A stretch of DNA of 64,000 bases, taken from contig JAAXCW010000001.1 of assembly GCA_013036095.1 (NCBI GenBank), positions 186,001-250,000 of the forward strand, written 5' to 3'. The notes below the pieces were generated by a model that was not told the DNA's origin, did not search any database, and saw nothing but the letters and a program-made list of their open reading frames with translations. The DNA is from Vulcanimicrobiota bacterium (GTDB lineage: Bacteria > Vulcanimicrobiota > Vulcanimicrobiia > Vulcanimicrobiales > Vulcanimicrobiaceae). Both the position numbers and the translations under genes were made by a program. Of this stretch, positions 1 through 64,000 are shown one piece after another (the first letter of the stretch is position 1; every line of letters starts with the position of its first letter).

Positions 1-16
1 ATAGTCCAGGTTTTCC

Positions 17-45
17 TTGACTTTCTATACCCCGGTCCGTAGGAT
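17..45 (+). promoter_or_regulatory. Candidate sigma70-type promoter of the suf operon
   Basis: TTGACT at 17-22 and TAGGAT at 40-45 are separated by 17 bases, which is the usual housekeeping spacing. A start point near 52 would leave a leader of about 40 bases before the sufC ribosome site (GGAGGAG around 77-83). It suggests that sufC is the first gene of its transcript, but this is inferred from sequence only. Confidence 0.4.
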
Positions 46-90
46 TGGAGAGGCGGCTTAGGCCGCTTTCCATCGCCGGAGGAGCAAAGC

Positions 91-861
91 GTGTCCGAAC
101 GGGGCCTACGTATCCAACAGCTGCGCGCTAGTGCGGGCGGCACCCAGATTCTCAAGGGTATAGACCTCTCGGTTGAAGCCGGGCGCGTTCACGCATTGAT
201 GGGTCCCAACGGCAGCGGTAAATCGACGCTCGCGTTTTCGCTCACGGGCCACCCGGGCTTTAAGGTAGAGAGCGGTTCCGTCACGCTTGACGGCGCCGAC
301 GTGCTCGCCATGCCGCCCGACAAACGGGCGAAGGCCGGCCTCTTCCTCTCCTTTCAATACCCGGCCGCGATCCCGGGTGTGAAAGTCGCGAACTTTTTGT
401 TTGCGGCACGACAGGCGCTGCACCCCGGCGACCTCCCGCCCGCGAAATTCCGCGCGCTGCTTTTAGAGAAAATGGATCTGCTCGACATGGATCCGAGTTT
501 CATGGGCCGCTATCTCAACGACGGTTTTTCAGGCGGCGAGAAAAAGCGGCTCGAGATGCTGCAGCTCGCGATGCTTGCGCCGAAGTATGCGATTTTGGAC
601 GAAACCGACTCCGGACTCGACGTCGACGCGCTGCGCGCGGTCGGCGAATCGGTTAACGCCATGCGCGCGAGCGAAGCTGGAAAAGATACGGGTTTCCTCA
701 TCATCACGCACTACCCGCGCATTCTGCAGTACGTCAAACCAGACGTCGTGCACATCATGATCGACGGACGCATCGTGAAAGAAGGCGACGCCGAACTCGC
801 CCAGCGCATCGAACGCGAAGGCTACGACAAGATCCGCGAGGAGACGGCGCAGATTGCCTAG
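91..861 (+). CDS. sufC: SufC, Fe-S cluster assembly ABC ATPase
   Basis: This is the cytosolic ATPase of the SufBCD scaffold that builds Fe-S clusters. Visible motifs in the 256-residue protein are Walker A GPNGSGKST at 38-46, the Q-loop at Q89, signature FSGGEKKR at 146-153, Walker B YAILDE at 166-171, the D-loop SGLD at 174-177 and switch H207. The ETDSGLD form is typical of SufC rather than of importers. The GTG start at 91 has a strong GGAGGAG site upstream. The last 8 bases overlap the sufD start, so the two are probably translationally coupled. Length matches the family. Confidence 0.95.
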   Translation: MSERGLRIQQLRASAGGTQILKGIDLSVEAGRVHALMGPNGSGKSTLAFSLTGHPGFKVESGSVTLDGADVLAMPPDKRAKAGLFLSFQYPAAIPGVKVANFLFAARQALHPGDLPPAKFRALLLEKMDLLDMDPSFMGRYLNDGFSGGEKKRLEMLQLAMLAPKYAILDETDSGLDVDALRAVGESVNAMRASEAGKDTGFLIITHYPRILQYVKPDVVHIMIDGRIVKEGDAELAQRIEREGYDKIREETAQIA

Positions 862-1963
862 CGCGACCCTCGACAAAGCGCTCGACCTGCGATCGGGACG
901 CGAACGCCCGGGACAATTTTGGAAGATCGATCTCGACGCGATCGACTTCTCCACGCTTAAAGCAGCGCCGCCTTCCGATCCGCAGATCGTCGCTCCGTCC
1001 AAGCCCGGCTTGATCGCCTGTGGCCTCGATGCAGCAAAACGCGATCACGCGGAGATCTTCAACCGCGCCTTCGGCAGCGTCTCGGGTTCGCTCAACGATA
1101 AATTCGCGGCGCTCTCGGCCGCGCTCTGCAATACGGGCGCCTTCGTCTACATACCCCCGGATCAGGCCGTCGACGATCCGATTGAAATTACATACACCAC
1201 GAAAAACGGCGCGCTCTTCCCGCATACGCTGGTCGTGGTCGATCGCGGCGCGCGCTGCACAATTATCGAACGCATCGAGGGTGACTCCGCCGACGCCGTC
1301 TGCGGCATCGCGGAGATCGTCGCCGCCGAAGGCGCGTCGGTCACCTACGCCGCCGAACAGAATCTGCCGCTCGAGTCGCAGGCTTTTTTCACGCGCGCAG
1401 CCTCTCCCGGCAAAGATGCTTCCGTGACGTGGTGCATCGCGGAGGTTGGCGCGGGGCTGTCGGTAAGCCGCATCGACGTGCTCGTCGACCATCCCGGCGT
1501 AGACGCGCACCTCAACGGCTTTTTCTTTCCGCGCCAGGACCAGCACGTCGACATGGTCTCGACGATTCGCCATAACGTTGGAGAATCACAGTCGCAAACG
1601 CTTATTAAGTCCGCAGCAACCGGCCGCGGCCAAGCGCGCTACCTCGGAAATATTCGCATCGCACCGCATGCGCAAGGCACCGAAGCATCCCTGCGCGACG
1701 ATGCGCTCCTACTCTCGCCGCGCGCGCACATCGACTCCGTGCCGGCGCTCGAAATCGGTGCCAACGACGTCAAAGCGTTTCACGGCGCGACCATCGGTGC
1801 ACTCGACGAAAATTTGATCTTTTACATGGAAAGCCGCGGCATCGAACGCGAAGCTGCCGAGAAGATGATCGCGCTCGGATTCTTCGAGCCGGTCGTCGAG
1901 CGTTTTCCGACTGCCGCCATGCGCGACAGACTGCGGGCAGCGCTGGAAGCGAAGATCGCGTGA
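854..1963 (+). CDS. sufD: SufD, Fe-S assembly scaffold subunit
   Basis: The 369-residue protein is a SufB/SufD-family beta-helix protein, the partner of SufC. The C-terminal SufBD core is recognisable: GRGQARYLGNIRI, a long beta-rich stretch, the HGATIGALDENLIFYMESRG segment and a final amphipathic region with IALGFFEPV. It begins at TTG 854 inside the end of sufC, and its stop overlaps the sufS start (GTGA). Assignment as SufD rather than SufB rests on its short length and position before sufS. No separate SufB is visible in the window, so the scaffold partner must be encoded elsewhere or just upstream. Confidence 0.85.
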   Translation: MPSATLDKALDLRSGRERPGQFWKIDLDAIDFSTLKAAPPSDPQIVAPSKPGLIACGLDAAKRDHAEIFNRAFGSVSGSLNDKFAALSAALCNTGAFVYIPPDQAVDDPIEITYTTKNGALFPHTLVVVDRGARCTIIERIEGDSADAVCGIAEIVAAEGASVTYAAEQNLPLESQAFFTRAASPGKDASVTWCIAEVGAGLSVSRIDVLVDHPGVDAHLNGFFFPRQDQHVDMVSTIRHNVGESQSQTLIKSAATGRGQARYLGNIRIAPHAQGTEASLRDDALLLSPRAHIDSVPALEIGANDVKAFHGATIGALDENLIFYMESRGIEREAAEKMIALGFFEPVVERFPTAAMRDRLRAALEAKIA

Positions 1964-3207
1964 GCGTCGCAATCGCGGATCCCAAGGTTCGCCGCATCAT
2001 CGCCGACTTTCCGATACTACAGCGCCGAACCTCACGCGGCAAACGCCTCGTCTATCTCGACTCCGCAGCCACTTCGCAAAAACCGCAAGTCGTCATCGAT
2101 GCGCTCGTTGAGTACTACTCGCAATACAACGCCAACATTCACCGCGGCGTCTATGAAATCGCCGAACGCGCTACCGCCGAATTCGAGAAGGCGCGCGAAA
2201 CGGTGGCGTCCTTCTTCAACGCTCAAACGCAAGAGATCATCTGGACGCGCAACACGACCGAATCGATCAACCTCGTCTCCTATTCTTGGGGTCAGGAGAA
2301 CATCGGGAGAGGCGATGCGATCCTGGTGACGCAGCTCGAGCACCACTCCAATCTCGTTCCGTGGCAGCTGCTCGCCGAGAAAACCGGCGCGGAGCTGCGC
2401 TTCATCCCGGTGGACGATCGCGGACTGCACGTGCTCGACGATCTCGACGCGCTCCTGGACGGCTGCAAACTCGTCGCGCTTGCGCACGTCAGCAATTCGC
2501 TCGGCACGATTGCGCCGCTCGACATCATCATTCCGCGCGCGCACGCGGCTGGAGCGCTGGTCATGGTTGACGGCGCGCAGGCTGCGCCGAACATGCCCGT
2601 CGACCTCAAAGCGCTCGATGCGGACTTCTACGCTTTCAGCGCGCACAAGATGTTAGGCCCGACCGGCATCGGCGTGCTCTACGGAAAACGCGCACTGCTC
2701 GACGCGATGCCGCCGTTCCTGACGGGCGGAGACATGATCCGCAAGGTCGAGTACGCGAAATCGACCTTCAATGAGGTGCCCTGGAAATTTGAAGCCGGCA
2801 CGAGCAACGTCGCCGACGCGATTGCGTTTGCGGTCGCCGTCGACTACTTGAGCGGAATCGGCATGGAGTGGGTGCGCGACCACGAGCGCCGGCTCGTCGC
2901 CTACGCCCTCGAACGCCTGGCAACACTGGAAAGCCGCGGGCTAGCGATTTACGGCCCGCGCGATCCCGAGCGCATCGCCGATGTCATCTCGTTTAATTTC
3001 GGCGACGTGCATCCGCACGATCTCGCCTCGATCCTCGACACGGACGGCGTCTGCGTCCGAGCCGGCCACCACTGCACGATGCCGCTCATGGAAAAGATGG
3101 GATGGCCCGCCACCGCGCGCGCGTCGTTCTACATTTACAACACCGAAGAAGATATCGACGCGCTGGTAACGGGCATCGAAAAAGCTGCCCGCGTCTTTAA
3201 ACTGTAG
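1960..3207 (+). CDS. sufS: SufS, group II cysteine desulfurase
   Basis: A PLP enzyme that removes sulfur from cysteine and passes it, as persulfide, to SufU. The 415-residue protein has the PLP lysine in AFSAHKMLGPTGIG (K230), the LEHHSN segment and the persulfide cysteine in RAGHHCTMP (C372), all hallmarks of SufS/CsdA. The GTG start at 1960 overlaps the sufD stop by four bases. Two bases separate it from sufU. The start is well supported because YLDSAATSQKP sits at the expected distance from the N terminus. Confidence 0.95.
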   Translation: MSVAIADPKVRRIIADFPILQRRTSRGKRLVYLDSAATSQKPQVVIDALVEYYSQYNANIHRGVYEIAERATAEFEKARETVASFFNAQTQEIIWTRNTTESINLVSYSWGQENIGRGDAILVTQLEHHSNLVPWQLLAEKTGAELRFIPVDDRGLHVLDDLDALLDGCKLVALAHVSNSLGTIAPLDIIIPRAHAAGALVMVDGAQAAPNMPVDLKALDADFYAFSAHKMLGPTGIGVLYGKRALLDAMPPFLTGGDMIRKVEYAKSTFNEVPWKFEAGTSNVADAIAFAVAVDYLSGIGMEWVRDHERRLVAYALERLATLESRGLAIYGPRDPERIADVISFNFGDVHPHDLASILDTDGVCVRAGHHCTMPLMEKMGWPATARASFYIYNTEEDIDALVTGIEKAARVFKL

Positions 3208-3209
3208 CC

Positions 3210-3602
3210 TTGGACGACTTCTACCGCGACTACATCCTGGATCACTACCGCAATCCGCGCAACTTCGGCCGGCTCGAGGCCGCTGACGCATTCGCGGAAG
3301 ATCTCAATCCGCTGTGCGGCGATCAGATCCGCATGGAGCTGAAAGTCGACGACAACGGCTTGGTCCAGGACGTGAAGTTTTCCGGCAAAGGCTGCGCGAT
3401 CAGTCAAGCCTCCGCGTCGATGCTGACCGAAAGCATCAAGGGCAAATCGCTCTCGGAGATCGCCACGCTTCCCAAAGAAGCCGTGCTGGAAAACGTCGGG
3501 ATCGGCATCAGTCCGACCCGGATGAAGTGCGCGATGCTCGGCCTCAAAGTCTTGAAAAGTGCCGCGATCGGCGAGCTCGCCGCGTGGCCCGACGAAACTT
3601 AA
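3210..3602 (+). CDS. sufU: SufU, zinc-dependent sulfurtransferase partner of SufS
   Basis: A 130-residue IscU/NifU-N-like protein. The zinc-ligand pattern of SufU is present: C36 and D38 in NPLCGDQI, C62 in GKGCAIS and C107 in RMKCAM. In Gram-positive-type Suf systems SufU takes the persulfide from SufS instead of SufE. It starts at TTG 3210, two bases after sufS, and is the last gene of the operon. The opposite-strand neighbour begins (3' end) one base beyond its stop, so transcripts converge here. Confidence 0.92.
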   Translation: MDDFYRDYILDHYRNPRNFGRLEAADAFAEDLNPLCGDQIRMELKVDDNGLVQDVKFSGKGCAISQASASMLTESIKGKSLSEIATLPKEAVLENVGIGISPTRMKCAMLGLKVLKSAAIGELAAWPDET

Positions 3603-3603
3603 A

Positions 3604-4374
3604 CTAGAGCTTCGAAACGCTCTTCTGCAAGATCTTGCTGCCGTCGGCGGTTGCCGACACGTTGAAGGTCTCCAAATAATTTCCGCGCGGCGTAGACATC
3701 GTTACCGCTACAACAAAGCTGCCGTCGGCGTCACGCGCGGTGTGCATGCTGACGATGTGCGTGCTCGAGTTGATGAAGCCTTCGTCGGGCGAGCCGTTCC
3801 CTAAATAGGACGCCGCGGTCTGCGGGTCGCCGCCGCGCAGCGCCTCGATATACGACCGCACCGTTACCTCGGCCGCATTTGAAGGCACCGGCGCAGCCGG
3901 TACGGCGCGCGTGGGCGTCGGCTCGGGATGCCGCGCGACCGGTAACGTGCGGCGCGGCGCCGCGGTGCGTACCGGCGTAGGCTTTGGCGCAGGCGGAACG
4001 GTCGGCGCGACGGTGGGGCGCGCCGTCGGCTTTGGCAACGGCGATGGCGTTGCGGTCGGGGCCGCGGTAGCGCTGGGTTTGGGTTTGGGCGAGGCCTTCG
4101 ACGTCTTGGCGGGCGACGGAGTTACGGAAGGCGATGCCGCCGGCGTAGGAGCTTGGGTCGGCGACGCGGTCGGCGACGGCGCAATGTTCGCAACCGTATT
4201 TTGTTTTTTCGGTGCGTTGGCAAAGCGCGCGAGCGCCATGCCCAAGAACCATCCGGCGATCACGACGACGATAGCGGCAGCAATGGTAATAGCCCAGCCG
4301 TTTCCACCGCCGGACGAACGCCGCGGCCCAGATGGCGTCAACCGGCGCCGCCGTCCGAGATCGTCGTCGTTCAC
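3604..4374 (-). CDS. Membrane-anchored protein with Pro/Ala/Thr-rich linker, unknown function
   Basis: No family is recognised. The 256-residue protein has an arginine-rich cytosolic start, one transmembrane helix at about 27-49, a long low-complexity linker (about 55-165) made of Pro, Ala, Thr, Ser and Lys, and a compact C-terminal domain (about 168-256) beginning VRSYIEALRGGDPQTAASYL. That last domain resembles small NTF2-like or anti-sigma-associated extracytoplasmic domains in style only. The architecture suggests a wall-spanning tether presenting the C-terminal domain outside the cell. It converges with sufU. Confidence 0.75.
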   Translation of the reverse strand: MNDDDLGRRRRLTPSGPRRSSGGGNGWAITIAAAIVVVIAGWFLGMALARFANAPKKQNTVANIAPSPTASPTQAPTPAASPSVTPSPAKTSKASPKPKPSATAAPTATPSPLPKPTARPTVAPTVPPAPKPTPVRTAAPRRTLPVARHPEPTPTRAVPAAPVPSNAAEVTVRSYIEALRGGDPQTAASYLGNGSPDEGFINSSTHIVSMHTARDADGSFVVAVTMSTPRGNYLETFNVSATADGSKILQKSVSKL

Positions 4375-4418
4375 GCTAAATTGATTATCCGAAACAGCAG
4401 GCAGGTCCTCGAAACTGC

Positions 4419-4772
4419 GTGAAGATTACGCGCGTGATTACGGTGCGCGTGCCCGTCGATCTCCACGCAGTCGCTGAAAGCGGCTGCAGCGCGTTTGCAT
4501 CGGCCACACCGCTGCGCTTGTATCATCTGCTCTCGCTGGCCGTGCGCGAAGTCATCGGCGCGCGCGCGACCCAAGAACACTTCATGCGAAACTTACGCGC
4601 AACCATTGCGGGTTTGCGCGCCGGGCGTTTCACGGTTGATGTGAACGGGCGTACCTTCGCGCATCCCGACGAAGTGGTGGTCTGCGGCGGCGATACGGTG
4701 CGGGTCAGATTCTTTCTAGCGCGCGAGAGATTCCAGCACCGCCGGCAGACGGCCCTGGCGCGAGAGCATTAA
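4419..4772 (+). CDS. Hypothetical small protein
   Basis: A 117-residue frame starting at GTG 4419, with another GTG at 4434 possible. The protein has beta-rich edges (KITRVITVRVPVDL and GGDTVRVRFF) around an alpha-helical middle, and the third codon position is GC-rich as in neighbouring genes. No family is recognised. Its last 57 bases overlap the 3' end of the convergent GH125 gene, so the C-terminal tail (RERFQHRRQ...) may not be conserved. It could be a small regulatory protein. It may alternatively be a chance frame. Confidence 0.45.
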   Translation: MKITRVITVRVPVDLHAVAESGCSAFASATPLRLYHLLSLAVREVIGARATQEHFMRNLRATIAGLRAGRFTVDVNGRTFAHPDEVVVCGGDTVRVRFFLARERFQHRRQTALAREH

Positions 4773-6020
4773 CTGCGCGAAGAGCGCATTGGGCCATGCG
4801 AAGTCGTCGCGCGTATACGACTCGGGCCAATCTGAATTAAACGATTCATGCAAACGGTGATCGCCAGTATCTGACGCGGCGATATAGCCCATAACTTTGT
4901 TGACCTCGCTCGAATCGGTCGACGTAATCGCTTCCATCACCAGCGAGAGCGGCCAAATGTAGCCGTGCGGCGTGTGCGGGCTCCCGATGCCCGAGGCATA
5001 CTTTCCGGCGAAAAAATACGGATTGCGCTGCGAGAGAATAAATGCTCGCGTCGCCTTGTAGACGGAGTCGTGCGCGTTGACGTACCCGAAGTACGGTGCC
5101 GAAAGCAGCGAGGGAATGTTGGCGTCGTCCATCAGCGTGGCGTTTCCGAAGCCGTCGATTTCGTAGGCGTAGATACGGCCGAGTCCCGGCACGTTGACCA
5201 GCGCGTTGTGTTCGATGCCATGACGGATCTGAACGGCGAGTCCCCACGTTTCAAGCGCCATCGCGTTGTCGCGGTAGACTTTTCTTTCGATCTCGGTCAG
5301 CTGCTGCAGCACCACCGCCGCGAACATGTTGTCGGGGATGTTGTACTGATAGCGTGCGGCGTCGTCGGACGGACGGAACGCCGTCCAGACCAATCCGGTG
5401 TAAGCCACTCGAGTTCCGATGCCGTTGTTTGCCAGCTCGGCGTGCCGGTAGTGCGAACGCGTTCCGTGATGCTGCTCCAGGCGAAGGGTCCGCACTGCCA
5501 TCGTCATCGCTCGCTGTAGCGCCGGCGTGAAGATCGAACGGTCGCCGGTAGCCTTCCAGTACACATACGCCAGCCGAATCGGGTAGAGCAGCGAGTCCAT
5601 CTCGAACTTGCGCTCCGCTACCTGGTAATCGCTGGTAAAAGCGTTTGCGTAAGGATCGATGAGAATATACTTGGCCTGGCGCGCGATTGCGCCGCGCAGC
5701 ATGTTCCGGACGTACGAATCGGTGGTTGCCAAGCCGATGTAAGGCGTCAGCACGGCGCTCGAGTCGCGCAGCCATTCGGCGCTGATATCGCCAGTTGAAA
5801 CAAAGGTCGTGCCGTCCGGCTCGACCGTGGCGTGACGGCTGTAAGCCTCGTCGTAGGCGCGCTGGTAAATGCGTTGCAGCGTCACTGCAACCGTCGTCGG
5901 AGCGTTGGGGATTTCAGCAGTAGGAGACGCAACGGCGGGAACAGCCGTAAGTGCCGGCCCAAGGGTCAGAACGAAGGATAAGGCGATGCTGGCGGCCTTC
6001 ACGTACCGGAGCGTACCCAA
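4716..6020 (-). CDS. Glycoside hydrolase family 125 (exo-alpha-1,6-mannosidase-like), secreted
   Basis: GH125 enzymes release terminal alpha-1,6-mannose without a metal. The 434-residue protein has an N-terminal signal peptide (hydrophobic SIALSFVLTLGPALTAVPAVA) and family landmarks: EWLRDSSAVLTPYI, the SDYQVAERKFEMDSLLYP stretch, FRPSDDAARYQYNIPDNMF and SPHTPHGYIWPLSLVMEA. This order is typical of the family. It probably acts in the periplasm or outside on mannosylated glycans. It is transcribed divergently from the secreted protein at 6125, and the shared gap holds a perfect palindrome. Catalytic acid and base residues were not assigned individually. Confidence 0.85.
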   Translation of the reverse strand: MGTLRYVKAASIALSFVLTLGPALTAVPAVASPTAEIPNAPTTVAVTLQRIYQRAYDEAYSRHATVEPDGTTFVSTGDISAEWLRDSSAVLTPYIGLATTDSYVRNMLRGAIARQAKYILIDPYANAFTSDYQVAERKFEMDSLLYPIRLAYVYWKATGDRSIFTPALQRAMTMAVRTLRLEQHHGTRSHYRHAELANNGIGTRVAYTGLVWTAFRPSDDAARYQYNIPDNMFAAVVLQQLTEIERKVYRDNAMALETWGLAVQIRHGIEHNALVNVPGLGRIYAYEIDGFGNATLMDDANIPSLLSAPYFGYVNAHDSVYKATRAFILSQRNPYFFAGKYASGIGSPHTPHGYIWPLSLVMEAITSTDSSEVNKVMGYIAASDTGDHRLHESFNSDWPESYTRDDFAWPNALFAQLMLSRQGRLPAVLESLAR

Positions 6021-6035
6021 GAACTTCCTACCTTC

Positions 6036-6056
6036 AGACGTTTGAAATAAACGTCT
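6036..6056. promoter_or_regulatory. Perfect 8-bp inverted repeat, candidate operator
   Basis: AGACGTTT (6036-6043), a 5-base spacer and AAACGTCT (6049-6056) form a perfect dyad in the divergent gap between the GH125 gene and the secreted protein gene. It overlaps a candidate -35 box (TTGAAA at 6042-6047). This arrangement is typical for a repressor binding site, but the regulator is unknown. Confidence 0.5.
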
Positions 6057-6070
6057 TTATTGGGATAATA
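6042..6070 (+). promoter_or_regulatory. Candidate promoter for the secreted protein gene
   Basis: TTGAAA at 6042-6047 is followed 16 bases later by GATAAT at 6064-6069 (or ATAATA at 6065-6070 with 17 bases). Both boxes are close to the sigma70 consensus. The -35 box sits inside the perfect palindrome at 6036-6056, so binding there would block it. Confidence 0.45.
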
Positions 6071-6124
6071 GGTTCAGCGAATTGGGCCTATCTACCTAGA
6101 ACGACTAAGAAAGAGAGTCCAGCC

Positions 6125-6886
6125 ATCACTCGTCACCGCAGCATCGTCGGCCTCGGCTTGGCAGCGGTACTGGTGATTGCGCTGCCTGCCCGAGCCGATC
6201 AGCGATACGCCGTCAGCGGAAGCGACCGGTACCGGATCGGTTCCTCCGACCTGCAAACCAATATCTCGTACAGCGGCACGCAGCAGCTGACGATCCGTCA
6301 TAACGGGAAGCAGACGCTGTTCCGGGCCGATGCCAAGTACCTGCGCATCGACGAAAGCGGACGGGTTCCGACCCATGCCGCCTTCGTTCAAATTTTGACG
6401 CCGCAGGGCGAGCTGCAAGACCGCACCGACGGCGACCCCGACTATCTGACCGTCCTCAACCAGCCCTTTGCGATCGAGCTCGATCAGCAGACGCTTCACG
6501 ATCTGCTTCGGTTGAAAAGCGAAGTTCCGTTCGAGTTCCCCGCGCCAGTTATGGGCGGCACGCTGCGCGGCTACCTGCGCCGTGGCGCCAACGAACGCGT
6601 CGCCGCGCAAGACGCTTTGGCGGTCAATTTCGATGCGGCCGGACCAATGGCCGGACCGCTACCGGATCGCGCCGCGATGACCATGCGCGGAACGATGCGC
6701 ATGCGCGGAACCGCGTACTATGCGATGAACGGCGACCCACTTCTGCTCGCGCTGAACGAAACGCTTACAATTTCGGGCACGCTCCAAAACGGCTCGCATC
6801 ACTCCCCGGTTACGATCACCTACGAGCGCTCGATCAAGGCGCAGCCAGCGACATTACCCGCACGCACGGAGGCGAGCTCCCACTAA
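6125..6886 (+). CDS. Secreted protein of unknown function; start codon uncertain
   Basis: The product has a signal peptide (RHRSIVGLGLAAVLVIALPARA, then DQRY) and a beta-rich mature part of about 230 residues with SGTQQLTIRHNGKQ, FVQILTPQGELQDR and a C-terminal LTISGTLQNGSHHSPVTITYE segment. No family is recognised. Between the palindrome and the signal peptide there is no in-frame ATG, GTG or TTG. The purine-rich AAGAAAGAGAG near 6107-6117 lies 7 bases before an ATC at 6125, which I give as the provisional start. A GTG at 5951 is in frame but would place translation inside the divergent GH125 gene. A terminator follows at 6927. Confidence 0.7.
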   Translation: MTRHRSIVGLGLAAVLVIALPARADQRYAVSGSDRYRIGSSDLQTNISYSGTQQLTIRHNGKQTLFRADAKYLRIDESGRVPTHAAFVQILTPQGELQDRTDGDPDYLTVLNQPFAIELDQQTLHDLLRLKSEVPFEFPAPVMGGTLRGYLRRGANERVAAQDALAVNFDAAGPMAGPLPDRAAMTMRGTMRMRGTAYYAMNGDPLLLALNETLTISGTLQNGSHHSPVTITYERSIKAQPATLPARTEASSH

Positions 6887-6926
6887 CCAAAGCTGCGGCG
6901 CTTTGTACGGTGCTAAGGGTGGAATG

Positions 6927-6949
6927 AGCGCTAGGGATGGCGCTTTTTT
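6927..6949 (+). terminator. Rho-independent terminator
   Basis: AGCGC (6927-6931) pairs with GCGCT (6940-6944), followed by a run of T residues to 6949. It lies 40 bases after the secreted protein gene and just before the dispersed repeat. Confidence 0.6.
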
Positions 6950-6953
6950 AGTT

Positions 6954-7062
6954 TGTCATCCTGAGCCTGACGATGTCATCCTGAGCCGCGGTTCATCCGG
7001 TAAGGATGAACTGCGTGTCGAAGGACGACCGAGCAGCGTGCGCATCGCGCACGCATGTCGAG
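6954..7062 (+). repeat. Dispersed hairpin repeat, copy 1
   Basis: The motif TGTCATCCTGAGC occurs twice (6954-6966 and 6974-6986). It is followed by a hairpin with arms GTTCATCC (6991-6998) and GGATGAAC (7004-7011), the box GTCGAAGGACGA (7017-7028), CGAGCAGCG (7030-7038) and a second hairpin GTGCGC/GCGCAC (7038-7043, 7047-7052). The same boxes recur at 26628, 34293, 34880 (inverted) and 42046 with different hairpin arms. The copy ends about 20 bases before the next gene. Confidence 0.85.
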
Positions 7063-7083
7063 GTCCGCAAGAAAGGAACAAAG

Positions 7084-7707
7084 TTGTCGGAGCGCCGGCC
7101 TACCAGCCACGAACGGATGGCGGGACAATCGTGGGACGCTTCGTACCATGACGGCCCTGCGCCATGGGATATTGGCAGTCCGCAACCAGCGGTAGTGCGT
7201 TTGGCGTCGGCAGGCGGATTTGCGGGAGCTGTGCTCGATGCAGGCTGCGGCACTGGCGAAAACGCTCTGCACGTTGCGTCGCTCGGATTGTCCGTTCTTG
7301 GCGTAGATGTGGCTGAGACGGCATTGGCGATCGCTCGCAAAAAGGCAGACGACCGTGGGATCGAGGTTGAGTTCGCAGCAGCCGACGCGTTCGAACTGAA
7401 GCGTCTAGGGCGCAGCTTTGAGACGGTGCTCGACTGCGGATTGTTCCACACCTTCGATGCCGACGAGCGACCACGATACGTGGCGAGTCTGGCGCCGGTG
7501 ATGGAGCACGATGGAACTCTGTACGTTTTGTGCTTCAGTGACGGCGGCCCCGAAACCGGACCGCACCCCGTAAGTCAGGAAGATCTGAGAGCGGCGTTCA
7601 GCCACAGCAATGGCTGGGACATAGCCGCAATCGTTCCGGACCGGCTTCAGACGAGATTCCACGACGTCGGCGCACCGGCGTGGCTCGCAACAATCAAACG
7701 CAGCTAA
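7084..7707 (+). CDS. Class I SAM-dependent methyltransferase
   Basis: A 207-residue methyltransferase with motif I VLDAGCGTGENAL, motif II acidic strand VLGVDVAE, and a later motif FETVLDCGLFHTF. The substrate cannot be told; the overall pattern is like small-molecule (thiopurine-type) methyltransferases. I chose TTG 7084 because a GAAAGGA site sits 6-7 bases upstream. ATG 7117 is the alternative and would still keep the SAM fold intact. It follows directly on repeat copy 1 and its stop overlaps the convergent gene by four bases. Confidence 0.8.
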   Translation: MSERRPTSHERMAGQSWDASYHDGPAPWDIGSPQPAVVRLASAGGFAGAVLDAGCGTGENALHVASLGLSVLGVDVAETALAIARKKADDRGIEVEFAAADAFELKRLGRSFETVLDCGLFHTFDADERPRYVASLAPVMEHDGTLYVLCFSDGGPETGPHPVSQEDLRAAFSHSNGWDIAAIVPDRLQTRFHDVGAPAWLATIKRS

Positions 7708-8096
7708 ACTGCCGCCAGTAACTCCACGGTCAGCGGGTGCGTGAACGGCACTTCGCGCAAGTGGACAAGCGGCGTGAATGCCAAGTGGTTTTGATGGCAG
7801 TCGATCAGCATCTCAACGCCGCGTTTGCACGAACCCGTCTCCTCGATATACTTATTGAGCTTCTTCACGAAGTACGCGTGCGGATCGCGCAGCACTTTTG
7901 CGTAGTACGGATCGTCAGTCAAGCCTTGCGCCGAGATGCCTTCTTTGGGCACAAGCCAGACGAACCACGGATCTTCGCCGCTTCGGTAACCGATCAGGAC
8001 CAGAGGGATAGCTCGTGAAGAATCGAGCGCCGGAAGAAAACTGCACATCGTGTACGCATCGAAAGTAACTTCCTTCGGCTCGATCGCTTCCATCAA
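7704..8096 (-). CDS. Hypothetical cytosolic protein
   Basis: The 130-residue product is not recognised. It has no signal peptide or membrane helix. Aromatic- and proline-rich motifs (GYRSGEDPWFVWLVPKEG and DPHAYFVKKLNKYIEE) and two cysteines near the middle (ETGSCKRGVEMLIDC) are visible. Codon use matches neighbours. It converges with the methyltransferase with a 4-base overlap. A potential folded leader lies immediately before its ATG (8101-8148). Confidence 0.65.
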   Translation of the reverse strand: MMEAIEPKEVTFDAYTMCSFLPALDSSRAIPLVLIGYRSGEDPWFVWLVPKEGISAQGLTDDPYYAKVLRDPHAYFVKKLNKYIEETGSCKRGVEMLIDCHQNHLAFTPLVHLREVPFTHPLTVELLAAV

Positions 8097-8100
8097 TACC

Positions 8101-8148
8101 CCCTAAAAAGCAAAAACCGCCCGGCGCAGCGCGCCTGAACGGTTAGGG
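8101..8148. other. Segmented hairpin in a divergent gap
   Basis: CCCT (8101-8104), AACCG (8115-8119) and GGCGC (8123-8127) can pair with GCGCC (8131-8135), CGGTT (8140-8144) and AGGG (8145-8148). On the plus strand it is followed by ATCTTTT. It is directly upstream of the minus-strand gene ending at 7704 and about 95 bases before the ECF sigma start. Its role, whether terminator remnant or leader structure, is unclear. Confidence 0.3.
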
Positions 8149-8241
8149 ATCTTTTATGAACGCTTGGGGCGTCATGGCGGACGGGTTCGCCCAGCCCTAT
8201 GTGAAACCTTCGCCCTAGGCCGCGGTGTTTCGAAAGCGTAT

Positions 8242-8898
8242 ATGACCGCTCTCGCGCCGCTCCTGAGGGAGTACTGGGTGCCGGCTCCGGCACAAAAGAA
8301 AGCGGTGAAGCGGATCGGCGCTCCTGAGGCCGACCGCTTCGACAGCATCGTCGACGAATACGAGCGCCGGCTCTACGGCTTCGCCTTGCGCATGACCGGC
8401 AACCGCGAAGACGCCGAAGAGATCGTGCAAGATGCGTTTGTCCGCGCTTATCGCGCCCTTGCCAAAATGTCTCCCGAGCAGCGCGCCGAGTTGCGCCTGC
8501 AGCCGTGGCTCTACACCATCACTTTGAACGTCACGCGAAACCGCTTGCGTGGAAAGCGGCCGAGCAACGTCGCGCTTGACGCGCTGGCCGATCCCGACGC
8601 CCTGCTGCGCAGCTCCCGCCATGATGGCCCCGCGCAGCCCGAAAAAATCCTCGAACGAAACGCTGATATGGCGCTGGTGGAGCGGGCGCTCCTCCAACTC
8701 CCGATGCACCTTCGCGCCGCGGCCACGCTGCGGTTTATCGAAGGCCGCAGCCACCCCGAAATTGCTGAAATTCTCAACCAACCGATCGGAACGGTCAAAT
8801 CGCACGTGCACCGCGCAGTGCGCATTCTGCGCCGTATCCTCGGACCGCAAATCGGCAAAGTCGTGCCGGAAGGAGTCCCTGTCCATGCGATGTCGTGA
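8242..8898 (+). CDS. ECF-type RNA polymerase sigma factor
   Basis: The 218-residue protein contains sigma region 2 (FDSIVDEYERRLYGFALRMTG, then EDAEEIVQDAFVRAYRAL) and region 4 (ERALLQLPMHLRAAATLRFI, then IAEILNQPIGTVKSHVHRAVRILRR), with no region 3, which defines the ECF group. ATG 8242 is preferred because residues before it do not look like sigma sequence. The gene overlaps the downstream anti-sigma/AGT fusion by 14 bases, so the pair is probably co-translated. This is the canonical sigma/anti-sigma layout. The target regulon is inferred only through the partner: DNA alkylation damage is plausible. Confidence 0.92.
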   Translation: MTALAPLLREYWVPAPAQKKAVKRIGAPEADRFDSIVDEYERRLYGFALRMTGNREDAEEIVQDAFVRAYRALAKMSPEQRAELRLQPWLYTITLNVTRNRLRGKRPSNVALDALADPDALLRSSRHDGPAQPEKILERNADMALVERALLQLPMHLRAAATLRFIEGRSHPEIAEILNQPIGTVKSHVHRAVRILRRILGPQIGKVVPEGVPVHAMS

Positions 8899-9622
8899 AG
8901 TCGAAGCGCTGTGGGATGATATCCGCGAAGGAATGCCCCCGCTCCGCGCCGCCGTCCACACTCATCTGCGCGCGTGTCAACGCTGCCAGGATCTCTACGA
9001 ACAATACGAAGGCGTCGCTTACTGCCTGTCGTGCCTGCCGCAGCCCGAACCATCTTGCGATCTCGCCAAACGCGTGATCGAACACATTGCGACTCTGCAA
9101 AGCAAATACCGCGGCACGCCGATCGTCCTGACGTGGCTGCGCACGCAGATCGGACGCGTCTACGTTGGATACAAAGGCGACCGGATCGCGTTCATCGGCT
9201 TGGATCGCGGCGAAGGCCTCGAAAAAGTGCGCGAGCAGATCGAGCGCCGCTTGCACCGTCCCGTCGACAAGGGCCAAACTCCCACGTGGCTGCAAAAAAT
9301 CTTCGATGATTACTTCAAAACGTGGCGCGTTGACCAAAACAAAGTCGACATCACCGATCTGACGCCGTTCGAACAAGACGCGCTCAAAGCTGCCGCCAGC
9401 ATTCCGCCCGGTGAAGTGCGTTCGTACGCGTGGGTTGCGCAAACAATCGGCCGTCCGAAGGCGGCTCGTGCGGTCGGGCAGGCGATGGCGCGCAATCCGC
9501 TGCCGCTCTTCTTCCCGTGCCATCGCGTCGTCGATTCCCACGGCGAGCTGCACAATTACGGCTACGGAATCGAGATGAAGGCACGCTTGCTCAAGATGGA
9601 GGGCTATCGCCCGCAGCGCTGA
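8885..9622 (+). CDS. Zinc-finger anti-sigma domain fused to O6-alkylguanine-DNA alkyltransferase
   Basis: The 245-residue protein begins with a putative ZAS anti-sigma module: C3 and the HxxxCxxC motif H27-C31-C34 (HLRACQRC). Further cysteines at 47, 50 and 58 follow. From about residue 80 it is an AGT/Ogt: a small N-terminal domain (GRVYVGYKGDRIAFIGL), the winged-helix part LTPFEQDALKAAASIPPGEVRSY, arginine finger region RAVGQAMARNP and active site PCHRV with acceptor C212. The end NYGYGIEMKARLLKMEG is typical. The start at ATG 8885 has a strong GGAAGGAG site. Suicide alkylation of C212 could change the anti-sigma state, analogous to Ada where an AGT is fused to an activator. That function is inference; domains are seen. 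Confidence 0.88.
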   Translation: MRCREVEALWDDIREGMPPLRAAVHTHLRACQRCQDLYEQYEGVAYCLSCLPQPEPSCDLAKRVIEHIATLQSKYRGTPIVLTWLRTQIGRVYVGYKGDRIAFIGLDRGEGLEKVREQIERRLHRPVDKGQTPTWLQKIFDDYFKTWRVDQNKVDITDLTPFEQDALKAAASIPPGEVRSYAWVAQTIGRPKAARAVGQAMARNPLPLFFPCHRVVDSHGELHNYGYGIEMKARLLKMEGYRPQR

Positions 9623-9648
9623 ACGTCGCCTGAAATTAGTCCGCGGTT

Positions 9649-9816
9649 CCCTCAGAAATAGACGAACGAGGGCAAACAGCCGGACGGAGGAGGTGGTCAT
9701 CGTAAGTATCGATAGTCACAAACGTTTTCACACCATTACGATGAAAAGAGGTGCCGCCTCGTAGGCGGCAGCCAAGAACCACAAGTCCAGCCGGCTCGTA
9801 GGAGCCGGCTTTTTTT
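9649..9816 (+). ncRNA. Candidate structured RNA or leader with four tandem hairpins
   Basis: Four hairpins follow one another in a non-coding gap: CCCTC/GAGGG (9649-9653, 9668-9672), CATCGTAA/TTACGATG (9698-9705, 9736-9743), GCCGCCT/AGGCGGC (9753-9759, 9763-9769) and the terminator at 9789-9816. It could be a small RNA, the 3' end of the sigma/AGT transcript, or an attenuator leader of pcp. It matches no riboswitch consensus that I recognise. A 23-codon frame (GTG 9693) with GGAGG upstream overlaps it and could be a leader peptide. Confidence 0.5.
9789..9816 (+). terminator. Strong rho-independent terminator
   Basis: AGCCGGCTC (9789-9797), loop GTAG, GAGCCGGCT (9802-9810) and six T residues (9811-9816). 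A 9-bp perfect stem followed by T is a textbook intrinsic terminator. It lies only 19 bases before the pcp start, so it may also act as an attenuator. Confidence 0.85.
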
Positions 9817-9834
9817 CACCTAACCTTTTTAGCG

Positions 9835-10500
9835 GTGTCAAGTTCGGTTCTCGTGACGGGGTTCGAGCCGTTTGGCGGCAGCGACGTCAACCCCAGCGAA
9901 TTGGTCGCGCGCAGTCTGGAAGGGCGCCTCATCGCGGGGCGCCGCATCGTCGTGCGGGTTTTTCCGGTGGAAACGTCCGGCGTCGGCGACCGCTTACGCC
10001 AAGCATTTGAAGAGGAGCAGCCTGAGTTGGTCGTCTGCACGGGGCTCGCCGCCGGCCGCACCGCGGTCTCGCTAGAACGCGTCGCGGTGAACATGCTCGA
10101 CTTCGAGCAGCCCGATAATGCGGGTGAGGAGCGCACGAACGAGCCTATTCTGCGGGGCGGACCCGACGCGCGGCTCTCTCCCATGCCCATCGCCGAGATC
10201 GTCGACGCCTGGCAGCGCGAAGGCGTCCCGGGCTACGTCTCAAACTCGGCCGGCACCTATCTGTGCAATCAGATCTTATATGAGGCCCTCGGCATCGCCG
10301 AGTCGGTCTCGCCCCCGGTGACCGCCGGATTCATCCATCTGCCCTATCTCCCCGAGCAAGCCATTGCGGCCGGAGCTGGAAACAGTCCCTCGATGTCTCT
10401 GGAATTGATGAATCGCGCGATCGAACTGGCCATAGCCGCCACCATCCCCTCGATCGAAAGGCGCAACGCCGGCAGGCAAGCTGCGGCGGCCGGAGTCTAA
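9835..10500 (+). CDS. pcp: Pyrrolidone-carboxylate (pyroglutamyl) peptidase I
   Basis: This cytosolic C15 cysteine peptidase removes N-terminal pyroglutamate. The 221-residue protein has the diagnostic VLVTGFEPFGG start, the catalytic Glu region GLAAGRTAVSLERVAVN, the nucleophile in SNSAGTYLCNQILYEAL and the histidine in GFIHLPYLPEQ, completing the Glu-Cys-His triad. Length is normal for the family. The GTG start at 9835 has only a weak ribosome site, and a terminator lies just upstream, which fits attenuation or a very short leader. The PHP gene starts 11 bases after its stop. Confidence 0.93.
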   Translation: MSSSVLVTGFEPFGGSDVNPSELVARSLEGRLIAGRRIVVRVFPVETSGVGDRLRQAFEEEQPELVVCTGLAAGRTAVSLERVAVNMLDFEQPDNAGEERTNEPILRGGPDARLSPMPIAEIVDAWQREGVPGYVSNSAGTYLCNQILYEALGIAESVSPPVTAGFIHLPYLPEQAIAAGAGNSPSMSLELMNRAIELAIAATIPSIERRNAGRQAAAAGV

Positions 10501-10510
10501 GGAGAACAAT

Positions 10511-11926
10511 CTGAGCGACCCCCGCACCGCCGCCATCCCCGACGTTCACGGCCACGCTAAAGGCGAGCACAAACCGTTTGCCGAGGAACGTCCCATCGCA
10601 TACTCCGCACGTATGCTTTTCTTGTGGTTTTACCACGCGTGCCAGCGAGGATCGCCGCGCTTCCTGATGGTCTCCGACCATATCAACTACCTGACGTTCG
10701 AAGATCCGGGCGCGGTCAACACCGTCCGTCGCGCGCTGAAGCTGGCCGAAGCCGGCGACTTATACGGCGCGGCTGAAACCGCCGGCGTCGACGTCGCGCA
10801 CGCTGCCATCGTTTCCGAAGGCTTGCGCAAGGGCATGCGTTTTTCGATCGGCGCCGAGATCGACAACGATCCTCGCGCGCGCCCCGACGCGCAAAATATT
10901 GTCGACGCGATGAAGCCCGACGGCATGATCCGCTCGGTGCATTTTCTCACGATCGAACACCCGGAAAAGGGCGCCGACTGGTCGTGGCCTTTCGATAATC
11001 CCGAGTTCAAAGATCTCTTCGCCGTGGTCGGCACGCAAAAAGCGTGGGAGATGTACGTCGCCAAACTGATCGACGATATCGAGAAGCTGCCCGGACAGAT
11101 CGTCGCGCATATCTATGCGCCGGCGGTCTTCGGCAATTGGCCCGATATGAAACGGCTCGAGCAGTACGAAAACCGCGTGCTCGAAGCTTGTGTCGCGCGC
11201 GGCTTGGCAATCGAAATCAATACGCGATTCATTTACCGGGATAACCCGGCCGAACAAAAACAAAAATATCGCGACGCACTGTTGCGCCTCATGAAGAAAG
11301 CCAAGAACAAAGGTGTGGGGATTGCCGTCGGTTCGGACGCGCACAGCCCGAAAGATCAGGGCAGCGCCTTCGAGATCGTCCTCAAACTGCTCGACGAGGC
11401 GAAAATCAACGAGCTGGTCTTCCCGGTCGCGGGGCGGCTCGCGCGCGTCGCCCTGCGCGCCACCAAAGAACATCTACAAAAAGTGCTCTCGCGCGAACCC
11501 GCGGTTCAGGCTGGCAGCAGCATCAGCGGTTATGGACGCGCCGAGCTCGGCCTGCCCGAACGCAGCGAAGAGGAAGAGCGCATCCACCGCGGCGGACGCG
11601 TCAAGAAGGGGAAGAAGGCAGCCGTTGCGAGCAAACGCCTTGCGGCGCCGACGCGCATCGCCAAAAAGGCCGTGAAACCGCCGGCAAAAGCCGTGAAGGC
11701 CGCCGCGAAAAAGAAACCGGTCGTCAAAAAAGTTAGCCGCCCCGTGCTTAAGAAGGCCAAACCGGCGGCGAAGAAACCCGCGCCGAAAAAGCCAGCGGTC
11801 AAAAAAGCCGCGCCCAAGAAGAAAGCGGCCCCTAAGAAAGCCGCCAAAACTGCGCCCAAAAAACTTGCGGCCAAAAAAGCCGCGCCAAAGGCCAAAAAGA
11901 AAGCCCCAGTCCGCAAAAAACGTTAA
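10511..11926 (+). CDS. PHP-domain phosphoesterase with histone-H1-like basic tail
   Basis: The PHP metal motif DVHGHAKGEHKP lies upstream of the first ATG (10613), so translation must begin earlier. CTG 10511 has GGAGAA 5-10 bases before it and gives 471 residues. The PHP fold continues with MVSDHINYL, the HIYAPAVFGNW segment and GSDAHSPKDQG near the end. From about residue 361 the protein becomes a 110-residue Lys/Ala/Pro-rich tail (KKAAPKKKAAPKK type) like histone H1 or AlgP, probably DNA- or RNA-binding. The substrate is unknown. Runs of six A in the tail region could promote slippage. Confidence 0.8.
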   Translation: MSDPRTAAIPDVHGHAKGEHKPFAEERPIAYSARMLFLWFYHACQRGSPRFLMVSDHINYLTFEDPGAVNTVRRALKLAEAGDLYGAAETAGVDVAHAAIVSEGLRKGMRFSIGAEIDNDPRARPDAQNIVDAMKPDGMIRSVHFLTIEHPEKGADWSWPFDNPEFKDLFAVVGTQKAWEMYVAKLIDDIEKLPGQIVAHIYAPAVFGNWPDMKRLEQYENRVLEACVARGLAIEINTRFIYRDNPAEQKQKYRDALLRLMKKAKNKGVGIAVGSDAHSPKDQGSAFEIVLKLLDEAKINELVFPVAGRLARVALRATKEHLQKVLSREPAVQAGSSISGYGRAELGLPERSEEEERIHRGGRVKKGKKAAVASKRLAAPTRIAKKAVKPPAKAVKAAAKKKPVVKKVSRPVLKKAKPAAKKPAPKKPAVKKAAPKKKAAPKKAAKTAPKKLAAKKAAPKAKKKAPVRKKR

Positions 11927-11947
11927 CTGCTCCAAGGAGAGTTTGCC

Positions 11948-13999
11948 ATGCCGGACATTTCGCGCGTTCGTAATATCGCCATCGTCGGAACTCACCACGC
12001 CGGCAAAACGACGCTGGTGGAAGCGATTCTCTCGCACTGCGGCGCGACGAGCCGCAAAGGCGCCGTCACCGACGGCACGAGCACGACGGATTACGAGCCG
12101 GAGTGCATCGGCCACGCCCAGTCCACGACGGTCGGCTTCGCGCATTGCCCATCGGCAAGCTCAGGACAGGCGCTCGAGCTCACTCTGGTCGACTGCCCCG
12201 GCTTCATCGATTTCTTCGAAGAGACCAAAATTGCCGTAGCCGGCTGTGATGCGGCCATCATCGTGCTCGACGGTGAGCCGCTGCGCGTTCCGCAGACGCA
12301 AGCGCTGATCGATTTCATGGAATCGCGCAAGATGCCGCACTTGTTCGTGGTCAACAAGCTCGACCGGCCCGGCTCCGATTTCTACCGTACGCTCGACGCA
12401 CTTCAAGGCGCATACGGACGGCACGTGGTTGCCGAACAGCTGCCGATCGGCTCGGCGGAAAACTTTAACGGCTATGTCGACTTGGCCGACGGCAAAGCCC
12501 ACCAATACGACGGCACCGGTGAAAAAGATATCGACGTACCGGCCGACATGAAAGACCGCGTTGCCAAAGCGCACCTGCAGTTGCTCGAAGCGATGGCGGA
12601 TTTCGACGACCATCTCATGGAAGAGCTGCTCGAAGGCGTCGAGCCGCCGCTCGAAGAGGTCGAAAAAGATCTCTGCCTGGAATGCGCGCACGATCAGATC
12701 GTCCCGGTGTTGGTCGCCGCCGGACTTCCCGGCTATGGCGTTTCTGCGCTCGTGCGCGCGATGGAAAAATGGTTCCCTTCGCCCGCCGAGGCGCCGGTGC
12801 TCGATGCCGAAGGTTGTCCGATCGAATCGAAAGCCGACGGTCCCGTCATCGCGCACGTGATCAAAACCTCGATTCATCCGCAATCCGGAAAACTTTCGAT
12901 CGTTCGCGTCATCTCGGGCACGCTAAAATCCGACGCAACGCTCACAAACATCACCAAGGGTGGCGAAAAGGTTCGTTCCGGCGGACTCTACCGGTTACAG
13001 GGCAAGAAACAAGAACCCGTACCGGAGGTGGGCCCGGGAAGCATCGTCGGCATCGCGCGCATGGAAACCGTTGCCACCGGCGATACGCTGACTGAAAATA
13101 ATTTCAAAGTGCTCTTGCCGCGCGTTCCCGCCAACGAGCCCGTCTTCGCGGTAGCGATCCGTCCGAAAGAGCGGATGGACGAAGCTAAAATTTCTCAGAT
13201 GCTCGCGCGCATCGTCGACGAAGACCCGTCGCTGCGCTTGGAGCGCGCCCCAATCACGAACGAGCTATTGCTGCTCGGCAACGGAGAACAGCACGTAGCG
13301 ATTGCCGTCGAACGGCTCACGCGCAAATATAAAGTCGAGGTGGTTACGGCGCCTCCGATGATCCCCTACCAAGAGACGCTCACGGCCGGGACCGAAGTTC
13401 ACTCGCGCTATAAGCACCAAACCGGCGGCCACGGACAATTCGCCGACGTATGGCTGCGCTTTCAGCCGCAGGATCGCGGGCACGGCGTGACGTTCGAAGT
13501 GAAGATCGTCGGCGGCGTCGTTCCCCGCCAATTCTTTGGCGCGGTCGAAAAGGGCGTGCGCGAGGCGCTCATGCACGGCAGCGTCGGCGGATATCCTGTA
13601 ACGGACCTCCACGTCGTGCTCTTCGACGGCGCGTACCACGACGTCGATTCGAGCGAGCAGGCGTTCAAGACGGCCGCCGGCATGGGCGTGCGCGATGCGA
13701 TGCCGAAGTGCAATCCGGTCGTGCTCGAACCGATCGTGCACGTCGCCGTCACGGTCCCAACGAACTACACGTCCTCGGTGATACAGCAGCTCACGGGAAA
13801 GCGCGGGCAGATCCTCGGGATGAATCCCGCCGATAAGCCCGGCTGCGACACGGTCGAGGCCTACGTCCCACAAGTTGAATTGTCGCGATACATCACCGAA
13901 CTACGAACTGCCACACAAGGGCTCGGCACGTATTCCTGGCGGCACGAGCGCTTCGATCCCGTACCAGGCAAATGGTCTGCTCCGAAAGCTGCGGTTTAA
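11948..13999 (+). CDS. Elongation factor G-like translational GTPase (EF-G paralogue)
   Basis: The 683-residue GTPase has P-loop GTHHAGKT at 14-21, the G3 motif DCPG at 82-85, NKLDRPGSD for guanine recognition, and EF-G domains II to V (RYKHQTGGHGQFADVW and the KRGQILGMNP segment are typical of domains IV and V). It belongs to the EF-G-like paralogue group, not to the main FusA next to rpsG/tufA. Its role in ribosome rescue or recycling is inferred. It starts at ATG 11948 with AAGGAGAG upstream. Residues 67-75 are encoded by a fragment of the dispersed repeat family, in a surface loop just before G3. Confidence 0.9.
   Translation: MPDISRVRNIAIVGTHHAGKTTLVEAILSHCGATSRKGAVTDGTSTTDYEPECIGHAQSTTVGFAHCPSASSGQALELTLVDCPGFIDFFEETKIAVAGCDAAIIVLDGEPLRVPQTQALIDFMESRKMPHLFVVNKLDRPGSDFYRTLDALQGAYGRHVVAEQLPIGSAENFNGYVDLADGKAHQYDGTGEKDIDVPADMKDRVAKAHLQLLEAMADFDDHLMEELLEGVEPPLEEVEKDLCLECAHDQIVPVLVAAGLPGYGVSALVRAMEKWFPSPAEAPVLDAEGCPIESKADGPVIAHVIKTSIHPQSGKLSIVRVISGTLKSDATLTNITKGGEKVRSGGLYRLQGKKQEPVPEVGPGSIVGIARMETVATGDTLTENNFKVLLPRVPANEPVFAVAIRPKERMDEAKISQMLARIVDEDPSLRLERAPITNELLLLGNGEQHVAIAVERLTRKYKVEVVTAPPMIPYQETLTAGTEVHSRYKHQTGGHGQFADVWLRFQPQDRGHGVTFEVKIVGGVVPRQFFGAVEKGVREALMHGSVGGYPVTDLHVVLFDGAYHDVDSSEQAFKTAAGMGVRDAMPKCNPVVLEPIVHVAVTVPTNYTSSVIQQLTGKRGQILGMNPADKPGCDTVEAYVPQVELSRYITELRTATQGLGTYSWRHERFDPVPGKWSAPKAAV
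12146..12172 (-). repeat. Fragment of the dispersed repeat inside a coding sequence
   Basis: On the minus strand this stretch reads GCCTGTCCTGAGCTTGCCGA, which matches the core of the dispersed element (TCCTGAGCTTGTCGAAGG at 42051) with few changes. It is in frame in the EF-G paralogue, encoding C67-A75, and lengthens the loop before DCPG by about four residues relative to typical EF-G. Confidence 0.6.
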
Positions 14000-14006
14000 G
14001 AGAAAC

Positions 14007-15674
14007 ATGAAACATTTCGTCGTTGCCATTCTAGTCATCTCGATGCTCGCCGGCTGCACCAAAACCGGCGGCGGCGCAACTGCCGTCAACTCGCTCTCGT
14101 GTGGCGCGCCTGCCGATCCGCCCGCCGCCGGCACGACCCGCGGAACGCTGCGCATCTCGATTCAGCAAGACGTCAAGAACCTCAACCCGCTGCTGAGTTC
14201 GAACACGACCGATGGGATGCTCCAGTTCCTTGCCTTCTTGCCGCTGTTGCACGCGAATCCGAAGGGCGATCCGGTCCCTTCGCTTGCAAGTGAAGTGCCC
14301 ACACTCGAGAATGGCGGCATCAGCAAAGACGGCTTGACGATCACATACCACTTGCGCAAGAACGTGAAGTGGACCGACGGCGTCCCGGTCACGAGCAAAG
14401 ACGTGAAGTGGTCGTGGCAAGCGATCATGAGCAACAGCAACAACATCATTTCGCGTCACGGCTATGATTATGTTAAGAGCGTGGACACGCCCGACGACTA
14501 CACGGTCGTCCTGCACCTGACGCGACGGTTCTCGCCGATCATCAACACGTTCTTCGCCGACAGTGACCAGCCGTATCCGGTTGCGCCCGCGCATGTGCTT
14601 TCGAAGTATCCGAACATTAATCAGATCGCGTTCAATTCGGCGCCGACGGTCAGCGACGGCCCATTCAAATTCCAGCAGTGGGCGCACGGCGATCACATCA
14701 CCTATGTTGCAAACGACAACTTCTTCATGGGCAAACCAGGCCTCGCGAAGATCGTCATAAAGGTCGTCCCGGACGAAAACACGATGCGCTCGATGCTGCA
14801 GACGCACGCGCTCGATTGGATGTTCGAGGCGTCGCTCAGCAACTATCCGCAAGTCAAGAATATTCCCGGCGTTTGTTTAGCCTGGGTCGACGCGAACGGC
14901 TACGAAGACGTCCAACTCAACGTCGAGAAAGGGCAAATGCTGAACGACATGCACATCCGGCGAGCCGTTGCGTATGCGATCGACAAGAAGCGCATCGTCG
15001 ACACGCTGACGTTCGGGCAAACTCGCGTCGCGGTCGAAGACCAGCCGTTCTGGATGTGGTCGTTCTACCCGAACGTGCGGCAGTATCCGCCCAATATTCA
15101 AGCGGCGCGTAAAGAGCTCACCGGCGACGGCTACAAGCCGCGCGTTGCTGACGGCATCATGATGAAAAACGGCCAGCCGCTCACGCTGACCCTCGTCAGC
15201 AATAACAGCAACGTGACGCGGCGCAAGGGCAGCATCGAGATCCAGCAGATGCTTCACAAAGCCGGCATCATCGCCGACATCAAGTACTACCCCGGTGACA
15301 TACTCTTCGCGCCGGTCGGCGAAGGCGGCATCTTGCAAGGCGGTAAGTTCGATCTGAGTCTGGCCGGTTGGTATGCCGGGATCGATCCCGACGACGCTTC
15401 GCAGTATGCCTGCGCGAACGTGGCGCCCAAAGGCTACAACTACTCGCGCTACTGCAACCAGGATATGGAAGCCGCGCAGAAGATCGCGCTGAATAACTAC
15501 GATCGGCCTACGCGCAAGAAAGCCTACGACCTTATCCAAACCTATCTCGCGCGTGATCTCCCTGAGATCTTCATCTACGACCAGCGCGCGATGCATCCGA
15601 TCAGCATCAACTTCAAAGGCTTCGCACCCAACCCGGTGACCGAATCCTGGAACGCCTGGCAGTGGAGTATCTAG
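14007..15674 (+). CDS. ABC transporter oligopeptide-binding lipoprotein (SBP_bac_5)
   Basis: The 555-residue protein starts at ATG 14007 with a lipoprotein signal (hydrophobic FVVAILVISMLAGC, lipobox LAGC). It has the family-5 solute-binding signature: NLNPLLSSNTTDGMLQFLAFLPLL, YHLRKNVKWTDGVPVTSKDV and SDGPFKFQQWAHGD. Such proteins capture peptides, nickel or other solutes outside the membrane and deliver them to an ABC permease. No permease or ATPase is adjacent, so the partner must lie elsewhere. The stop overlaps the pyrE start by 13 bases. Specificity cannot be read from sequence. Confidence 0.9.
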   Translation: MKHFVVAILVISMLAGCTKTGGGATAVNSLSCGAPADPPAAGTTRGTLRISIQQDVKNLNPLLSSNTTDGMLQFLAFLPLLHANPKGDPVPSLASEVPTLENGGISKDGLTITYHLRKNVKWTDGVPVTSKDVKWSWQAIMSNSNNIISRHGYDYVKSVDTPDDYTVVLHLTRRFSPIINTFFADSDQPYPVAPAHVLSKYPNINQIAFNSAPTVSDGPFKFQQWAHGDHITYVANDNFFMGKPGLAKIVIKVVPDENTMRSMLQTHALDWMFEASLSNYPQVKNIPGVCLAWVDANGYEDVQLNVEKGQMLNDMHIRRAVAYAIDKKRIVDTLTFGQTRVAVEDQPFWMWSFYPNVRQYPPNIQAARKELTGDGYKPRVADGIMMKNGQPLTLTLVSNNSNVTRRKGSIEIQQMLHKAGIIADIKYYPGDILFAPVGEGGILQGGKFDLSLAGWYAGIDPDDASQYACANVAPKGYNYSRYCNQDMEAAQKIALNNYDRPTRKKAYDLIQTYLARDLPEIFIYDQRAMHPISINFKGFAPNPVTESWNAWQWSI

Positions 15675-16213
15675 GCTCAAACGAATCTCTTGGGCGGCTC
15701 CCCGATCTCAACTGGCTGCGTAAGATCATCGTTGAACGCGCGCTGACCCGCGGCGATTACATGCTCGCGGGCGGCACGCGCAGCGATTATTACATCGACA
15801 AGTTCCGGCTGTTTTCCGATCCTCACGTCTTGCGTCGGATTGCGCGGCTCTTCGTTCCGGTTATCTCCGAGGTGAATCCGGACCTCATCGGCGGCACCGA
15901 ACTCGGCGGCGTCGTGATCGCTACCGCCGTTTCACAGCTGGCGAACCTTCCTATGATCGCCGTGCGCAAAAAACCGAAAGGCTACGGCGCATTTGCGGGC
16001 GAGTATGTTGAGGGAGCCTACGAAGCCGGGCAGCGCGTGCTTCTGCTCGAGGACGTCGTCACCACGGCGCGCGAGTTGCTTGCGGCCAAAGATCGCCTCG
16101 AAGAACTGAAACTTCGCGTCACGTGTTGCGCCGTGGTCAGCCGCGGGCTCGCTCCCGTGCGTTCGCTTCTCCAGTTCTCACTTCCGCGCGGCGAGGCGAA
16201 GACCGAAAACTAA
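15662..16213 (+). CDS. pyrE: Orotate phosphoribosyltransferase
   Basis: The 183-residue type I phosphoribosyltransferase has the PRPP loop LLLEDVVTTARELLAA, a YYIDKFRL segment near residue 40, IGGTELGGVVIATAVS and RKKPKGYGAFAGEYVEGA, matching orotate PRTases of pyrimidine synthesis. It begins at GTG 15662 inside the end of the binding-protein gene. No other pyr genes are nearby. A purine PRTase is less likely given the RKKPKGYG loop. Its end overlaps the convergent Sel1 gene by four bases. Confidence 0.8.
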   Translation: MEYLGSNESLGRLPDLNWLRKIIVERALTRGDYMLAGGTRSDYYIDKFRLFSDPHVLRRIARLFVPVISEVNPDLIGGTELGGVVIATAVSQLANLPMIAVRKKPKGYGAFAGEYVEGAYEAGQRVLLLEDVVTTARELLAAKDRLEELKLRVTCCAVVSRGLAPVRSLLQFSLPRGEAKTEN

Positions 16214-16953
16214 AGGCCGTGCCCGCTGTCTAACGAATCTAGGGCTTTTTTCGCAGCGGGGACAAATGGGGCAGCCATTCGATACAGATCCCGCGCACGA
16301 GCCAAATCGTACGGTACACCCATACCCGCCGCGAAAAGTGCGCCTAGCTGATACTGAGCCAAGTGATCGCCGGCGTCGGCGCTTATTTGCCAAAGCCGGG
16401 CAGCGGCGAGATACCGTTCGCGACCCGCAGAATGCGCTGCCGTTCCGTTGTTCCAAATCGGAGACGATGCGGACTGAGCTGCAGAAAGGCCGGTCGCGGT
16501 TTTGCCGGGCGATGCGGCGACATGAGTCGCTGCCTCTGCGGGGGCGCGCTCGTCAATTATGAGTCGTCCGAGGTTATATCTCGCTCGCGCATCTCCGGCG
16601 TTGGCTGCCAATTCATACCAGTGCGCTGCCCGGTTGTAATCAGGCGAGCCGGCCGCGCCTGCTTCATAGAGTTCGCCCAGGGCATTCTGCGCAGGCCCGT
16701 ATCCAAGCGCCGCAGACTTGCGCATACCAGCAAATGCTTCAGAGCAATTCATAGCTGAGGCAAATTCAAGAGCGGACCTATAGGACGACTCGGCCGGCAC
16801 CGCGGGTTGCGCTCCGCCCTTAAGCATGATCAATGTGATAGAGATACCGCACGACGGTGCGCCGTCGGCAGCGTATACCGTCGCAGGTGCGCTGAGGCAG
16901 AATGCAAACAAACACATGACGAAAACTGACCTGGGTAAGCCGCGCTGCTTCAC
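16210..16953 (-). CDS. Secreted Sel1-repeat protein
   Basis: The 247-residue product has a signal peptide (KQRGLPRSVFVMCLFAFCLSA) and several Sel1-like helical repeats: FAGMRKSAALGYGPAQNALGELYEAG, AAHWYELAANAGDARARYNLGRL and AARLWQISADAGDHLAQYQLGALFAAG. Sel1 repeats mediate protein contacts, often in secretion or cell-envelope stress signalling. The GTG start at 16953 gives the best signal peptide, and only 25 bases separate it from the divergent protease gene. The two genes share the repeat class and base composition, so they probably work together. Confidence 0.85.
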   Translation of the reverse strand: MKQRGLPRSVFVMCLFAFCLSAPATVYAADGAPSCGISITLIMLKGGAQPAVPAESSYRSALEFASAMNCSEAFAGMRKSAALGYGPAQNALGELYEAGAAGSPDYNRAAHWYELAANAGDARARYNLGRLIIDERAPAEAATHVAASPGKTATGLSAAQSASSPIWNNGTAAHSAGRERYLAAARLWQISADAGDHLAQYQLGALFAAGMGVPYDLARARDLYRMAAPFVPAAKKALDSLDSGHGL

Positions 16954-16978
16954 TCGTGTCGCTTCGGGGACTGACTTA

Positions 16979-19276
16979 ATGTACCTTGCCGCTTTAGCTC
17001 TTTCAAGCGTCGTTTATCTCGAACGGCAAGCCGCCGGTCAACGCGGCGGACTCGGAACGGGCGAGACGGGGACCGGCTTCGTTATTGCATCGACGCCACG
17101 TGTTTCATATATACTGACAGCGGCGCACGTTCTGGGTTGCGGCGAATACGGGGATCATTGCTCATCGACTATCGCGCTGCGTTTCTCCGATTCACCTGCG
17201 CGCGTCTGGCAAGCCGAGCGAACATACTCCGGCGCGGCGTTAGGTTCCGACGACCTCGCGATTCTGCTCGTGCACCGGGGAAATCTTGCCGCGTTCCCCA
17301 TCGCCGATGCTCACGAACACCAGTCTCTGACAGAAATAGGCTATCCGCAATCGCTGGTACGGCGCTTAGCGCATGTGAAAACGATCCGTCTGAAGCCGCG
17401 CGCACTGCGCGGGGCGATTAATGCGCACCTAACGGACGGACGAGAGCTGTTGTCGTTGTCCAGCGAACCGGGCGATAGCGGGGCGCCGCTTGTAAATGAA
17501 CGCGGCGCCGTCGTGGGCGTGCTGCAAGGGAAACAAGACAGGGATCACGACATTGCAATAGGCGCGACAACGGTGCGGGCGATGGTTTCGCCGCTGCTGC
17601 TCACGCTGCGCGAGCGGCTGGGCAATCCGACGAACGATCCGGACAATCGGGCGCGCGCGTACATGCTCTACTTAAACGTGCTGCATGTTGCGAGACAGCT
17701 CCAAGACCGTCAAGTGTACATAGGGAAAAGCGCGTTTGAGCAGATAGAAGACCAGCTTTATGGTGAGGCACTCGACGCGGGGAGTTTAAACGCCGCGATA
17801 GCGCTCTTATCGACGTTCGGGGAAAGAGGATTTGGCGACCTCCCGCTCAGCCCGAGCGGATTTGATTCCTCCCTTTCGGAAACGACGAGGCGAGGTTCAA
17901 TCCTCACGAAGGCACTACAGCTCGCAGTGACGGCCGTCAAATCACGAAACTCAGCGGCCACTTATGCGATCTATAAGTATTTAAGCTCGAGCCCACCGCC
18001 AAGCGGTTCCCGTGTGAGTGCGGCTGAAGCGGCTTCTTTGGAAAACAAGTATTTGCAGATGGCTGCCGATCTTGGAAATCCGTACGCGTTGGATGACCTC
18101 GCCGCAAAAACAACGGATCATGCGCGGCAGATCGATTTGATGCGACGCGCCATGCGAGGCTATGAGTTGCTCATGCAGCAAGGCGACGCCGATGCTGCCG
18201 AGCGTTACAGTTTGGACTATACGACGGCAAATGAGGATCTTCTTAGTATAAAAAACGCAGCAGTGGCTACGGATCAGAACACGTGGTACGCAGCTCGTCT
18301 CGGTTCCATAGAAGCGATAACAAAACTGTTAGACCAGCTGCAGAATCGGGCTTTGCCGGCCCAACAGGCTGAAGCTTTAGGCCTTGCGGTCAAGGCGGTA
18401 CAGCGTGGATATGTGGGTGGAGCGAGCAGAGTTCTTGCCGGCCGGGTTGGCGATGCGTATGCGTTAGGCAAACTCGTGCCGCGCGATCCGCTGCGGGCGC
18501 TTGATTTCTACGCGCTTGCTGATTTTCGTAACGAAGACGAACTAGAGAAGAAACTCATCGCTCTAGTTCCCGCGGGCGCCGGCTACACGGGCGAGTTGCA
18601 AACGTCGCATGCTTATCAAAAGGCCGCGGATGCAGTAGTGCAGCTTAAGATAGTGGATTCCGAAGGTCGGGAATCGATAGCCTCCGGCACTGTGGTCCAT
18701 AGTGATTCTCGGCGTAGCATTATCGTTACAACCTCCATTGCAATGGGCTGCGATGCTTATCTCCTTAACTGCTCCAAGGTGGAATGCGTAGAGTGGGCCG
18801 GCGGCCAGAATTTTAATGCATATCTCGCTCCTGGATTTCCGGACTCCATCTGCCCGAGCGATCCAAAGAACTCCGTTTATGATAAGGGACACATTAATAT
18901 AGTCTACGCCAGTGGGGCAAGCATTGAAAGCGGCATTGTCCTGATAGAGATGGGCCTTCCGAACGCCAAAAGTGTTTCCGTTGCGAATGCCGTACCGGAG
19001 ATTTTGATTTCAAGCGGTGAGGGAGGGTCGGACTCTACTGTGAGCTCGAAGTTTGGGCATAGAAGACGTCCCTACTGGGGCATCTTACGCGGCAAGTCAG
19101 CGGATGATCGCGTCATAACGTTCGATCTTCCAATCGAAACACTTTTTCTTGGTGCAGGAATCTTCGATTATTCCACAGGGGATCTCGTCGGCATTTTTTC
19201 CGACCCGTATGACGCGCGACGCGCGACGGGGCCGACCGCAATCCGCGAGGCACTAGCGGCTATAGGTATTCCATAG
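16979..19276 (+). CDS. Trypsin-like serine protease with Sel1-like middle and second protease-like domain
   Basis: From ATG 16979 (GGGGA site upstream; ATG 16916 is an alternative) the protein has 765 residues. A hydrophobic start is followed by a chymotrypsin-fold domain with the triad H50 (LTAAH), D91 or D92 (GSDDLAIL) and S167 (EPGDSGAP). Residues about 220-560 are alpha-helical with Sel1-like units (YLQMAADLGNPYALDDLAAKT). Residues about 570-765 look like a second protease fold (SGTVVHSDSRRSIIVTT ... DLVGIFSDPY) that lacks the triad: the His site reads TTSI and the Ser site GAGIF. Probably envelope-localised. Lower GC than flanks suggests acquisition. Confidence 0.8.
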   Translation: MYLAALALSSVVYLERQAAGQRGGLGTGETGTGFVIASTPRVSYILTAAHVLGCGEYGDHCSSTIALRFSDSPARVWQAERTYSGAALGSDDLAILLVHRGNLAAFPIADAHEHQSLTEIGYPQSLVRRLAHVKTIRLKPRALRGAINAHLTDGRELLSLSSEPGDSGAPLVNERGAVVGVLQGKQDRDHDIAIGATTVRAMVSPLLLTLRERLGNPTNDPDNRARAYMLYLNVLHVARQLQDRQVYIGKSAFEQIEDQLYGEALDAGSLNAAIALLSTFGERGFGDLPLSPSGFDSSLSETTRRGSILTKALQLAVTAVKSRNSAATYAIYKYLSSSPPPSGSRVSAAEAASLENKYLQMAADLGNPYALDDLAAKTTDHARQIDLMRRAMRGYELLMQQGDADAAERYSLDYTTANEDLLSIKNAAVATDQNTWYAARLGSIEAITKLLDQLQNRALPAQQAEALGLAVKAVQRGYVGGASRVLAGRVGDAYALGKLVPRDPLRALDFYALADFRNEDELEKKLIALVPAGAGYTGELQTSHAYQKAADAVVQLKIVDSEGRESIASGTVVHSDSRRSIIVTTSIAMGCDAYLLNCSKVECVEWAGGQNFNAYLAPGFPDSICPSDPKNSVYDKGHINIVYASGASIESGIVLIEMGLPNAKSVSVANAVPEILISSGEGGSDSTVSSKFGHRRRPYWGILRGKSADDRVITFDLPIETLFLGAGIFDYSTGDLVGIFSDPYDARRATGPTAIREALAAIGIP

Positions 19277-19324
19277 TTGACCATGACACAAGCGAAGGCG
19301 CTGAACTTGTGTCATCACGTCCCC
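19277..19324. other. Short convergent gap
   Basis: The gap between the protease gene and the peroxiredoxin contains CTTGTGTCATCACG and a nearby inverted ATGACACAAG (about 19283-19318). These pair as CATGACACAAG/CTTGTGTCATC and can fold as a bidirectional terminator-like hairpin without a clear T tract. Confidence 0.4.
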
Positions 19325-19747
19325 TTAAGTTGAAGGCAGCGAGTTGTAAACGTCCTCCGCGTGGCCGGCAACGCTGACTTTCGGCCAAACTTTGTGGACC
19401 GTGCCGTCTTTGTCCATGAGAAACGTGGTGCGCGCATCTACGCCAAAGGCGGCGTACATTTTGCCGTCGGTGTCCGCGATGAGCGGAAACGGCAGAGAGT
19501 ATTTGGCTTTGAATTTTTGATGGCTAGCGACGGAGTCTTTACTGACTCCGACGATTTGGGCGCCCTTCGCTTGAAAGCGGTCGATGGCGTCGCGAAACTG
19601 CGACCCCTCGTTCGTTCAACCCGGTGTGTCGTCTTTGGGATAAAACCATAAGACGAGCGGCTTGCCGAGCAGCTCGCGCGTATTAAATTTCTTGCCCTCG
19701 TCGTCGACGACGTCGAGCTCCGGCATTTTCGCGCCTTCGGTTAACAT
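19325..19747 (-). CDS. BCP/AhpC-type peroxiredoxin, probable selenoprotein (UGA at active site)
   Basis: Reading through one in-frame TGA (19616-19618, minus strand) gives a full 140-residue peroxiredoxin: LWFYPKDDTPG, then the TGA at codon 44, then TNEGSQFRDAID, GAQIVGVSKDSVASHQKF and DARTTFLMDKDG. The TGA replaces exactly the peroxidatic cysteine of TPGCT, where Prx selenoproteins carry Sec. No other cysteine is present, so it would be a one-Sec enzyme reducing peroxides with an external thiol. A stem-loop follows the TGA at bacterial SECIS distance. It lies 10 bases behind the K+ channel gene, probably in one operon. A nonsense mutation is the alternative, but nothing else is decayed. Confidence 0.88.
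19586..19618 (-). promoter_or_regulatory. Candidate bacterial SECIS element
   Basis: On the coding (minus) strand, 11 bases after the UGA, GTCGC pairs with GCGAC (19604-19600 and 19593-19589) around the 6-base loop AGTTTC. Two more G-C pairs lie below a G-G mismatch. Distance, small stem and a loop with G and U fit SelB-type recognition in bacteria. Confidence 0.55.
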
Positions 19748-19757
19748 GTGCGTCCTT

Positions 19758-21356
19758 TCATGAGTCCGCTTTGAATTGCGAGAGCGGTACGACGTAGAGC
19801 ACCCGGTCCTCGGGCTCCATCTCTGAAAAATCGCGTATCGGCCGCAGCTTCCCTGCCCGCCAAGCGTAGAGCGGCACGGTGCCCTCGGCGCGCGGAAGGC
19901 GGTCCGTCGCGCTGCGCACGCCCACGTTAAAGCTTTCGCCCGCAAATGAGACCCGCCCGCGCGTCCCCGGAAACCGCGCGAGGCCTGCAATCATCGGCGC
20001 GGTTAACTCCGCTGCGGAGAAGGATTTGGCGATATTGAAATTGCGTTCGATGAGGCGCGAAAAGTCCGGATCGTTGATGCGCACGACCACCGGAATCTGT
20101 GGATTTTGCACCAGCGCACCCAGCGCGGCTTCCAGATTGGCCGTATCGCTGTCGGTGACAGCGACAAAACTCAGCGCCGATTGCAGATCGCAAAACTCCA
20201 GGGTGTCGTCGCTGGTGGCGTCTCCGGTAAGCAGATCGATACGCCGAGTACGCGCGAGTTCCAGCACCAGGGTGTCGGGGCGCTGTTCGAGCACCACCAC
20301 TCGCTGGTGCATGTCGAGCAAAAAGTCGATGACGCGGGTACCCGTGCTGCCGGCTCCGCAGACCACGACATGATCCTCCGCGCGGACGCGCCGCAAACCT
20401 TGAAGCGCCGTTTCTTGCGCGCGGCTGAACGCCGACGCGATCGACGCGATGAAGATACCGGCGATCGTCACGCCGCCCACCATAATCGCCATTGCTACGA
20501 GTAGCGAAAAGTCACCGCCGTGCCGGTTGTACGGCGTGATGTCGCCGTAGCCGACGGTGAACATCGTTGCCGCCGTGAAATACATCGCTTGGATAAACGT
20601 CAGGTGCAACTGGAACGTGAAATACAACGAGCCCGCGAGAAAGAGCAGCGTGGCAAACACGAACGTATAGATAAGAAACGGCTCGTAGCGCGTCGCGGCC
20701 CGGAACATATCGCCGAGCCACTCGCGGCGGCGGCGAAATTGAGGCCGTGCGCGGCTTCGCCGGTGCCACGCGTGCTGCAGCGCATCCATCGGCCCGAACG
20801 CAACCACGCGATCGTCGCGCGCTATTCGCGCGGCGCGTTCCGGCGCGACGCTGTTGTTAACACTGACCACGCGCATGCCCAAACGGCGCTCGGCTTCGCC
20901 GACGCTGGTATCGCGCAAACCGAAGTCCCGCGCAAGCCGTTCGGAAAACCCGACAAGTGGACCGTCAACGTCGGGAAACTGCAGCGCGTAGACGCATGCC
21001 GGATCCACGGCGGCGCCGGCGTAGGTCGCGGCCGCGTGCGCCGCGGGTGATATCGCGGAGCAGTCGGAAAGATTCTGTTCGATCTTATGTCCCAGCGCGC
21101 GGTTGAATTGGCGCAAGACGATGCGGATCTTGGGATTCATCTCGCGCGCCTTTAAGGCGATCTGCAGATTGAGGCGGTCATCGCTAGAGACCGGAATAAT
21201 GCAGATGGCGCCGGTCACGCCGGCGTCGCGCAGCGCTTCATCGCCCGCCGGCCAGAGTTGCAGCACATCGTGGCCCCGCGTCGTGCGCAGTTCGTCGCAG
21301 ACGCGCCCGGCAAGGTCATCACCGCCAACGACAATAATCAAAGGCAGCTCACGCAT
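19758..21356 (-). CDS. Potassium channel with N- and C-terminal RCK/TrkA-N domains
   Basis: The 532-residue protein starts with a Rossmann RCK-like domain (LIIVVGGDDLAGRVCDELR) and an adjoining TrkA-C-like part to about 200. A two-helix pore follows with the selectivity filter TVGYGD near 265-270 and then a second RCK domain (DHVVVCGAGSTGTRVIDFLL, with acidic VVLEQRP). It is probably a membrane K+ channel gated by nucleotide or ions. ATG 21356 has GGAAGG upstream and shares CATG with the divergent methyltransferase start. The peroxiredoxin gene follows at 10 bases. An upstream extension to 21557 is antisense to the neighbour and was rejected. Confidence 0.9.
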   Translation of the reverse strand: MRELPLIIVVGGDDLAGRVCDELRTTRGHDVLQLWPAGDEALRDAGVTGAICIIPVSSDDRLNLQIALKAREMNPKIRIVLRQFNRALGHKIEQNLSDCSAISPAAHAAATYAGAAVDPACVYALQFPDVDGPLVGFSERLARDFGLRDTSVGEAERRLGMRVVSVNNSVAPERAARIARDDRVVAFGPMDALQHAWHRRSRARPQFRRRREWLGDMFRAATRYEPFLIYTFVFATLLFLAGSLYFTFQLHLTFIQAMYFTAATMFTVGYGDITPYNRHGGDFSLLVAMAIMVGGVTIAGIFIASIASAFSRAQETALQGLRRVRAEDHVVVCGAGSTGTRVIDFLLDMHQRVVVLEQRPDTLVLELARTRRIDLLTGDATSDDTLEFCDLQSALSFVAVTDSDTANLEAALGALVQNPQIPVVVRINDPDFSRLIERNFNIAKSFSAAELTAPMIAGLARFPGTRGRVSFAGESFNVGVRSATDRLPRAEGTVPLYAWRAGKLRPIRDFSEMEPEDRVLYVVPLSQFKADS

Positions 21357-21933
21357 GACCGAACCTTCCACAGACGCCGGGAAGCTCCGCCGCGCACATC
21401 CGCTGACAATCTCGCTAATCGCACGTCTCCGCGCGGTTCCAAACGCGCGCGTCTTGGAAATCGGCGTAGGCACGGGACGAAACACTGAAGCGTTGCGTGC
21501 CGCTGGTCTCCAAGTCGACTCGCTTGCGGACGGCGTCCAAATTCCCGTGCACGACAATTATTACGACGCCGCGCTCACCACGCACGCATTGCTTCACGGA
21601 ACGCCGGGTACGATTGCGGCTTCACTCGGCGCAATTGCGGATACGCTAAAGCCAGGAGCCCCGCTGCACGCGACGTTCGCCTCAACCCTCGACGCGCGCT
21701 TTGGAAAAGGCCAACGTATCTCCAAACACGTTTATGCGGCCGAAACGGGCGACGAGGCCGGCGTCCCGCACGTGTATTTTATCAGTGAAGAATTACGCTC
21801 GCTGTTGGAAGCGAACTACCGCGTCGAGTCGATTCAAGAAACCGCCGCGGACGATATCGTCGGGACGTGGGGCCACCGCGAACCGCTGCGCGGCGTCGTT
21901 CATTGGTTCGTTCGCGCGGTCAAGAAAGGCTAA
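21355..21933 (+). CDS. SAM-dependent methyltransferase
   Basis: The 192-residue class I methyltransferase has motif [17 protein letters not shown] at about 34-49 and a region [17 protein letters not shown] at the motif IV position. A histidine- and acidic-rich linker precedes [13 protein letters not shown] at the end. The substrate is unknown. The start ATG 21355 has an AAAGG site and overlaps the divergent channel start. The stop overlaps thiG by four bases in convergent orientation. Confidence 0.8.
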
Positions 21934-22715
21934 GACTTGTTGACGGTAATGAGGTCGCGCATCGGGCTTGACGCGTTCGCATAGAGCCTCTTCTCCATCC
22001 GTCCCGCTAGAAACGCCAGCCGGCCGGCCTCGATCGCGCGTTTCATTGCTTCGGCCATGATCACCGGCTCTTTGGCAGCTGCAATGCCCGTGTTCATGAG
22101 AACGGCGTCGACGCCAAGTTCCATCGCAGTGGCGGCATCGCTTGCCGTACCGACGCCCGCATCCACGATGACTGGAATACCGGCGCGCTCTTTAATAATG
22201 CGAATCGAATATGGATTACAAACCCCCAGGCCGCTGCCGATCGGGGCTGCCAGTGGCATGACTGCCGCGCAACCTAATTCTTCCAGGTGCTTGCACGCGA
22301 CCGGATCATCGACGATATAAGGCAGAACCGTGAAACCGTCGCGCACGAGTTCCTCCGCGGCAGCGAGCGTTTCGCGGGTGTCGGGATAGAGCGTTTGCGC
22401 GTCGCCGATAACTTCGAGTTTGATGAGATCGGTTTCGCACAACTCGCGCGCGAGCTGCGCGGTCAGCACCGCCTCTTTGGCGCTGTAACAGCCGGCCGTG
22501 TTCGGCAGAATCGCGTAGCGCGATCGGTCGATATAATCCAGCAGCGTCTTCCCGCTCTTGTCATCGAGATTGATCCGCCGGATGGCGACCGTAACCATTT
22601 GCGCGCCGCTGGCATCATGCGCCGCTTGCATCACGTCGATCGATGGGTATTTCCCGCTCCCCACGATAAGGCGCGATGTCAGTTCGAGTTTGCCGATGCG
22701 CAATGTATCTTGCAC
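21930..22715 (-). CDS. thiG: ThiG, thiazole synthase
   Basis: ThiG condenses deoxyxylulose phosphate, dehydroglycine and ThiS thiocarboxylate into the thiazole of thiamine. The 261-residue barrel has [11 protein letters not shown], the lysine region [47 protein letters not shown] and [18 protein letters not shown]. The GTG at 22715 follows a GGAGGG site and comes one base after the thiS stop. A start at 22760 would lie inside thiS. The thiS-thiG pair is the usual arrangement. Confidence 0.95.
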
Positions 22716-22716
22716 G

Positions 22717-22917
22717 TTACCCTCCGGCCACCGCGCGGATGATTTCGACGCGGTCTCCATCTTCGACGACTTCTTGCGCGAACGTGGCGCGCCGCACGAC
22801 GCGATCGTTCTTTGCGACCGCGATGCCGCGCTCGGGCGCGTCGATATGCGCCAGCAACCGCTCCATCGTCATGCCGTCGGGAAGTTCGCGCACCTCGCCG
22901 TTAATCGTCGCCTTCAT
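22717..22917 (-). CDS. thiS: ThiS, sulfur carrier for thiazole synthesis
   Basis: A 66-residue ubiquitin-like protein with N-terminal [15 protein letters not shown], the central [21 protein letters not shown] and the essential C-terminal Gly-Gly (RAVAGG), which is adenylated and converted to thiocarboxylate by ThiF/ThiI-type enzymes. It starts at ATG 22917, ten bases after the ETF-QO stop at 22928, and sits directly before thiG. No thiO or thiF is seen next to it. Confidence 0.93.
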
Positions 22918-22927
22918 ATTGCAACGC

Positions 22928-24637
22928 TTACATGTTGGTGTAGACCGGGCCCTCCCCGCCTTGCGGGGGTACCCAAGTGATAATTTGGTAGGGGTCCATG
23001 ATGTCGCAGGTTTTGCAGTGCACGCAGTTCGTGAAGTTGATTTGCAGCCGGCCTTCAACCTCGCCGTTGCCGCCCTTCTTCTCAAAGAACGGTTCGTAGA
23101 CTTGCGCCGGACAGAAATATTGGCATGGATTGCCGTACTCGACGGTGCAGCGGTCGCGGCAAATATTCGTATCGGCGACCTTCAAATGGCTCGGCTGGTT
23201 CTCTTCATGGGAAACGCCGCTGTTGTACACATCGGTCAGTTTTCCGAACGTCAGCACGTTGTCGATCTTTGCGCGCGGCGTTTCTTTGGGCTTGTAACCG
23301 GCCTTTTCCATGCGCGCGTAACCCGCTTTTCCGGGCAGCTTGTTTTTGAAGCCGAAACCGCGCCCGCCCGTGATCATGCCGAGGCTGACGTTAAGCATGC
23401 CGGCAACCAAACCGCCTTCAAAGCCTTGATGGAAGTTGCGCGCCGCAAAAAGTTCGCGATAAGCCCACGAGTCTCTGAATCTGCTTTCCACCGCGGAGAG
23501 GCGAGCCGAGCCGGTGTCGCCGGCTTGCAGCGCTTCAAATGCCGTCTCGGCGGCGAGCATGCCCGACTTCATTGCCAAGTGAATGCCTTTGAGCCGCATC
23601 CCGTTTAGAAAGCCGGCCGAGTCTCCCACGATGAGCAGGCCGTCACTATACATCCGAGGCATCGCAAAGAGTCCGCCTTCGGGAATGGCTTTGGCGCCGT
23701 AGCGAACGAGCGTGGCGTTTTGAAGCAGCGCACGGATGGCCGGATGTTGTTTGAATCGCTGCAGTTCATTGTGCGGATCGGTCGTCGGATTAAGGTAGTC
23801 AAGGCCCGTAACAAATCCGACGTCGAGTATGTCCTCCTGCATTCCGTACACGAAACCGCCGCCGAATGTTTCGTGAGGCAACGGATAGCCGAGCGTGTGA
23901 ATCACGCTGCCCGGCTGCACACGCCCCGGCGGACAGTGCCACAACTCTTTGACGCCCGCCGCGTAGACTTGCGGCTCACGCCCCGCATCGAGATTTAATC
24001 GCGCTTCGGCCTGCTTGACGAGCGTACCGCGCGGACCTTCGCCGAGCACGACGATCTTTGCCAAGATATCGGCGCCCGGTTCGTAATTCGGTTTTGGATT
24101 GCCGTTCTTATCGACGCCTTTGTCACCGGTGCGCACGCCGATCGCGCGCTCGCCGTCCCACAATAATTCTTGTCCGGGAAATGCCGGAAAGACTTGCGCG
24201 CCAGCCTCTTCGGCTTTCGCGCCCAGCCACTTCACGATCTTTTGCAAGGAAGCGACGTATTTTCCGCGGTTCTTGAGCATCGGCGGGTTGATCGGCGCTT
24301 TGATTTTGGCGTTCTCGGTGAGAAACCACAATTGATCGCTCGTGACTTCGGATTCGACCGGCGCTTGCGCGCGCCAATCCGGCAAGAGCTCGTCGAGCGC
24401 CTTCGGATCCATCACCGCGCCGGAGATTCCGTGGCTGCCAATCTCACCGCTCTTGTCGATCACGAGCACGTCCAGCTCGCGCCCAGCGGCCTTCGCCAAC
24501 TGCATCAGGCGAATCGCGCCCGCCAAACTGGCCGGGCCCGCGCCCACGAACAGGACGTCTACTTCGAGCGATTCGCGGTCCGGCATTTTTCCGGGCTTCG
24601 GCGGCGCCCACGGGAAGCTCTTGTATGGAAATCGCAT
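22928..24637 (-). CDS. Electron transfer flavoprotein:ubiquinone oxidoreductase (FixCX-type)
   Basis: This monotopic flavoprotein passes electrons from ETF to the quinone pool. Its 569 residues show an FAD motif (VDVLFVGAGPASLAGAIRL), the IGSHGISGAVMDP segment, the GDSAGFLNGMRLKGIHLAM flavin/quinone region and a C-terminal 4Fe-4S ferredoxin domain with cysteines in CRDRCTVEYGNPCQYFC and NCVHCKTCDIMDP. That last motif is diagnostic for ETF-QO. It is the first gene of a thiS/thiG-containing minus run. With menaquinone genes later in the window, menaquinone is a likely acceptor. Confidence 0.95.
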   Translation of the reverse strand: MRFPYKSFPWAPPKPGKMPDRESLEVDVLFVGAGPASLAGAIRLMQLAKAAGRELDVLVIDKSGEIGSHGISGAVMDPKALDELLPDWRAQAPVESEVTSDQLWFLTENAKIKAPINPPMLKNRGKYVASLQKIVKWLGAKAEEAGAQVFPAFPGQELLWDGERAIGVRTGDKGVDKNGNPKPNYEPGADILAKIVVLGEGPRGTLVKQAEARLNLDAGREPQVYAAGVKELWHCPPGRVQPGSVIHTLGYPLPHETFGGGFVYGMQEDILDVGFVTGLDYLNPTTDPHNELQRFKQHPAIRALLQNATLVRYGAKAIPEGGLFAMPRMYSDGLLIVGDSAGFLNGMRLKGIHLAMKSGMLAAETAFEALQAGDTGSARLSAVESRFRDSWAYRELFAARNFHQGFEGGLVAGMLNVSLGMITGGRGFGFKNKLPGKAGYARMEKAGYKPKETPRAKIDNVLTFGKLTDVYNSGVSHEENQPSHLKVADTNICRDRCTVEYGNPCQYFCPAQVYEPFFEKKGGNGEVEGRLQINFTNCVHCKTCDIMDPYQIITWVPPQGGEGPVYTNM

Positions 24638-24646
24638 TCAGGCGCC

Positions 24647-25276
24647 ATGAGGATACAAATCGGCGTTATGGGCTCAGCCGGCGGGTCGATTACGGACAGC
24701 GAGCTCGCCCTTGCGGCGCGCATCGGACGGCGCATCGCCGAACGGGACTGTACCATCGTCACGGGCGCCTGCCCGGGCCTGCCGCACGCCGCGGTCATCG
24801 GGGCGAACGAAGCCAGCGGCGTCAGCCTCGGCGTTTCGCCGGCGCTATCGCCCGAAGAGCACGTCAATGTCTACGGATCGCCGCTGCAGCCATATACAAG
24901 TATCGTGTTTACCGGCTCGGGCTTGATGGGACGTGAAACGCACAACATTCACAGTTCGGATTTTGTGCTCTTCGTCGGCGGCCGCAGCGGAACGCTCGGC
25001 GAATTTTGCATCGCGTACGACGAAGGCAAACTGATCGGCATCTTGCTCAACTCGGGCGGCATCTCTAACGACTTTTCATCGATCGCCAAACTGGTGCATA
25101 AAGAGACCGGTTCGATCATTCTTTACGATGAGAACCCGGAGCTGCTCGTCGACCGCTGCCTGGAAAAATATCGCACCGAACCCATTCCCAGCTCGCACGC
25201 CTTCGACCGCCATTCAAAATCGGCCATGCCTCCGCCGCGCCCGCGTCTGCGTATCGTGCAGGAATCCGGTGGCTGA
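24647..25276 (+). CDS. LOG/TIGR00725-like Rossmann protein
   Basis: The 209-residue protein starts at ATG 24647 and has a nucleotide-binding start (IQIGVMGSAGG), CTIVTGACPGLPHAA, a GSGLMGRETHNIHSSDFVLFVGG segment and GGRSGTLGEFCIAYDEGKLIGIL, the LOG-family phosphoribohydrolase-like motif. LOG enzymes cleave nucleoside monophosphates at the base-ribose bond. The usual PGGxGTxxE becomes GGRSGTLGEF, so activity is likely but not certain. It ends 8 bases inside the next gene, so it is coupled to the metallo-hydrolase. Confidence 0.75.
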   Translation: MRIQIGVMGSAGGSITDSELALAARIGRRIAERDCTIVTGACPGLPHAAVIGANEASGVSLGVSPALSPEEHVNVYGSPLQPYTSIVFTGSGLMGRETHNIHSSDFVLFVGGRSGTLGEFCIAYDEGKLIGILLNSGGISNDFSSIAKLVHKETGSIILYDENPELLVDRCLEKYRTEPIPSSHAFDRHSKSAMPPPRPRLRIVQESGG

Positions 25277-26621
25277 GCTCACCTTCGTGGGTGCGGCCGG
25301 AACCGTTACCGGCAGCAAACATCTGCTCACCAGTAACGGCCGGCGGATATTCATCGATTGCGGGCTCTTTCAAGGCACGTCGAATATTGTCGCGCTCAAT
25401 AGCGTGCCTTTGCCTGTGCCGGCCGCGGAGATTGACGCGGTTGTTATTACGCACGGCCACATTGATCACATCGGATACTTGCCCAAACTCGTGCGAGACG
25501 GTTTCAAGGGCCCGATCTATGCGACCGTCCCGACTCGCGCGCTCATGAATATCGTGCTCGATGATGCCGCCCATCTGCAGCAACACCTAAAAAAACGCGG
25601 TTTTCACGAGGAAGCGTACGCGCCGCCGCCGTTCTACGACGAGACGAACGTGCAGCAAACGTTACAGCAGACGAAAGGCTTCGATCTCGAAAAATCGTTC
25701 GAGGCCGCCGGCTTTTCAGTCGTCTATAAGAACGCCGCGCACATTATCGGTTCGGCTTTTGCATGCATCGAAGTTGAAGGACGCCGCGTCATCTTCTCCG
25801 GCGATATCGGGCGCTACAATCGCACGCTGCTCTACGACCCGACGCCCATGGGCGAAGCCGACGTCCTGGTCTGCGAATCGACCTACGGCGATCGCGTTCA
25901 TCCGCCCGATGCGCTTCAGCAACTCGGCGAAATGCTGTCCGCCGGCGTTGCGCGCGGCGGAGCCATCGTTATTCCGGCTTTTGCCGTCGAACGCTCGCAA
26001 GAAATCTTGCTTTCGATCGGTCAGCTGCAGCGGCAAGTTCCCGCTCTTGCACATGTGCCGGTCTTTCTCGATAGCCCAATGGCCGCGCGCGTGGACCAAC
26101 TCTTCACCGATTATCCCGCTTGGCACAAACCGGTCGCGTTCGAGACCAACGGCAAACCGTTCGGCTGTGATAATCTCACCGTTGCCGTTGAGACGGAGCA
26201 ATCCAAAGCGATCAATAATGCATCCGGACCGCACGTCATCGTCTCCGCCAGCGGCATGGCCGCCGGCGGGCGGGTGCTGCACCATCTGCACAACCACGTC
26301 TCCGATCCGAAAGCCACGATTCTCTTCGTTGGCTTCCAAGGAGCCGGCACGCTCGGATTCCTGATGACCAATGGCGCGAAGTCCGTGAAGATTTACGGCG
26401 ACGTCTTACCCGTGAAAGCAACCACCGGCATTATCTCTGGCTACAGCGCGCATGCCGATCGCAACGAGATCCAGCAATGGCTGAACACGTGCTCGAGCAA
26501 GCCGACGTACTACGCCGTGCATGGCGATCCGGTTTCGGCGCAATCGCTCTGCGATCTGGTGAAAATGAAGTATGGCTGGGACGCGCACGTTGCAGCTCGC
26601 GACACGACAGTTACGATCTAG
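25269..26621 (+). CDS. MBL-fold beta-CASP RNA metallohydrolase
   Basis: The 450-residue protein has the zinc motif HGHIDHIGYLPKL, GDIGRYNRTLL, the beta-CASP segment CESTYGDRVHP, SASGMAAGGRVLHHLHNH and SGYSAHADRNEIQQWL. This combination matches the CPSF/RNase J-like exonuclease group (YSH1-type bacterial proteins). It probably processes RNA in the cytosol. The GTG start 25269 overlaps the LOG-like gene. Repeat copy 2 lies in the gap to the convergent sixA gene. Confidence 0.9.
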   Translation: MAELTFVGAAGTVTGSKHLLTSNGRRIFIDCGLFQGTSNIVALNSVPLPVPAAEIDAVVITHGHIDHIGYLPKLVRDGFKGPIYATVPTRALMNIVLDDAAHLQQHLKKRGFHEEAYAPPPFYDETNVQQTLQQTKGFDLEKSFEAAGFSVVYKNAAHIIGSAFACIEVEGRRVIFSGDIGRYNRTLLYDPTPMGEADVLVCESTYGDRVHPPDALQQLGEMLSAGVARGGAIVIPAFAVERSQEILLSIGQLQRQVPALAHVPVFLDSPMAARVDQLFTDYPAWHKPVAFETNGKPFGCDNLTVAVETEQSKAINNASGPHVIVSASGMAAGGRVLHHLHNHVSDPKATILFVGFQGAGTLGFLMTNGAKSVKIYGDVLPVKATTGIISGYSAHADRNEIQQWLNTCSSKPTYYAVHGDPVSAQSLCDLVKMKYGWDAHVAARDTTVTI

Positions 26622-26627
26622 AAACAG

Positions 26628-26705
26628 TTGTCATCGTGAGCCAATAGTGTCATCCTGAGCAGCGCGTCTTTGACGCGCGTGTCGAAGGACGAGGCCCGCG
26701 AGGAT
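26628..26705 (+). repeat. Dispersed hairpin repeat, copy 2
   Basis: The copy starts with a variant TTGTCATCGTGAGC (26628-26641) and the full TGTCATCCTGAGC (26648-26660). A hairpin GCGCGTC/GACGCGC (26662-26668, 26672-26678) and GTCGAAGGACGA (26681-26692) follow. It fills the gap between two convergent genes, where it may serve as a terminator-like structure. Confidence 0.85.
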
Positions 26706-27179
26706 CTAGCTAAGGAGCACCTTCGGCGGAATGAGCGAGTGCAATTCACCCGTCATGGTCGACGCGTCGGGCAGTTCGACGCAGGCCAAGCCGCCTTTTT
26801 TGAGATCCATTCTTGCGACGCCGATCAGCCGGCCGATAACCGAGCTCATGCTCGGCTCGTGTCCGACCAGCATCAGTGACTTTAGGTCAGCACACCCCTG
26901 CAATATCGCTTCCAAAGCTGACATATCGAAATCACCGCCGAGCCGCTCGTCTTCTTTGGAGACCACTTTGAGTTCGCGCGCCACTATCTCCGCTGTTTCC
27001 TTGGCGCGAACGAGCGGGCTCGTGAGAATAGCGTCGAGACCGAGATCCAGCTTCCGGATCGCTTTTGCTTCTTGTCCCATGCGTTCGCGCCCGTCGCTCG
27101 TCAGAGGACGATCGTAATCGTCGCCCTTCCAATCTTCAGGCTCAACGGCAATCCCGTGGCGTAAGAAATAGATCTTCAT
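26706..27179 (-). CDS. sixA: SixA-type phosphohistidine phosphatase
   Basis: A 157-residue histidine phosphatase (phosphoglycerate mutase fold): catalytic RHG in YFLRHGIAV near residue 8, TSPLVRAKETAEIV, and the second histidine in LMLVGHEPSM. SixA removes phosphate from histidine phosphocarrier or HPt domains; a small-molecule or protein substrate is not certain here. Length and the missing insertion match SixA rather than cobC. The start ATG 27179 comes directly after the FAD reductase stop, so the two are probably co-transcribed. Confidence 0.85.
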   Translation of the reverse strand: MKIYFLRHGIAVEPEDWKGDDYDRPLTSDGRERMGQEAKAIRKLDLGLDAILTSPLVRAKETAEIVARELKVVSKEDERLGGDFDMSALEAILQGCADLKSLMLVGHEPSMSSVIGRLIGVARMDLKKGGLACVELPDASTMTGELHSLIPPKVLLS

Positions 27180-28421
27180 CTAGTCATGTGTCCACTCCAG
27201 CATCGTCTTCCATTGCGGCTTAGGGAAGCGCTCCTTGCTCTTGATTGTGTCAACGTACTTGCGTTTTCCGCTGCGGTTGCCTTTGCCCATAAAGAGGCCC
27301 CCGACGAGGCGGTCTTCCCAAAAGTACAGCGCGCGGTACCATTTCTTTTCTTTGTCGACCATGAAGACGGTTTCGATGTCCTTGCGATACTCGGGCGAGA
27401 GGCCGAACTGTGTGATCGTTTGGCCCTTGAAGAGCAAGCTCGAATACTCGGGAACGTCATGGTACTTCTCACTGCCGCCCATCATATTTTGCGCGGCGAC
27501 TTTACCGTGCGCGCCGGCATTGTTCCACGTTCCCATCCGGTAACGCATCTCTAAAATCGGATCGTAGAAATCGGCGATGTCGCCGGCGGCGAAAATACCT
27601 TTAACGTTCGTTTCTAACCCGTCGTCGCAGAGGATCCCGTTCTTGCTGGTGTCGACACCGCTGCCGTCGAGCACTTCGGTGTTCATCGTCAAACCGAGCC
27701 CGACGCCGTAGCACTGCGCTTCGATCTCTACACCCTTTTTCGTGCGGATCTTTTTAACAACGCCGTTATCACGCACGAATTCGGTAATCTCATCGCCGTA
27801 ATGCATGTGCACGCCGTCGGTTTTTGCAGCTTCGTCGATCAGATTGCCGGCAACGTCGTCGAGCATACGCGAGAGCGCATACGGTCCGCGCATCAGCCAG
27901 TGCGTCTCGACTTTGCGCGAAACGAATGCTTCGGCCAACTCGTAGGCGATGAACGAGCCGCCAATGGCAACGCCGGCCTTTGCCGTTTCCAGCTCAGCTG
28001 AGATCGCCTTAGTGTCGCTCATGTACTGAAAGTTATAGACGTTGCCGCCGTCATAACCCGGGGCCGGATGCGGATTCGGCCGCCCCCCGGTCGCCACCAG
28101 CATCGCATCGTATCGATATGACTTCCCGGCGGCCTGCACAACCTTCTCGCCGGAAACGACGCAGTCGACGCGCGTCTCCAAATGCAGTTCGATGTTCAGT
28201 TTTTCGTGCCAAGCGAGATCGCGCATAATGACTTTTTGTTCGGTCACCTGCTTACGGAGCATCGGCGGCAGGGCGATCCGGTTGTAAAGCGTGTAGGGTT
28301 CGTCGGTAAACAACACGATCGAGCAGGATGGATCGTGTTTGCGCAGCTGTTCCGCCGCCGTTGTCCCCGCAAAACCGTTTCCGACGATCACGTAGCGCCG
28401 AGAATCTCCAACCAAACTCAC
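27180..28421 (-). CDS. FAD/NAD(P)-dependent pyridine nucleotide-disulfide-type oxidoreductase
   Basis: A 413-residue flavoprotein related to nitrite-reductase and rubredoxin reductases. FAD motif RRYVIVGNGFAGTTAAEQL, NAD motif AKAGVAIGGSFIAYELAEAF, and FAD-binding GIFAAGDIADFYDP are visible. The redox-active CxxC of disulfide reductases is absent. I chose GTG 28421 because it leaves a ribosome-site-like AAAGGCGG upstream. ATG 28484 would overlap the divergent gene. The electron acceptor is unknown. Confidence 0.85.
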   Translation of the reverse strand: MSLVGDSRRYVIVGNGFAGTTAAEQLRKHDPSCSIVLFTDEPYTLYNRIALPPMLRKQVTEQKVIMRDLAWHEKLNIELHLETRVDCVVSGEKVVQAAGKSYRYDAMLVATGGRPNPHPAPGYDGGNVYNFQYMSDTKAISAELETAKAGVAIGGSFIAYELAEAFVSRKVETHWLMRGPYALSRMLDDVAGNLIDEAAKTDGVHMHYGDEITEFVRDNGVVKKIRTKKGVEIEAQCYGVGLGLTMNTEVLDGSGVDTSKNGILCDDGLETNVKGIFAAGDIADFYDPILEMRYRMGTWNNAGAHGKVAAQNMMGGSEKYHDVPEYSSLLFKGQTITQFGLSPEYRKDIETVFMVDKEKKWYRALYFWEDRLVGGLFMGKGNRSGKRKYVDTIKSKERFPKPQWKTMLEWTHD

Positions 28422-28463
28422 TACCAGGCCGCCTTTCGGCGCTAAGCGAAATCGCTCCCGTAG

Positions 28464-28796
28464 ATGGAAGTTCGGCTGGTGCAACTACTGGCTTCATTCA
28501 TTAGCGTGAGTGCCGATTACGCGCTTGCGCGACTGGAATTCGCGTTAGGAGATCCGGCCGTGCCCGCGCCGCCCGTAATAGAACGCCTGCCGGACGCCTC
28601 CGAAGAATCGCTGCGCGGCTGCTGGCCCCAGGTCGAGGCTCAGCTGGACGCGGCGCTGACCTACGCGAAACACCTTCCGCCCGCCCGCGGTAACGACGAT
28701 GAGAAAGGCCCCTCCGCCTGGCTCCGGCGCACGGTCCGCGAAATGGACCAGTACGCCCGCGCCATTCGCTGGGTGCTCACGGTGACGGAACGATGA
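28464..28796 (+). CDS. Hypothetical protein
   Basis: The 110-residue, mostly helical product is not recognised. It has a conserved-looking EVRLVQLLASFISVSADYALARLEFALGD start and a hydrophilic C-terminal half with charged residues (WLRRTVREMDQYARAIRWVLTV). No signal peptide or membrane helix is evident. It overlaps the next gene by four bases (ATGA), indicating coupling. It is divergent from the FAD reductase. Confidence 0.6.
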   Translation: MEVRLVQLLASFISVSADYALARLEFALGDPAVPAPPVIERLPDASEESLRGCWPQVEAQLDAALTYAKHLPPARGNDDEKGPSAWLRRTVREMDQYARAIRWVLTVTER

Positions 28797-28978
28797 ACGA
28801 CGACACGATCGAAAAGGCCAAAAAACACGTGCAAGAGGCGTTCGAGCAAACCAAGCCCCAGCTCGAAGAGGCTGCAAATCAACTGACAAGCCTCTTCAAG
28901 AAGGGCGCCGCGAAGGCGATGAAAGCCGCCGACGCCGCTTCGCAAGCGATCCGCGACGACATCAATAAGCGGCCCTAA
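28793..28978 (+). CDS. Small coiled-coil hypothetical protein
   Basis: A 61-residue, highly charged, helical protein (EKAKKHVQEAFEQTKPQLEEAANQL), like apolipophorin- or late-embryogenesis-style amphipathic helices. There is no membrane segment. It is coupled to the preceding gene through ATGA. The function is unknown. Its stop lies two bases before the convergent TonB-like gene. Confidence 0.6.
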   Translation: MNDDTIEKAKKHVQEAFEQTKPQLEEAANQLTSLFKKGAAKAMKAADAASQAIRDDINKRP

Positions 28979-28980
28979 CG

Positions 28981-29802
28981 CTACTGCGTAAAAACTGAGC
29001 GCAGCACGAAATAGCCGGGCACGTTTTGACAGAACGCTTTGCCCGGCGCGTATTTTGCTTTGCGCGCTTCGTCAACCACAGACTGATCGAGCATCGGCGT
29101 ACCAATCGGCTCCCACACCCACGCGTCGACCACGCTTCCGTCACGGTCCACTGCCACCACCACGACGGTCACGCCGGTCGGCCGCGCCGTCGGATCGTCG
29201 CGCCCCAGAATGCCGGGATAATGAAACGCGCCGGGCTTGGTGACTTGCACGTCGGCGAACGGCTCTGCGCACGTTGCGGTAAATGGCGCGTCAATCGATT
29301 TCGCCGTCAGCGCGATCGGCGTTTTTGAAAGTACCGGCATCGGCCGCGCCGCGTTCCGCTTATCGCTGGGCGCGAAGGGCGTCGGCGAACAGGCGACGTC
29401 GCCATACCGATCCCAGTTCATGAACGTGTCGCCCGTGGCCCGCGCCTGCGCAACGTACGCATACAAAACCGGATCGCGCGCCGGCATCTTCACCATGATG
29501 TCGTCGGAAAGATAATCCTCATGACTGAACGTCATGCCTTGGTCGTTATAGTTCTGCTCCAGCGCTTTAAACGCGACGTTCTCAAAGGAGGAAGCGTACC
29601 ACCCTTTCGCGGTTTGCAGCCTCACGACGCCACTCACGGTACGCGGGCTAATCGCGCCCAGACGAAGACGCGCGAAGTTCCCGTCGACCATCACCGGATC
29701 GGTCACCAGTGTCGCGGGACAAAACTCAGCGGCAGCTTGTGCCCGTGCAAAGCCGAGCAACCCCAAGACAACGAAAACGACAAGTGCGGCTAACCGGCCC
29801 AT
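28981..29802 (-). CDS. Secreted protein with TonB C-terminal-like domain
   Basis: The 273-residue product has an N-terminal signal segment (LAALVVFVVLGLLGFARAQA) and a C-terminal domain with VVVVAVDRDGSVVDAWVWEPIGTPMLDQSVVDEARKAKYAPGK, which matches the TonB-C fold (VxxxGxVxxxxVxxSSGxxxLDxAAxxAxxxxxFxPA). The middle region is not recognised. It starts at ATG 29802; an extension to 30270 would be antisense to the E1-alpha gene. TonB-C-like secreted proteins without a plug-receptor contact are common in didermal phyla. Confidence 0.75.
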   Translation of the reverse strand: MGRLAALVVFVVLGLLGFARAQAAAEFCPATLVTDPVMVDGNFARLRLGAISPRTVSGVVRLQTAKGWYASSFENVAFKALEQNYNDQGMTFSHEDYLSDDIMVKMPARDPVLYAYVAQARATGDTFMNWDRYGDVACSPTPFAPSDKRNAARPMPVLSKTPIALTAKSIDAPFTATCAEPFADVQVTKPGAFHYPGILGRDDPTARPTGVTVVVVAVDRDGSVVDAWVWEPIGTPMLDQSVVDEARKAKYAPGKAFCQNVPGYFVLRSVFTQ

Positions 29803-29856
29803 GATGCGAGTTTCGGTGCCGCCGCAGGATTTGCTCTTGAATTCGGGCGAGTACGC

Positions 29857-30891
29857 ATGCCGATGGCAAGCACGGCGACCCCTCGCACGCCTGAGTTTGA
29901 ACGGCACGGCTTGAGCGACGAGCAACTCGTCGCCATGCTGCGCATCATGATCCTGCATCGTACGCTTGAGAACCGCGGCTTCGCGCTCAACCGCCAAGGG
30001 AAGATTCCGTTCGCGTCGGCCAGCGAAGGCCACGAAGCAGTGCAAGCGGGCGCGGCGATGGCGTTCGAACGCGGCAAAGATATTCTCGTGCCCTACTATC
30101 GCGATCTCGGCTTGGATCTCGGCATCGGTCTGACGCCGTACGAAGTCATGCTCTCGCTCTTCGCGCGCATCGACGACCACAGCGCCGGGCGGCAGTTTCC
30201 GCACCATTACGCAAGCAAGAAGCTCGGACTCTACACGATCAGTTCCGTCATCGCCGCGCAAACCTCGCACGCTGTCGGCGCGGCCTATGCCATCAAACTG
30301 CGCAAAGAGCGCGGGCGTGCAGTCTTAACGACGTTCGGCGACGGCGCGACCAGCGAAGGCGAGTGGCACGAAGCCGTGAATTTTGCGGCGATCCACAAAC
30401 TGCCGATCGTTTTTCTTTGCGAAAACAACGAATGGGCGATCAGCACGCCGCTCTCGGCGCAGATGGGCCAACCGGATATCTATAAACGCGCGGCCGGTTA
30501 TGGGATGCCGGGCGCGGTCGTCAACGGGTTCGACCCGCTCGCGTGCTACGCGGTGACAAAGGAAGCGATGGAGCGCGCGCGCCACGGCGGCGGGCCGACG
30601 CTCATCGAAGCCAAATGCTACCGCTTTCTCTCGCACACCACCGACGACGACGACCGCAGTTACCGGACGCGCGAAGAAGTCGAGGAGCGGCGCAAGGAAG
30701 ACCCCGTTCCGGCGTTCGAGCGGGCCCTGGTCGAGCAAGGCGTCCTCACGACCCAGTCGCTGACAGACCTGAAAGCCTCTATCCTGGCCGAGACCAATGA
30801 CGCGACCGACCGCGCCGAGTCCGTCGCGTACCCGCGCCCCGAGGACCTCTTCACCCGGCTCTACGAGGGTCCGTGGGAGCCCTGGCAATAA
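29857..30891 (+). CDS. 2-oxoacid dehydrogenase E1 alpha subunit, paralogue 1
   Basis: This thiamine-diphosphate subunit decarboxylates branched-chain-type 2-oxoacids. Its 344 residues show VPYYRDLGLDLGIG, the TPP motif GDGATSEGEWHEAVNFAAI and CENNEWAIST, and the phosphorylation-loop-like SHTTDDDDRSYRTREE of BCKDH E1-alpha. The gene stands 10 bases before a second, similar E1-alpha gene. It presumably works with the E1-beta and E2 downstream. The alternative is pyruvate dehydrogenase. Confidence 0.9.
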   Translation: MPMASTATPRTPEFERHGLSDEQLVAMLRIMILHRTLENRGFALNRQGKIPFASASEGHEAVQAGAAMAFERGKDILVPYYRDLGLDLGIGLTPYEVMLSLFARIDDHSAGRQFPHHYASKKLGLYTISSVIAAQTSHAVGAAYAIKLRKERGRAVLTTFGDGATSEGEWHEAVNFAAIHKLPIVFLCENNEWAISTPLSAQMGQPDIYKRAAGYGMPGAVVNGFDPLACYAVTKEAMERARHGGGPTLIEAKCYRFLSHTTDDDDRSYRTREEVEERRKEDPVPAFERALVEQGVLTTQSLTDLKASILAETNDATDRAESVAYPRPEDLFTRLYEGPWEPWQ

Positions 30892-30901
30892 GGTAGGCTC
30901 G

Positions 30902-31930
30902 ATGGCCAACATCCCGACACAGGTCCGGAAATCGCTCGAGCGCCACGGGCTTTCCGACGATCAGCTCAAAGCGATTTTTCGGACGATGCTGCTCCAGCGG
31001 CAGCTCGATAATCGCGGCTTTCAGCTGAACCGCCAGGGGAAAGTACCGTTTGCGCTCGGCAGCGAGGGACACGAAGCGCTGCAAGCCGGCGCGGCCATGG
31101 CGTTTGTGCGCGGCAAAGATATTCTCGCGCCCTACTATCGCGATCTCGGTTTGTCGATCGGAATCGGCCTCTCGCCCTACGAAATCATGCTCTCGATCTT
31201 CGCTCGTGCCGACGATCACAACGGCGGCCGGCAATTCCCCAATCACTACTCCTCAAAGCGCGCAGGCCTCATGTCTTTCTCGTCGATTTTGGCCGCGCAT
31301 ATCCCGCACGCTGTCGGTGCAGCATACGCGTTGAAGTATCGTAAGGAAAGCGGACGCGCGGTGCTGGTCACGTTCGGCGACGGCACGACGAGCGAAGGCG
31401 AGTGGCACGAGTCGATGAATTTCGCGGCCGTTCACAAACTGCCGATTGTCTTCTTGTGTGAAAACAACCAGTGGGCGATTTCGACGCCACTCTCGCTGCA
31501 AATGGGGCAACCAAATATCTATAAGCGCGCGGAAGGTTACGGCATGCCGGGCGAGCAGTTCGACGGTTTCGATCCGCTGGCCACCTACGATGCTGTCGCG
31601 CGCGCGATGGAACGGGCGCGCAACGGCGGCGGTCCAACGCTGCTCGAAGGCGTCTGCTACCGGTTCTTGGCGCACTCGACCGATGACAACGATATGACCT
31701 ATCGCACGCGCGACGACGTGACCGAGCGTCGCAAAGACGACCCGGTTCCGCGTTTTGAAAATCTGTTGCTCGAATCGGGCATCATGAACGCGGAGCAAGT
31801 TGCCGCGATGAAGCAAGACGTGCTGCAAGAAACCAACGAAGCCACCGACAAGGCCGAAGCGATGCCGTTTCCGACAGCCGGCGATCTCTACAAGCACGTT
31901 TACGAAGGAGCCTGGGAACCGTGGCAGTAG
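30902..31930 (+). CDS. 2-oxoacid dehydrogenase E1 alpha subunit, paralogue 2
   Basis: The 342-residue product is a clear tandem paralogue of the preceding gene (by eye roughly two thirds identical), starting at ATG 30902. It keeps APYYRDLGLSIGIG, GDGTTSEGEWHESMNFAAV and CENNQWAISTP, and ends with the same EGAWEPWQ. Differences cluster around residues 125-145 and 230-250, the pocket and loops near the cofactor, which suggests a different substrate preference. It is coupled to E1-beta (10-base overlap), so this copy probably belongs to the stoichiometric complex. Confidence 0.9.
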   Translation: MANIPTQVRKSLERHGLSDDQLKAIFRTMLLQRQLDNRGFQLNRQGKVPFALGSEGHEALQAGAAMAFVRGKDILAPYYRDLGLSIGIGLSPYEIMLSIFARADDHNGGRQFPNHYSSKRAGLMSFSSILAAHIPHAVGAAYALKYRKESGRAVLVTFGDGTTSEGEWHESMNFAAVHKLPIVFLCENNQWAISTPLSLQMGQPNIYKRAEGYGMPGEQFDGFDPLATYDAVARAMERARNGGGPTLLEGVCYRFLAHSTDDNDMTYRTRDDVTERRKDDPVPRFENLLLESGIMNAEQVAAMKQDVLQETNEATDKAEAMPFPTAGDLYKHVYEGAWEPWQ

Positions 31931-32925
31931 CGACCTCTTCCTCGCAAGTGCTCAACAACGTCGAGGCGGTGCGCGCGACGTTATACGAAGCGCTAAAAAG
32001 CGACGACAAGGTTGTGATTCTCGGCGAAGACGTCGGCAACCGCGGCAACGTCTTTCTGATCACCAAGGATTTCGTGAAAGAGTTCGGCACCGAGCGTATT
32101 ATCGACACGCCGATCGCCGAAGCGTCGATCGTCGGGATCGCGGTCGGTATGGCGATGGAAGGCCTGCGCCCGATCGCCGAGATTCAATTCGCCGACTTCA
32201 TCTATCCGGCGTTCAACCAGATCGTCGGCGAGGCCGCCAAGACGCGCTATCGCTCCAACGGTGAGTATACCGTTCCGATGGTCATTCGCACGCCCTACGG
32301 CGGCGGTGTGCGCGGCGCGCTTTCGCACTCGGTCTCGGTTGAAGCGCTCTTCTATCACGTACCGGGGCTCAAGATCGTCGTGCCGTCGTTTCCGGCCGAC
32401 GTCAAGGGTTTGCTTAATGCGGCGATCGACGATCCCGATCCGGTGCTCTTCCTCGAACACAAGAAAACGTATCGCCTCATCAAAGGCGAAGTGCCCGACG
32501 GCCATTACGTTATTCCGATCGGCAAGGCCGATATTAAGAAGGAAGGCTCGCAGCTCACCGTGGTTTCATACGGACTCTACGTGCACTGGGCGCTCGAGGC
32601 CGCCAAACAACTAGAAGGCGATGGCATGTCCGTCGAAGTGATCGATCTGCGCTCGGTGCGCCCGATGGACAAGAGCGCGATTTTAGAAAGCGTGCGCAAG
32701 ACGCGCAAGCTGCTGATCGTTCACGAGGATAACAAATTCGGCGGGATCGGCGCGGAGATCAGTGCGATGGTCGCCGAGGAAGCGCTCTTCGATCTCGATG
32801 CGCCGATACGACGGCTATGCGCACCCGACGTTCCCGCGATGGGCTACGCGATGCCGCTTGAGGAAGCGTACATGAGTTCGCCGGCGAAAATGGCCGACGC
32901 GATGCGCGATATGGTGAAGTTCTAG
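31921..32925 (+). CDS. 2-oxoacid dehydrogenase E1 beta subunit
   Basis: The 334-residue transketolase-like subunit pairs with E1-alpha. Landmarks are KVVILGEDVGNRGNVF, EFGTERIIDTPIAEASIVGIAVGMAMEG, ADFIYPAFNQIVGEAAKTRYRS and the transketolase-C part LTVVSYGLYVHWALEAAK with GHEDNKFGGIGAE-like IVHEDNKFGGIGAEI. The GTG start 31921 lies inside the E1-alpha 2 stop region. The stop overlaps the E2 start by one base. All three form one operon. Confidence 0.93.
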   Translation: MAVATSSSQVLNNVEAVRATLYEALKSDDKVVILGEDVGNRGNVFLITKDFVKEFGTERIIDTPIAEASIVGIAVGMAMEGLRPIAEIQFADFIYPAFNQIVGEAAKTRYRSNGEYTVPMVIRTPYGGGVRGALSHSVSVEALFYHVPGLKIVVPSFPADVKGLLNAAIDDPDPVLFLEHKKTYRLIKGEVPDGHYVIPIGKADIKKEGSQLTVVSYGLYVHWALEAAKQLEGDGMSVEVIDLRSVRPMDKSAILESVRKTRKLLIVHEDNKFGGIGAEISAMVAEEALFDLDAPIRRLCAPDVPAMGYAMPLEEAYMSSPAKMADAMRDMVKF

Positions 32926-34265
32926 TGGCGACGACGATCACGATGCCGCAGCTCGGCGAAACGGTTACCGAAGGCACTGTCGAGCGCTGGATCAAAAAAG
33001 CCGGCGACCCGGTTGAAAAATACGAAGCCTTCCTTGAAGTTTCGACCGACAAAGTGAACTCCGAAGTTCCCTCTCCCGTCACGGGAACGATCCGCGAATT
33101 GCTCGTGCAAGAAGGCACGACCGTTGCAACGGGCACGCCGATCGCGGTCATCGACGAAGTCGGTGCCGCAAAAAGTTCGGAGACCGCTTCTGCACCTCCG
33201 AAATCGCGCGACGCGATGGCGGAGAGTGCGAACGCCGAACCGGTCCCTGGTTTCAACATTCCTCAGCTGGAGGTGAAATCGGTGGCTGCGTCCAGCGGCG
33301 CGCCGGCGAAAGTTCCACCGCATAGCAACGGACAGCGCGAAGAAGCCGCACTGCGCGGCGTTTCGCCGGCCGTGCGCCGTTTGGCGCGCGAACACCATGT
33401 CGACGTTCGTAACGTTCGCGGATCAGGTGCAAACGGACGCGTGACCGCCGACGATGTGATTGCCGCGGCTAAACTCACGCCAACGGGCGCAGCCACCGCT
33501 GAGGCACCGCGAGGGCCCGCGAAGCCGGGGCCCGGTAACACCAGCACCTACGCCGATCCAATTCCGGGCACGACGATCCAGCTCAGCAGCATGCGCCGCA
33601 TTATCGCGGAGCGCATGGTCGAATCACGTAAGACCGCGCCGCACGCGTGGTCGATGATCGAAGTCGACGTGACCAACGTCTGGGAATGGCGCAAACGCGA
33701 AAAAGACCGCTTCGAACGCGACACCGGCGTCAAACTCACGCTTCTTCCGTTCTTTATTCGCGCGGTCGTCGAATCGCTGGCCGTCTTCCCGCTCATGAAC
33801 TCGAAGTTCATCGCCGACGGACCCGCGATTCATGTCGAAAAAGAAATGAACATCGGCATCGCAATCGGCTTGCCCGCGAACCTGGTCGTTCCGGTTATCA
33901 AACACGCCGACAAACTCTCGATTAAGGGCATCGCGCTGGCAGCCGGCGATCTTATCGATCGCGCGCGCCGCAACAAACTCTCGGCTGACGATCTTAAAGA
34001 GGGCACCTTCACCGTCAATAACACGGGAGCGAACGGTTCGCTCGCGTCGGCGCCGATCATCAATGCCGGCCAGGCCGGCATCGTTACGATGGAAACGGTC
34101 GTCAAGCGGCCAATGGTTATGGAAGACGACGCGATTGCGATCCGGTACATGATGAACTCGTGCCTATCTTTGGATCACCGCGTGGTCGACGGCTACGTTG
34201 CTAGCGGATTCCTCGCCGATCTCAAGAAGCGCCTGGAATCGATGGGCCCCCGCGGCGCCCTCTAA
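32925..34265 (+). CDS. 2-oxoacid dehydrogenase E2, dihydrolipoyl acyltransferase
   Basis: The 446-residue E2 has an N-terminal lipoyl domain with K43 in EVSTDKVNSEV, a long Ala/Pro linker, a peripheral-subunit-binding domain (AVRRLAREHHVDVRNVRGSG, then GRVTADDV) and the catalytic acetyltransferase domain with LDHRVVDG (H418). It starts at GTG 32925. The E3 (lipoamide dehydrogenase) is not in the window, and the FAD reductase at 27180 lacks the CxxC needed for it. Repeat copy 3 follows the gene. Confidence 0.93.
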   Translation: MATTITMPQLGETVTEGTVERWIKKAGDPVEKYEAFLEVSTDKVNSEVPSPVTGTIRELLVQEGTTVATGTPIAVIDEVGAAKSSETASAPPKSRDAMAESANAEPVPGFNIPQLEVKSVAASSGAPAKVPPHSNGQREEAALRGVSPAVRRLAREHHVDVRNVRGSGANGRVTADDVIAAAKLTPTGAATAEAPRGPAKPGPGNTSTYADPIPGTTIQLSSMRRIIAERMVESRKTAPHAWSMIEVDVTNVWEWRKREKDRFERDTGVKLTLLPFFIRAVVESLAVFPLMNSKFIADGPAIHVEKEMNIGIAIGLPANLVVPVIKHADKLSIKGIALAAGDLIDRARRNKLSADDLKEGTFTVNNTGANGSLASAPIINAGQAGIVTMETVVKRPMVMEDDAIAIRYMMNSCLSLDHRVVDGYVASGFLADLKKRLESMGPRGAL

Positions 34266-34292
34266 CCCTCATCGCCATCCTGATCCTAGTAA

Positions 34293-34378
34293 TGTCATCC
34301 TGAGTGGCGCATCTTCGATGCGCATGTCGAAGGGCGAAGGGCGCCCGAGCAGCGCACCATAGGTGCACGTGACGAGGG
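34293..34378 (+). repeat. Dispersed hairpin repeat, copy 3
   Basis: TGTCATCCTGAG (34293-34304), hairpin GCGCATC/GATGCGC (34307-34313, 34317-34323), GTCGAAGGGCGA (34326-34337), CGAGCAGCG (34346-34354), hairpin GCACC/GGTGC (34354-34358, 34362-34366) and GACGAGGG (34371-34378). It ends 13 bases before the putative GNAT start and may supply its ribosome-site sequence. Confidence 0.85.
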
Positions 34379-34391
34379 CCGCACGTTAGTA

Positions 34392-34868
34392 CTGAAAGTC
34401 CTTAATGCTGAAGATTGGCCATTGTGGCGCGAGCTTCGAATTGACGCTCTGCGCGAAGCGCCGTATGCATTCGGCTCAAAGCTAAGCGACTGGCAAGGGC
34501 CGGGCGACACCGAAGAGCGCTGGAGGGCACGCCTCAGCGACGTCCCGTTAAATATCATCGCGCGCCTTAACGATCGGCCGGCGGGAATGGTCGGTGCCAT
34601 CAACGCGGACGAAGATCGCGTGACCGAGCTCGTTTCTATGTGGGTTGCGCCGTTCGCACGCGGGCATGGCGTCGGCGACGCACTGATCGAAGCAGTGGTT
34701 TCATGGGCAAAGAAGCAGCGCGCGAACCGCGTTGTGCTGGCGGTCAGGAATGACAACACGCACGCGATATCGCTCTATCGTCGTCATGGATTCATCGACA
34801 GCGGCCCTGCTCCTAATACCGCCGATGGTCAACCGGAAGAGCGACTGATGATCATGCCCTTGACGTAA
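34392..34868 (+). CDS. GNAT-family N-acetyltransferase
   Basis: The protein shows the GNAT elements: RELRIDALREAPYAFGS, GMVGAINADEDRVTELVSMWVAPFARGHGVGDALI (acetyl-CoA loop R/Q-x-x-G-x-G/A) and VRNDNTHAISLYRRHGFIDSG. The N-terminal strand LKVLNAEDWPLW begins upstream of the first TTG (34422). No ATG, GTG or TTG is in frame before it. CTG 34392 (158 residues) is the likely start. The gene is enclosed by repeat copies 3 (direct) and 4 (inverted). Substrate unknown. Confidence 0.8.
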   Translation: MKVLNAEDWPLWRELRIDALREAPYAFGSKLSDWQGPGDTEERWRARLSDVPLNIIARLNDRPAGMVGAINADEDRVTELVSMWVAPFARGHGVGDALIEAVVSWAKKQRANRVVLAVRNDNTHAISLYRRHGFIDSGPAPNTADGQPEERLMIMPLT

Positions 34869-34879
34869 GGTCCATGCGC

Positions 34880-34944
34880 CCCTCGCCCTTCGTCCTTCGT
34901 CCTTCGACTACGAGTTCGCGCTGCGAACTCTACTCAGGATGACA
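34880..34944 (-). repeat. Dispersed hairpin repeat, copy 4 (inverted)
   Basis: On the minus strand TGTCATCCTGAGTA (34944-34931) is followed by hairpin arms GAGTTCGC/GCGAACTC (34930-34923, 34919-34912) and GTCGAAGGA (34908-34900), then further GAAGGACGAAGGGCGAGG to 34880. It is the only copy in the minus orientation and sits behind the GNAT gene. Confidence 0.8.
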
Positions 34945-34982
34945 CGTGGGGCCCCATAGCCAAAGCCAAGCCTTCCTCTATC

Positions 34983-35348
34983 ATGCAAATTCGGAAAAGC
35001 TTCCGTTTCGAAGCCGCGCACACGCTGCCGTTCCATCAGGGTAAGTGCGCGCGCCCGCACGGACACTCGTACCGGCTCGAAGTCGGCGTGCGCGGACCGC
35101 TGCAAACCGAAGGCGCGGCGCGCGGCATGGTTGAAGACTTCGACGTGCTGACGGCGATCGTCGACCGGCACGTGATCGACGCACTCGATCACACCTCGCT
35201 CAACGATACGATCGAAAACCCGACGTGCGAACACATCGCGATGTGGGTTTGGAAGCGCCTACAGCCGGTGCTCCCCGCACTCGACGAGCTCGTGCTGTGG
35301 GAAACCGAAACCGCGCGCGCCGTCCTTAAAAAAAGCGACTTCTCCTAA
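34983..35348 (+). CDS. queD: QueD, 6-carboxytetrahydropterin synthase
   Basis: QueD converts dihydroneopterin triphosphate to 6-carboxytetrahydropterin in queuosine synthesis. The 121-residue T-fold protein has the zinc histidines in RFEAAHTL and GKCARPHGHSYRLEV, the catalytic cysteine in GKCARPHGH (C21 region), and the EHIAMWVWKRL segment with a late ETETARAVL motif. ATG 34983 is the first of a long run of overlapping genes. The queE stop/start overlap by one base indicates coupling. Confidence 0.93.
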   Translation: MQIRKSFRFEAAHTLPFHQGKCARPHGHSYRLEVGVRGPLQTEGAARGMVEDFDVLTAIVDRHVIDALDHTSLNDTIENPTCEHIAMWVWKRLQPVLPALDELVLWETETARAVLKKSDFS

Positions 35349-35923
35349 TGCTGCAGCTCGCGGAGATCTTTTATAGCATTCAGGGCGAAGGCGAGCATAC
35401 CGGAAAGCCGGCGGTCTTCGTACGCCTGGCCGGATGCAATCTCTCGTGCGGTTTTTGTGACACGGATTACTCGCTAAAGTTTTTCGCCACCGTCGGGGAC
35501 GTCGTCGCGAAGGTTCGCGAACTTGGCAAGGATTGCCCGATGGTCGTGCTGACCGGCGGCGAGCCATTCGCGCAACGCGAGGCGCTCGATTTAATCGAAG
35601 CGCTGCGCAAAGACGGACGCCGCGTGCACATCGAATCCAACGGTACTATCGCAAGCGATCTGCCCGAAGACGTGTGGCTCACCGTCTCTCCGAAAGAACG
35701 CGTCGACGAACGAATGGCGAAACGCGCCAACGAAGTGAAGCTGATCGTCGACGAGCGCGTGCCGGAAAACTGGCTCGACTTTTTCGCCGACAAAAAGACG
35801 CTGCTGCTGCAGCCCGAAGGCAACAAACCGAAGAACGTCGCGATAGCCCTTGAATACGCAAAGGCACATCCCGGTCGCTTCCGCCTTTCACTGCAGACGC
35901 ACAAATTCATCGGTGCTCCGTGA
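35348..35923 (+). CDS. queE: QueE, 7-carboxy-7-deazaguanine synthase
   Basis: This radical-SAM enzyme ring-contracts 6-carboxytetrahydropterin. The 191-residue protein starts EIFYSIQGEGEHTGKPAVFVRLAGC and has the cluster motif CNLSCGFCDTDYS, then TGGEPFAQ and HIESNGTI for SAM and substrate binding. The CxxxCxxC spacing is standard radical-SAM; some QueE enzymes have an insertion there. The order queD-queE matches the pathway. queC, queF and tgt are not in the window. Confidence 0.92.
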   Translation: MLQLAEIFYSIQGEGEHTGKPAVFVRLAGCNLSCGFCDTDYSLKFFATVGDVVAKVRELGKDCPMVVLTGGEPFAQREALDLIEALRKDGRRVHIESNGTIASDLPEDVWLTVSPKERVDERMAKRANEVKLIVDERVPENWLDFFADKKTLLLQPEGNKPKNVAIALEYAKAHPGRFRLSLQTHKFIGAP

Positions 35924-36528
35924 TCCTCATCACGTGCGCAGTCAACAAAGAGCTGGCGTTCCTCGAACCGCAGCCACACGTTGAAGTGCTCGTGACCGGC
36001 GTAGGCCCGGTCGAAGCGGCCGCCAGCGTCTCCCGCGCGCTCGCCCAAAGCCGCCCCGAGCTCGTCATCAACGCGGGCCTCGCCGGTGCATTCAAAGAGA
36101 GTGCTGAGATCGGCGAAGGCGTCGTCGTTTCCGATGATACGTTCGCACTTTGCCTCGAAACCGGCGCACCGATCGCACTGCCCGACAATGCGCACGTCGT
36201 CGATCGCGCCAGCTCCGATCTCGCGCTGGTCGATCGACTCGTAGAGCTCGGATTTCACAGCGTTCGCGGCGTAACGGTCTCCCAAGTGACCGCGCTCGAC
36301 GGAACGGCAGCTCGCCTTGCTTCGCAAGGCGTTGGCGTCGAGACGATGGAGGGCTTCGCCGTGTTGCGCGCGGCAGAAATCGCCGGCGTGCCGGCCATCG
36401 AAGTTCGGGGTATATCCAACCTCGCCGGCGATCGCAGCCGCAGCGGCTGGGATTTTGACGCCGGTGCTCGCGGGCTGGAACGCGTTTTGAATGCGTTGCT
36501 CTCGCTGCTTGGAACGAAGGATGGATAA
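35920..36528 (+). CDS. mqnB: MqnB, futalosine hydrolase
   Basis: MqnB removes the base from futalosine or aminodeoxyfutalosine in the futalosine menaquinone route. The 202-residue phosphorylase-superfamily protein has VLVTGVGPVEAAASVSRAL, INAGLAGAFKESAEIGEGVVVSDD, VETMEGFAVLRAAEIAGVPAIEVRGISN and a final FDAGARGLERVLNALL. It starts at GTG 35920 inside the queE stop (GTGA) and overlaps mqnD by 8 bases. Its genomic coupling to mqnD supports the assignment over 5'-methylthioadenosine nucleosidase. Confidence 0.88.
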   Translation: MILITCAVNKELAFLEPQPHVEVLVTGVGPVEAAASVSRALAQSRPELVINAGLAGAFKESAEIGEGVVVSDDTFALCLETGAPIALPDNAHVVDRASSDLALVDRLVELGFHSVRGVTVSQVTALDGTAARLASQGVGVETMEGFAVLRAAEIAGVPAIEVRGISNLAGDRSRSGWDFDAGARGLERVLNALLSLLGTKDG

Positions 36529-37360
36529 CGAAAAGCCGCTTACCCTCGCGTACTCGCCTTGTCCGAACGACACCTATATCTTCGCCGCGCTCGCCAACGG
36601 CTTGCTTGAGGACGCGACGCCGATCAACGTGCAGCTCGAAGATATCGAGAACCTCAATAACTCCGCGCTCAAAGGCGACTACGAGTTGACGAAAGTGAGC
36701 TACGCGGTCGTGCCCGACTTGCTCGAAAACTATAAGATGCTTCGTGCGGGCGGAGCACTCGGCCACGGCTGCGGCCCACTATTGGTCGCGCGCCCGGGTA
36801 CCGGCAAATCGCTGGATGACTTCAAAGACAAACTGATTGCGATCCCGGGCGAGCGCACGACGGCGTTCATGCTGCTCAACCTCGCGATGGGGGCCAGGCC
36901 GCAGACGCTTGCGATGCGCTTCGATAGGATTATCGAATCCGTAGCCGGAGGCACGGTTGACGCCGGCCTGATCATTCATGAGTCGCGCTTCACGTACAAA
37001 GACTCCGATCTGGTCAGCGTGGCCGACCTAGGCGAATGGTGGGAGAGCGAAACGAAGATGCCCGTGCCGCTCGGGGCCATTATGATACGCGACGACATTG
37101 CCGAACGTTCCGATGAAATCAACGACATCATCCGGCGGAGTTTGTGCTATGCGCGTGAAAACGAAAAAGACGTTATGAAGTACGTGAAAGAACACGCCAA
37201 TGAGATGGACGACACCGTCATGCGCAAGCACATCGACACCTACGTCAACGAGTACACCGACGACGTCGGCGACGAAGGGATAGCGGCGGTGAAGGAACTC
37301 TTCCGCCGGGCGCGCGAGCAAGGCATTATTCCCGAGCAAGTCGAGGCGGTTTTTGCTTAA
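36521..37360 (+). CDS. mqnD: MqnD, 1,4-dihydroxy-6-naphthoate synthase
   Basis: MqnD converts cyclic dehypoxanthine futalosine to 1,4-dihydroxy-6-naphthoate in menaquinone synthesis. The 279-residue periplasmic-binding-like fold starts LTLAYSPCPNDTYIFAALANG and has KVSYAVVPDLL, GCGPLLVAR, IPGERTTAFMLLNLA and DAGLIIHESRFTY. It starts at ATG 36521 within the end of mqnB. mqnA and mqnC are not in the window. The stop overlaps the namZ start by 8 bases. Confidence 0.93.
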   Translation: MDNEKPLTLAYSPCPNDTYIFAALANGLLEDATPINVQLEDIENLNNSALKGDYELTKVSYAVVPDLLENYKMLRAGGALGHGCGPLLVARPGTGKSLDDFKDKLIAIPGERTTAFMLLNLAMGARPQTLAMRFDRIIESVAGGTVDAGLIIHESRFTYKDSDLVSVADLGEWWESETKMPVPLGAIMIRDDIAERSDEINDIIRRSLCYARENEKDVMKYVKEHANEMDDTVMRKHIDTYVNEYTDDVGDEGIAAVKELFRRAREQGIIPEQVEAVFA

Positions 37361-38558
37361 GGCACTCCTAGCTGGGACGCTCGCTGCGGTCTTGCTCGGC
37401 ACAACGCCGCCGCCGGCCCGCGTCACGCTCGGCGACGAAGTCTTCTTACAGAGCGCGTGGCGCGATCTCGCCGGCAAATGCGTCGGCGTCATCACCAACC
37501 AAACCGGCGTGACTTCGCGTCTGGTCAATATCGTCGACGCGATCAAAGCGAATCACAATATCTGCCTGAAAGCGATCTATTCGCCCGAGCATGGATTGCG
37601 CGGCGATCGTCCGGCGGGCGCGTACGTTGCCTCCTACACAGATCCGCGAACTGGATTACCCGTCTACAGTTTATATGGAGATCAGCGCCACCCGACCGCA
37701 CAAATGCTCGCGGGCGTAGACGTCTTGCTCTTTGACATCCAAGACGTGGGCGCGCGCCCGTACACTTATGTATCAACGATGGCCTACGCCATGCAGGCGG
37801 CCAAACAATTCGGGAAAGAGATTTGGGTACTCGACCGCCCCAATCCAATCGGCGGGACGATGGTCGAAGGACCGGTGCTCGATCCGGCATTCAAATCGTT
37901 CATCGGACTCTATCCCATTCCGATGCGCCACGGAATGACCGTCGGCGAACTCGCGCGCCTCTTCAACAACCAATTCGGCATCGGGGCGAATCTGCGCGTC
38001 ATAAAAATGCAAGGCTGGAAGCGCTCGATGCTCTGGCCCGAGACCGGCCTGCAATGGGTGCAGACGTCGCCCAACATCCCGGAATGGAGCACGACGGTCG
38101 TCTATCCTTGCACGGGACTCACGGACAGTATCGGCTTGAACGGCGGCATCGGCACGACCAAGCCTTTCAAATATGTCGGCGCAGAAAACGTAGATGCATA
38201 CGGCCTCGCGAGCGAACTCAACGCGCGCAGTATTCCGGGCGTCTACTTCCGTCCCGCTTACTGGTCGCCGTTTTTCGGTGCGCTCAGCGGCAAACAACTC
38301 GCGGGGGTCGAGCTCGACGTCTTCGATCCGAAACTCTTTCCGTCGGTTCGCACCGCCGTCGAAATTGCAACCGCGGTGCGGTCGGTATCACCGGGAGAGC
38401 TCAAAGTCAGCGTCAAGTCCACTGCAACCGACTGGGGCACCGATACCTTTGCCACCGCGCTGCAAGCGGGCCGGTCAGCGCAGCAGATCGAGGCGCAATG
38501 GGAACCCGGTTTGCACCGTTTTCTCGCCGTGCGGCAGAAATATTTGCTCTACCGTTGA
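37353..38558 (+). CDS. namZ: NamZ-like exo-beta-N-acetylmuramidase (DUF1343, GH171)
   Basis: NamZ enzymes release N-acetylmuramic acid from the ends of muropeptide-free peptidoglycan, typically in the periplasm or outside. The 401-residue protein has a short hydrophobic start (KALLAGTLAAVLLG), VGVITNQTGVTSRLVNIVDAI, YSPEHGLRGDRPAGAYV, VLLFDIQDVGARPYTYVSTM, VLDRPNPIGGTMVEGPVLD and TSPNIPEWSTTVVYPCTG. These are family hallmarks. The TTG start at 37353 lies inside mqnD. It links cell-wall salvage to an otherwise cofactor-building operon. Confidence 0.9.
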   Translation: MLKALLAGTLAAVLLGTTPPPARVTLGDEVFLQSAWRDLAGKCVGVITNQTGVTSRLVNIVDAIKANHNICLKAIYSPEHGLRGDRPAGAYVASYTDPRTGLPVYSLYGDQRHPTAQMLAGVDVLLFDIQDVGARPYTYVSTMAYAMQAAKQFGKEIWVLDRPNPIGGTMVEGPVLDPAFKSFIGLYPIPMRHGMTVGELARLFNNQFGIGANLRVIKMQGWKRSMLWPETGLQWVQTSPNIPEWSTTVVYPCTGLTDSIGLNGGIGTTKPFKYVGAENVDAYGLASELNARSIPGVYFRPAYWSPFFGALSGKQLAGVELDVFDPKLFPSVRTAVEIATAVRSVSPGELKVSVKSTATDWGTDTFATALQAGRSAQQIEAQWEPGLHRFLAVRQKYLLYR

Positions 38559-38569
38559 ACCACTAGCCG

Positions 38570-39949
38570 GTGCTAAAGCAGCGGCTGATCGAAGCGCTCG
38601 GAGCGGATGCGGTAAAGACCGAGGCTGAAGATCTCGCAGTCTACGCTTTCGATGCGTATTCGCAAGGCGTCGTGCCCGCGGCTGTCGTCCTGCCCGCCAA
38701 CACACGCGAAGTCGCCGCCGCCGTAAAAATCGCCAAAGACTCCTGCGAGCCGATCGTCGCTCGCGGCGCCGGCACGGGTTTGTGCGGAGGCGCGGCGCCG
38801 GCACGCGGCGGTGTCGTCTTCTCGTTTGCGCGCATGAACCGCATCCTCGAAGTCGACGTGCGCAACCGGCGCGCGCGCGTACAGCCGGGCCTCATCAACC
38901 TCGATCTTTCAAAGCACGTCGCCGCCTCCGGTCTCTTTTACGCACCCGATCCGTCGTCGCAAAAAGTTTCGACCATCGGCGGAAACATCGGCACGAACGC
39001 GGGCGGGCCGCATTGTCTTTCCTACGGCACGACGGTCAACCACATTCTCGAACTCGAGATCGTCGACGAAAACGGCGACGTGACGACGACCTCGGTCGAC
39101 GACGTCGGTTACGATCTCACCGGCGTTCTCGTCGGCAGCGAGGGCACGCTCGCGATCGTCAGCTCGGCGTGGGTGCGTTTGCTGCGGCAGCCCGAGACGG
39201 TTCGCGTGTGGCTGGCCGCCTTTGACGATATCAACGCGGCCTCGGCGGCGGTCACCGGAATCATCGGCGCCGGCATCATTCCGACCGCGCTCGAAATGCT
39301 CGATCGCGTTATGCTGCCGCCGATCGAAGCGGCTTTTCACGCCGGCTACCCGACCGACGCAGCTGCCGTGCTGCTCATCGAAAGCGCCGGATTCGAAGAC
39401 GAAATGAATCTGCACGAAAACGAGATCCGCCGCGTGATGAAAGAAAACGGCGCGACCACCTGGCGCGCCGCAAAATCACAGGCCGAGCGCGACGCACTCT
39501 GGGCGGGCCGCAAAGGCGCGCTAGGCGCCACCGGACGCCTCGCGCCCAACTATTACATCCAAGACGTCGTCGTGCCGCGCACGAAACTTCCGCAAGCGCT
39601 CCAAGCTGTCGAGGATGCGTGCGCTCCCCAAGGGATCATCGCGGGGAACGTCTTTCATGCCGGAGACGGAAATTTGCACCCGCTGCTGCTCTACGATCGC
39701 GGCGATCCCAAACAAGTCGCGGCCGTCATCGAAGCGGGCAACGAGATTTTGAAAGCGGCCGTCGACCTCGGCGGCACGATCAGCGGCGAGCACGGTATCG
39801 GTTACGAGAAGCGCGATACGCTTCGGCGCATCTTCTCGACCGACGATCTCGCGACCATGTCGCGAGTCCGCGAAGTATTCGATCCGCGGCGCAGTCTCAA
39901 TCCCGAAAAGATCTTCCCGGCCGGCGTCGGCTGCGCGGAGGTCGCATGA
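38570..39949 (+). CDS. glcD: GlcD-type FAD-linked oxidase (glycolate/lactate oxidase subunit)
   Basis: The 459-residue protein is an FAD-binding type 4 (PCMH) oxidase. Landmarks: VARGAGTGLCGGAAP (FAD loop), TIGGNIGTNAGGPHCLSYGTT, DLTGVLVGSEGTLAIV and VFHAGDGNLHPLLLYD with GTISGEHGIGYEK near the end. It oxidises 2-hydroxyacids such as glycolate and feeds electrons to quinone through partner subunits. It starts at GTG 38570, 12 bases behind namZ, and overlaps glcE by four bases. Other 2-hydroxyacids remain possible. Confidence 0.9.
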   Translation: MLKQRLIEALGADAVKTEAEDLAVYAFDAYSQGVVPAAVVLPANTREVAAAVKIAKDSCEPIVARGAGTGLCGGAAPARGGVVFSFARMNRILEVDVRNRRARVQPGLINLDLSKHVAASGLFYAPDPSSQKVSTIGGNIGTNAGGPHCLSYGTTVNHILELEIVDENGDVTTTSVDDVGYDLTGVLVGSEGTLAIVSSAWVRLLRQPETVRVWLAAFDDINAASAAVTGIIGAGIIPTALEMLDRVMLPPIEAAFHAGYPTDAAAVLLIESAGFEDEMNLHENEIRRVMKENGATTWRAAKSQAERDALWAGRKGALGATGRLAPNYYIQDVVVPRTKLPQALQAVEDACAPQGIIAGNVFHAGDGNLHPLLLYDRGDPKQVAAVIEAGNEILKAAVDLGGTISGEHGIGYEKRDTLRRIFSTDDLATMSRVREVFDPRRSLNPEKIFPAGVGCAEVA

Positions 39950-41175
39950 TCGCCGCGGCCGTTCCCGACAAAGTCGTGCCGAAGTCGCTCGACACGCTGC
40001 GCGAAACGCTCGAACGCTGCGATCGCGAAGGCTTGAAAATCTCTGTCGAAGGCGGAAAGACGCTAAGCGGCATGGGCCCGGTTCTTCCGCGCGCCGACGT
40101 CTCGCTGATCACGACCGGACTCAGCGCGATTCTCGCGCACGAATATCAGGACCTGACCTGCTCGGCGCAGAGCGGCGTGCGCGTCGCACAACTCAACGCC
40201 GCTCTCGCCCGGCATGGACAATTCATTCCCATCGATGTTCCGCTGCGGAAAAAAGCGACGATCGGTGGATCGCTTGCGGCGGGCTGGCCGGGACCGCGGC
40301 GCCACATGTACGGACGCGCACGCGATTTTGTCATCGGTTCGCAGGTCGCACTTGCCGACGGCACGCTGGCCAACGCCGGCGGTATGGTCGTAAAGAATGT
40401 GAGCGGGTACGACATGAGCAAGCTCTACATCGGCTCATTCGGCACGCTCGCGATCTTCACCCAACTCAACTTTAAAACGGTGCCGCTTCCCAAAATGCGC
40501 CGCGCCATGATCGCGCCGCTGCCGGAAGCGACGCGCGCGCGCGCGATCGAACGGATCGCCTCCCTTGCCGTTCCCCCCGCCGCGGCTTTCTGCGTGGAAG
40601 GCTTTGGGAAGAACGTCGACGGCGCCGACGACATCGACGGCCGCGTACTTCTCTACTTCGAGGGCACCGAAGAACTGCTCGAACGCGCCACGCTCGATAC
40701 GCGCTCGGCGCTCGGTAAGGCCGGCGTTCCGGAGACGACGATCGTCGACACCGGCGCGGCGGAGAGCCTCGACCGGACCATCGACGCCTGCATCGCGAAC
40801 AAACGCGGCCGCTCGATCACCTATCGCCTCTTCGGTTCGCCCGGTACGGCCGAAGAACGCGCCGAGCGCATGCGCGACGCATGCAACCGGCACGAACTCT
40901 TTACCGACGTGCTCTTCGACGTCATGAACGGCGACGTGTTCGTCCGCGCGAGCGAGCGTGATGCTTCGCATTTCGGTGCAAAAATCGAAACTTGCCACGC
41001 CGAACTGCGCGAACTTGAGCCGCGCTGCACCATCGTGGCCGGCGACTCGGCGGCGCGCGCCTCGTTCGAAGCCTGGGGCGCGGTACCGCCCGCGATTGAA
41101 AAAATGCGCGCGATGAAGGCGCGCTTCGACCCTCATGGAACGCTCAACCCAGGGAGATTCATAGGCGGAATTTGA
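39946..41175 (+). CDS. glcE: GlcE-like FAD-binding oxidase subunit
   Basis: The 409-residue protein repeats the type 4 FAD fold: VEGGKTLSGMGPVLPRADVSLITTGLSAI, KATIGGSLAAGWPGPRRHMYGRARDFVIGSQV, NAGGMVVKNVSGYDMSKLYIGSFGTLAI, and the C-terminal KARFDPHGTLNPGRF. Together with GlcD it forms the glycolate oxidase core. It starts at ATG 39946 within the glcD stop. The usual iron-sulfur subunit GlcF is not next to it and its place is taken by an epimerase gene. Confidence 0.85.
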   Translation: MIAAAVPDKVVPKSLDTLRETLERCDREGLKISVEGGKTLSGMGPVLPRADVSLITTGLSAILAHEYQDLTCSAQSGVRVAQLNAALARHGQFIPIDVPLRKKATIGGSLAAGWPGPRRHMYGRARDFVIGSQVALADGTLANAGGMVVKNVSGYDMSKLYIGSFGTLAIFTQLNFKTVPLPKMRRAMIAPLPEATRARAIERIASLAVPPAAAFCVEGFGKNVDGADDIDGRVLLYFEGTEELLERATLDTRSALGKAGVPETTIVDTGAAESLDRTIDACIANKRGRSITYRLFGSPGTAEERAERMRDACNRHELFTDVLFDVMNGDVFVRASERDASHFGAKIETCHAELRELEPRCTIVAGDSAARASFEAWGAVPPAIEKMRAMKARFDPHGTLNPGRFIGGI

Positions 41176-42020
41176 TGCGCATCGCCGTCTTCGGCGCTAG
41201 CGGCTTCATCGGCAGCCACCTCGTGGCCGCTTTGCGAGCGCGCGGCGACGACGTGCGCGCGGCCTCGATGCGCGAACCGCATGCCGCGGCCGCCGCCGCC
41301 GGCGGAATGGACGCTGTGGTCAACCTCGCCGGCGAACCGATCGCACAGCGCTGGAACGCCGAAGTCAAGCAGCGCATCCGCGAAAGCCGTACCACCACGC
41401 CTTCGAAATTCTTCGACGCGCTCGCTCACGTCGAACCCAAACCGCAGACATACGTCAGCGCATCGGCAATCGGCTATTACGGAACGAGCGAAGAGGATAC
41501 GTTCACGGAAAGCAGCCCGCCGGGAATGGATTTTCTGGCGCAGGTTTGCGTCGAATGGGAAAGCATCGCGCAGCGTGGACGCGAGCACGGAATGCGCGTC
41601 GCCTGCATCCGTAACGGTTTGGCGCTCGGCCGCGACGGCGGCGTGCTGGAGCGAATTCTGCCGATCTTCAAAACCGGCACCGGCGGCAGGTTGGGAACCG
41701 GAAAGCAATGGTATTCCTGGATCCACATCGACGATCTCGTTAGTCTCTACCTGCTTGCGATCGACAGACTCGACGGCTCCGTAAACGGAACCGCTCCCAA
41801 TCCCGTACGCAATAAGGAATTCACGGAAACGCTCGGAGAGACGCTTCACCGCCCGGCCGCGCTGCCCGTTCCGAACTTTGCGCTGAAAATGATGTTGGGT
41901 GAAGCGGCGGAAATGGCGCTGCAGGGGCAACGCGTTCTGCCGGAGCGCGCACAGTCCGAAGGTTTTCTATTTAAATATCCAACACTCGAGTCCGCGTTGG
42001 CCAACTTGGTGTCAGCGTAG
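41175..42020 (+). CDS. TIGR01777-family NAD(P)-dependent epimerase (SDR39U1-like)
   Basis: The 281-residue extended SDR has an NAD motif IAVFGASGFIGSHLVAAL, NLAGEPIAQRWNAEVKQRIRESRTTTP, SASAIGYYGTSEEDTFTES (YYG with the catalytic Tyr region), GKQWYSWIHIDDLVSLYLLAID and a DUF1731-like C terminus (LPERAQSEGFLFKYPTLESAL). TGATG couples it to glcE. The physiological substrate of this family is unknown. It ends the co-directional run that began at queD, and repeat copies 5a/5b follow. Confidence 0.9.
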   Translation: MRIAVFGASGFIGSHLVAALRARGDDVRAASMREPHAAAAAAGGMDAVVNLAGEPIAQRWNAEVKQRIRESRTTTPSKFFDALAHVEPKPQTYVSASAIGYYGTSEEDTFTESSPPGMDFLAQVCVEWESIAQRGREHGMRVACIRNGLALGRDGGVLERILPIFKTGTGGRLGTGKQWYSWIHIDDLVSLYLLAIDRLDGSVNGTAPNPVRNKEFTETLGETLHRPAALPVPNFALKMMLGEAAEMALQGQRVLPERAQSEGFLFKYPTLESALANLVSA

Positions 42021-42045
42021 CAACCCGGTGTCATAGTGATTACGG

Positions 42046-42180
42046 TGTCATCCTGAGCTTGTCGAAGGACCCCGAGCAGCGTCCCCAAAGGGACGCATGA
42101 CGAGGGTACAGTGCTAGTGTCATGGTGAGCTTGTCGAACCACCCCGAGCAGCGCGCCTATGGCGCGCAAGCCGAGGGGCG
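42046..42180 (+). repeat. Dispersed hairpin repeat, two tandem copies (5a and 5b)
   Basis: Copy 5a: TGTCATCCTGAGC (42046-42058), GTCGAAGGAC (42061-42070), CGAGCAGCG (42073-42081), hairpin GCGTCCC/GGGACGC (42079-42085, 42090-42096), ATGACGAGGG. Copy 5b: TGTCATGGTGAGC (42118-42130), GTCGAACCAC, CGAGCAGCG, hairpin GCGCGCC/GGCGCGC (42151-42157, 42161-42167), CCGAGGGG. They lie just upstream of the secreted protein gene at 42197. Confidence 0.85.
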
Positions 42181-42196
42181 CTAAAAGGGAGAATCC

Positions 42197-42751
42197 ATGA
42201 AGCAAGTTATTTCCGTCGCAATCATTCTTTCGCTGACGAGCTTTGCAGCGGCGCCGGCGATGGCCTACCCCGGCCCTACAAAAATCGTAAGTTATAGCGC
42301 CTCCGGCATGAAAGGGAAAGCCGTCACCGGCTCCTGCTGGACGAGCTCGATCGCGTCATCGCGCAGCGACGCATTCCGCTGCATGATCGGTAATTCGATC
42401 ATGGATCCGTGTTTCAAACTCTCCGCAAAAGCCGTCGCGTGTCCGCAGAATGTCGCGGCGAACACCGGCGTGATCATCAGCCTCACGAAGCCCTTACCGC
42501 AACCCAACCCTAAGAGCGCCGCAAAGCCATGGCGCTACCAAATTGCTGGAGGCAGCGGCATCATGTGCAATGCCGGCACCGGAACGGTCGTCGGGAATTA
42601 TCCCTACTACTGCAGCGGCAACCTCGTCTGCACGGTTCCGGCCGCCACAACGAAATGGCCCACAACATTTATGGCGCAATGCGGCACCCCCAGTGGCCCT
42701 ATGACCGTCAAAGGTGCGCGCCCCATGTTTGTGATGACGCTCTGGCAATAG
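42197..42751 (+). CDS. Secreted cysteine-rich protein, unknown function
   Basis: The 184-residue product has a signal peptide (KQVISVAIILSLTSFAAAPAMA) with likely cleavage after AMA and a mature part with seven cysteines (GSCWTSS, FRCMIG, DPCFK, VACPQN, IMCNAG, YYCSGN, LVCTV). Gly- and Ser-rich turns such as IAGGSGIMCNAG resemble small secreted beta-rich proteins. No family is recognised. A strong AAAGGGAG ribosome site precedes ATG 42197, and repeat copy 5b ends 16 bases upstream. Confidence 0.75.
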   Translation: MKQVISVAIILSLTSFAAAPAMAYPGPTKIVSYSASGMKGKAVTGSCWTSSIASSRSDAFRCMIGNSIMDPCFKLSAKAVACPQNVAANTGVIISLTKPLPQPNPKSAAKPWRYQIAGGSGIMCNAGTGTVVGNYPYYCSGNLVCTVPAATTKWPTTFMAQCGTPSGPMTVKGARPMFVMTLWQ

Positions 42752-42767
42752 GCACCCGGCCTACGCT

Positions 42768-43217
42768 CTATAGCGGGTTGAAACAACACTCTTGCTTGGT
42801 TCCGCCACCACGCCACAAAACTCGAAAATGCACACATTGACGGCCGTTCCCGTGATGGGCGTTGAATGTTTCACCCCAGACTTGTGCATATCGTAAGTCG
42901 AGCAGATTCGATGGCATGCGTGCCTTAACAACTAGGGTAGCACCCTTTCCCGAAATCGACACATTCAATGGCTGAGGTAGCCTTGGCTCCATCGCGGAGT
43001 CCACGTTAAAGCGGTTTGCCATGTAGAGCTGCCATATTCCGGTCCAAAGTTCATGCGCTTCGCTAGATTGTGTTTCATACGAATCAAAAACCGGGGTGGG
43101 ATCGAGGCAAGAACCACGCAGAAATGCATAGACAGCACCAAGCATGATCAATGCACTGATTGCTATTGCCGCTACTGCGGTGAGAACGAAGCCCAGCTGA
43201 GGTTCCCGTCGCTCCAA
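42768..43217 (-). CDS. Single-pass membrane protein, unknown function
   Basis: The 149-residue product has a short cytosolic start, a transmembrane helix at about 10-33 (VLTAVAAIAISALIMLGAVYA) and an extracytoplasmic domain with WTGIWQLYMANRF, LNVSISGKGATLVVKARMPSNLL and cysteines near the end (CVHFRV, CCFNPL). No family is recognised. Its stop is 17 bases from the convergent secreted protein. Its upstream boundary meets the trxB stop at 43235, so it may be co-transcribed with trxB. Confidence 0.65.
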   Translation of the reverse strand: MERREPQLGFVLTAVAAIAISALIMLGAVYAFLRGSCLDPTPVFDSYETQSSEAHELWTGIWQLYMANRFNVDSAMEPRLPQPLNVSISGKGATLVVKARMPSNLLDLRYAQVWGETFNAHHGNGRQCVHFRVLWRGGGTKQECCFNPL

Positions 43218-43234
43218 ATCCGTGCCGTAGTAGT

Positions 43235-44173
43235 TTAGGCTATCGCTTCTTCGATTGGAAATTCGAGCGCTTCGAGATACTTTTCCGCATCCATTGCCGC
43301 GCGGCAGCCGGCACCGGCGGCAGTGACGGCCTGCTTGTAGCGGATATCGTTGACGTCGCCGGCGACAAAAACGCCTTCGACGTTGGTTGAAACGCCGTCG
43401 GGCGAAGCGATATACCCCATCGCATCCAAGTCGAGCTGGTCCTTGAAGATGGCTGTGTTCGGATCGTGGCCGATCGCAATGAAGAGGGCGTCCGCCTCAA
43501 GTTCGCTGCGCGTGCCGTCGGCGAGATTGTGCAACTTGAGCGCGCGCAATTTCTCCTCGCCCACCGCTTCTTCGACAGCCGTATTCCAAATGAACGAGAT
43601 TTTGTCGTGCGCGAAGGCGCGGTCGGCCATGATTTTGCTCGCGCGCAGCGTGTCGCGGCGGTGAATAACGGTGACCTTATAGCCGAAGCGCGTCAAGAAG
43701 AGCGCCTCTTCCATCGCCGAATCCCCGCCCCCAACGACAACGATGTGTTTCTCGCGGAAAAACGCGCCGTCACAGGTCGCGCACGTGGAAATGCCGCGCC
43801 CGCGTAATTTCTCTTCGCCCGGAATATTGAGCCAGCGCGCATTCGCGCCGGTGGCGACGATCACGCTTTTGCCTTTAAACGTCGCCTCCGCCGTCGTGAC
43901 TTCGAGCGGGCGCTTGGAAAAATCGACCGAAAGCACGTCGACGTTTTCGATCCGCGCGCCAAAGCGTTCGGCTTGCTCGCGAAACTTGATCATCAGATCG
44001 GGACCCATGATGCCGTCGGGGAAGCCCGGATAGTTCTCGACCTCGGTCGTCAACATCAGCTGTCCGCCGTACATGCCGCCGGCAAGCACCAGCGGACGCA
44101 AATTAGCGCGCGCGGCGTAGATTGCGGCGGTCAGTCCCGCGGGACCAGAGCCGATGATGATGACGCGTTCCAT
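43235..44173 (-). CDS. trxB: Thioredoxin reductase
   Basis: The 312-residue flavoprotein reduces thioredoxin with NADPH. It has FAD motif IIIGSGPAGLTAAIYAARA, the active-site pair CATC (STCATCDGAFF), NADPH motif IVVVGGGDSAMEEALFL and the C-terminal FAD motif GVFVAGDVNDIRYKQAVTAAG. Length and arrangement match low-molecular-weight bacterial TrxB. It could supply electrons to a thioredoxin for the Sec peroxiredoxin at 19325, though they are not linked. It starts at ATG 44173 divergent from the MBL gene. Confidence 0.95.
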   Translation of the reverse strand: MERVIIIGSGPAGLTAAIYAARANLRPLVLAGGMYGGQLMLTTEVENYPGFPDGIMGPDLMIKFREQAERFGARIENVDVLSVDFSKRPLEVTTAEATFKGKSVIVATGANARWLNIPGEEKLRGRGISTCATCDGAFFREKHIVVVGGGDSAMEEALFLTRFGYKVTVIHRRDTLRASKIMADRAFAHDKISFIWNTAVEEAVGEEKLRALKLHNLADGTRSELEADALFIAIGHDPNTAIFKDQLDLDAMGYIASPDGVSTNVEGVFVAGDVNDIRYKQAVTAAGAGCRAAMDAEKYLEALEFPIEEAIA

Positions 44174-44250
44174 GCCGCTCGCTTCGACCGGGCGCGTTCC
44201 CCCTCCGGTTGCGACGGGCCGCGGAAGCGGCGGCGCAGAAGCCGATTTCG

Positions 44251-45069
44251 ATGGCGCTTGAGGACGAATTCGGCGACGTTCTAACCAAGGCGATGAAGGG
44301 GACGCGGGCGACGACGGCCGCGCTTGCCCGCGTCACCGGTCTCCAGGCCGGCGATATCGACGACTGGCGCCGCGGGCGCGACGTACCCAATGAGGCGCAG
44401 GCGCGCGCCCTGGCAGTGCTCCTGCGCCTCGATCCTGGAAAGCTCGCCGACGCGGCCGCCCAGCGGTGGCATCCCGAGCACGTCTCGCTGCCCGACGTGC
44501 GGCACCACCCGCAGCATCCGCATCCGAGCAACGGCTACGTCTTTTTCTTAGATGGCGGAAAGCGCGCCGCGCTCGTCGATCCGGCTGGCATCCCCGGCAA
44601 TTTGCTGCGCATTCTGCGCGACGGCGCGTACCACTTGGAGTACATCTTCGTCACGCACAAGCACGCCGACCATTGCGATGCGACGGCCGATGTCGCCGCC
44701 AATTTTCCGAAGGCGAAAATCGTGATGCATCGTGCCGACGTGCAAGCCATCGGATCGCTCGCGAGCTCTGCGCTGCTGGTCAAAGACGGCGAGGAAGTAC
44801 CTTTCGGCGACGTCCGGATCCGGCTGCTGCATACGCCCGGCCACACCGACGGCTCGTCGTCTTACCTATTTAAATCCACGCTCTTTACCGGCGACACGCT
44901 CTTCGCCGGCAGTGTCGGCGGCGCGTACGGCGATGCTTCGACCTACGAAGACATCCTCAACAGCGTTCGCTCGAAGATTTTCACGCTTCCCGAAGACACC
45001 GTACTTATGCCCGGCCACGGTCCGCCGTCAAAAGTGGCGTGGGAGAAAGAGCACAACCCGTTTTTCTAG
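44251..45069 (+). CDS. HTH-metallo-beta-lactamase fusion protein
   Basis: The 272-residue protein has an N-terminal XRE-like helix-turn-helix (about residues 5-65: LTKAMKGTRATTAALARVTG, VPNEAQARALAVLLRLDPGKL) and a glyoxalase II-like MBL domain: HKHADHCDAT for zinc, HTPGHTDGSSSYLF, LFTGDTLFAGSVG and MPGHGPPSKV. MBL enzymes of this type hydrolyse thioesters or persulfides. The HTH suggests DNA binding or partner recognition. ATG 44251 is preferred. The TTG at 44209 adds a low-confidence extension. Confidence 0.85.
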   Translation: MALEDEFGDVLTKAMKGTRATTAALARVTGLQAGDIDDWRRGRDVPNEAQARALAVLLRLDPGKLADAAAQRWHPEHVSLPDVRHHPQHPHPSNGYVFFLDGGKRAALVDPAGIPGNLLRILRDGAYHLEYIFVTHKHADHCDATADVAANFPKAKIVMHRADVQAIGSLASSALLVKDGEEVPFGDVRIRLLHTPGHTDGSSSYLFKSTLFTGDTLFAGSVGGAYGDASTYEDILNSVRSKIFTLPEDTVLMPGHGPPSKVAWEKEHNPFF

Positions 45070-45407
45070 CGCGTCGCGGTCGCGACGATGTGGTTATTCG
45101 CGCGAATGGTCGCGCGCGTGTGAGCAGCAGCCTTCGGATCGGTGCGGATCAAACTAAACTCATACTTCGCGCGGCCCCTGCCGTCGAGCGTCACCATCGC
45201 GTGGAACGGCGAGCACAAACGTGGCGTGCAGAATGCGGCCACCCAGCCGGCCGCGACGCCGTCGGCGCGCAGCGTGACGCGTGCGTTAGGCGCGCCGCGA
45301 ACGCTCATGGCGTACGAAGTTTGATAATTGCCGCTCGGCGCCGTCGGCAGCGACGCTCCCTTCCAGGGCGAGAGCAGCACGGTAACCAACGCAAGAACGA
45401 TCATCAC
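45066..45407 (-). CDS. Secreted hypothetical protein
   Basis: The 113-residue product has a signal-like start (MIVLALVTVLLSPWKG) and a beta-rich mature domain with repeated NARVTLRADG, GRAKYEFSLIRTD and HTRATIRANNHIV strands and two cysteines in CTPRLC. It looks like a small immunoglobulin-like or lectin-like secreted domain, but the family is not recognised. It converges with the HTH-MBL gene with a 4-base overlap. The DUF5654 gene lies 28 bases upstream on the same strand. Confidence 0.6.
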   Translation of the reverse strand: MMIVLALVTVLLSPWKGASLPTAPSGNYQTSYAMSVRGAPNARVTLRADGVAAGWVAAFCTPRLCSPFHAMVTLDGRGRAKYEFSLIRTDPKAAAHTRATIRANNHIVATATR

Positions 45408-45435
45408 CGTCCGTTATACCCTAGTTGCCGAGTTC

Positions 45436-45660
45436 TTACGGGCTCCGCTCCGCCAGCCGCCCCAGTGCCTGAATGACGAGGATCGCTATAATCGTGATGA
45501 TGACGGCATAGGCGAGTTCGGCCCAAATTCCCGAGCTCGCCTTGAGAAACATCGCGATGAGATCCGTGATGAATTTGTTCCACGCGAGGGCGGCGATTAA
45601 TCCAAAAGCGGCCGTGCCGAGCGCGATCATCGTCCCCAAATACGTCGGTTTTACTTCCAC
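45436..45660 (-). CDS. DUF5654-like small membrane protein
   Basis: The 74-residue product has two transmembrane helices (LGTMIALGTAAFGLIAALAWNKFI and WAELAYAVIITIIAILVIQALG) joined by a short loop, with TAAFGLIAALAWN typical of DUF5654 proteins. Function is unknown. It sits 34 bases downstream of the ABC-2 permease on the same strand and could be part of that transcript. Confidence 0.8.
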   Translation of the reverse strand: MEVKPTYLGTMIALGTAAFGLIAALAWNKFITDLIAMFLKASSGIWAELAYAVIITIIAILVIQALGRLAERSP

Positions 45661-45694
45661 AAAACGTCCTTCCCAGTACCGCGTAGGCCGTACT

Positions 45695-46456
45695 TTAGAC
45701 GCGCAACTTATACCCGGTTACGGCCATGGTTAGAGCTATTCCCAAGCAGAGTGCCGCCAGCCCCGTGATGACGGTCATCGAAAGCCACAGCGGCAGGTAG
45801 CTCGCGTTCGTATAGCTATACCGGAACGCGTCGATCGCATAAAACATCGGATTAAAATACTCGAATCGCAGGATGCTTGCCGGCAAGAACTGCGCCGGCG
45901 TAAAAGCGCTGCCGACGAAGACTAGCGGTGTGATTGCAAACGTCGTCAGCACGGCAAGGTGATCGAACTTCTCCGCCATCAGCCCAAAGATCACGCCGAG
46001 CGCGGAAAAGAGCAGCGCGACATCGACAATCACGGCAAAGTAGAGCAGCCAGTCCCGCGGCAGCGTGTGCACGAGCGCGAAGCCTAGCCCCATAATGAGA
46101 CATGCAATGAGCATCGCACGAGTGATGCTGCCCAAGATGTATCCGAAAACGATCTCATATGCCGACATCGGCGCGATCAGCATTTCCTGGATCCAATTCA
46201 TGAAGCGCGCCTGAAAGACCGAACTGCTGCACTCGCCGTACGACGAGTCGATGACTTGCAGCATGATGAGTCCCGGAATCAAAAACACCGAATACGACAT
46301 GCCGTGCGGCGCGTGAACGCGGCTGCCCAGTGCAACGCCGAAAACAAAAACATAGAGCGCAGTTGTGATCATCGGCGGCCAGATGACTTGATTGATGATC
46401 TTCAGGCTGCGCACCATCTCGCGCTTCATCAGCGTGAACATCCCGACCGAGTTCAT
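45695..46456 (-). CDS. ABC-2-type transporter permease
   Basis: The 253-residue integral membrane protein has six hydrophobic segments (IWPPMITTALYVFVFGVALG, YSVFLIPGLIMLQVI, ILGSITRAMLIACLIMGLGF, LLYFAVIVDVALLFSALGVIFG, FAITPLVFVGSAF, LWLSMTVITGLAALCLGIALTM) and the ABC-2 FTPAQFLP segment. It forms an exporter with the ATPase encoded just upstream (4-base overlap). Its substrate is unknown; drug or polysaccharide efflux is typical for the NodJ/DrrB-like class. Confidence 0.9.
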   Translation of the reverse strand: MNSVGMFTLMKREMVRSLKIINQVIWPPMITTALYVFVFGVALGSRVHAPHGMSYSVFLIPGLIMLQVIDSSYGECSSSVFQARFMNWIQEMLIAPMSAYEIVFGYILGSITRAMLIACLIMGLGFALVHTLPRDWLLYFAVIVDVALLFSALGVIFGLMAEKFDHLAVLTTFAITPLVFVGSAFTPAQFLPASILRFEYFNPMFYAIDAFRYSYTNASYLPLWLSMTVITGLAALCLGIALTMAVTGYKLRV

Positions 46457-47205
46457 AAAACGTCCGCCGGACCAGAACGGGTCAGTTCCAAAAACACTTC
46501 TTGCAGCCCCTTGCCCTTACGCGTCAGCAATTCTTGCATGGGTTCTTGCGCGACGAGTCTTCCGGCGCGAATGATGCCGACGTCGCGGCAGAGCCGCTCG
46601 GCTTCCTCCAGGTAATGCGTCGTCAAGAAGATCGTCATGCCTTCGCGATTGAGCTGCTGCAGCAGTTCCCATAGCTCCAGCCGCAACTCTACGTCCACTC
46701 CTGCCGTTGGTTCGTCCAAAATTAGCAGCTGCGGAGAATTGACGAGCGCGCGGGCCAGTGTGAGCCGCCGTTTCTGTCCGCCCGACAGTTTCAAATAATC
46801 GAGCTTCGACTTCGAAGCCAATCCGAAACGCTCGAGCAGCATGTCCGCGCGCTCCGATACGTCGCGCGCGCGAATCCCGAAATAGCCCGCCTGATAGATG
46901 AGAATGTCGCGAATGGAAAGGTAACGGTCGAAGTTGTACTCTTGCGGAGCCAAGCCGATGAAGCGCCGCGCGTCACGCCACTGCGTGAGATTGTCGTAGC
47001 CGAAGACGCGGATCGATCCGCCGTTGAGCCGGGCCAGCCCGACGATGGCGTTAATCGTCGTCGTCTTGCCGGCGCCGTTCGGACCGAGAAATCCAAAGAA
47101 ATCGCCGGCTTTCACTTGCAGTGAGACGCCGTCTACGGCCGTGAAGTCGCCGTAGCGTTTGAGGATGTTCGATATTTCGAGCGCTAAGGGATCAGCGATT
47201 TTAAT
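46453..47205 (-). CDS. ABC-2 exporter ATP-binding protein; unusual start
   Basis: The ATPase has Walker A LGPNGAGKTTTI, Q-loop GLAPQEYNFD, signature LSGGQKRRL, Walker B LLILDEPTAGVD and switch H in LTTHYLEEAERL. It partners the permease downstream. No in-frame ATG, GTG or TTG is suitable: upstream in-frame codons belong to the metallophosphoesterase coding region. ATT 47205, giving 250 residues, begins just before the conserved LALEISNILKRYGD and overlaps the phosphoesterase end by 22 bases. The start remains uncertain. Confidence 0.85.
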   Translation of the reverse strand: MKIADPLALEISNILKRYGDFTAVDGVSLQVKAGDFFGFLGPNGAGKTTTINAIVGLARLNGGSIRVFGYDNLTQWRDARRFIGLAPQEYNFDRYLSIRDILIYQAGYFGIRARDVSERADMLLERFGLASKSKLDYLKLSGGQKRRLTLARALVNSPQLLILDEPTAGVDVELRLELWELLQQLNREGMTIFLTTHYLEEAERLCRDVGIIRAGRLVAQEPMQELLTRKGKGLQEVFLELTRSGPADVL

Positions 47206-47936
47206 CGTTTGTACCGGTGGCGGCGGAGCGTCGTGATCAAATCCGATGAGCCGGGAATTCCGCAGTCGGCGAGCTGCGTCGAAACTTTCTTCACGTCGAA
47301 GGCCGCGCGGCGGTGCCGCACCTCCCAGCCGTCCGACCGTTCGGTCAAAATTGCGTACCCGGCGCGCGCGTCGCCGTCCTTCGGTAAGCCCGCCGACGAG
47401 ACATTGACGAGCATCTTGCCGCGCCACATCCGCACGTAGGGAATGTGCAGGTGGCCGAATGCGATCGTCCCGGCGGGCTCGGCTCCAATCAGCCGCTCGA
47501 GTACGTCGTCTTCCGCGCCCGGCCAGAGATGTTCGTTGTCGCTCGTCGGGTTCGCATGCACGACCAGCAACTGGTTCTCTTCGCTTCCAAAGCGCAGCGA
47601 AAACGGAAGCGTGCGCAGCCACGAGACCCACTTCTCGCCGATCTCTTTGCGTTGCCACTCAAGCTGTTTGCGATCGGCCGCATCGGCCCCCTCCAGCTCT
47701 TCGTCGGATTGCGCGCCGATGTAACGGTCAGTGTTTCCGCGTAAACATTGCGCGCCGATCTCTTGAAGGCGCTGCAGCACTTTCTTGGGTTTGGGACCAT
47801 CCATGCAAAGATCGCCGGCCGCCACGTGGATGTCCGCGCCTCCCTGTGCCTGCAGGTCGGCCAAGCACGCCTCGAGTCCCATGAGGTTTCCGTGAATGTC
47901 GGAAAAAATTGCGATCCGCAGCTGTTTGTTAGCCAC
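47184..47936 (-). CDS. YfcE/MJ0936-type metallophosphoesterase
   Basis: The 250-residue calcineurin-like phosphoesterase has RIAIFSDIHGNLMGLEACL (metal D and H), AAGDLCMDGP (GD motif), CLRGNTDRY (GNxD-like), LVVHANPTSD and IAFGHLHIPYV (GHxH). These are the metal-binding signatures. It probably cleaves phosphodiesters such as cyclic nucleotides. It overlaps the DDAH-like gene by 8 bases upstream and the exporter ATPase downstream, so all belong to one minus-strand run. Confidence 0.9.
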   Translation of the reverse strand: MANKQLRIAIFSDIHGNLMGLEACLADLQAQGGADIHVAAGDLCMDGPKPKKVLQRLQEIGAQCLRGNTDRYIGAQSDEELEGADAADRKQLEWQRKEIGEKWVSWLRTLPFSLRFGSEENQLLVVHANPTSDNEHLWPGAEDDVLERLIGAEPAGTIAFGHLHIPYVRMWRGKMLVNVSSAGLPKDGDARAGYAILTERSDGWEVRHRRAAFDVKKVSTQLADCGIPGSSDLITTLRRHRYKRLKSLIP

Positions 47937-48762
47937 GTTTCAAATCGATTGCAAGCATCGATGGAGTCAAACCGATGCGCCCGAAATCGTAAAGGTCGAT
48001 CGCGTCCACGCGCGTGCCGGCTGCCCGCAGCGCATCGATGACGCTCGGAAAACGGACGTCCGCGATGACGTGCCGGTGTCCGACGTTCAAAACCCCCGCG
48101 CCAAACTCGTCACCGCGTTCGACCGCAATCGTTTCGAAGCCGGAGAAAAGCGAGCGGTCCAGGCGCTCCGTAGCGATGACGAGCTCTTCGTCGGAAAGGA
48201 CGCCGCAAACTGCGCGCAGCGAAGGCACACCCGCGGCTAACGGCACTTCGACCGGCGTGAATCCGTGCGCGTGCGCAATTCGCGCGAACCCCTCACGGCC
48301 AAGCGCGTTGCTCCGGCGGCTGACGCCGATAAATGCGGTCTTGCCGGCCAGCACGACGTCGCTTCCGTCCAGCAGTCCCGGCACCGAAAGGTGCGCCGCG
48401 ATCGGAACGTCGCGCTTTTCGAACTCTGCCTCTATCCATGCGGCCTCCGCGCGGCGCGCAGGGGATGAAGGCCGCATGATCGCGGCGCCCGATTCAAAGA
48501 CGACCGCGACATCGGCGACTGCGCTCGCCAGCGGATCGTCCGAAGAGTTGTGCAGCTCGACGACCTCGCAGCCGAAAAAGCGCAGCGTCTTGGCAAAGAC
48601 TTCGAGTTCGGCAACCGCGCGCGTATGCACGGCGTTCGGCTCGCCCGGCAACGGCCGGGCATTCTCGATCGCCTTTGAAGGCATAACGATAAGCGCGCGG
48701 CGCAAAGCGGCCGCCGGGCTGACGATCAACCGCGGACCGTACTCCACTGCGTGCTCGCTCAT
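47929..48762 (-). CDS. DDAH/amidinotransferase-superfamily protein, probably inactive
   Basis: The 277-residue protein follows the dimethylarginine dimethylaminohydrolase fold: ALIVMPSKAIENARPL, DPLASAVADVAVVFESGAAIM, VPGLLDGSDVVLAGKTAFIGVSRRSN and VGVLSDEELVIA-like VCGVLSDEELVIATE. The usual nucleophile GLTCxS is read as GLTPSML here, and the His position near residue 180 (HLKT in DDAH) is SLRA. Both catalytic residues thus seem lost. It may be a binding or regulatory pseudoenzyme, or a divergent enzyme. It is coupled to the YncE-phosphoesterase (ATGA) upstream. Confidence 0.75.
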   Translation of the reverse strand: MSEHAVEYGPRLIVSPAAALRRALIVMPSKAIENARPLPGEPNAVHTRAVAELEVFAKTLRFFGCEVVELHNSSDDPLASAVADVAVVFESGAAIMRPSSPARRAEAAWIEAEFEKRDVPIAAHLSVPGLLDGSDVVLAGKTAFIGVSRRSNALGREGFARIAHAHGFTPVEVPLAAGVPSLRAVCGVLSDEELVIATERLDRSLFSGFETIAVERGDEFGAGVLNVGHRHVIADVRFPSVIDALRAAGTRVDAIDLYDFGRIGLTPSMLAIDLKRG

Positions 48763-51524
48763 TTTCGGTTCTCGCCGACTGCGCGCAATGCCGCGGCGTA
48801 GAGCGCATGCTGAGCGGCCTCATATTGCGCCGCGCCGATCGCGCCGCGCTGCGCGGCGAGCTTATCGGCTTGGCGCGAAAGATCGATCAGTCGCGCCGAT
48901 CTTTGGACATCCGCGTCGGGCCCGCTTTGGTCGGTGTACGCAAGCAGCGCCCCGATGCGCCGCCCCTCGGCGCTTGCAGTCTGCGCCGGAACCGGAATTG
49001 CATCATACGGGGTGGCGTCAGCCGCCGATGCCGTAAAGAAATCGGCCATATCGGTCGCGAGCAGATCGCCGAGCGAAAGCGCCGGCAGTCCGAGCAGCTC
49101 TTCTTCGGTCTTCAGAATACTGACCGTTGAAAGGTGAACCGCACCGGTGTAGCGGCGGCGTGCATACGGCGAGACGACAATGGCATAGAGCCGGTGCTCG
49201 CTGACGTGATCGCGAGAGCTTTGCGCGTCGTCGGGCGTAATGAAGATCGCCGTTGAATCCCACTCCGGCTGGTGACTGATGAAATCGACGATCGCGCCGA
49301 GCGCGCGGTCACCGTCGGCAACTTCTTCGGGAATCGGCGGAATGTCGGGGCCAACCCCGCCGTGATCGCTCGGCAGCCAAATATAGGTGAAGTCCGGCAT
49401 CGGCTGATTGCGGAAATCGGCAATGTACTCGTTCGCGCGCCGGACGTCGCGGATGCGCAAGTTCCAGCCCGGATAGTTCGTGTCGATATGACCCTTCAAT
49501 GCGGCCGGCGCCAGCGTGTTGAGCGAATACAAGCCGCCCAACCCGCTCGTCGGCGCGCTCTGATCGTTCACGCCGCGAAAGTTTGGATCGTCCGCGCGCG
49601 GATCGAGCGCTCCGCCTTCGTCGTAACCCGACAAGCGAATTAAGTCACCGTAATCGCGATACGAGATCCCGCCGCGCGCAGCATTATTGAAGATGTATCC
49701 GGCACGCGGATAGTCCTCGACGTCTTCGTTCTTATTGACCAGCGGATAGCGCCCTGATTTTACAAGCAGCGTCTTCTCGGAGTACGCACTTGCAATTCCC
49801 GCGGATGCGAACTGGTGGCCGGCGTCTGACTCGTCGCCGTCGGCGTACATGTTCACGGCCAAGCCGAAATCGCGCGCGAGTTGGTGCAGATTGGGAGTCA
49901 CGTTCTGCCCGAACGAAACCAGCGACGGGTCGCCCTTGCCGTATGGCTGTCCCTGCGCGTCGGTCAGATCCCCCAGCATCGCATCATACGTCTTGTTCTC
50001 CTCTAAAATGAAGACGACGTGCTTGATAAACGTGCTGCGTTCGAGCGACCGCAGCGGCGGCACCATCGTATTTGCCGGCGGATGCTGGGGTACGCGCGCG
50101 TATTTCAGCGTCGAAAGCGTCATCGCCGTCAGCGGAAGTTTGCGCAGATCGATCTTCTCCAGCGTCGCCCAGAGGACGTTGCTGTCTTGCAGCACCTGCA
50201 GCACGCGGCCGCCGGCGATGTGCGTAGGAACGGCGCCTTCAAAGTTCGGCTCCTGCCCGAAACCTTTGGCGTTGGCAACGTAGAGATAGCGGCCGTCGCG
50301 CGAAAGCGCGAGCGCGCTCGGATACCAACCCGTCGGGATCAATCCTAAACGATGCAGCCGCGAGGGCACCTTTGCGTCAAGCACGGCCACAGCGTTGAGT
50401 CCGGCGAGCGCAACGTAGACGCGCTTGCCGTCGGCGCTGGTGACGATGGCGTTGGGCTGCATACCGTATGGTGATTTGTCGAAGAGCCGCAGCTCGAGGC
50501 CGCCGACGACGTGCGGTACGCCGAGCAAATCTACGACGGCTATGCGATCGACGTTCGTCATGCAGACGTAGGCATAGCGCCCATTTCTGGAAATGGCGAT
50601 CGCGGTCGGCTGCGCGCCGCCGACGTTCTGCACGCCGTCAGGCGCTCCGTCCAAACTCAGCGTTCCCATCGCGGCACCGGCGATCACGCCGGTTGCGGAA
50701 AGCGGCAGCACCGTCAGTGACTGCGCGAATTGCGGCGCAGCAGCGACATTTGCAAATTGCGGAAAGCGCACCGGATCCGGTAGATTTTGATAGAGCGACA
50801 GCCCCGGATTGGTCACATACAGTCGCCGCCCCGAAACGGCCACGCCATAAGGAAAGTATCCGACCGCGAAAGGCGGACCGTCATGCAAACGGCGGCGAGT
50901 CGCGACATCAACGTCGGTGACGGCATTACCAAGGTTGTTCACCACATACGCGACGCGGTGATCGGGCGAGAGTACGATCGAGCCCGGAAAGGCGCGATTC
51001 GCGTTGGCGTAAAGTGGTTTGCTCGGCGCGGGGATCGGCGGCATCGTCTGCAGCGCCGGCGCATCCTGCTGCAGTTTGCCGGCGGAATCCAAATGGAAGA
51101 AAGAGATCGTGTCGTTCCCTCCGCCGGCTGCGATGACCAGTGTCTGTCCGGCATGCGCCGGATCTTTGAGCGCGACGACGCCGAGAAACAGTTTGATATC
51201 TTTTGTGGCGTAGTTGTCGGTAACGGCCATCGTCGCCGTATTGACGACGGTCAGCGAATAGCCGCCGTGCACTTGCGTGTAGCGGCTGATCGCGATGCTT
51301 TCCCGCTCGTCGTCGTTGGTAACGATCGCATATTTTCCGTCGGGTGATAGCGCAACGCCCAATGCGTTCATACCGACGACCACGCTGCGGCCAGCGGGCG
51401 CGACGAGGCGGCCGTTGGGCAGGATGACGTTGTACGGGTTATTCGGATTGACAGCTCCGGCGATTCGGTTACCGGCCGGCGCGGAATACAGGGTCAGTGC
51501 GAGGGCGAAAAAAAACAGGGGCAC
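48759..51524 (-). CDS. YncE-like beta-propeller fused to a phosphoesterase (phospholipase C-like)
   Basis: The 921-residue secreted protein has a signal peptide (PLFFFALALTLYSAPA), then a YVTN/YncE seven-bladed propeller (blades such as RVAYVVNNLGNAVTDVDVATRR, RYAYVCMTNVDRIAVVDL and KRVYVALAGLNAVAVLDAKV to about 490). From about 515 an alkaline-phosphatase-fold phosphoesterase follows: KHVVFILEENKTYDAMLGDL, ALTNHYADGDES-like MYADGDESDAGHQF, DFTYIWLPSDHGGVGPD and IFITPDDAQSSRDHVSEHRL. It is a family found in soil bacteria and acts on phospholipids or acid phosphoesters outside the cell. Confidence 0.9.
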   Translation of the reverse strand: MPLFFFALALTLYSAPAGNRIAGAVNPNNPYNVILPNGRLVAPAGRSVVVGMNALGVALSPDGKYAIVTNDDERESIAISRYTQVHGGYSLTVVNTATMAVTDNYATKDIKLFLGVVALKDPAHAGQTLVIAAGGGNDTISFFHLDSAGKLQQDAPALQTMPPIPAPSKPLYANANRAFPGSIVLSPDHRVAYVVNNLGNAVTDVDVATRRRLHDGPPFAVGYFPYGVAVSGRRLYVTNPGLSLYQNLPDPVRFPQFANVAAAPQFAQSLTVLPLSATGVIAGAAMGTLSLDGAPDGVQNVGGAQPTAIAISRNGRYAYVCMTNVDRIAVVDLLGVPHVVGGLELRLFDKSPYGMQPNAIVTSADGKRVYVALAGLNAVAVLDAKVPSRLHRLGLIPTGWYPSALALSRDGRYLYVANAKGFGQEPNFEGAVPTHIAGGRVLQVLQDSNVLWATLEKIDLRKLPLTAMTLSTLKYARVPQHPPANTMVPPLRSLERSTFIKHVVFILEENKTYDAMLGDLTDAQGQPYGKGDPSLVSFGQNVTPNLHQLARDFGLAVNMYADGDESDAGHQFASAGIASAYSEKTLLVKSGRYPLVNKNEDVEDYPRAGYIFNNAARGGISYRDYGDLIRLSGYDEGGALDPRADDPNFRGVNDQSAPTSGLGGLYSLNTLAPAALKGHIDTNYPGWNLRIRDVRRANEYIADFRNQPMPDFTYIWLPSDHGGVGPDIPPIPEEVADGDRALGAIVDFISHQPEWDSTAIFITPDDAQSSRDHVSEHRLYAIVVSPYARRRYTGAVHLSTVSILKTEEELLGLPALSLGDLLATDMADFFTASAADATPYDAIPVPAQTASAEGRRIGALLAYTDQSGPDADVQRSARLIDLSRQADKLAAQRGAIGAAQYEAAQHALYAAALRAVGENRK

Positions 51525-51570
51525 CTGTCTTGGGTTACGGACGCTTGGAGACGCTCACCTGCCGCGAGCG

Positions 51571-52263
51571 CTACTTCGTGTCGAGGCGATACCCAATGCC
51601 GCGCACGCTCGCGATTTCCACCGGAGCCTCTACTTCCGACATTTTCTTGCGCAGTGCCGCAATGTGCACGTCGACAACGCGCGTCGGCACGCCGGACGTG
51701 TCGTTCCATACTTGTTCCAGAATCTGCGCGCGCGTCAACAAGCGCCCTTCACCTTCCGCCAAGAACCAGAGCAGCCGAAATTCGAGCGCAGTCAGCGTGA
51801 TCGTCCGGTCGTCGTAGTTGAGCGTGTGGAAATCGCGCACGAGTTGGGCCCTTCCGATTTGCAGTACGCCCGCATCGTCTTTCTTCTGCAGATATTTTTC
51901 GCGCCGCCGCAAGAAACTGGCAACGCGCGCCACGAGTTCGTTGCCCGAAAACGGCTTGGTGATGTAGTCGTCGGCGCCCAGCCCGAGCCCGAGCAGCACG
52001 TCTTGTTCGCGCGAATGTCCGCTGACCATTAATATGAACGCGCTGGTCGTATTGGAAAGCGTGGTGCAAACGTCGAGCCCCGAAATATCCGGCAGACCGA
52101 TGTCTAGGATCACCGCATCGGGCTTGTACGAATCGGCGAGTTCCAGGCCTTGCACGCCGCTGCCAGTCACGCGAACTTCGTAGCCGGCCCGTTCGAGCAC
52201 GGCTTGCTCGAGTTTGGAGACTTCTTCGTCATCTTCGATGACGAGAATTCGCGCTAGTGCCAC
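51571..52263 (-). CDS. OmpR-family response regulator
   Basis: The 230-residue protein has a receiver domain (ILVIEDDEEV, phospho-acceptor D54 in AVILDIGLPDI, MVSGHS, K near 104 in DDYITKPFSG) and a winged-helix DNA-binding domain (LTALEFRLLWFLAEGEGRLLTRAQILEQVW, VDVHIAALRKKM, RGIGYRL). No histidine kinase is adjacent, so it is an orphan here. It overlaps the malic enzyme gene by 10 bases and closes the minus-strand operon from 58376. Confidence 0.95.
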   Translation of the reverse strand: MALARILVIEDDEEVSKLEQAVLERAGYEVRVTGSGVQGLELADSYKPDAVILDIGLPDISGLDVCTTLSNTTSAFILMVSGHSREQDVLLGLGLGADDYITKPFSGNELVARVASFLRRREKYLQKKDDAGVLQIGRAQLVRDFHTLNYDDRTITLTALEFRLLWFLAEGEGRLLTRAQILEQVWNDTSGVPTRVVDVHIAALRKKMSEVEAPVEIASVRGIGYRLDTK

Positions 52264-53681
52264 TGAGCGGGTTCGCCTTCGCTTAAAACTCCGCGGCGCG
52301 CTACTCCTTCCTCAACCGCCGCCGATGCGACCGCTTTCGCAACCGCTTCGACGACGCGGGAGTCGAAGACGCTCGGCAAGATGTACTCGGAGCTGCACTC
52401 GGCGCCGACGATTGAAGCGATCGCGTGTGCCGCCGCGAGTTTCATTTTATCGGTAATCCGGCGCGCGCGCGAATCGAGCGCGCCGCGGAAGATTCCGGGG
52501 AACGCCAGCAGATTGTTTACTTGGTTGGGAAAATCCGAACGCCCGGTTGCGATGACGCCGACGTAGGGTTCCGCAACATCGGGCATAATCTCCGGCGTCG
52601 GATTCGCCATCGCGAGCACGATCGGATCGCGCGCCATTCCGCGAATGTCGTCGGGTTTGAGGATGCCCGGCGCCGAAACGCCGATGAAGACGTCGGAGCC
52701 TTTGAGCACTTCGGCCAGCGAACCGCGGCGGTTTTCGCGATTGGTGTTCTCGGCGAGCCAGCGCCAGTGGGAGTTTTCGTAACGGTCGGTGCGGTTGAGC
52801 GCGCCCGGACGGTCGACCGGGATAACGTCGCGCACGCCGGCTTCGAGCAGCATCTTTATGGTCGCGGTGCCGGCAGCGCCGCTGCCCGCCACGACGATTT
52901 GCAGGTCGCTCATCTCTTTGCCGACAACGCGCGATGCGTTAATAAGCGCCGCCAGGATCACGACGGCCGTGCCGTGCTGATCGTCGTGCATCACGGGGAT
53001 GTCGAGCGCTTCGATCAGCCGCTCCTCGATCTCGAAGCAGCGCGGCGCCGAAATATCTTCCAGGTTTATCCCGCCGAAGACCGGCGCGATGTGCATGACC
53101 GTTTCCACGATCTCGTCTACGTCTTTCGTGTCAAGACAAATCGGAAAAGCGTCGATGCCCGCGAACTGCTTGAACAGCATCGCTTTGCCTTCCATCACGG
53201 GGAGTGCACCGAACGGACCAATGTCGCCCAATCCGAGTACCGCGGTGCCGTCGGTGACTACTGCGACCGAATTACGTTTGATACTGAGATTGAATGCTTT
53301 GCTCGGATCGGCCGCGATCGCCATCGATACGCGCGCGACGCCGGGCGTGTATACCGTCGAGAGATCTTGGCGCGTTTTGATGGGAATCTTTGGCTCGACC
53401 GTGATCTTTCCGCCCAAATGCGCGAGAAATGTGCTGTCGGAAACGAAGACGACATTCACACCTTCAATGGCTTCGACCGCGTCGCGCACGGCTTTGCCGA
53501 TCGATTCGGAGCTGACGTTAACGGTCACGTCGCGCACAACCGTGGATTTTCCAGGCGCGCGCATATCCACGGCAGAGATGACTCCGCCGGCGTCGCCAAT
53601 CACAGCCGCGAGCTGGCTGAATGCCCCGGGGCTCTTGGGCATCTCGACGCGCATGATCAAGGCGAAACTAATGGGAACCAT
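52254..53681 (-). CDS. NAD(P)-dependent malic enzyme with N-terminal ACT domain
   Basis: Malic enzyme decarboxylates malate to pyruvate. The 475-residue protein begins with an ACT regulatory domain (FALIMRVEMPKSPGAFSQLAAVIGDAGGVISAVDM), then the malic N-terminal part TRQDLSTVYTPGVARVSMAI (catalytic Tyr in YTPGVA), AVVTDGTAVLGLGDIGPFGALPVMEGKAMLFK, and NAD-binding LQIVVAGSGAAGTATIKMLL. The ACT domain suggests allosteric control by an amino acid. It lies in the operon between dacB and the response regulator. Confidence 0.92.
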   Translation of the reverse strand: MVPISFALIMRVEMPKSPGAFSQLAAVIGDAGGVISAVDMRAPGKSTVVRDVTVNVSSESIGKAVRDAVEAIEGVNVVFVSDSTFLAHLGGKITVEPKIPIKTRQDLSTVYTPGVARVSMAIAADPSKAFNLSIKRNSVAVVTDGTAVLGLGDIGPFGALPVMEGKAMLFKQFAGIDAFPICLDTKDVDEIVETVMHIAPVFGGINLEDISAPRCFEIEERLIEALDIPVMHDDQHGTAVVILAALINASRVVGKEMSDLQIVVAGSGAAGTATIKMLLEAGVRDVIPVDRPGALNRTDRYENSHWRWLAENTNRENRRGSLAEVLKGSDVFIGVSAPGILKPDDIRGMARDPIVLAMANPTPEIMPDVAEPYVGVIATGRSDFPNQVNNLLAFPGIFRGALDSRARRITDKMKLAAAHAIASIVGAECSSEYILPSVFDSRVVEAVAKAVASAAVEEGVARRGVLSEGEPAQWH

Positions 53682-53720
53682 CGCACCTTCCGTTTCGGCC
53701 CGGCCTCGAAAGCACCCCGC

Positions 53721-55187
53721 TTAGCGCTGCGCTATACGATCGATCGCGCTTTCGACCGCCGGGTCGGCCGCATCGCGCACACCGTTGAAGAGAAACGCGA
53801 ACGCGACTCTCCCGTGGTGCCTCGTATTCACATACCCGGCTAGCGCGGAAACCGATGCCAGATGACCGCTCTTGGCGCGGACCCGCCCGCTCGCTTGCGA
53901 AAAGTGGTACCGCTTCAGCGTACCGTCCAAGCCGCCGCGGGCGAGCACGGGATAGAGCGCGTCGTTTCGCGCCAGCACCCGCACCAGCGTTATCGCCGCG
54001 ATCCGGTTTGCGTCGGCCAACCCGCTGCCGTCTACGAGATGCATCCCGGGCGACGGAATGCCCTCGTTCTTCAAGACGGCGCGCTCGGCCGCAAGCCCGT
54101 GCGCGTCGTCGGCGCGTCCGCGCGTTCCACCAAGCACGCGTAAGAACTGCTCGGCGAAATGATTATCGGAAAAAATCATCATATGGTGTATGAGTTGCGT
54201 CAACGCAGGAGACGGGTGATCCCATAGCACGTACGCTTCGCGCGGAAGTTTCCCGGCGCGGGGCCCGTGCGCCAAAGCGATCCCCGCATCGCGCAAGAAT
54301 TCCGAAAGCACCACGCCGGCATAGTGCGGAATATCGTGCACCGGTAGATAAAAAATGTGTCGCTTACCCGGGGGGATCGTTCCGGTCAGCCGGAAAACGC
54401 CGGGCGTTCCGGTCGCAGCGATGACGACGTCGTCGGCATATCCGGTTGCAATCGATCCGAATGAGCTTATGGCGCCGCTCTGTGGTTTAACGCGCACGCT
54501 CGCGGGAAAACCGGCCGCCGCACCCGCTACGCGAAACTCCACGGTGTCTTCATCAATCGAAACCCCGCTGGTCGCCGCCATGAAATCTTCGTTGGCGTCG
54601 CCCGGATTCCAGAACGGATTGAGTTCCGGACCTGCCAGCGCACTTGCATCGACGGCAACGCCGCCTTCGATCGCGCGAATGCCACGGGCGCGAAGTTTTT
54701 CGACGCCGCGCCGCAGATCGTCCGAGCGCAGCGACGGATCGCCGGAGCCGGCGAGCCAGAAATCGCCCGCAATCGTGCCGCCATTTGGCGGCTGAGTGCT
54801 CGCAAAAAGCGTGTGAAAGCGGTAGGTGGAATCGAACGTCGCGAGCGCCGCGGCGCCCACGATCAGCTTCTGCGTCGAAGCTGGAACGACGGCATGTCCG
54901 CTGCGATCGGAGTAGAGCAGCGTGCCATCCTGAGCGACGACCGCGCAGCTCCAATCGTTGGAAAGCGCCACCGCGGGAGCGAGCGCCCGCGCGACAACGG
55001 CCCGCATGTCGCGCTTTGCCGCCTCTCCCCAGGCCGGCGCACTCGGCCGAGGCCTGACCAGAGCCGCATGCCGCGGCCCGGGCGGCGAATGCGCACAACC
55101 GGCCAAAACCGCGGACACGACGAAAACGGCGCGCTTAAGCGCGTGAAATCGCGTCGAGCTTTTCTTGGATTTTGCGGTGTTCTTCAC
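53721..55187 (-). CDS. dacB: D-alanyl-D-alanine carboxypeptidase/endopeptidase (PBP4 type), lipoprotein
   Basis: DacB trims peptide cross-links in peptidoglycan. The 488-residue product has a lipoprotein signal (AVFVVSAVLAGC, lipobox C31), S104 and K107 in VPASTQKLI (SxxK), SDNHFAEQF (SxN) and AKSGHLASVSAL (KSG). The S13 family insertion fits the length. The first 53 bases overlap the M1 peptidase stop, so the exact start is uncertain, but the lipobox needs a start near 55187. The lipid anchor would hold it in the cell envelope. Confidence 0.92.
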   Translation of the reverse strand: MKNTAKSKKSSTRFHALKRAVFVVSAVLAGCAHSPPGPRHAALVRPRPSAPAWGEAAKRDMRAVVARALAPAVALSNDWSCAVVAQDGTLLYSDRSGHAVVPASTQKLIVGAAALATFDSTYRFHTLFASTQPPNGGTIAGDFWLAGSGDPSLRSDDLRRGVEKLRARGIRAIEGGVAVDASALAGPELNPFWNPGDANEDFMAATSGVSIDEDTVEFRVAGAAAGFPASVRVKPQSGAISSFGSIATGYADDVVIAATGTPGVFRLTGTIPPGKRHIFYLPVHDIPHYAGVVLSEFLRDAGIALAHGPRAGKLPREAYVLWDHPSPALTQLIHHMMIFSDNHFAEQFLRVLGGTRGRADDAHGLAAERAVLKNEGIPSPGMHLVDGSGLADANRIAAITLVRVLARNDALYPVLARGGLDGTLKRYHFSQASGRVRAKSGHLASVSALAGYVNTRHHGRVAFAFLFNGVRDAADPAVESAIDRIAQR

Positions 55188-57630
55188 GCAATGCGTCGAG
55201 ATCGGTGCGCAGCCCCGTAACGGCCGCCGGCGTTTTTAGTGCTTCGCGAATGCGCGCAGCAGCTTCGGCGGCGTCGCGCCGCAGCCGTCCGTCGAACCCG
55301 GTTTGCGCCAAACGATCGAGGGGCGCCAGAAAGTGTTTGTCGGCCAAACGCTCGGCGGCGAGCACTCCGCCGCGCGCGATGAAGAAATTTCCGTCCCGAA
55401 TTGCGCCGGCGATCGCGTCCACCGCGGCTGCGCGTTCGGACTCCAAGAGTTCGGCTTGGCGCGCCAGTGCCAGCAGCGCCGCTCCGCGTGTCGCAATGTC
55501 TCCGCCGGGTTTCGTCAGTTCTAACAGCAGCGGCGTCGCGCGGGGGTCGGCGAGTTCTCCAAGCCCGAGCGCTGCCCCCGATTCGATGACGCCGTTCCAT
55601 GACGTCGTGCGCGCCGCGTCGCGAAGAATCTTGAACGCCTTCTCGCTGCGGGTTTTTCCGAGCGCGTGCAAGGCCGCGCGCTGAACGAAATACGACGCAT
55701 CGCCGGTAGCCGGAGCAATCAAAGCTTTCGCGACCGCGGATTCTCTGAATTCGCCGAGCGCATCCGCGACTGCGCGGCGCACCTTTGGATGCGGATGCGC
55801 GAGAGCGCCGACGAGCAAGTCGCGCGCCCAGGCCGCACGCGACTTTCCGAGGGCGCCGGCCAGTTCTGCCGCCACACCCCAAAACGCATCGCCTTTGAAC
55901 GCTGCCTCCACAGCGGACCGCGCCTGCGCGCTTCCGTCTTTCACGAGCTCGCGCCCGGCCCGGATGCGCGCGACGACCGATGGATCGCCGGCCAGCGCCG
56001 CCGACGCAAATCTCACGCCCAGCGCGTACGTTACGTCGGCCAAAATGAAGGCGCCCGGATCGAACCGGACGAGCGTTGGTTCGGAATCGAGCGGTATCGT
56101 TATCGTTTCGTGTTCGCGCTCGATCCGGACACGGACGCGGCGCCCGTCCACTTCAACGTCGACCGCGAACGCAAACGCCGGATTCTGCAAGTCGACCGGC
56201 TGCGTTTGATCGATCGTCAGCGCCAGCGCGCGCCGCTGCGCGTCGTAATTCGCGCCGACGCACAGCTGCGGATGCCCGCCGCTAAAGATCCAGCGGTCGA
56301 AGAAACCGCGCATGTTGCGTCCCGTGGCTTGCTCGATCGCGCGGATCAGATCGATCGTCTCGACCGAGCGCTGCGCGTTGTCGCGCACATAGCGCCGGAT
56401 CGCGCGCCAGAATCGCGCCTCCCCGAGCTCGCCGCGCAGCATATGAAGAACGGCGCCGCCTTTTTCGTAGAGATGCCGGTCGAAGAGCTCGATCGGGTCG
56501 CGGTAATCGTTGCAGACGATCGGGCGCCGGTACCGCCGGCGATCTTCATCCAGATATCGCTTGACCCACTCGAAGGCGTCGTAGATATACTCGTCGTAGC
56601 CAAGGTCAGCTTCGCGGAAGACTCCCTCGAAGAACGTTGCGAAGCTTTCATTCAGCCACGCTTGCGACCAATCGCGGCACGTCAGCAGATCGCCGAACCA
56701 CTGATGCGCGAGCTCGTGGGCCACCAGCGGGTCGCTGGAAAAATCCAGATGCGCGCGTTCGTCGTGGAGCGTACGGTCCGTCTGCGTGGTTGCCGACGTA
56801 TTTTCCATTCCGCCAAAGATGAAATCCGAGACGGCAATCTGCGAGTACCGCGCGTAAGGATACGGGCAGTCCAGACGCTCTTCGAAAACGGCCATCATCT
56901 CCGGCGTTTTTCCGAAAGCGCGCTCGCCGTCGGCTTCGCGGCCCGGAAGCACGTAGTAATAGGTGGGAACGCTCGCACCGGCTTGCGGGACCTCGACGAA
57001 AGGCCCGGTCACCATCGTCACGAGGTATGTCGCGTGCGGTATACCTTGCTGGTAACGAAAAATCGTTTTCCCACCTTCGTCGCGCCGTTCGACCAGTGCG
57101 CCGTTCCCTAAAGCGAACTGCCCCTTGGGCACGGCAATCGTTGCCGACGTACTCTGTTTTTCGTGCGGATAGTCCAAACATGGAAACCAGTAGCGCGCGT
57201 TTTCGTCTTGACACTGCGTCCACGCATGCCGGATTTTTTTTGGATACTCCGTGGAGGGTTCGACGAAGAATAACCCGTGCCGGGGATTTTCGACGCTGTA
57301 AGCGATTGCGAAGGTCGCCGTTGTTTCGGGCGCGAGCGGCGGATCGAAGTGCACGTCGAGACGATCGCCGCGCGTCGTGAACTTCAGCTTGCGCGCGTCC
57401 GACTCAACTGAAGAAATTACGAGGTCGACGGCATCCAGCGTCAACACCGAAACCGGTTCGTCGAGCGCGCGCACCGTCGTCGTGCAAACGCCCTCTAACC
57501 GGAGCCGCTCCAGGTCCGGAACGAGATGCAGATCGACGTGCTCGACGTCGACCGTCTTGTCGGGACCGTAGTGCAGGGTCGAGCCGGGCAGCGCGAAGGC
57601 GCGTCGCTCGTTCGTATCGTCGAAACTCAT
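55135..57630 (-). CDS. M1-family metallo-aminopeptidase with HEAT-repeat C terminus
   Basis: The 831-residue zinc peptidase has GGMENTSA (273-277), HELAHQWFGD with the zinc ligands H305 and H309, and E328 in LNESFATFFEGVF. This is the gluzincin signature. The N-terminal saddle domain and the catalytic domain are followed by a helical region after about 560 with HEAT-like repeats (KAFKILRDAARTTSW, LLLELTKPGGDIATRGAALLALAR). No signal peptide is seen, so the enzyme is probably cytosolic and trims peptides. The start overlaps the SDR gene stop by four bases. Confidence 0.93.
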   Translation of the reverse strand: MSFDDTNERRAFALPGSTLHYGPDKTVDVEHVDLHLVPDLERLRLEGVCTTTVRALDEPVSVLTLDAVDLVISSVESDARKLKFTTRGDRLDVHFDPPLAPETTATFAIAYSVENPRHGLFFVEPSTEYPKKIRHAWTQCQDENARYWFPCLDYPHEKQSTSATIAVPKGQFALGNGALVERRDEGGKTIFRYQQGIPHATYLVTMVTGPFVEVPQAGASVPTYYYVLPGREADGERAFGKTPEMMAVFEERLDCPYPYARYSQIAVSDFIFGGMENTSATTQTDRTLHDERAHLDFSSDPLVAHELAHQWFGDLLTCRDWSQAWLNESFATFFEGVFREADLGYDEYIYDAFEWVKRYLDEDRRRYRRPIVCNDYRDPIELFDRHLYEKGGAVLHMLRGELGEARFWRAIRRYVRDNAQRSVETIDLIRAIEQATGRNMRGFFDRWIFSGGHPQLCVGANYDAQRRALALTIDQTQPVDLQNPAFAFAVDVEVDGRRVRVRIEREHETITIPLDSEPTLVRFDPGAFILADVTYALGVRFASAALAGDPSVVARIRAGRELVKDGSAQARSAVEAAFKGDAFWGVAAELAGALGKSRAAWARDLLVGALAHPHPKVRRAVADALGEFRESAVAKALIAPATGDASYFVQRAALHALGKTRSEKAFKILRDAARTTSWNGVIESGAALGLGELADPRATPLLLELTKPGGDIATRGAALLALARQAELLESERAAAVDAIAGAIRDGNFFIARGGVLAAERLADKHFLAPLDRLAQTGFDGRLRRDAAEAAARIREALKTPAAVTGLRTDLDALREEHRKIQEKLDAISRA

Positions 57631-58376
57631 GAAGGGGTGGCGGTTCGCTCGTACGGTTCGATCAACCCGCCGCTTACCGCGAGCACCGCGCCGTTGATGA
57701 AATCGTTGTCCGGCTCCAGAAAGAAGCGCACCGCGTCCGCAACGTCGTCGGCTGTACCCGGCCGCCCGCGCGGATTTTGCGCCTGCATCGCGAGCGCTTC
57801 TTCGCGCGAAATCGACTTCTGCCGGATGTCACCCGGCTCGATCACGTTGACGGTGATCGCATGCTTTGCTTCCTCGAGCGAAAGCGTGCGCGCGAATGCG
57901 ACGACTCCGGCTTTTGCCGCCAGATGCAGCGAGAGGCCGCGAACAGGACGCGTGACGCTCGATCCGTTCATGCCGAAAAATATCAACCGTCCAAAACCGC
58001 GTTCGCGCATTGCGGGCAGAACGGTGCGCGCCGCGATCACGGCGCTGCGCAGATTGCCGTCGATCATGTCGCGGTAATCCGTTTCGGAAGAGCGCTCGAA
58101 CCGTTTCACGACCATCGGGCCGACGGCATGCACGAGAGCATCGACGGGCTCGTGGGCGGCTTCGCTCAACGCCGCGTACACCGCAGTTTCGTCTCCCAGA
58201 AACTCGACGGGGAAAGCTGCGGCCTCGCGCCCCGCGCTGCGGATGAGTCCCAGCGTTGCATCCGGCGGCGTCCCACCAGGGCGAAACGTGAACACGACGT
58301 CATGCCCGTCCTGTGCCAGCGCCAGTGCAACGCGCTGGGCCAGCCCCGCGGCAGCGCCGGTAATCAAGATCCGCAT
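57627..58376 (-). CDS. SDR-family oxidoreductase with altered active site
   Basis: The 249-residue classical SDR has a cofactor start ILITGAAAGLAQRVALAL (the last Gly of TGxxxGxG is Ala) and ends EPDNDFINGAVLAVSGGLIEPY. The catalytic YxxxK region reads SLHLAAKAGVVAFARTL, with His where Tyr normally sits. It may be inactive or use a different mechanism. Related SDRs are ketoacyl-ACP reductases. It is the first gene of a five-gene operon leading to the response regulator. Confidence 0.82.
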   Translation of the reverse strand: MRILITGAAAGLAQRVALALAQDGHDVVFTFRPGGTPPDATLGLIRSAGREAAAFPVEFLGDETAVYAALSEAAHEPVDALVHAVGPMVVKRFERSSETDYRDMIDGNLRSAVIAARTVLPAMRERGFGRLIFFGMNGSSVTRPVRGLSLHLAAKAGVVAFARTLSLEEAKHAITVNVIEPGDIRQKSISREEALAMQAQNPRGRPGTADDVADAVRFFLEPDNDFINGAVLAVSGGLIEPYERTATPS

Positions 58377-58393
58377 GCGCGCCCTTTAACGAA

Positions 58394-58419
58394 GAGAGCG
58401 CCGGTTTCCCGGCGCTCTC
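58394..58419 (-). terminator. Strong stem-loop between two genes
   Basis: GAGAGCGCCGG (58394-58404) and CCGGCGCTCTC (58409-58419) form an 11-bp perfect stem. On the minus strand the loop is GAAA, a stable GNRA tetraloop. It lies 10 bases after the stalk protein stop and 18 before the SDR start. The T tract is weak, so it may terminate only partly or stabilise the transcript end. Confidence 0.65.
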
Positions 58420-58429
58420 GCGGAGCAGC

Positions 58430-59473
58430 CTATTGTGCGCTGTAGTTGAGCGTTCGAGAAACCGAGGATCCGTTGGTTGCCGTCGTCGTGATGATGACGG
58501 TCACGTGTCCCCCCGACGTCGTGTTGAGACTGACGGGAACGCTGAAGTCGCCGTTACCGTCGGCCGTCACGTCGGTCTGGAACGTGCCGGTCCCGATCGG
58601 AATGATTCCGAACGCTGTCGCGCTGGCCGTTGCAGCAACGTGCACCGCCGCGCCCGGACGCGTATGCCCGGTCAGCGTAAACGAGCTGCCGACCGTGCTG
58701 CCGTCGGGCGGGCTGATGTTATTGAGGACATTGCTCGTGGCGCCGGCCGCCGTTGTAAACGACCAGCTCTTATCAAACGTCGCGCCCGCGGTCGTGGTGC
58801 CGGTAACGCGCACGGTGTGCGTTCCCGGATTCAGCGCGAACGGCGCCGTTACGTTGAAGCTGCTCGAGCTCGCTTCAGTTGACGCGCTCACGTCTTGTCC
58901 ATCCACATAGACGTGCAGCGAATTGCGATCGACGGACTCGCTAAAGCTCGCGCGGATGTTCGGCTGGGTCGTACGGGCAGTCGTCGCCGGGCGCGCGTTC
59001 ACCAGCGAAAACGATGAATTCGAAGGCGGCACGTATGTCGAAGCCGAGCCGCTGCCCTGGATGTAGACGGTGTTGTTCGACGCGTTCCAGTTGACGTTTG
59101 CGCCGAGAGCTTGCGCTACAAAGCGTAACGGAACGAGCGTGCGCGCGCCTACCAGAAACGGCGCGACGTCCATATAGACCGTCTGCCCGTTCACGGTCGC
59201 CGCCGTCGAGCCGATATGCAGATGCACGCTGCGGCCGTTGCCCTGCGCGTTGATGTCGTTGTTGGCGTAAACGACCGTCGCTCCCAAGCGCTCGAAGACG
59301 CCGCGCAGGGGAACGAAAACTCTGCCGGCGCGCTCGATCGGCGGCTGATCGAATGTGATCGTTCCGCCGTTGACGACAACGTTGACACTTTGAGCTTGCA
59401 CCGGGGCTAGGCCGAAGCCGCCGATCAATGCGGCGGTCAGCGTCCACGCGGCAAGCCGTTTGACAGTAATCAT
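58430..59473 (-). CDS. Secreted copper-amine-oxidase-N (stalk) domain protein with Ig-like C terminus
   Basis: The 347-residue protein has a signal peptide (AAWTLTAALIGGFGLAPVQA) and a Cu_amine_oxidN1 stalk domain: INVVVNGGTITFDQPPIERAG, VFVPLRGVFERLGATVVY and LVPLRFVAQALGANVNWNASNNTVYI. From about 170 two Ig- or Big-like domains follow (VRVTGTTTAGATFDKSW, GSSFTLTGHTRPGAAVHV). It is probably an extracytoplasmic adhesion or scaffold protein. ATG 59473 is preferred, with GGAGGAAG upstream. A similar gene lies directly upstream. Confidence 0.88.
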   Translation of the reverse strand: MITVKRLAAWTLTAALIGGFGLAPVQAQSVNVVVNGGTITFDQPPIERAGRVFVPLRGVFERLGATVVYANNDINAQGNGRSVHLHIGSTAATVNGQTVYMDVAPFLVGARTLVPLRFVAQALGANVNWNASNNTVYIQGSGSASTYVPPSNSSFSLVNARPATTARTTQPNIRASFSESVDRNSLHVYVDGQDVSASTEASSSSFNVTAPFALNPGTHTVRVTGTTTAGATFDKSWSFTTAAGATSNVLNNISPPDGSTVGSSFTLTGHTRPGAAVHVAATASATAFGIIPIGTGTFQTDVTADGNGDFSVPVSLNTTSGGHVTVIITTTATNGSSVSRTLNYSAQ

Positions 59474-59514
59474 AGTTTTCTTTAACTTCCTCCGAGGCAC
59501 AGCAATTGTGCCGG

Positions 59515-60282
59515 CTACGTTGAATACGCGATGGTTCTTTGAGCTACCACACCGGTTGGCGAAGTCGAAGTGAGCGCGATGCGCAACGAACCGCCCGAAA
59601 CCGCGTTGATGCTTACGAGGATGGAGAAATTACCATTTGCGTCGGCCGTTGTGTTGTAACGGTTGACGCCCGTGGCGACTCCAACGACGCCGCCGAGCAA
59701 GCTTGCCGTAGCGGTAACGACCGCATGCACGGTCGAGCCCGGACGCGTGTGCCCCGAAAGCGTGAACGTTCCGCCGACATGCGTGTTGGGCGCGGGATTA
59801 AGCCGGTTCAGGACGTTCGTCGTTGTGCCGGCAACCGGCGGCGCCACGTTAGCGCTGCCGTTGCCCTGAATGTAAACGGTGTTGTTGGATTGGTTCCAGT
59901 TGACTGCTGCACCAAGCGACTGCGCGACAAAACGTAAGGGCACGAGCGTGCGCGCACCGATGAGAAACGGCGCAACGTCCATTGTGAGCGTCTGCCCGTT
60001 TACGACCGCCTGATTCGATCCGATATGCAAGTGCACACTGCGGCCGTTACCTTGGGCGTTGATATCGCCGTTGGCATAGACGACCGAAGCGCCGAGCCGT
60101 TCGAAGACGCCGCGCAGCGGCACGAAAACGCGTCCCGCGCGCTCGACGGGCGGCTGGTCGAACGTAACACCGGAGCCATTGACCACGATCGCGACGCTCT
60201 GCGCAACCGCCGGTGAGCCGGCCAGACTTCCAAACAGGGCTGCGGCCAGCGCCGCTGCGGCGAGCCGTTTGACGATCAGCAT
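59515..60282 (-). CDS. Secreted copper-amine-oxidase-N (stalk) domain protein, shorter paralogue
   Basis: The 255-residue protein is a tandem relative of the next gene: signal peptide (AAAALAAALFGSLAGSPAVA), IVVNGSGVTFDQPPVERAGRVFVPLRGVFERLGAS, GRSVHLHIGSNQAVVNGQ and LVPLRFVAQSLGAAVNWNQSNNTVYI, then only one Ig-like domain (GGTFTLSGHTRPGSTVHA). A hairpin sequesters its GGAGG site (60292-60314). It probably shares function with the larger copy. A hairpin GGCACA/TGTGCC (59496-59512) lies between the two genes. Confidence 0.88.
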   Translation of the reverse strand: MLIVKRLAAAALAAALFGSLAGSPAVAQSVAIVVNGSGVTFDQPPVERAGRVFVPLRGVFERLGASVVYANGDINAQGNGRSVHLHIGSNQAVVNGQTLTMDVAPFLIGARTLVPLRFVAQSLGAAVNWNQSNNTVYIQGNGSANVAPPVAGTTTNVLNRLNPAPNTHVGGTFTLSGHTRPGSTVHAVVTATASLLGGVVGVATGVNRYNTTADANGNFSILVSINAVSGGSLRIALTSTSPTGVVAQRTIAYST

Positions 60283-60291
60283 TGTCTAAAA

Positions 60292-60314
60292 CCTCCGAGA
60301 TCAAGTCTCAGAAG
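60292..60314 (-). promoter_or_regulatory. Hairpin enclosing the Shine-Dalgarno site of the shorter stalk gene
   Basis: In the mRNA sense (minus strand) CTTCTGAGA (60314-60306) pairs over nine positions, with two G-U pairs, with TCTCGGAGG (60300-60292) around the loop CTTGA. The right arm contains the GGAGG ribosome site 9 bases before the ATG. Opening of this stem could control translation. Confidence 0.5.
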
Positions 60315-60360
60315 GTTGCTTACCCAGAGTGCAGGCCGATAGCGGCAAGCGCCCGTCAGG

Positions 60361-63300
60361 TTATGAGGCGGGAACCCCCGCGGCGACGCCTCCGCCCTGG
60401 GGCTGAAGCTCTTGGCGGACCGCTTTTGCGTCCGCGCGCTTTTCCATGTACCCCATCCATGTGTTGTAGATCATCGGCACGATAAAGATCGTCAGCGCGA
60501 GCGAGCTCAGCAGCCCGCCGATGATGACGGTTCCCATCGCGGTACGCCATTCGCCGCCTTCGGCGTAGCCGAGCGAGAGCGGCAGCATGCCGAAGATCAT
60601 TGCCGCGGTCGTCATGAGAATGGGACGGAACCGGGTGGCCGAGGCGCGCAGGACCGCGTCACGCACGCGCATGCCGCGCTTCACGAGCGTATTCGAATAG
60701 TCAACCAACAAAATACCGTTCTTCGACACCAATCCGAAGAGCATGATGATGCCGAGCATCGATATGATGTTCAAGGACTGGCCCTGCTCAGGCTGGACCT
60801 TGCCCATGACGGCCAAGAAGATCAGCGCACCAATGATCGCAAGCGGAACCGAGAACATTACAATGAGCGGTTCGAGGAAGGAGCTGTACAGGATCACCAT
60901 CAGGATGTAGACGAGCACGAACGATGTGATCAGCGCGATACCCAAATTGACCATCGTCTCGCCGACCCATTGCGCGTTGCCTTGCGCGGCCGGTGTGACG
61001 CCGGAAGGTAAGAAGCCAGGCTCACGCAGTTTTTTCTGCAAGGGCGTGATCACTTGGCCGGTCGAGTAGCCGGGCAAGAGATCGCTGAAGACATTGACGA
61101 CGCGCTGCCGGTTCAAACGCTCGATGCGCGTCGGAGCCTTCGTCCACGTAAAAGTCGCAAGCGATCCCAACGGCACGAGCATCCCGTTACCTGCGCGCAC
61201 ACGCACGTTTTGCAGCGACGAGACGGCGTTGCGATCGGATTGCGGAAACTGTATGCGCACGTCGACGAGACCGTTCGGCGTGCGAACTTTGGTCGCGACG
61301 GCGCCGCCTACCGCGATGCGCGCGATGTTGGCAGCCGCCGAGGGAGCGACGCCCAAAAGCGCGGCCTTGGATTGATCGATGTCGACGTTCAAACGCGGCG
61401 CCGCGATCTCCGCGGAGGTCTGGACGTTAACCGTGCCGGGAACCGTTCGGAGGAATTTGGCGATCTTTTCGGCTGCCGGTCCGATTTGATCTTCGGGCCC
61501 GGTGATCGCGTACGATACGGCCGCTCCGCCTCCGCCGCCGCCTTCGGCCGCTACTTCGAACTCGCCGCCGGGAACCAAATATCCCAGCTTGCGGATCTGA
61601 GCGACTGCCTTATTTGTATCTTTGATGTACTTATCGTCCATCTGCGCCACGACTTGCGCAAAATTGCCGCCCGTAGTCGCGCCGAATCCGGAAGGCTTGC
61701 GTCCCACGGTCGAGCTCACGGATTTGACGCCCGGCATCTTCATGATGACGTTTTCCAATTGGCCGACGAACTTCGTGGTCGTCGCAATCGGCGTCCCGGT
61801 AGGATAACTCACCGTCATGCGGATGACGCCGGTTTGCTGCGCCGGGAAAAAGTCGAAGTTGATTCCGCCCAGCAACGCCATGACGACCCCAAGCGCGATG
61901 GGCCCCAGCAGGGTCGCGATCGTGAGCGGGCGATAGGTTCCGAGCGAACTCAAACCGCGCAACATGCGCGCAAAGGGATTCCTGGATTCGGTTTTGTTAT
62001 AGCCGAACATGCGGAGCACGAATGCCAGGCCATAGAAACCGGCCGTAACCGCAACGATAAACAGGTCCATCATGACGATGGTCATTCCGCCACCGCCCAC
62101 GAGCATAATCGAGTTGAGGAACAGCACGCCGCAGAGAAAGACCACGAAACTGCCGTGCGCCAGCGCAAACGGCAGCAGCTTGGCCTGGTAGTATTCCGTA
62201 AACGCTTCGTAGCGGTGAACGACGAAGTTCAACACCAACAGCGCCACGATGAAGACTGCGAAGACGTTGAGCAGGAACCAGCCCGTCATGTTGCCCAGCA
62301 AGAACATCCCGACCGAAACCGCCAGCAAAATAAAGTCTAACAACCGATTGTCGAGCGCGCGGACCCACTTCGGATCTCCCTCGGAACGGTTCAACATACT
62401 CCACTTCGCCGCCAGCAGCGGCGTGAGCGTGAACGATACGAAGAGCGAGAACAGTGTAGCGGTCACGACGACGGCGCCGTACTCCTTGAGGTATTGCCCC
62501 GTGATTCCCGGCAAGAACGCAATCGGCAGGAAGACGACCACGTCGACCATCGTGATGGCGACCGCGGCGCCGCCGATTTCGGATCGACCGTTGATCGCCG
62601 CGTCCACCGGCTTTTGCCCCAAGTCTCGATGTCGAGCGATATTTTCCAAGACCACAATCGAGTCGTCGACGAGGATACCGATGATCAGCGAGAGTCCCAT
62701 CATCGACAAGTCGTCGATGTGAAAGCCGAAGATCTTCATCAGAATGAACGTTGAGAGAATCGAACTCGGAATCGCGACGAGCACGACGACGGCGTTGCGC
62801 CACGCATGCAGGAAGAGCATCATAACGATAGCCGTCAGGAAGATGCCTTCGATCAACGATTGGCCAACGCCCCACAATTCCTTGGCGGTGAAATCGCCCG
62901 GCGCGTCTTCTTCCGTGAAACGCAGGTGCGGGAAGCGCGCCTCGATCGCCGCCATCTCCGTCCGTGCGATCTTGGTGGCCTTGATCTGATCCGCATCGAG
63001 CGTCGGGTTAATCGAGATGTAGACGCGCGGCTTGCCATTGAAGTGTGAGATCGTGCGCATCTCGAGATGGCTGTCGTAGACGTTCGCCACGTCGGCGATG
63101 TGCATGCCTGAAGCGCTCGCGCCGGCCACCGGAAGCGGAATCGCGAGAATATCGCCGGTGTTATTAATGTAGGAGTGAACCGCAACGGTCGCCTCTTGCG
63201 TCGGTTGGGTCATCATGCCGCCCGGGACGTTCAGGTTATCGGATGCGACCGCGCCGAAAATATCGCTGAGTGTTGCGTTGGTCGCAAGCAATTTGCCCGG

Positions 63301-63870
63301 AACCGGCTCGACGTGAAATTCGCGGCTCGCCGAACCGTAGACGTCGACGGACTGCACGTTGGGAATCTGTTCGATCATCGGTTTGACTTGGCTGGTGATG
63401 ATGTCGGCGATCTCCGCCTGCGAGAGCGAGCTGGAGCTGACGGCGATATCGAGCAGCGGCGGCTGCGAACTGCCGGCCTTGATCACATTGGGCGGATCGA
63501 CGTCGTTGGGCATGTAGATGCGCGCGGTATCCGTCCTGCGCTGCACGTCGACGGCGGCGAGATCGATATTGGTGCCGAGTTTGAAATAGACCGCGACCGA
63601 CGCTTGGCTCTCCTGGGCCGTGGCGGTGATGTGGTCGAGATTGTCGATGCCGGCCATCTGATCTTCGATCGGCTTGACGATCATCCGTTCCATATCTTGC
63701 GGCGAGGCGCCCGGATAGAACGAGCTCACCACGATCACGGGAAATTCCGTTCCCGGCGGATTCGAGCTGCGCCCCAGCTGCAGGAACGAAATCGTGCCAA
63801 AAATCGCGAGGGCTGCAAAAACCACCGCGGTGATGATGGGACGACTGATCGCGAACCGGGTCAACCACAT
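60361..63870 (-). CDS. RND/HAE1-type efflux transporter with central extra membrane segments
   Basis: The 1169-residue inner-membrane pump has the RND start WLTRFAISRPIITAVVFAAL, proton-relay Asp pair in ILVDDSIVVLENI and the porter domains. Between about residues 495 and 650 it carries an unusual stretch with several extra hydrophobic helices (LLDFILLAVSVGMFLLGNMTGWFLLNVFAVFIVALLVLNF, FVVFLCGVLFLNSIMLV, LFIVAVTAGFYGLAFVL) before YRPLTIATLLGPIALGV, where ordinary AcrB has a short cytosolic linker. It needs a membrane-fusion partner; none is seen downstream, so it may be upstream of the window's end. Confidence 0.92.
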   Translation of the reverse strand: MWLTRFAISRPIITAVVFAALAIFGTISFLQLGRSSNPPGTEFPVIVVSSFYPGASPQDMERMIVKPIEDQMAGIDNLDHITATAQESQASVAVYFKLGTNIDLAAVDVQRRTDTARIYMPNDVDPPNVIKAGSSQPPLLDIAVSSSSLSQAEIADIITSQVKPMIEQIPNVQSVDVYGSASREFHVEPVPGKLLATNATLSDIFGAVASDNLNVPGGMMTQPTQEATVAVHSYINNTGDILAIPLPVAGASASGMHIADVANVYDSHLEMRTISHFNGKPRVYISINPTLDADQIKATKIARTEMAAIEARFPHLRFTEEDAPGDFTAKELWGVGQSLIEGIFLTAIVMMLFLHAWRNAVVVLVAIPSSILSTFILMKIFGFHIDDLSMMGLSLIIGILVDDSIVVLENIARHRDLGQKPVDAAINGRSEIGGAAVAITMVDVVVFLPIAFLPGITGQYLKEYGAVVVTATLFSLFVSFTLTPLLAAKWSMLNRSEGDPKWVRALDNRLLDFILLAVSVGMFLLGNMTGWFLLNVFAVFIVALLVLNFVVHRYEAFTEYYQAKLLPFALAHGSFVVFLCGVLFLNSIMLVGGGGMTIVMMDLFIVAVTAGFYGLAFVLRMFGYNKTESRNPFARMLRGLSSLGTYRPLTIATLLGPIALGVVMALLGGINFDFFPAQQTGVIRMTVSYPTGTPIATTTKFVGQLENVIMKMPGVKSVSSTVGRKPSGFGATTGGNFAQVVAQMDDKYIKDTNKAVAQIRKLGYLVPGGEFEVAAEGGGGGGAAVSYAITGPEDQIGPAAEKIAKFLRTVPGTVNVQTSAEIAAPRLNVDIDQSKAALLGVAPSAAANIARIAVGGAVATKVRTPNGLVDVRIQFPQSDRNAVSSLQNVRVRAGNGMLVPLGSLATFTWTKAPTRIERLNRQRVVNVFSDLLPGYSTGQVITPLQKKLREPGFLPSGVTPAAQGNAQWVGETMVNLGIALITSFVLVYILMVILYSSFLEPLIVMFSVPLAIIGALIFLAVMGKVQPEQGQSLNIISMLGIIMLFGLVSKNGILLVDYSNTLVKRGMRVRDAVLRASATRFRPILMTTAAMIFGMLPLSLGYAEGGEWRTAMGTVIIGGLLSSLALTIFIVPMIYNTWMGYMEKRADAKAVRQELQPQGGGVAAGVPAS

Positions 63871-63942
63871 GATAGACGGATCCTACGCTCTCTTCTAAGC
63901 CGCACTTCCCCTAAAGTACGGTTCCGGGGCCCCGAGGGTTTC

Positions 63943-64000
63943 ATGCGCGAGAGAGGCTGGGGTTCCTTGACGGCGGAGCCGTCGAATGTTTATGCGCGAG
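63943..64000 (+). repeat. Direct repeat at the window edge with internal hairpin
   Basis: ATGCGCGAG occurs at 63943-63951 and again at 63992-64000, with a period of 49 bases. Between them GACGGC/GCCGTC (63969-63974, 63978-63983) form a hairpin with loop GGA. It looks like the beginning of a tandem array or another dispersed repeat, but the window ends here. The frame from ATG 63943 is open to the end, so a gene start is also possible. Confidence 0.35.

Follow-up and report, generated by a model that had tools for sequence, protein, structure and literature searches.

An ECF sigma factor gene overlapping a predicted zinc anti-sigma/O6-alkylguanine-DNA alkyltransferase fusion gene: a candidate alkylation-responsive switch

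Here we describe a compact two-gene operon from a little-known soil lineage of bacteria, located on the plus strand at positions 8202-9820 of the window (the entire 64,000-nucleotide stretch of DNA that was analyzed), in which an ECF sigma factor gene overlaps a gene for a predicted fusion of a zinc anti-sigma (ZAS) domain and an O6-alkylguanine-DNA alkyltransferase (AGT) (Table 1). We consider it somewhat probable that this operon is a self-contained, alkylation-responsive switch that would operate in four steps. First, as suggested by the domain, the operon organization and their conservation, the ZAS domain of the fusion would bind and silence the sigma factor encoded by the overlapping gene. 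Second, judging from the conserved active site and the fold, the AGT domain would transfer the alkyl group of O6-alkylguanine irreversibly onto C212. Third, and this is the weakest step, alkylation would distort and destabilize the AGT domain, so that the fusion either loses the sigma factor or is degraded; irreversible alkylation of AGT that destabilizes the fold and leads to degradation is described in the consulted part of the literature (PMC4605297). Fourth, given the conserved promoter-like element, the free sigma factor would direct transcription from the TGAAAC...GGT promoter of its operon, whereupon the spent repair protein would be replaced and the sigma factor re-captured once unreacted fusion is again in excess. 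The anatomy of the locus and its conservation fit this plausible reading.

Table 1. Predicted features of the sigma-fusion operon (window coordinates)
Feature	Position	Strand	Remarks
Promoter-like element TGAAACC-N15-GGTGTT	8202-8229	+	ECF-type -35/-10, just 5' of the sigma gene
Shine-Dalgarno GGGAG serving GTG 8278	8267-8271	+	GGAG kept in relatives
ECF sigma gene	8278-8898	+	start GTG 8278 probable; frame also open from ATG 8242; PF04542, PF08281, TIGR02937
Predicted ZAS anti-sigma/O6-alkylguanine-DNA alkyltransferase fusion, 245 aa, ATG start	8885-9622	+	14-nt overlap with the sigma gene
Predicted ZAS (zinc anti-sigma) domain, residues 1-74	8885-9106	+	C3, H27, C31, C34, followed by a conserved YEGVAYC block and a fourth helix
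AGT domain, residues 78-241	9116-9607	+	PF01035, Foldseek, invariant residues
Codon of acceptor C212	9518-9520	+	within the AGT domain
Intrinsic terminator-like site, 3' of the operon	9789-9820	+	9-bp stem, T tail

The open reading frames and the Pfam matches agree with the original prediction that a sigma factor frame (8242-8898) and the frame of the fusion share 14 nucleotides, and the translation places C3, H27, C31, C34 and C212 of the fusion where that prediction had put them. The complete AGT claimed for the C-terminus of the fusion was likewise recovered (PF01035, E-value 2.1e-29, residues 161-240), with a score of 101.6 bits against a curated cut-off of 27. Regions 2 and 4 of the sigma factor were recognized by PF04542 (E-value 2.5e-16) and PF08281 (E-value 4e-14), respectively, and the TIGR02937 match scored 91.4 bits. 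The predicted sigma frame is indeed open throughout, but translation probably starts at GTG 8278 rather than at ATG 8242: all 34 distinct relatives have a GTG/TTG-type start in the sigma frame, whereas the equivalent of the ATG lies in another frame in two of these and is absent from the scanned stretch in two. A GGAG is found within 12 nucleotides upstream of the in-frame sigma start in 33 of the 34 relatives, and the remaining one (L022) has GGGGG.

Several smaller elements were observed in and around the operon. By eye, the leader between the promoter and the GTG start (8242-8280) is conserved and contains a CTCC...GGAG that could pair across the Shine-Dalgarno sequence; 12 nucleotides beyond the -10-like element, an in-frame ATG could either serve as a near-leaderless start or open an upstream reading frame. 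Six terminator-like sites were detected on both strands of the 7700-9900 region, compared to 3.3 in shuffled sequences. Upstream of the terminator listed in Table 1 lies a tiny open reading frame (9693-9764; VVIVSIDSHKRF..., 23 codons) behind a GGAGGAG, and a similar one is present in six close relatives (L005-L008, L030 and L052) out of 35 distinct loci scanned, counting that of the window. Farther along, at 10613-11926, a 437-codon open reading frame encodes a protein with a long, lysine/alanine/proline-rich, histone H1-like C-terminal tail.

The same architecture, which the original prediction suggested looking for, does occur in related genomes. When 149 genomes of the phylum were searched with a profile and the matches tallied by hand, the full-length fusion was present, among the matches listed, in 89 of the 99 genomes of the host family (Eremiobacterota) and in all four genomes of the sister family in the same order. 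The ten host-family genomes without the fusion among these matches are all less than 90% complete, and among the matches listed for the remaining 46 genomes of the phylum, none begins before profile position 74. These profile searches covered the host phylum and a few records; other phyla were covered by a single-sequence query, which, run against one genome per species for 84,980 species, returned 27 loci. All of these are labelled Eremiobacterota, Eremiobacteria or plain bacterium, with the exception of one Rhodospirillales-labelled contig (L028), which carries a ZAS-AGT pair of the Eremiobacterota type that falls inside that clade in the trees and is probably a mislabelled metagenome-assembled genome. 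In viral contigs, 22 stretches matched the search pattern, none of them a relative. When a plasmid collection was searched with tblastn, at least 80% of the fusion was covered in 12 of the 394 records; among the 15 records listed, loci L032 and L033 were inspected. In all 58 loci examined for it, which represent 35 distinct stretches, a same-strand sigma gene is located directly upstream of the fusion gene, so that the pairing cannot be a matter of chance, and the two genes overlap in every case, by 14 nucleotides in 57 loci and by 11 in L028.

The N-terminal motif is conserved in the homologs, a point on which the original prediction had been staked: C3, H27, C31 and C34, that is, the H-x3-C-x2-C motif with its upstream zinc ligand, are invariant, along with C212, in 24 of the 24 rows of an alignment (A1) that was chosen by tblastn without a motif filter. 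This conservation and the sigma neighbor rule out a chance motif. In a set of 46 distinct full-length proteins derived from 71 of the 90 scanned loci, columns with at least 97% identity number 23 in residues 1-70, 8 in residues 71-158 and 43 in residues 159-245; the invariance of C3 and of the EG.A block in this set is partly by construction, as the filter demanded M.C and EG.A. The 19 loci that failed this filter comprise 16 of the type with a C-terminal Ada_Zn domain described below (among which L103 and L107 are one and the same locus), together with the fragment L114, the class-mate L122, and L125, which is of the ZAS type but has a frame without the M.C beginning.

Profile comparisons identify the zinc module most likely as an anti-sigma domain, on the evidence of the family rather than of any single sequence. 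In the window's own fusion, the Pfam search for zf-HC2 (PF13490) gave no match even at an E-value of 1, and the NCBIfam anti-sigma models matched with E-values of 0.00025-0.0021, under their curated cut-offs; the ZAS label of this particular protein thus has more than the motif behind it, yet is weakly supported. Among the homologs, PF13490 matched at an E-value of 0.1 or lower in 14 of 24 (best 7.8e-5), and the N-termini matched the NCBIfam 'anti-sigma factor' at 0.01 or lower in 14 of 15 cases (best 1.5e-6) and the RsrA model at the same threshold in 8 of 15 (best 7.8e-5); in the divergent member L101, Pfam again found no zf-HC2. Compared with the PDB, the N-terminal profile retrieved RsiW (E-value 0.039), 3hug_B, which we take to be the anti-sigma factor RslA (0.57), and methionyl-tRNA synthetase (0.58); because the last two score nearly the same, RsiW alone stands out. 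AlphaFold2 places helices at residues 3-13, 20-30, 32-41 and 60-74 with low confidence (block means of pLDDT about 50-70), and three helices plus a fourth is the layout of anti-sigma domains. A structural proof of the ZAS assignment failed: the model is of low confidence, and the N-terminal domain modelled separately had no match in the PDB.

The AGT part looks active, as judged from its sequence and predicted fold. Y181, R195, N204, C212, H213, Y225 and E239 are invariant in all 46 distinct proteins, and the places of Y181, R195, N204, C212, H213 and E239 presumably correspond to Y114, R128, N137, C145, H146 and E172 of the human enzyme. Residues 159-242 align without gaps with the Mycobacterium tuberculosis OGT, and Foldseek gave TM-scores (target length) of 0.76 each to this protein (4wxd) and to the C-terminal part of Escherichia coli Ada (1sfe). 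The structure of an alkyltransferase-like protein (ATL), 3gva, was also among the matches to the AGT part.

A second build of the sigma-AGT pair was found outside the ZAS type. Through tblastn of the plasmid-collection records, we reached actinobacterial sigma-AGT loci in Nonomuraea (L032), on three Streptomyces plasmids (L033, L065 and L066) and in Rubrobacter (L064). The AGTs of these loci bear an Ada_Zn domain at the C-terminus (PF02805 in L032, P0004, P0007 and P0009; by eye in L066), and no ZAS core is visible in the four AGTs encoded separately from the sigma factor (L032, L033, L064 and L066). In L065 (2107-3453; P0009), on a plasmid of Streptomyces sp. NBC_00212, sigma region 4, AGT and Ada_Zn form one polypeptide of 448 aa, in which sigma region 2 has no Pfam match. 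A further AGT gene follows the pair in the three Streptomyces plasmid loci. Within their aligned parts, both proteins of the Nonomuraea pair match those of the window at 38%. Among 30 loci of Eremiobacterota, 15 encode a sigma factor with an AGT-Ada_Zn-like protein, 13 encode ZAS-AGT with a sigma factor, and two have no sigma gene (L114, cut at the contig end, and L122); Ada_Zn was scored with Pfam in L103 (the same place as L107) and judged by C-x3-C...C-x2-C in the rest. In L112, L113, L115-L121 and L128, the Ada_Zn domain appears by eye to be degenerate, with the C-x3-C and C-x2-C pairs kept. A gene for a PF09859 DNA-repair oxygenase (E-value 3.5e-75) lies behind the pair in L103; a search for a second gene behind the 15 pairs of this type by longest reading frame, with Pfam scoring for L103, gave nothing usable elsewhere. 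The helix that precedes AGT in the Ada_Zn type aligns with helix four of the ZAS type, a correspondence that is suggestive only. Because the Ada_Zn-type relatives have no ZAS core, the mode of holding the sigma factor would differ between the two builds.

With moderate support, the two builds group together in the trees of both proteins, and the sigma-AGT pairs likely share a common origin. In a tree of 47 sigma factors, those paired with AGT are separated from 14 other ECF sigma factors of the host at 95/68 (UFBoot/SH-aLRT), which is under the program's 95/80 mark, and the ZAS-linked ones form a clade at 100/100. This tree is without L065, L069 and L072 (short), one duplicate, and the host loci L067, L080, L086 and L087, which were missed by a seed profile built from sigma-AGT sigmas; six of the 20 other sigma-like loci of the host are not in it. 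When the ECF sigma factors of the host were ranked, that of the window was the best match of the Nonomuraea sigma, narrowly (85.1 vs 80.5 bits), and also of the Streptomyces (98.6 vs 82.8) and Rubrobacter (73.6 vs 61.6) sigmas. In a tree of 47 AGT domains, which is without L102 (short), one duplicate and the short AGT-like loci L003 and L004 of the host, a branch supported at 98/87 unites all ZAS and Ada_Zn types with two unlinked class-mate AGTs (L104 and L106), and ZAS-AGT forms a clade at 99/98.

The two builds bear on the main rival explanation, namely, that the zinc cysteines could do the sensing: electrophiles, methylating agents or oxidants would modify the cysteines of the ZAS site and free the sigma factor, and AGT would be a co-delivered repair enzyme. 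The consulted part of a review (PMC8999054) describes ZAS proteins responsive to oxidative stress, and the fusion has spare thiols, with C47 kept in 45 and C50 in 41 of the 46 distinct proteins. We nevertheless regard this explanation as unlikely, because sigma-AGT pairs recur without the ZAS core, and in these the signal must be carried by AGT or Ada_Zn; the checked active-site residues of AGT are, moreover, invariant in the full-length homologs. The constancy of sigma factor and AGT, against an accessory domain that is either ZAS or Ada_Zn, points to AGT as the sensor, as in the proposed alkylation-responsive switch.

If AGT is the sensor, it might still act by binding DNA or DNA damage rather than by alkyl transfer, such that damaged DNA would pull the fusion off the sigma factor. 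Alkyltransferase-like proteins bind damage without alkyl transfer, one of them is the 3gva match mentioned above, and the DNA-binding residues of AGT are conserved in the fusion. The invariance of C212 in 46 of 46 distinct proteins is unnecessary for mere binding, and we rate this mode of sensing as decidedly improbable; transfer onto C212 is the reading that we retain.

The promoter-like element upstream of the sigma gene is a probable autoregulation site. The pattern [TC]GAAAC-(15-19)-(G/T)(G/T)T(T/C) is present before the sigma gene in 32 of the 34 distinct upstream regions, compared to 0.2% in mononucleotide shuffles, a control that overstates the significance because the sequences are related and because the pattern was widened after inspection of the sequences, an earlier, stricter one having matched 18 of 32 regions. 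Before the sigma genes of the 15 Ada_Zn-type loci, no similar motif was found with the pattern used. The host genome contains a single TGAAACC-(14-17)-GTKTT site, which lies at the operon, and likewise a single hit of the reversed control. Across the genus, the exact site is present at the operon in seven of seven genomes, and there are seven one-mismatch sites elsewhere, compared to 17 for the reversed control. In the 99 genomes of the host family, a scan for the GTGGTC form returned 17 sites, vs 1 for the reversed control; its absence from 82 of the 99 genomes says little because this pattern misses the GGTGTT form. By coordinates, 15 of these 17 sites lie just upstream of a sigma-fusion pair, and the other two are inside long reading frames that by eye resemble gapA (L138) and mreB (L154). 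A wider regulon was therefore rejected, no promoter-like site beyond the operon rising above the control in the host, genus and family scans. Most simply, the operon would be autoregulated, with few if any targets besides itself, of which degenerate ones may be missed; exact sites elsewhere at no more than chance level suggest a repair switch that induces itself and whose regulon is very small.

The regulon scans and the weak ZAS scores of the window's own protein would also suit the absence of any switch, with a sigma factor that autoregulates on another signal and a ZAS-AGT protein that is a repair enzyme with a vestigial or structural zinc finger, but we give this little credence, given that the N-terminus is better conserved than the N-subdomain of AGT and that gene order and overlap are fixed (14 nucleotides in 57 of 58 loci).

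As a candidate damage-to-sigma circuit, the operon resembles known systems in part. RsrA is a soluble ZAS anti-sigma factor. Other soluble ZAS anti-sigma factors, ChrR and RshA, share with the fusion an N-terminal H-x3-C-x2-C zinc module encoded beside an ECF sigma gene, and ChrR, in addition, has a separate C-terminal sensor domain, a cupin, so that an anti-sigma factor with ZAS and a sensor in one chain is workable, going by the part of the review that covers these proteins (PMC8999054). The fusion differs from them in that its C-terminal domain is a suicide DNA-repair enzyme and in that it would respond to DNA alkylation rather than to oxidants.

Among bacterial sensors of DNA alkylation, the textbook example is Ada, an activator that binds DNA. 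In Ada of E. coli, AGT is both the repair enzyme and the sensor, and expression is autoregulated, as we propose for the fusion. Unlike Ada, the fusion has neither Ada_Zn (PF02805) nor an AraC-type HTH in Pfam searches, and its output would be the release of a sigma factor, as opposed to DNA binding by methylated Ada. Membership in the Ada family was rejected, since the fusion has no PF02805 or HTH match and the host genome has no PF02805; Ada_Zn gave no match in the host or in the six other genomes of the genus (seven of seven searched). In lineages such as this genus, the switch would be the likely adaptive response. The second AGT of the host (L001, 742-1755) combines an AraC-type HTH with AGT, has no Ada_Zn match, and is possibly another alkylation regulator. 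Were a sigma factor restrained by a suicide repair enzyme, a DNA lesion would have a second, chemically direct path to RNA polymerase, and a single molecule would combine repair, sensing and shut-off; an easily built two-gene alkylation reporter would follow.

The closest published counterpart is ECF122, a group of ECF sigma factors encoded beside 6-O-methylguanine DNA methyltransferases, for example, in Cellulomonas sp. Root930, which the consulted part of the review describes as having no cognate anti-sigma factor and an unknown mechanism (PMC8999054). The original claim that no such example had been described does not stand for a sigma gene beside an AGT gene, given ECF122 and the sigma-AGT-Ada_Zn loci in actinobacteria and in the same phylum; of the ZAS-AGT fusion itself, our literature search, covering its sources in part, found no published description. 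That search returned no other paper that we recognized as dealing with such a system. Like ECF122, the locus in the window pairs an ECF sigma gene with an AGT gene; unlike the fusion, which has ZAS and no Ada_Zn, the actinobacterial AGTs, likened to ECF122 by neighbor and phylum rather than by the ECF122 profile, end in an Ada_Zn domain and have no ZAS core. Tentatively, with a confidence that falls a little short of even, we suggest that sigma-AGT pairs constitute a single family of switches that directly link DNA alkylation to a sigma factor and come in two builds, the ECF122-like AGT-Ada_Zn and ZAS-AGT, and that, in the latter, each methyl group taken from DNA would inactivate one inhibitor and free one sigma factor, so that lesions would be counted by stoichiometry. 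If so, the switch could explain ECF122: its methyltransferase neighbors would be the missing anti-sigma factors, and the helix before AGT may be the sigma contact in the AGT-Ada_Zn build.
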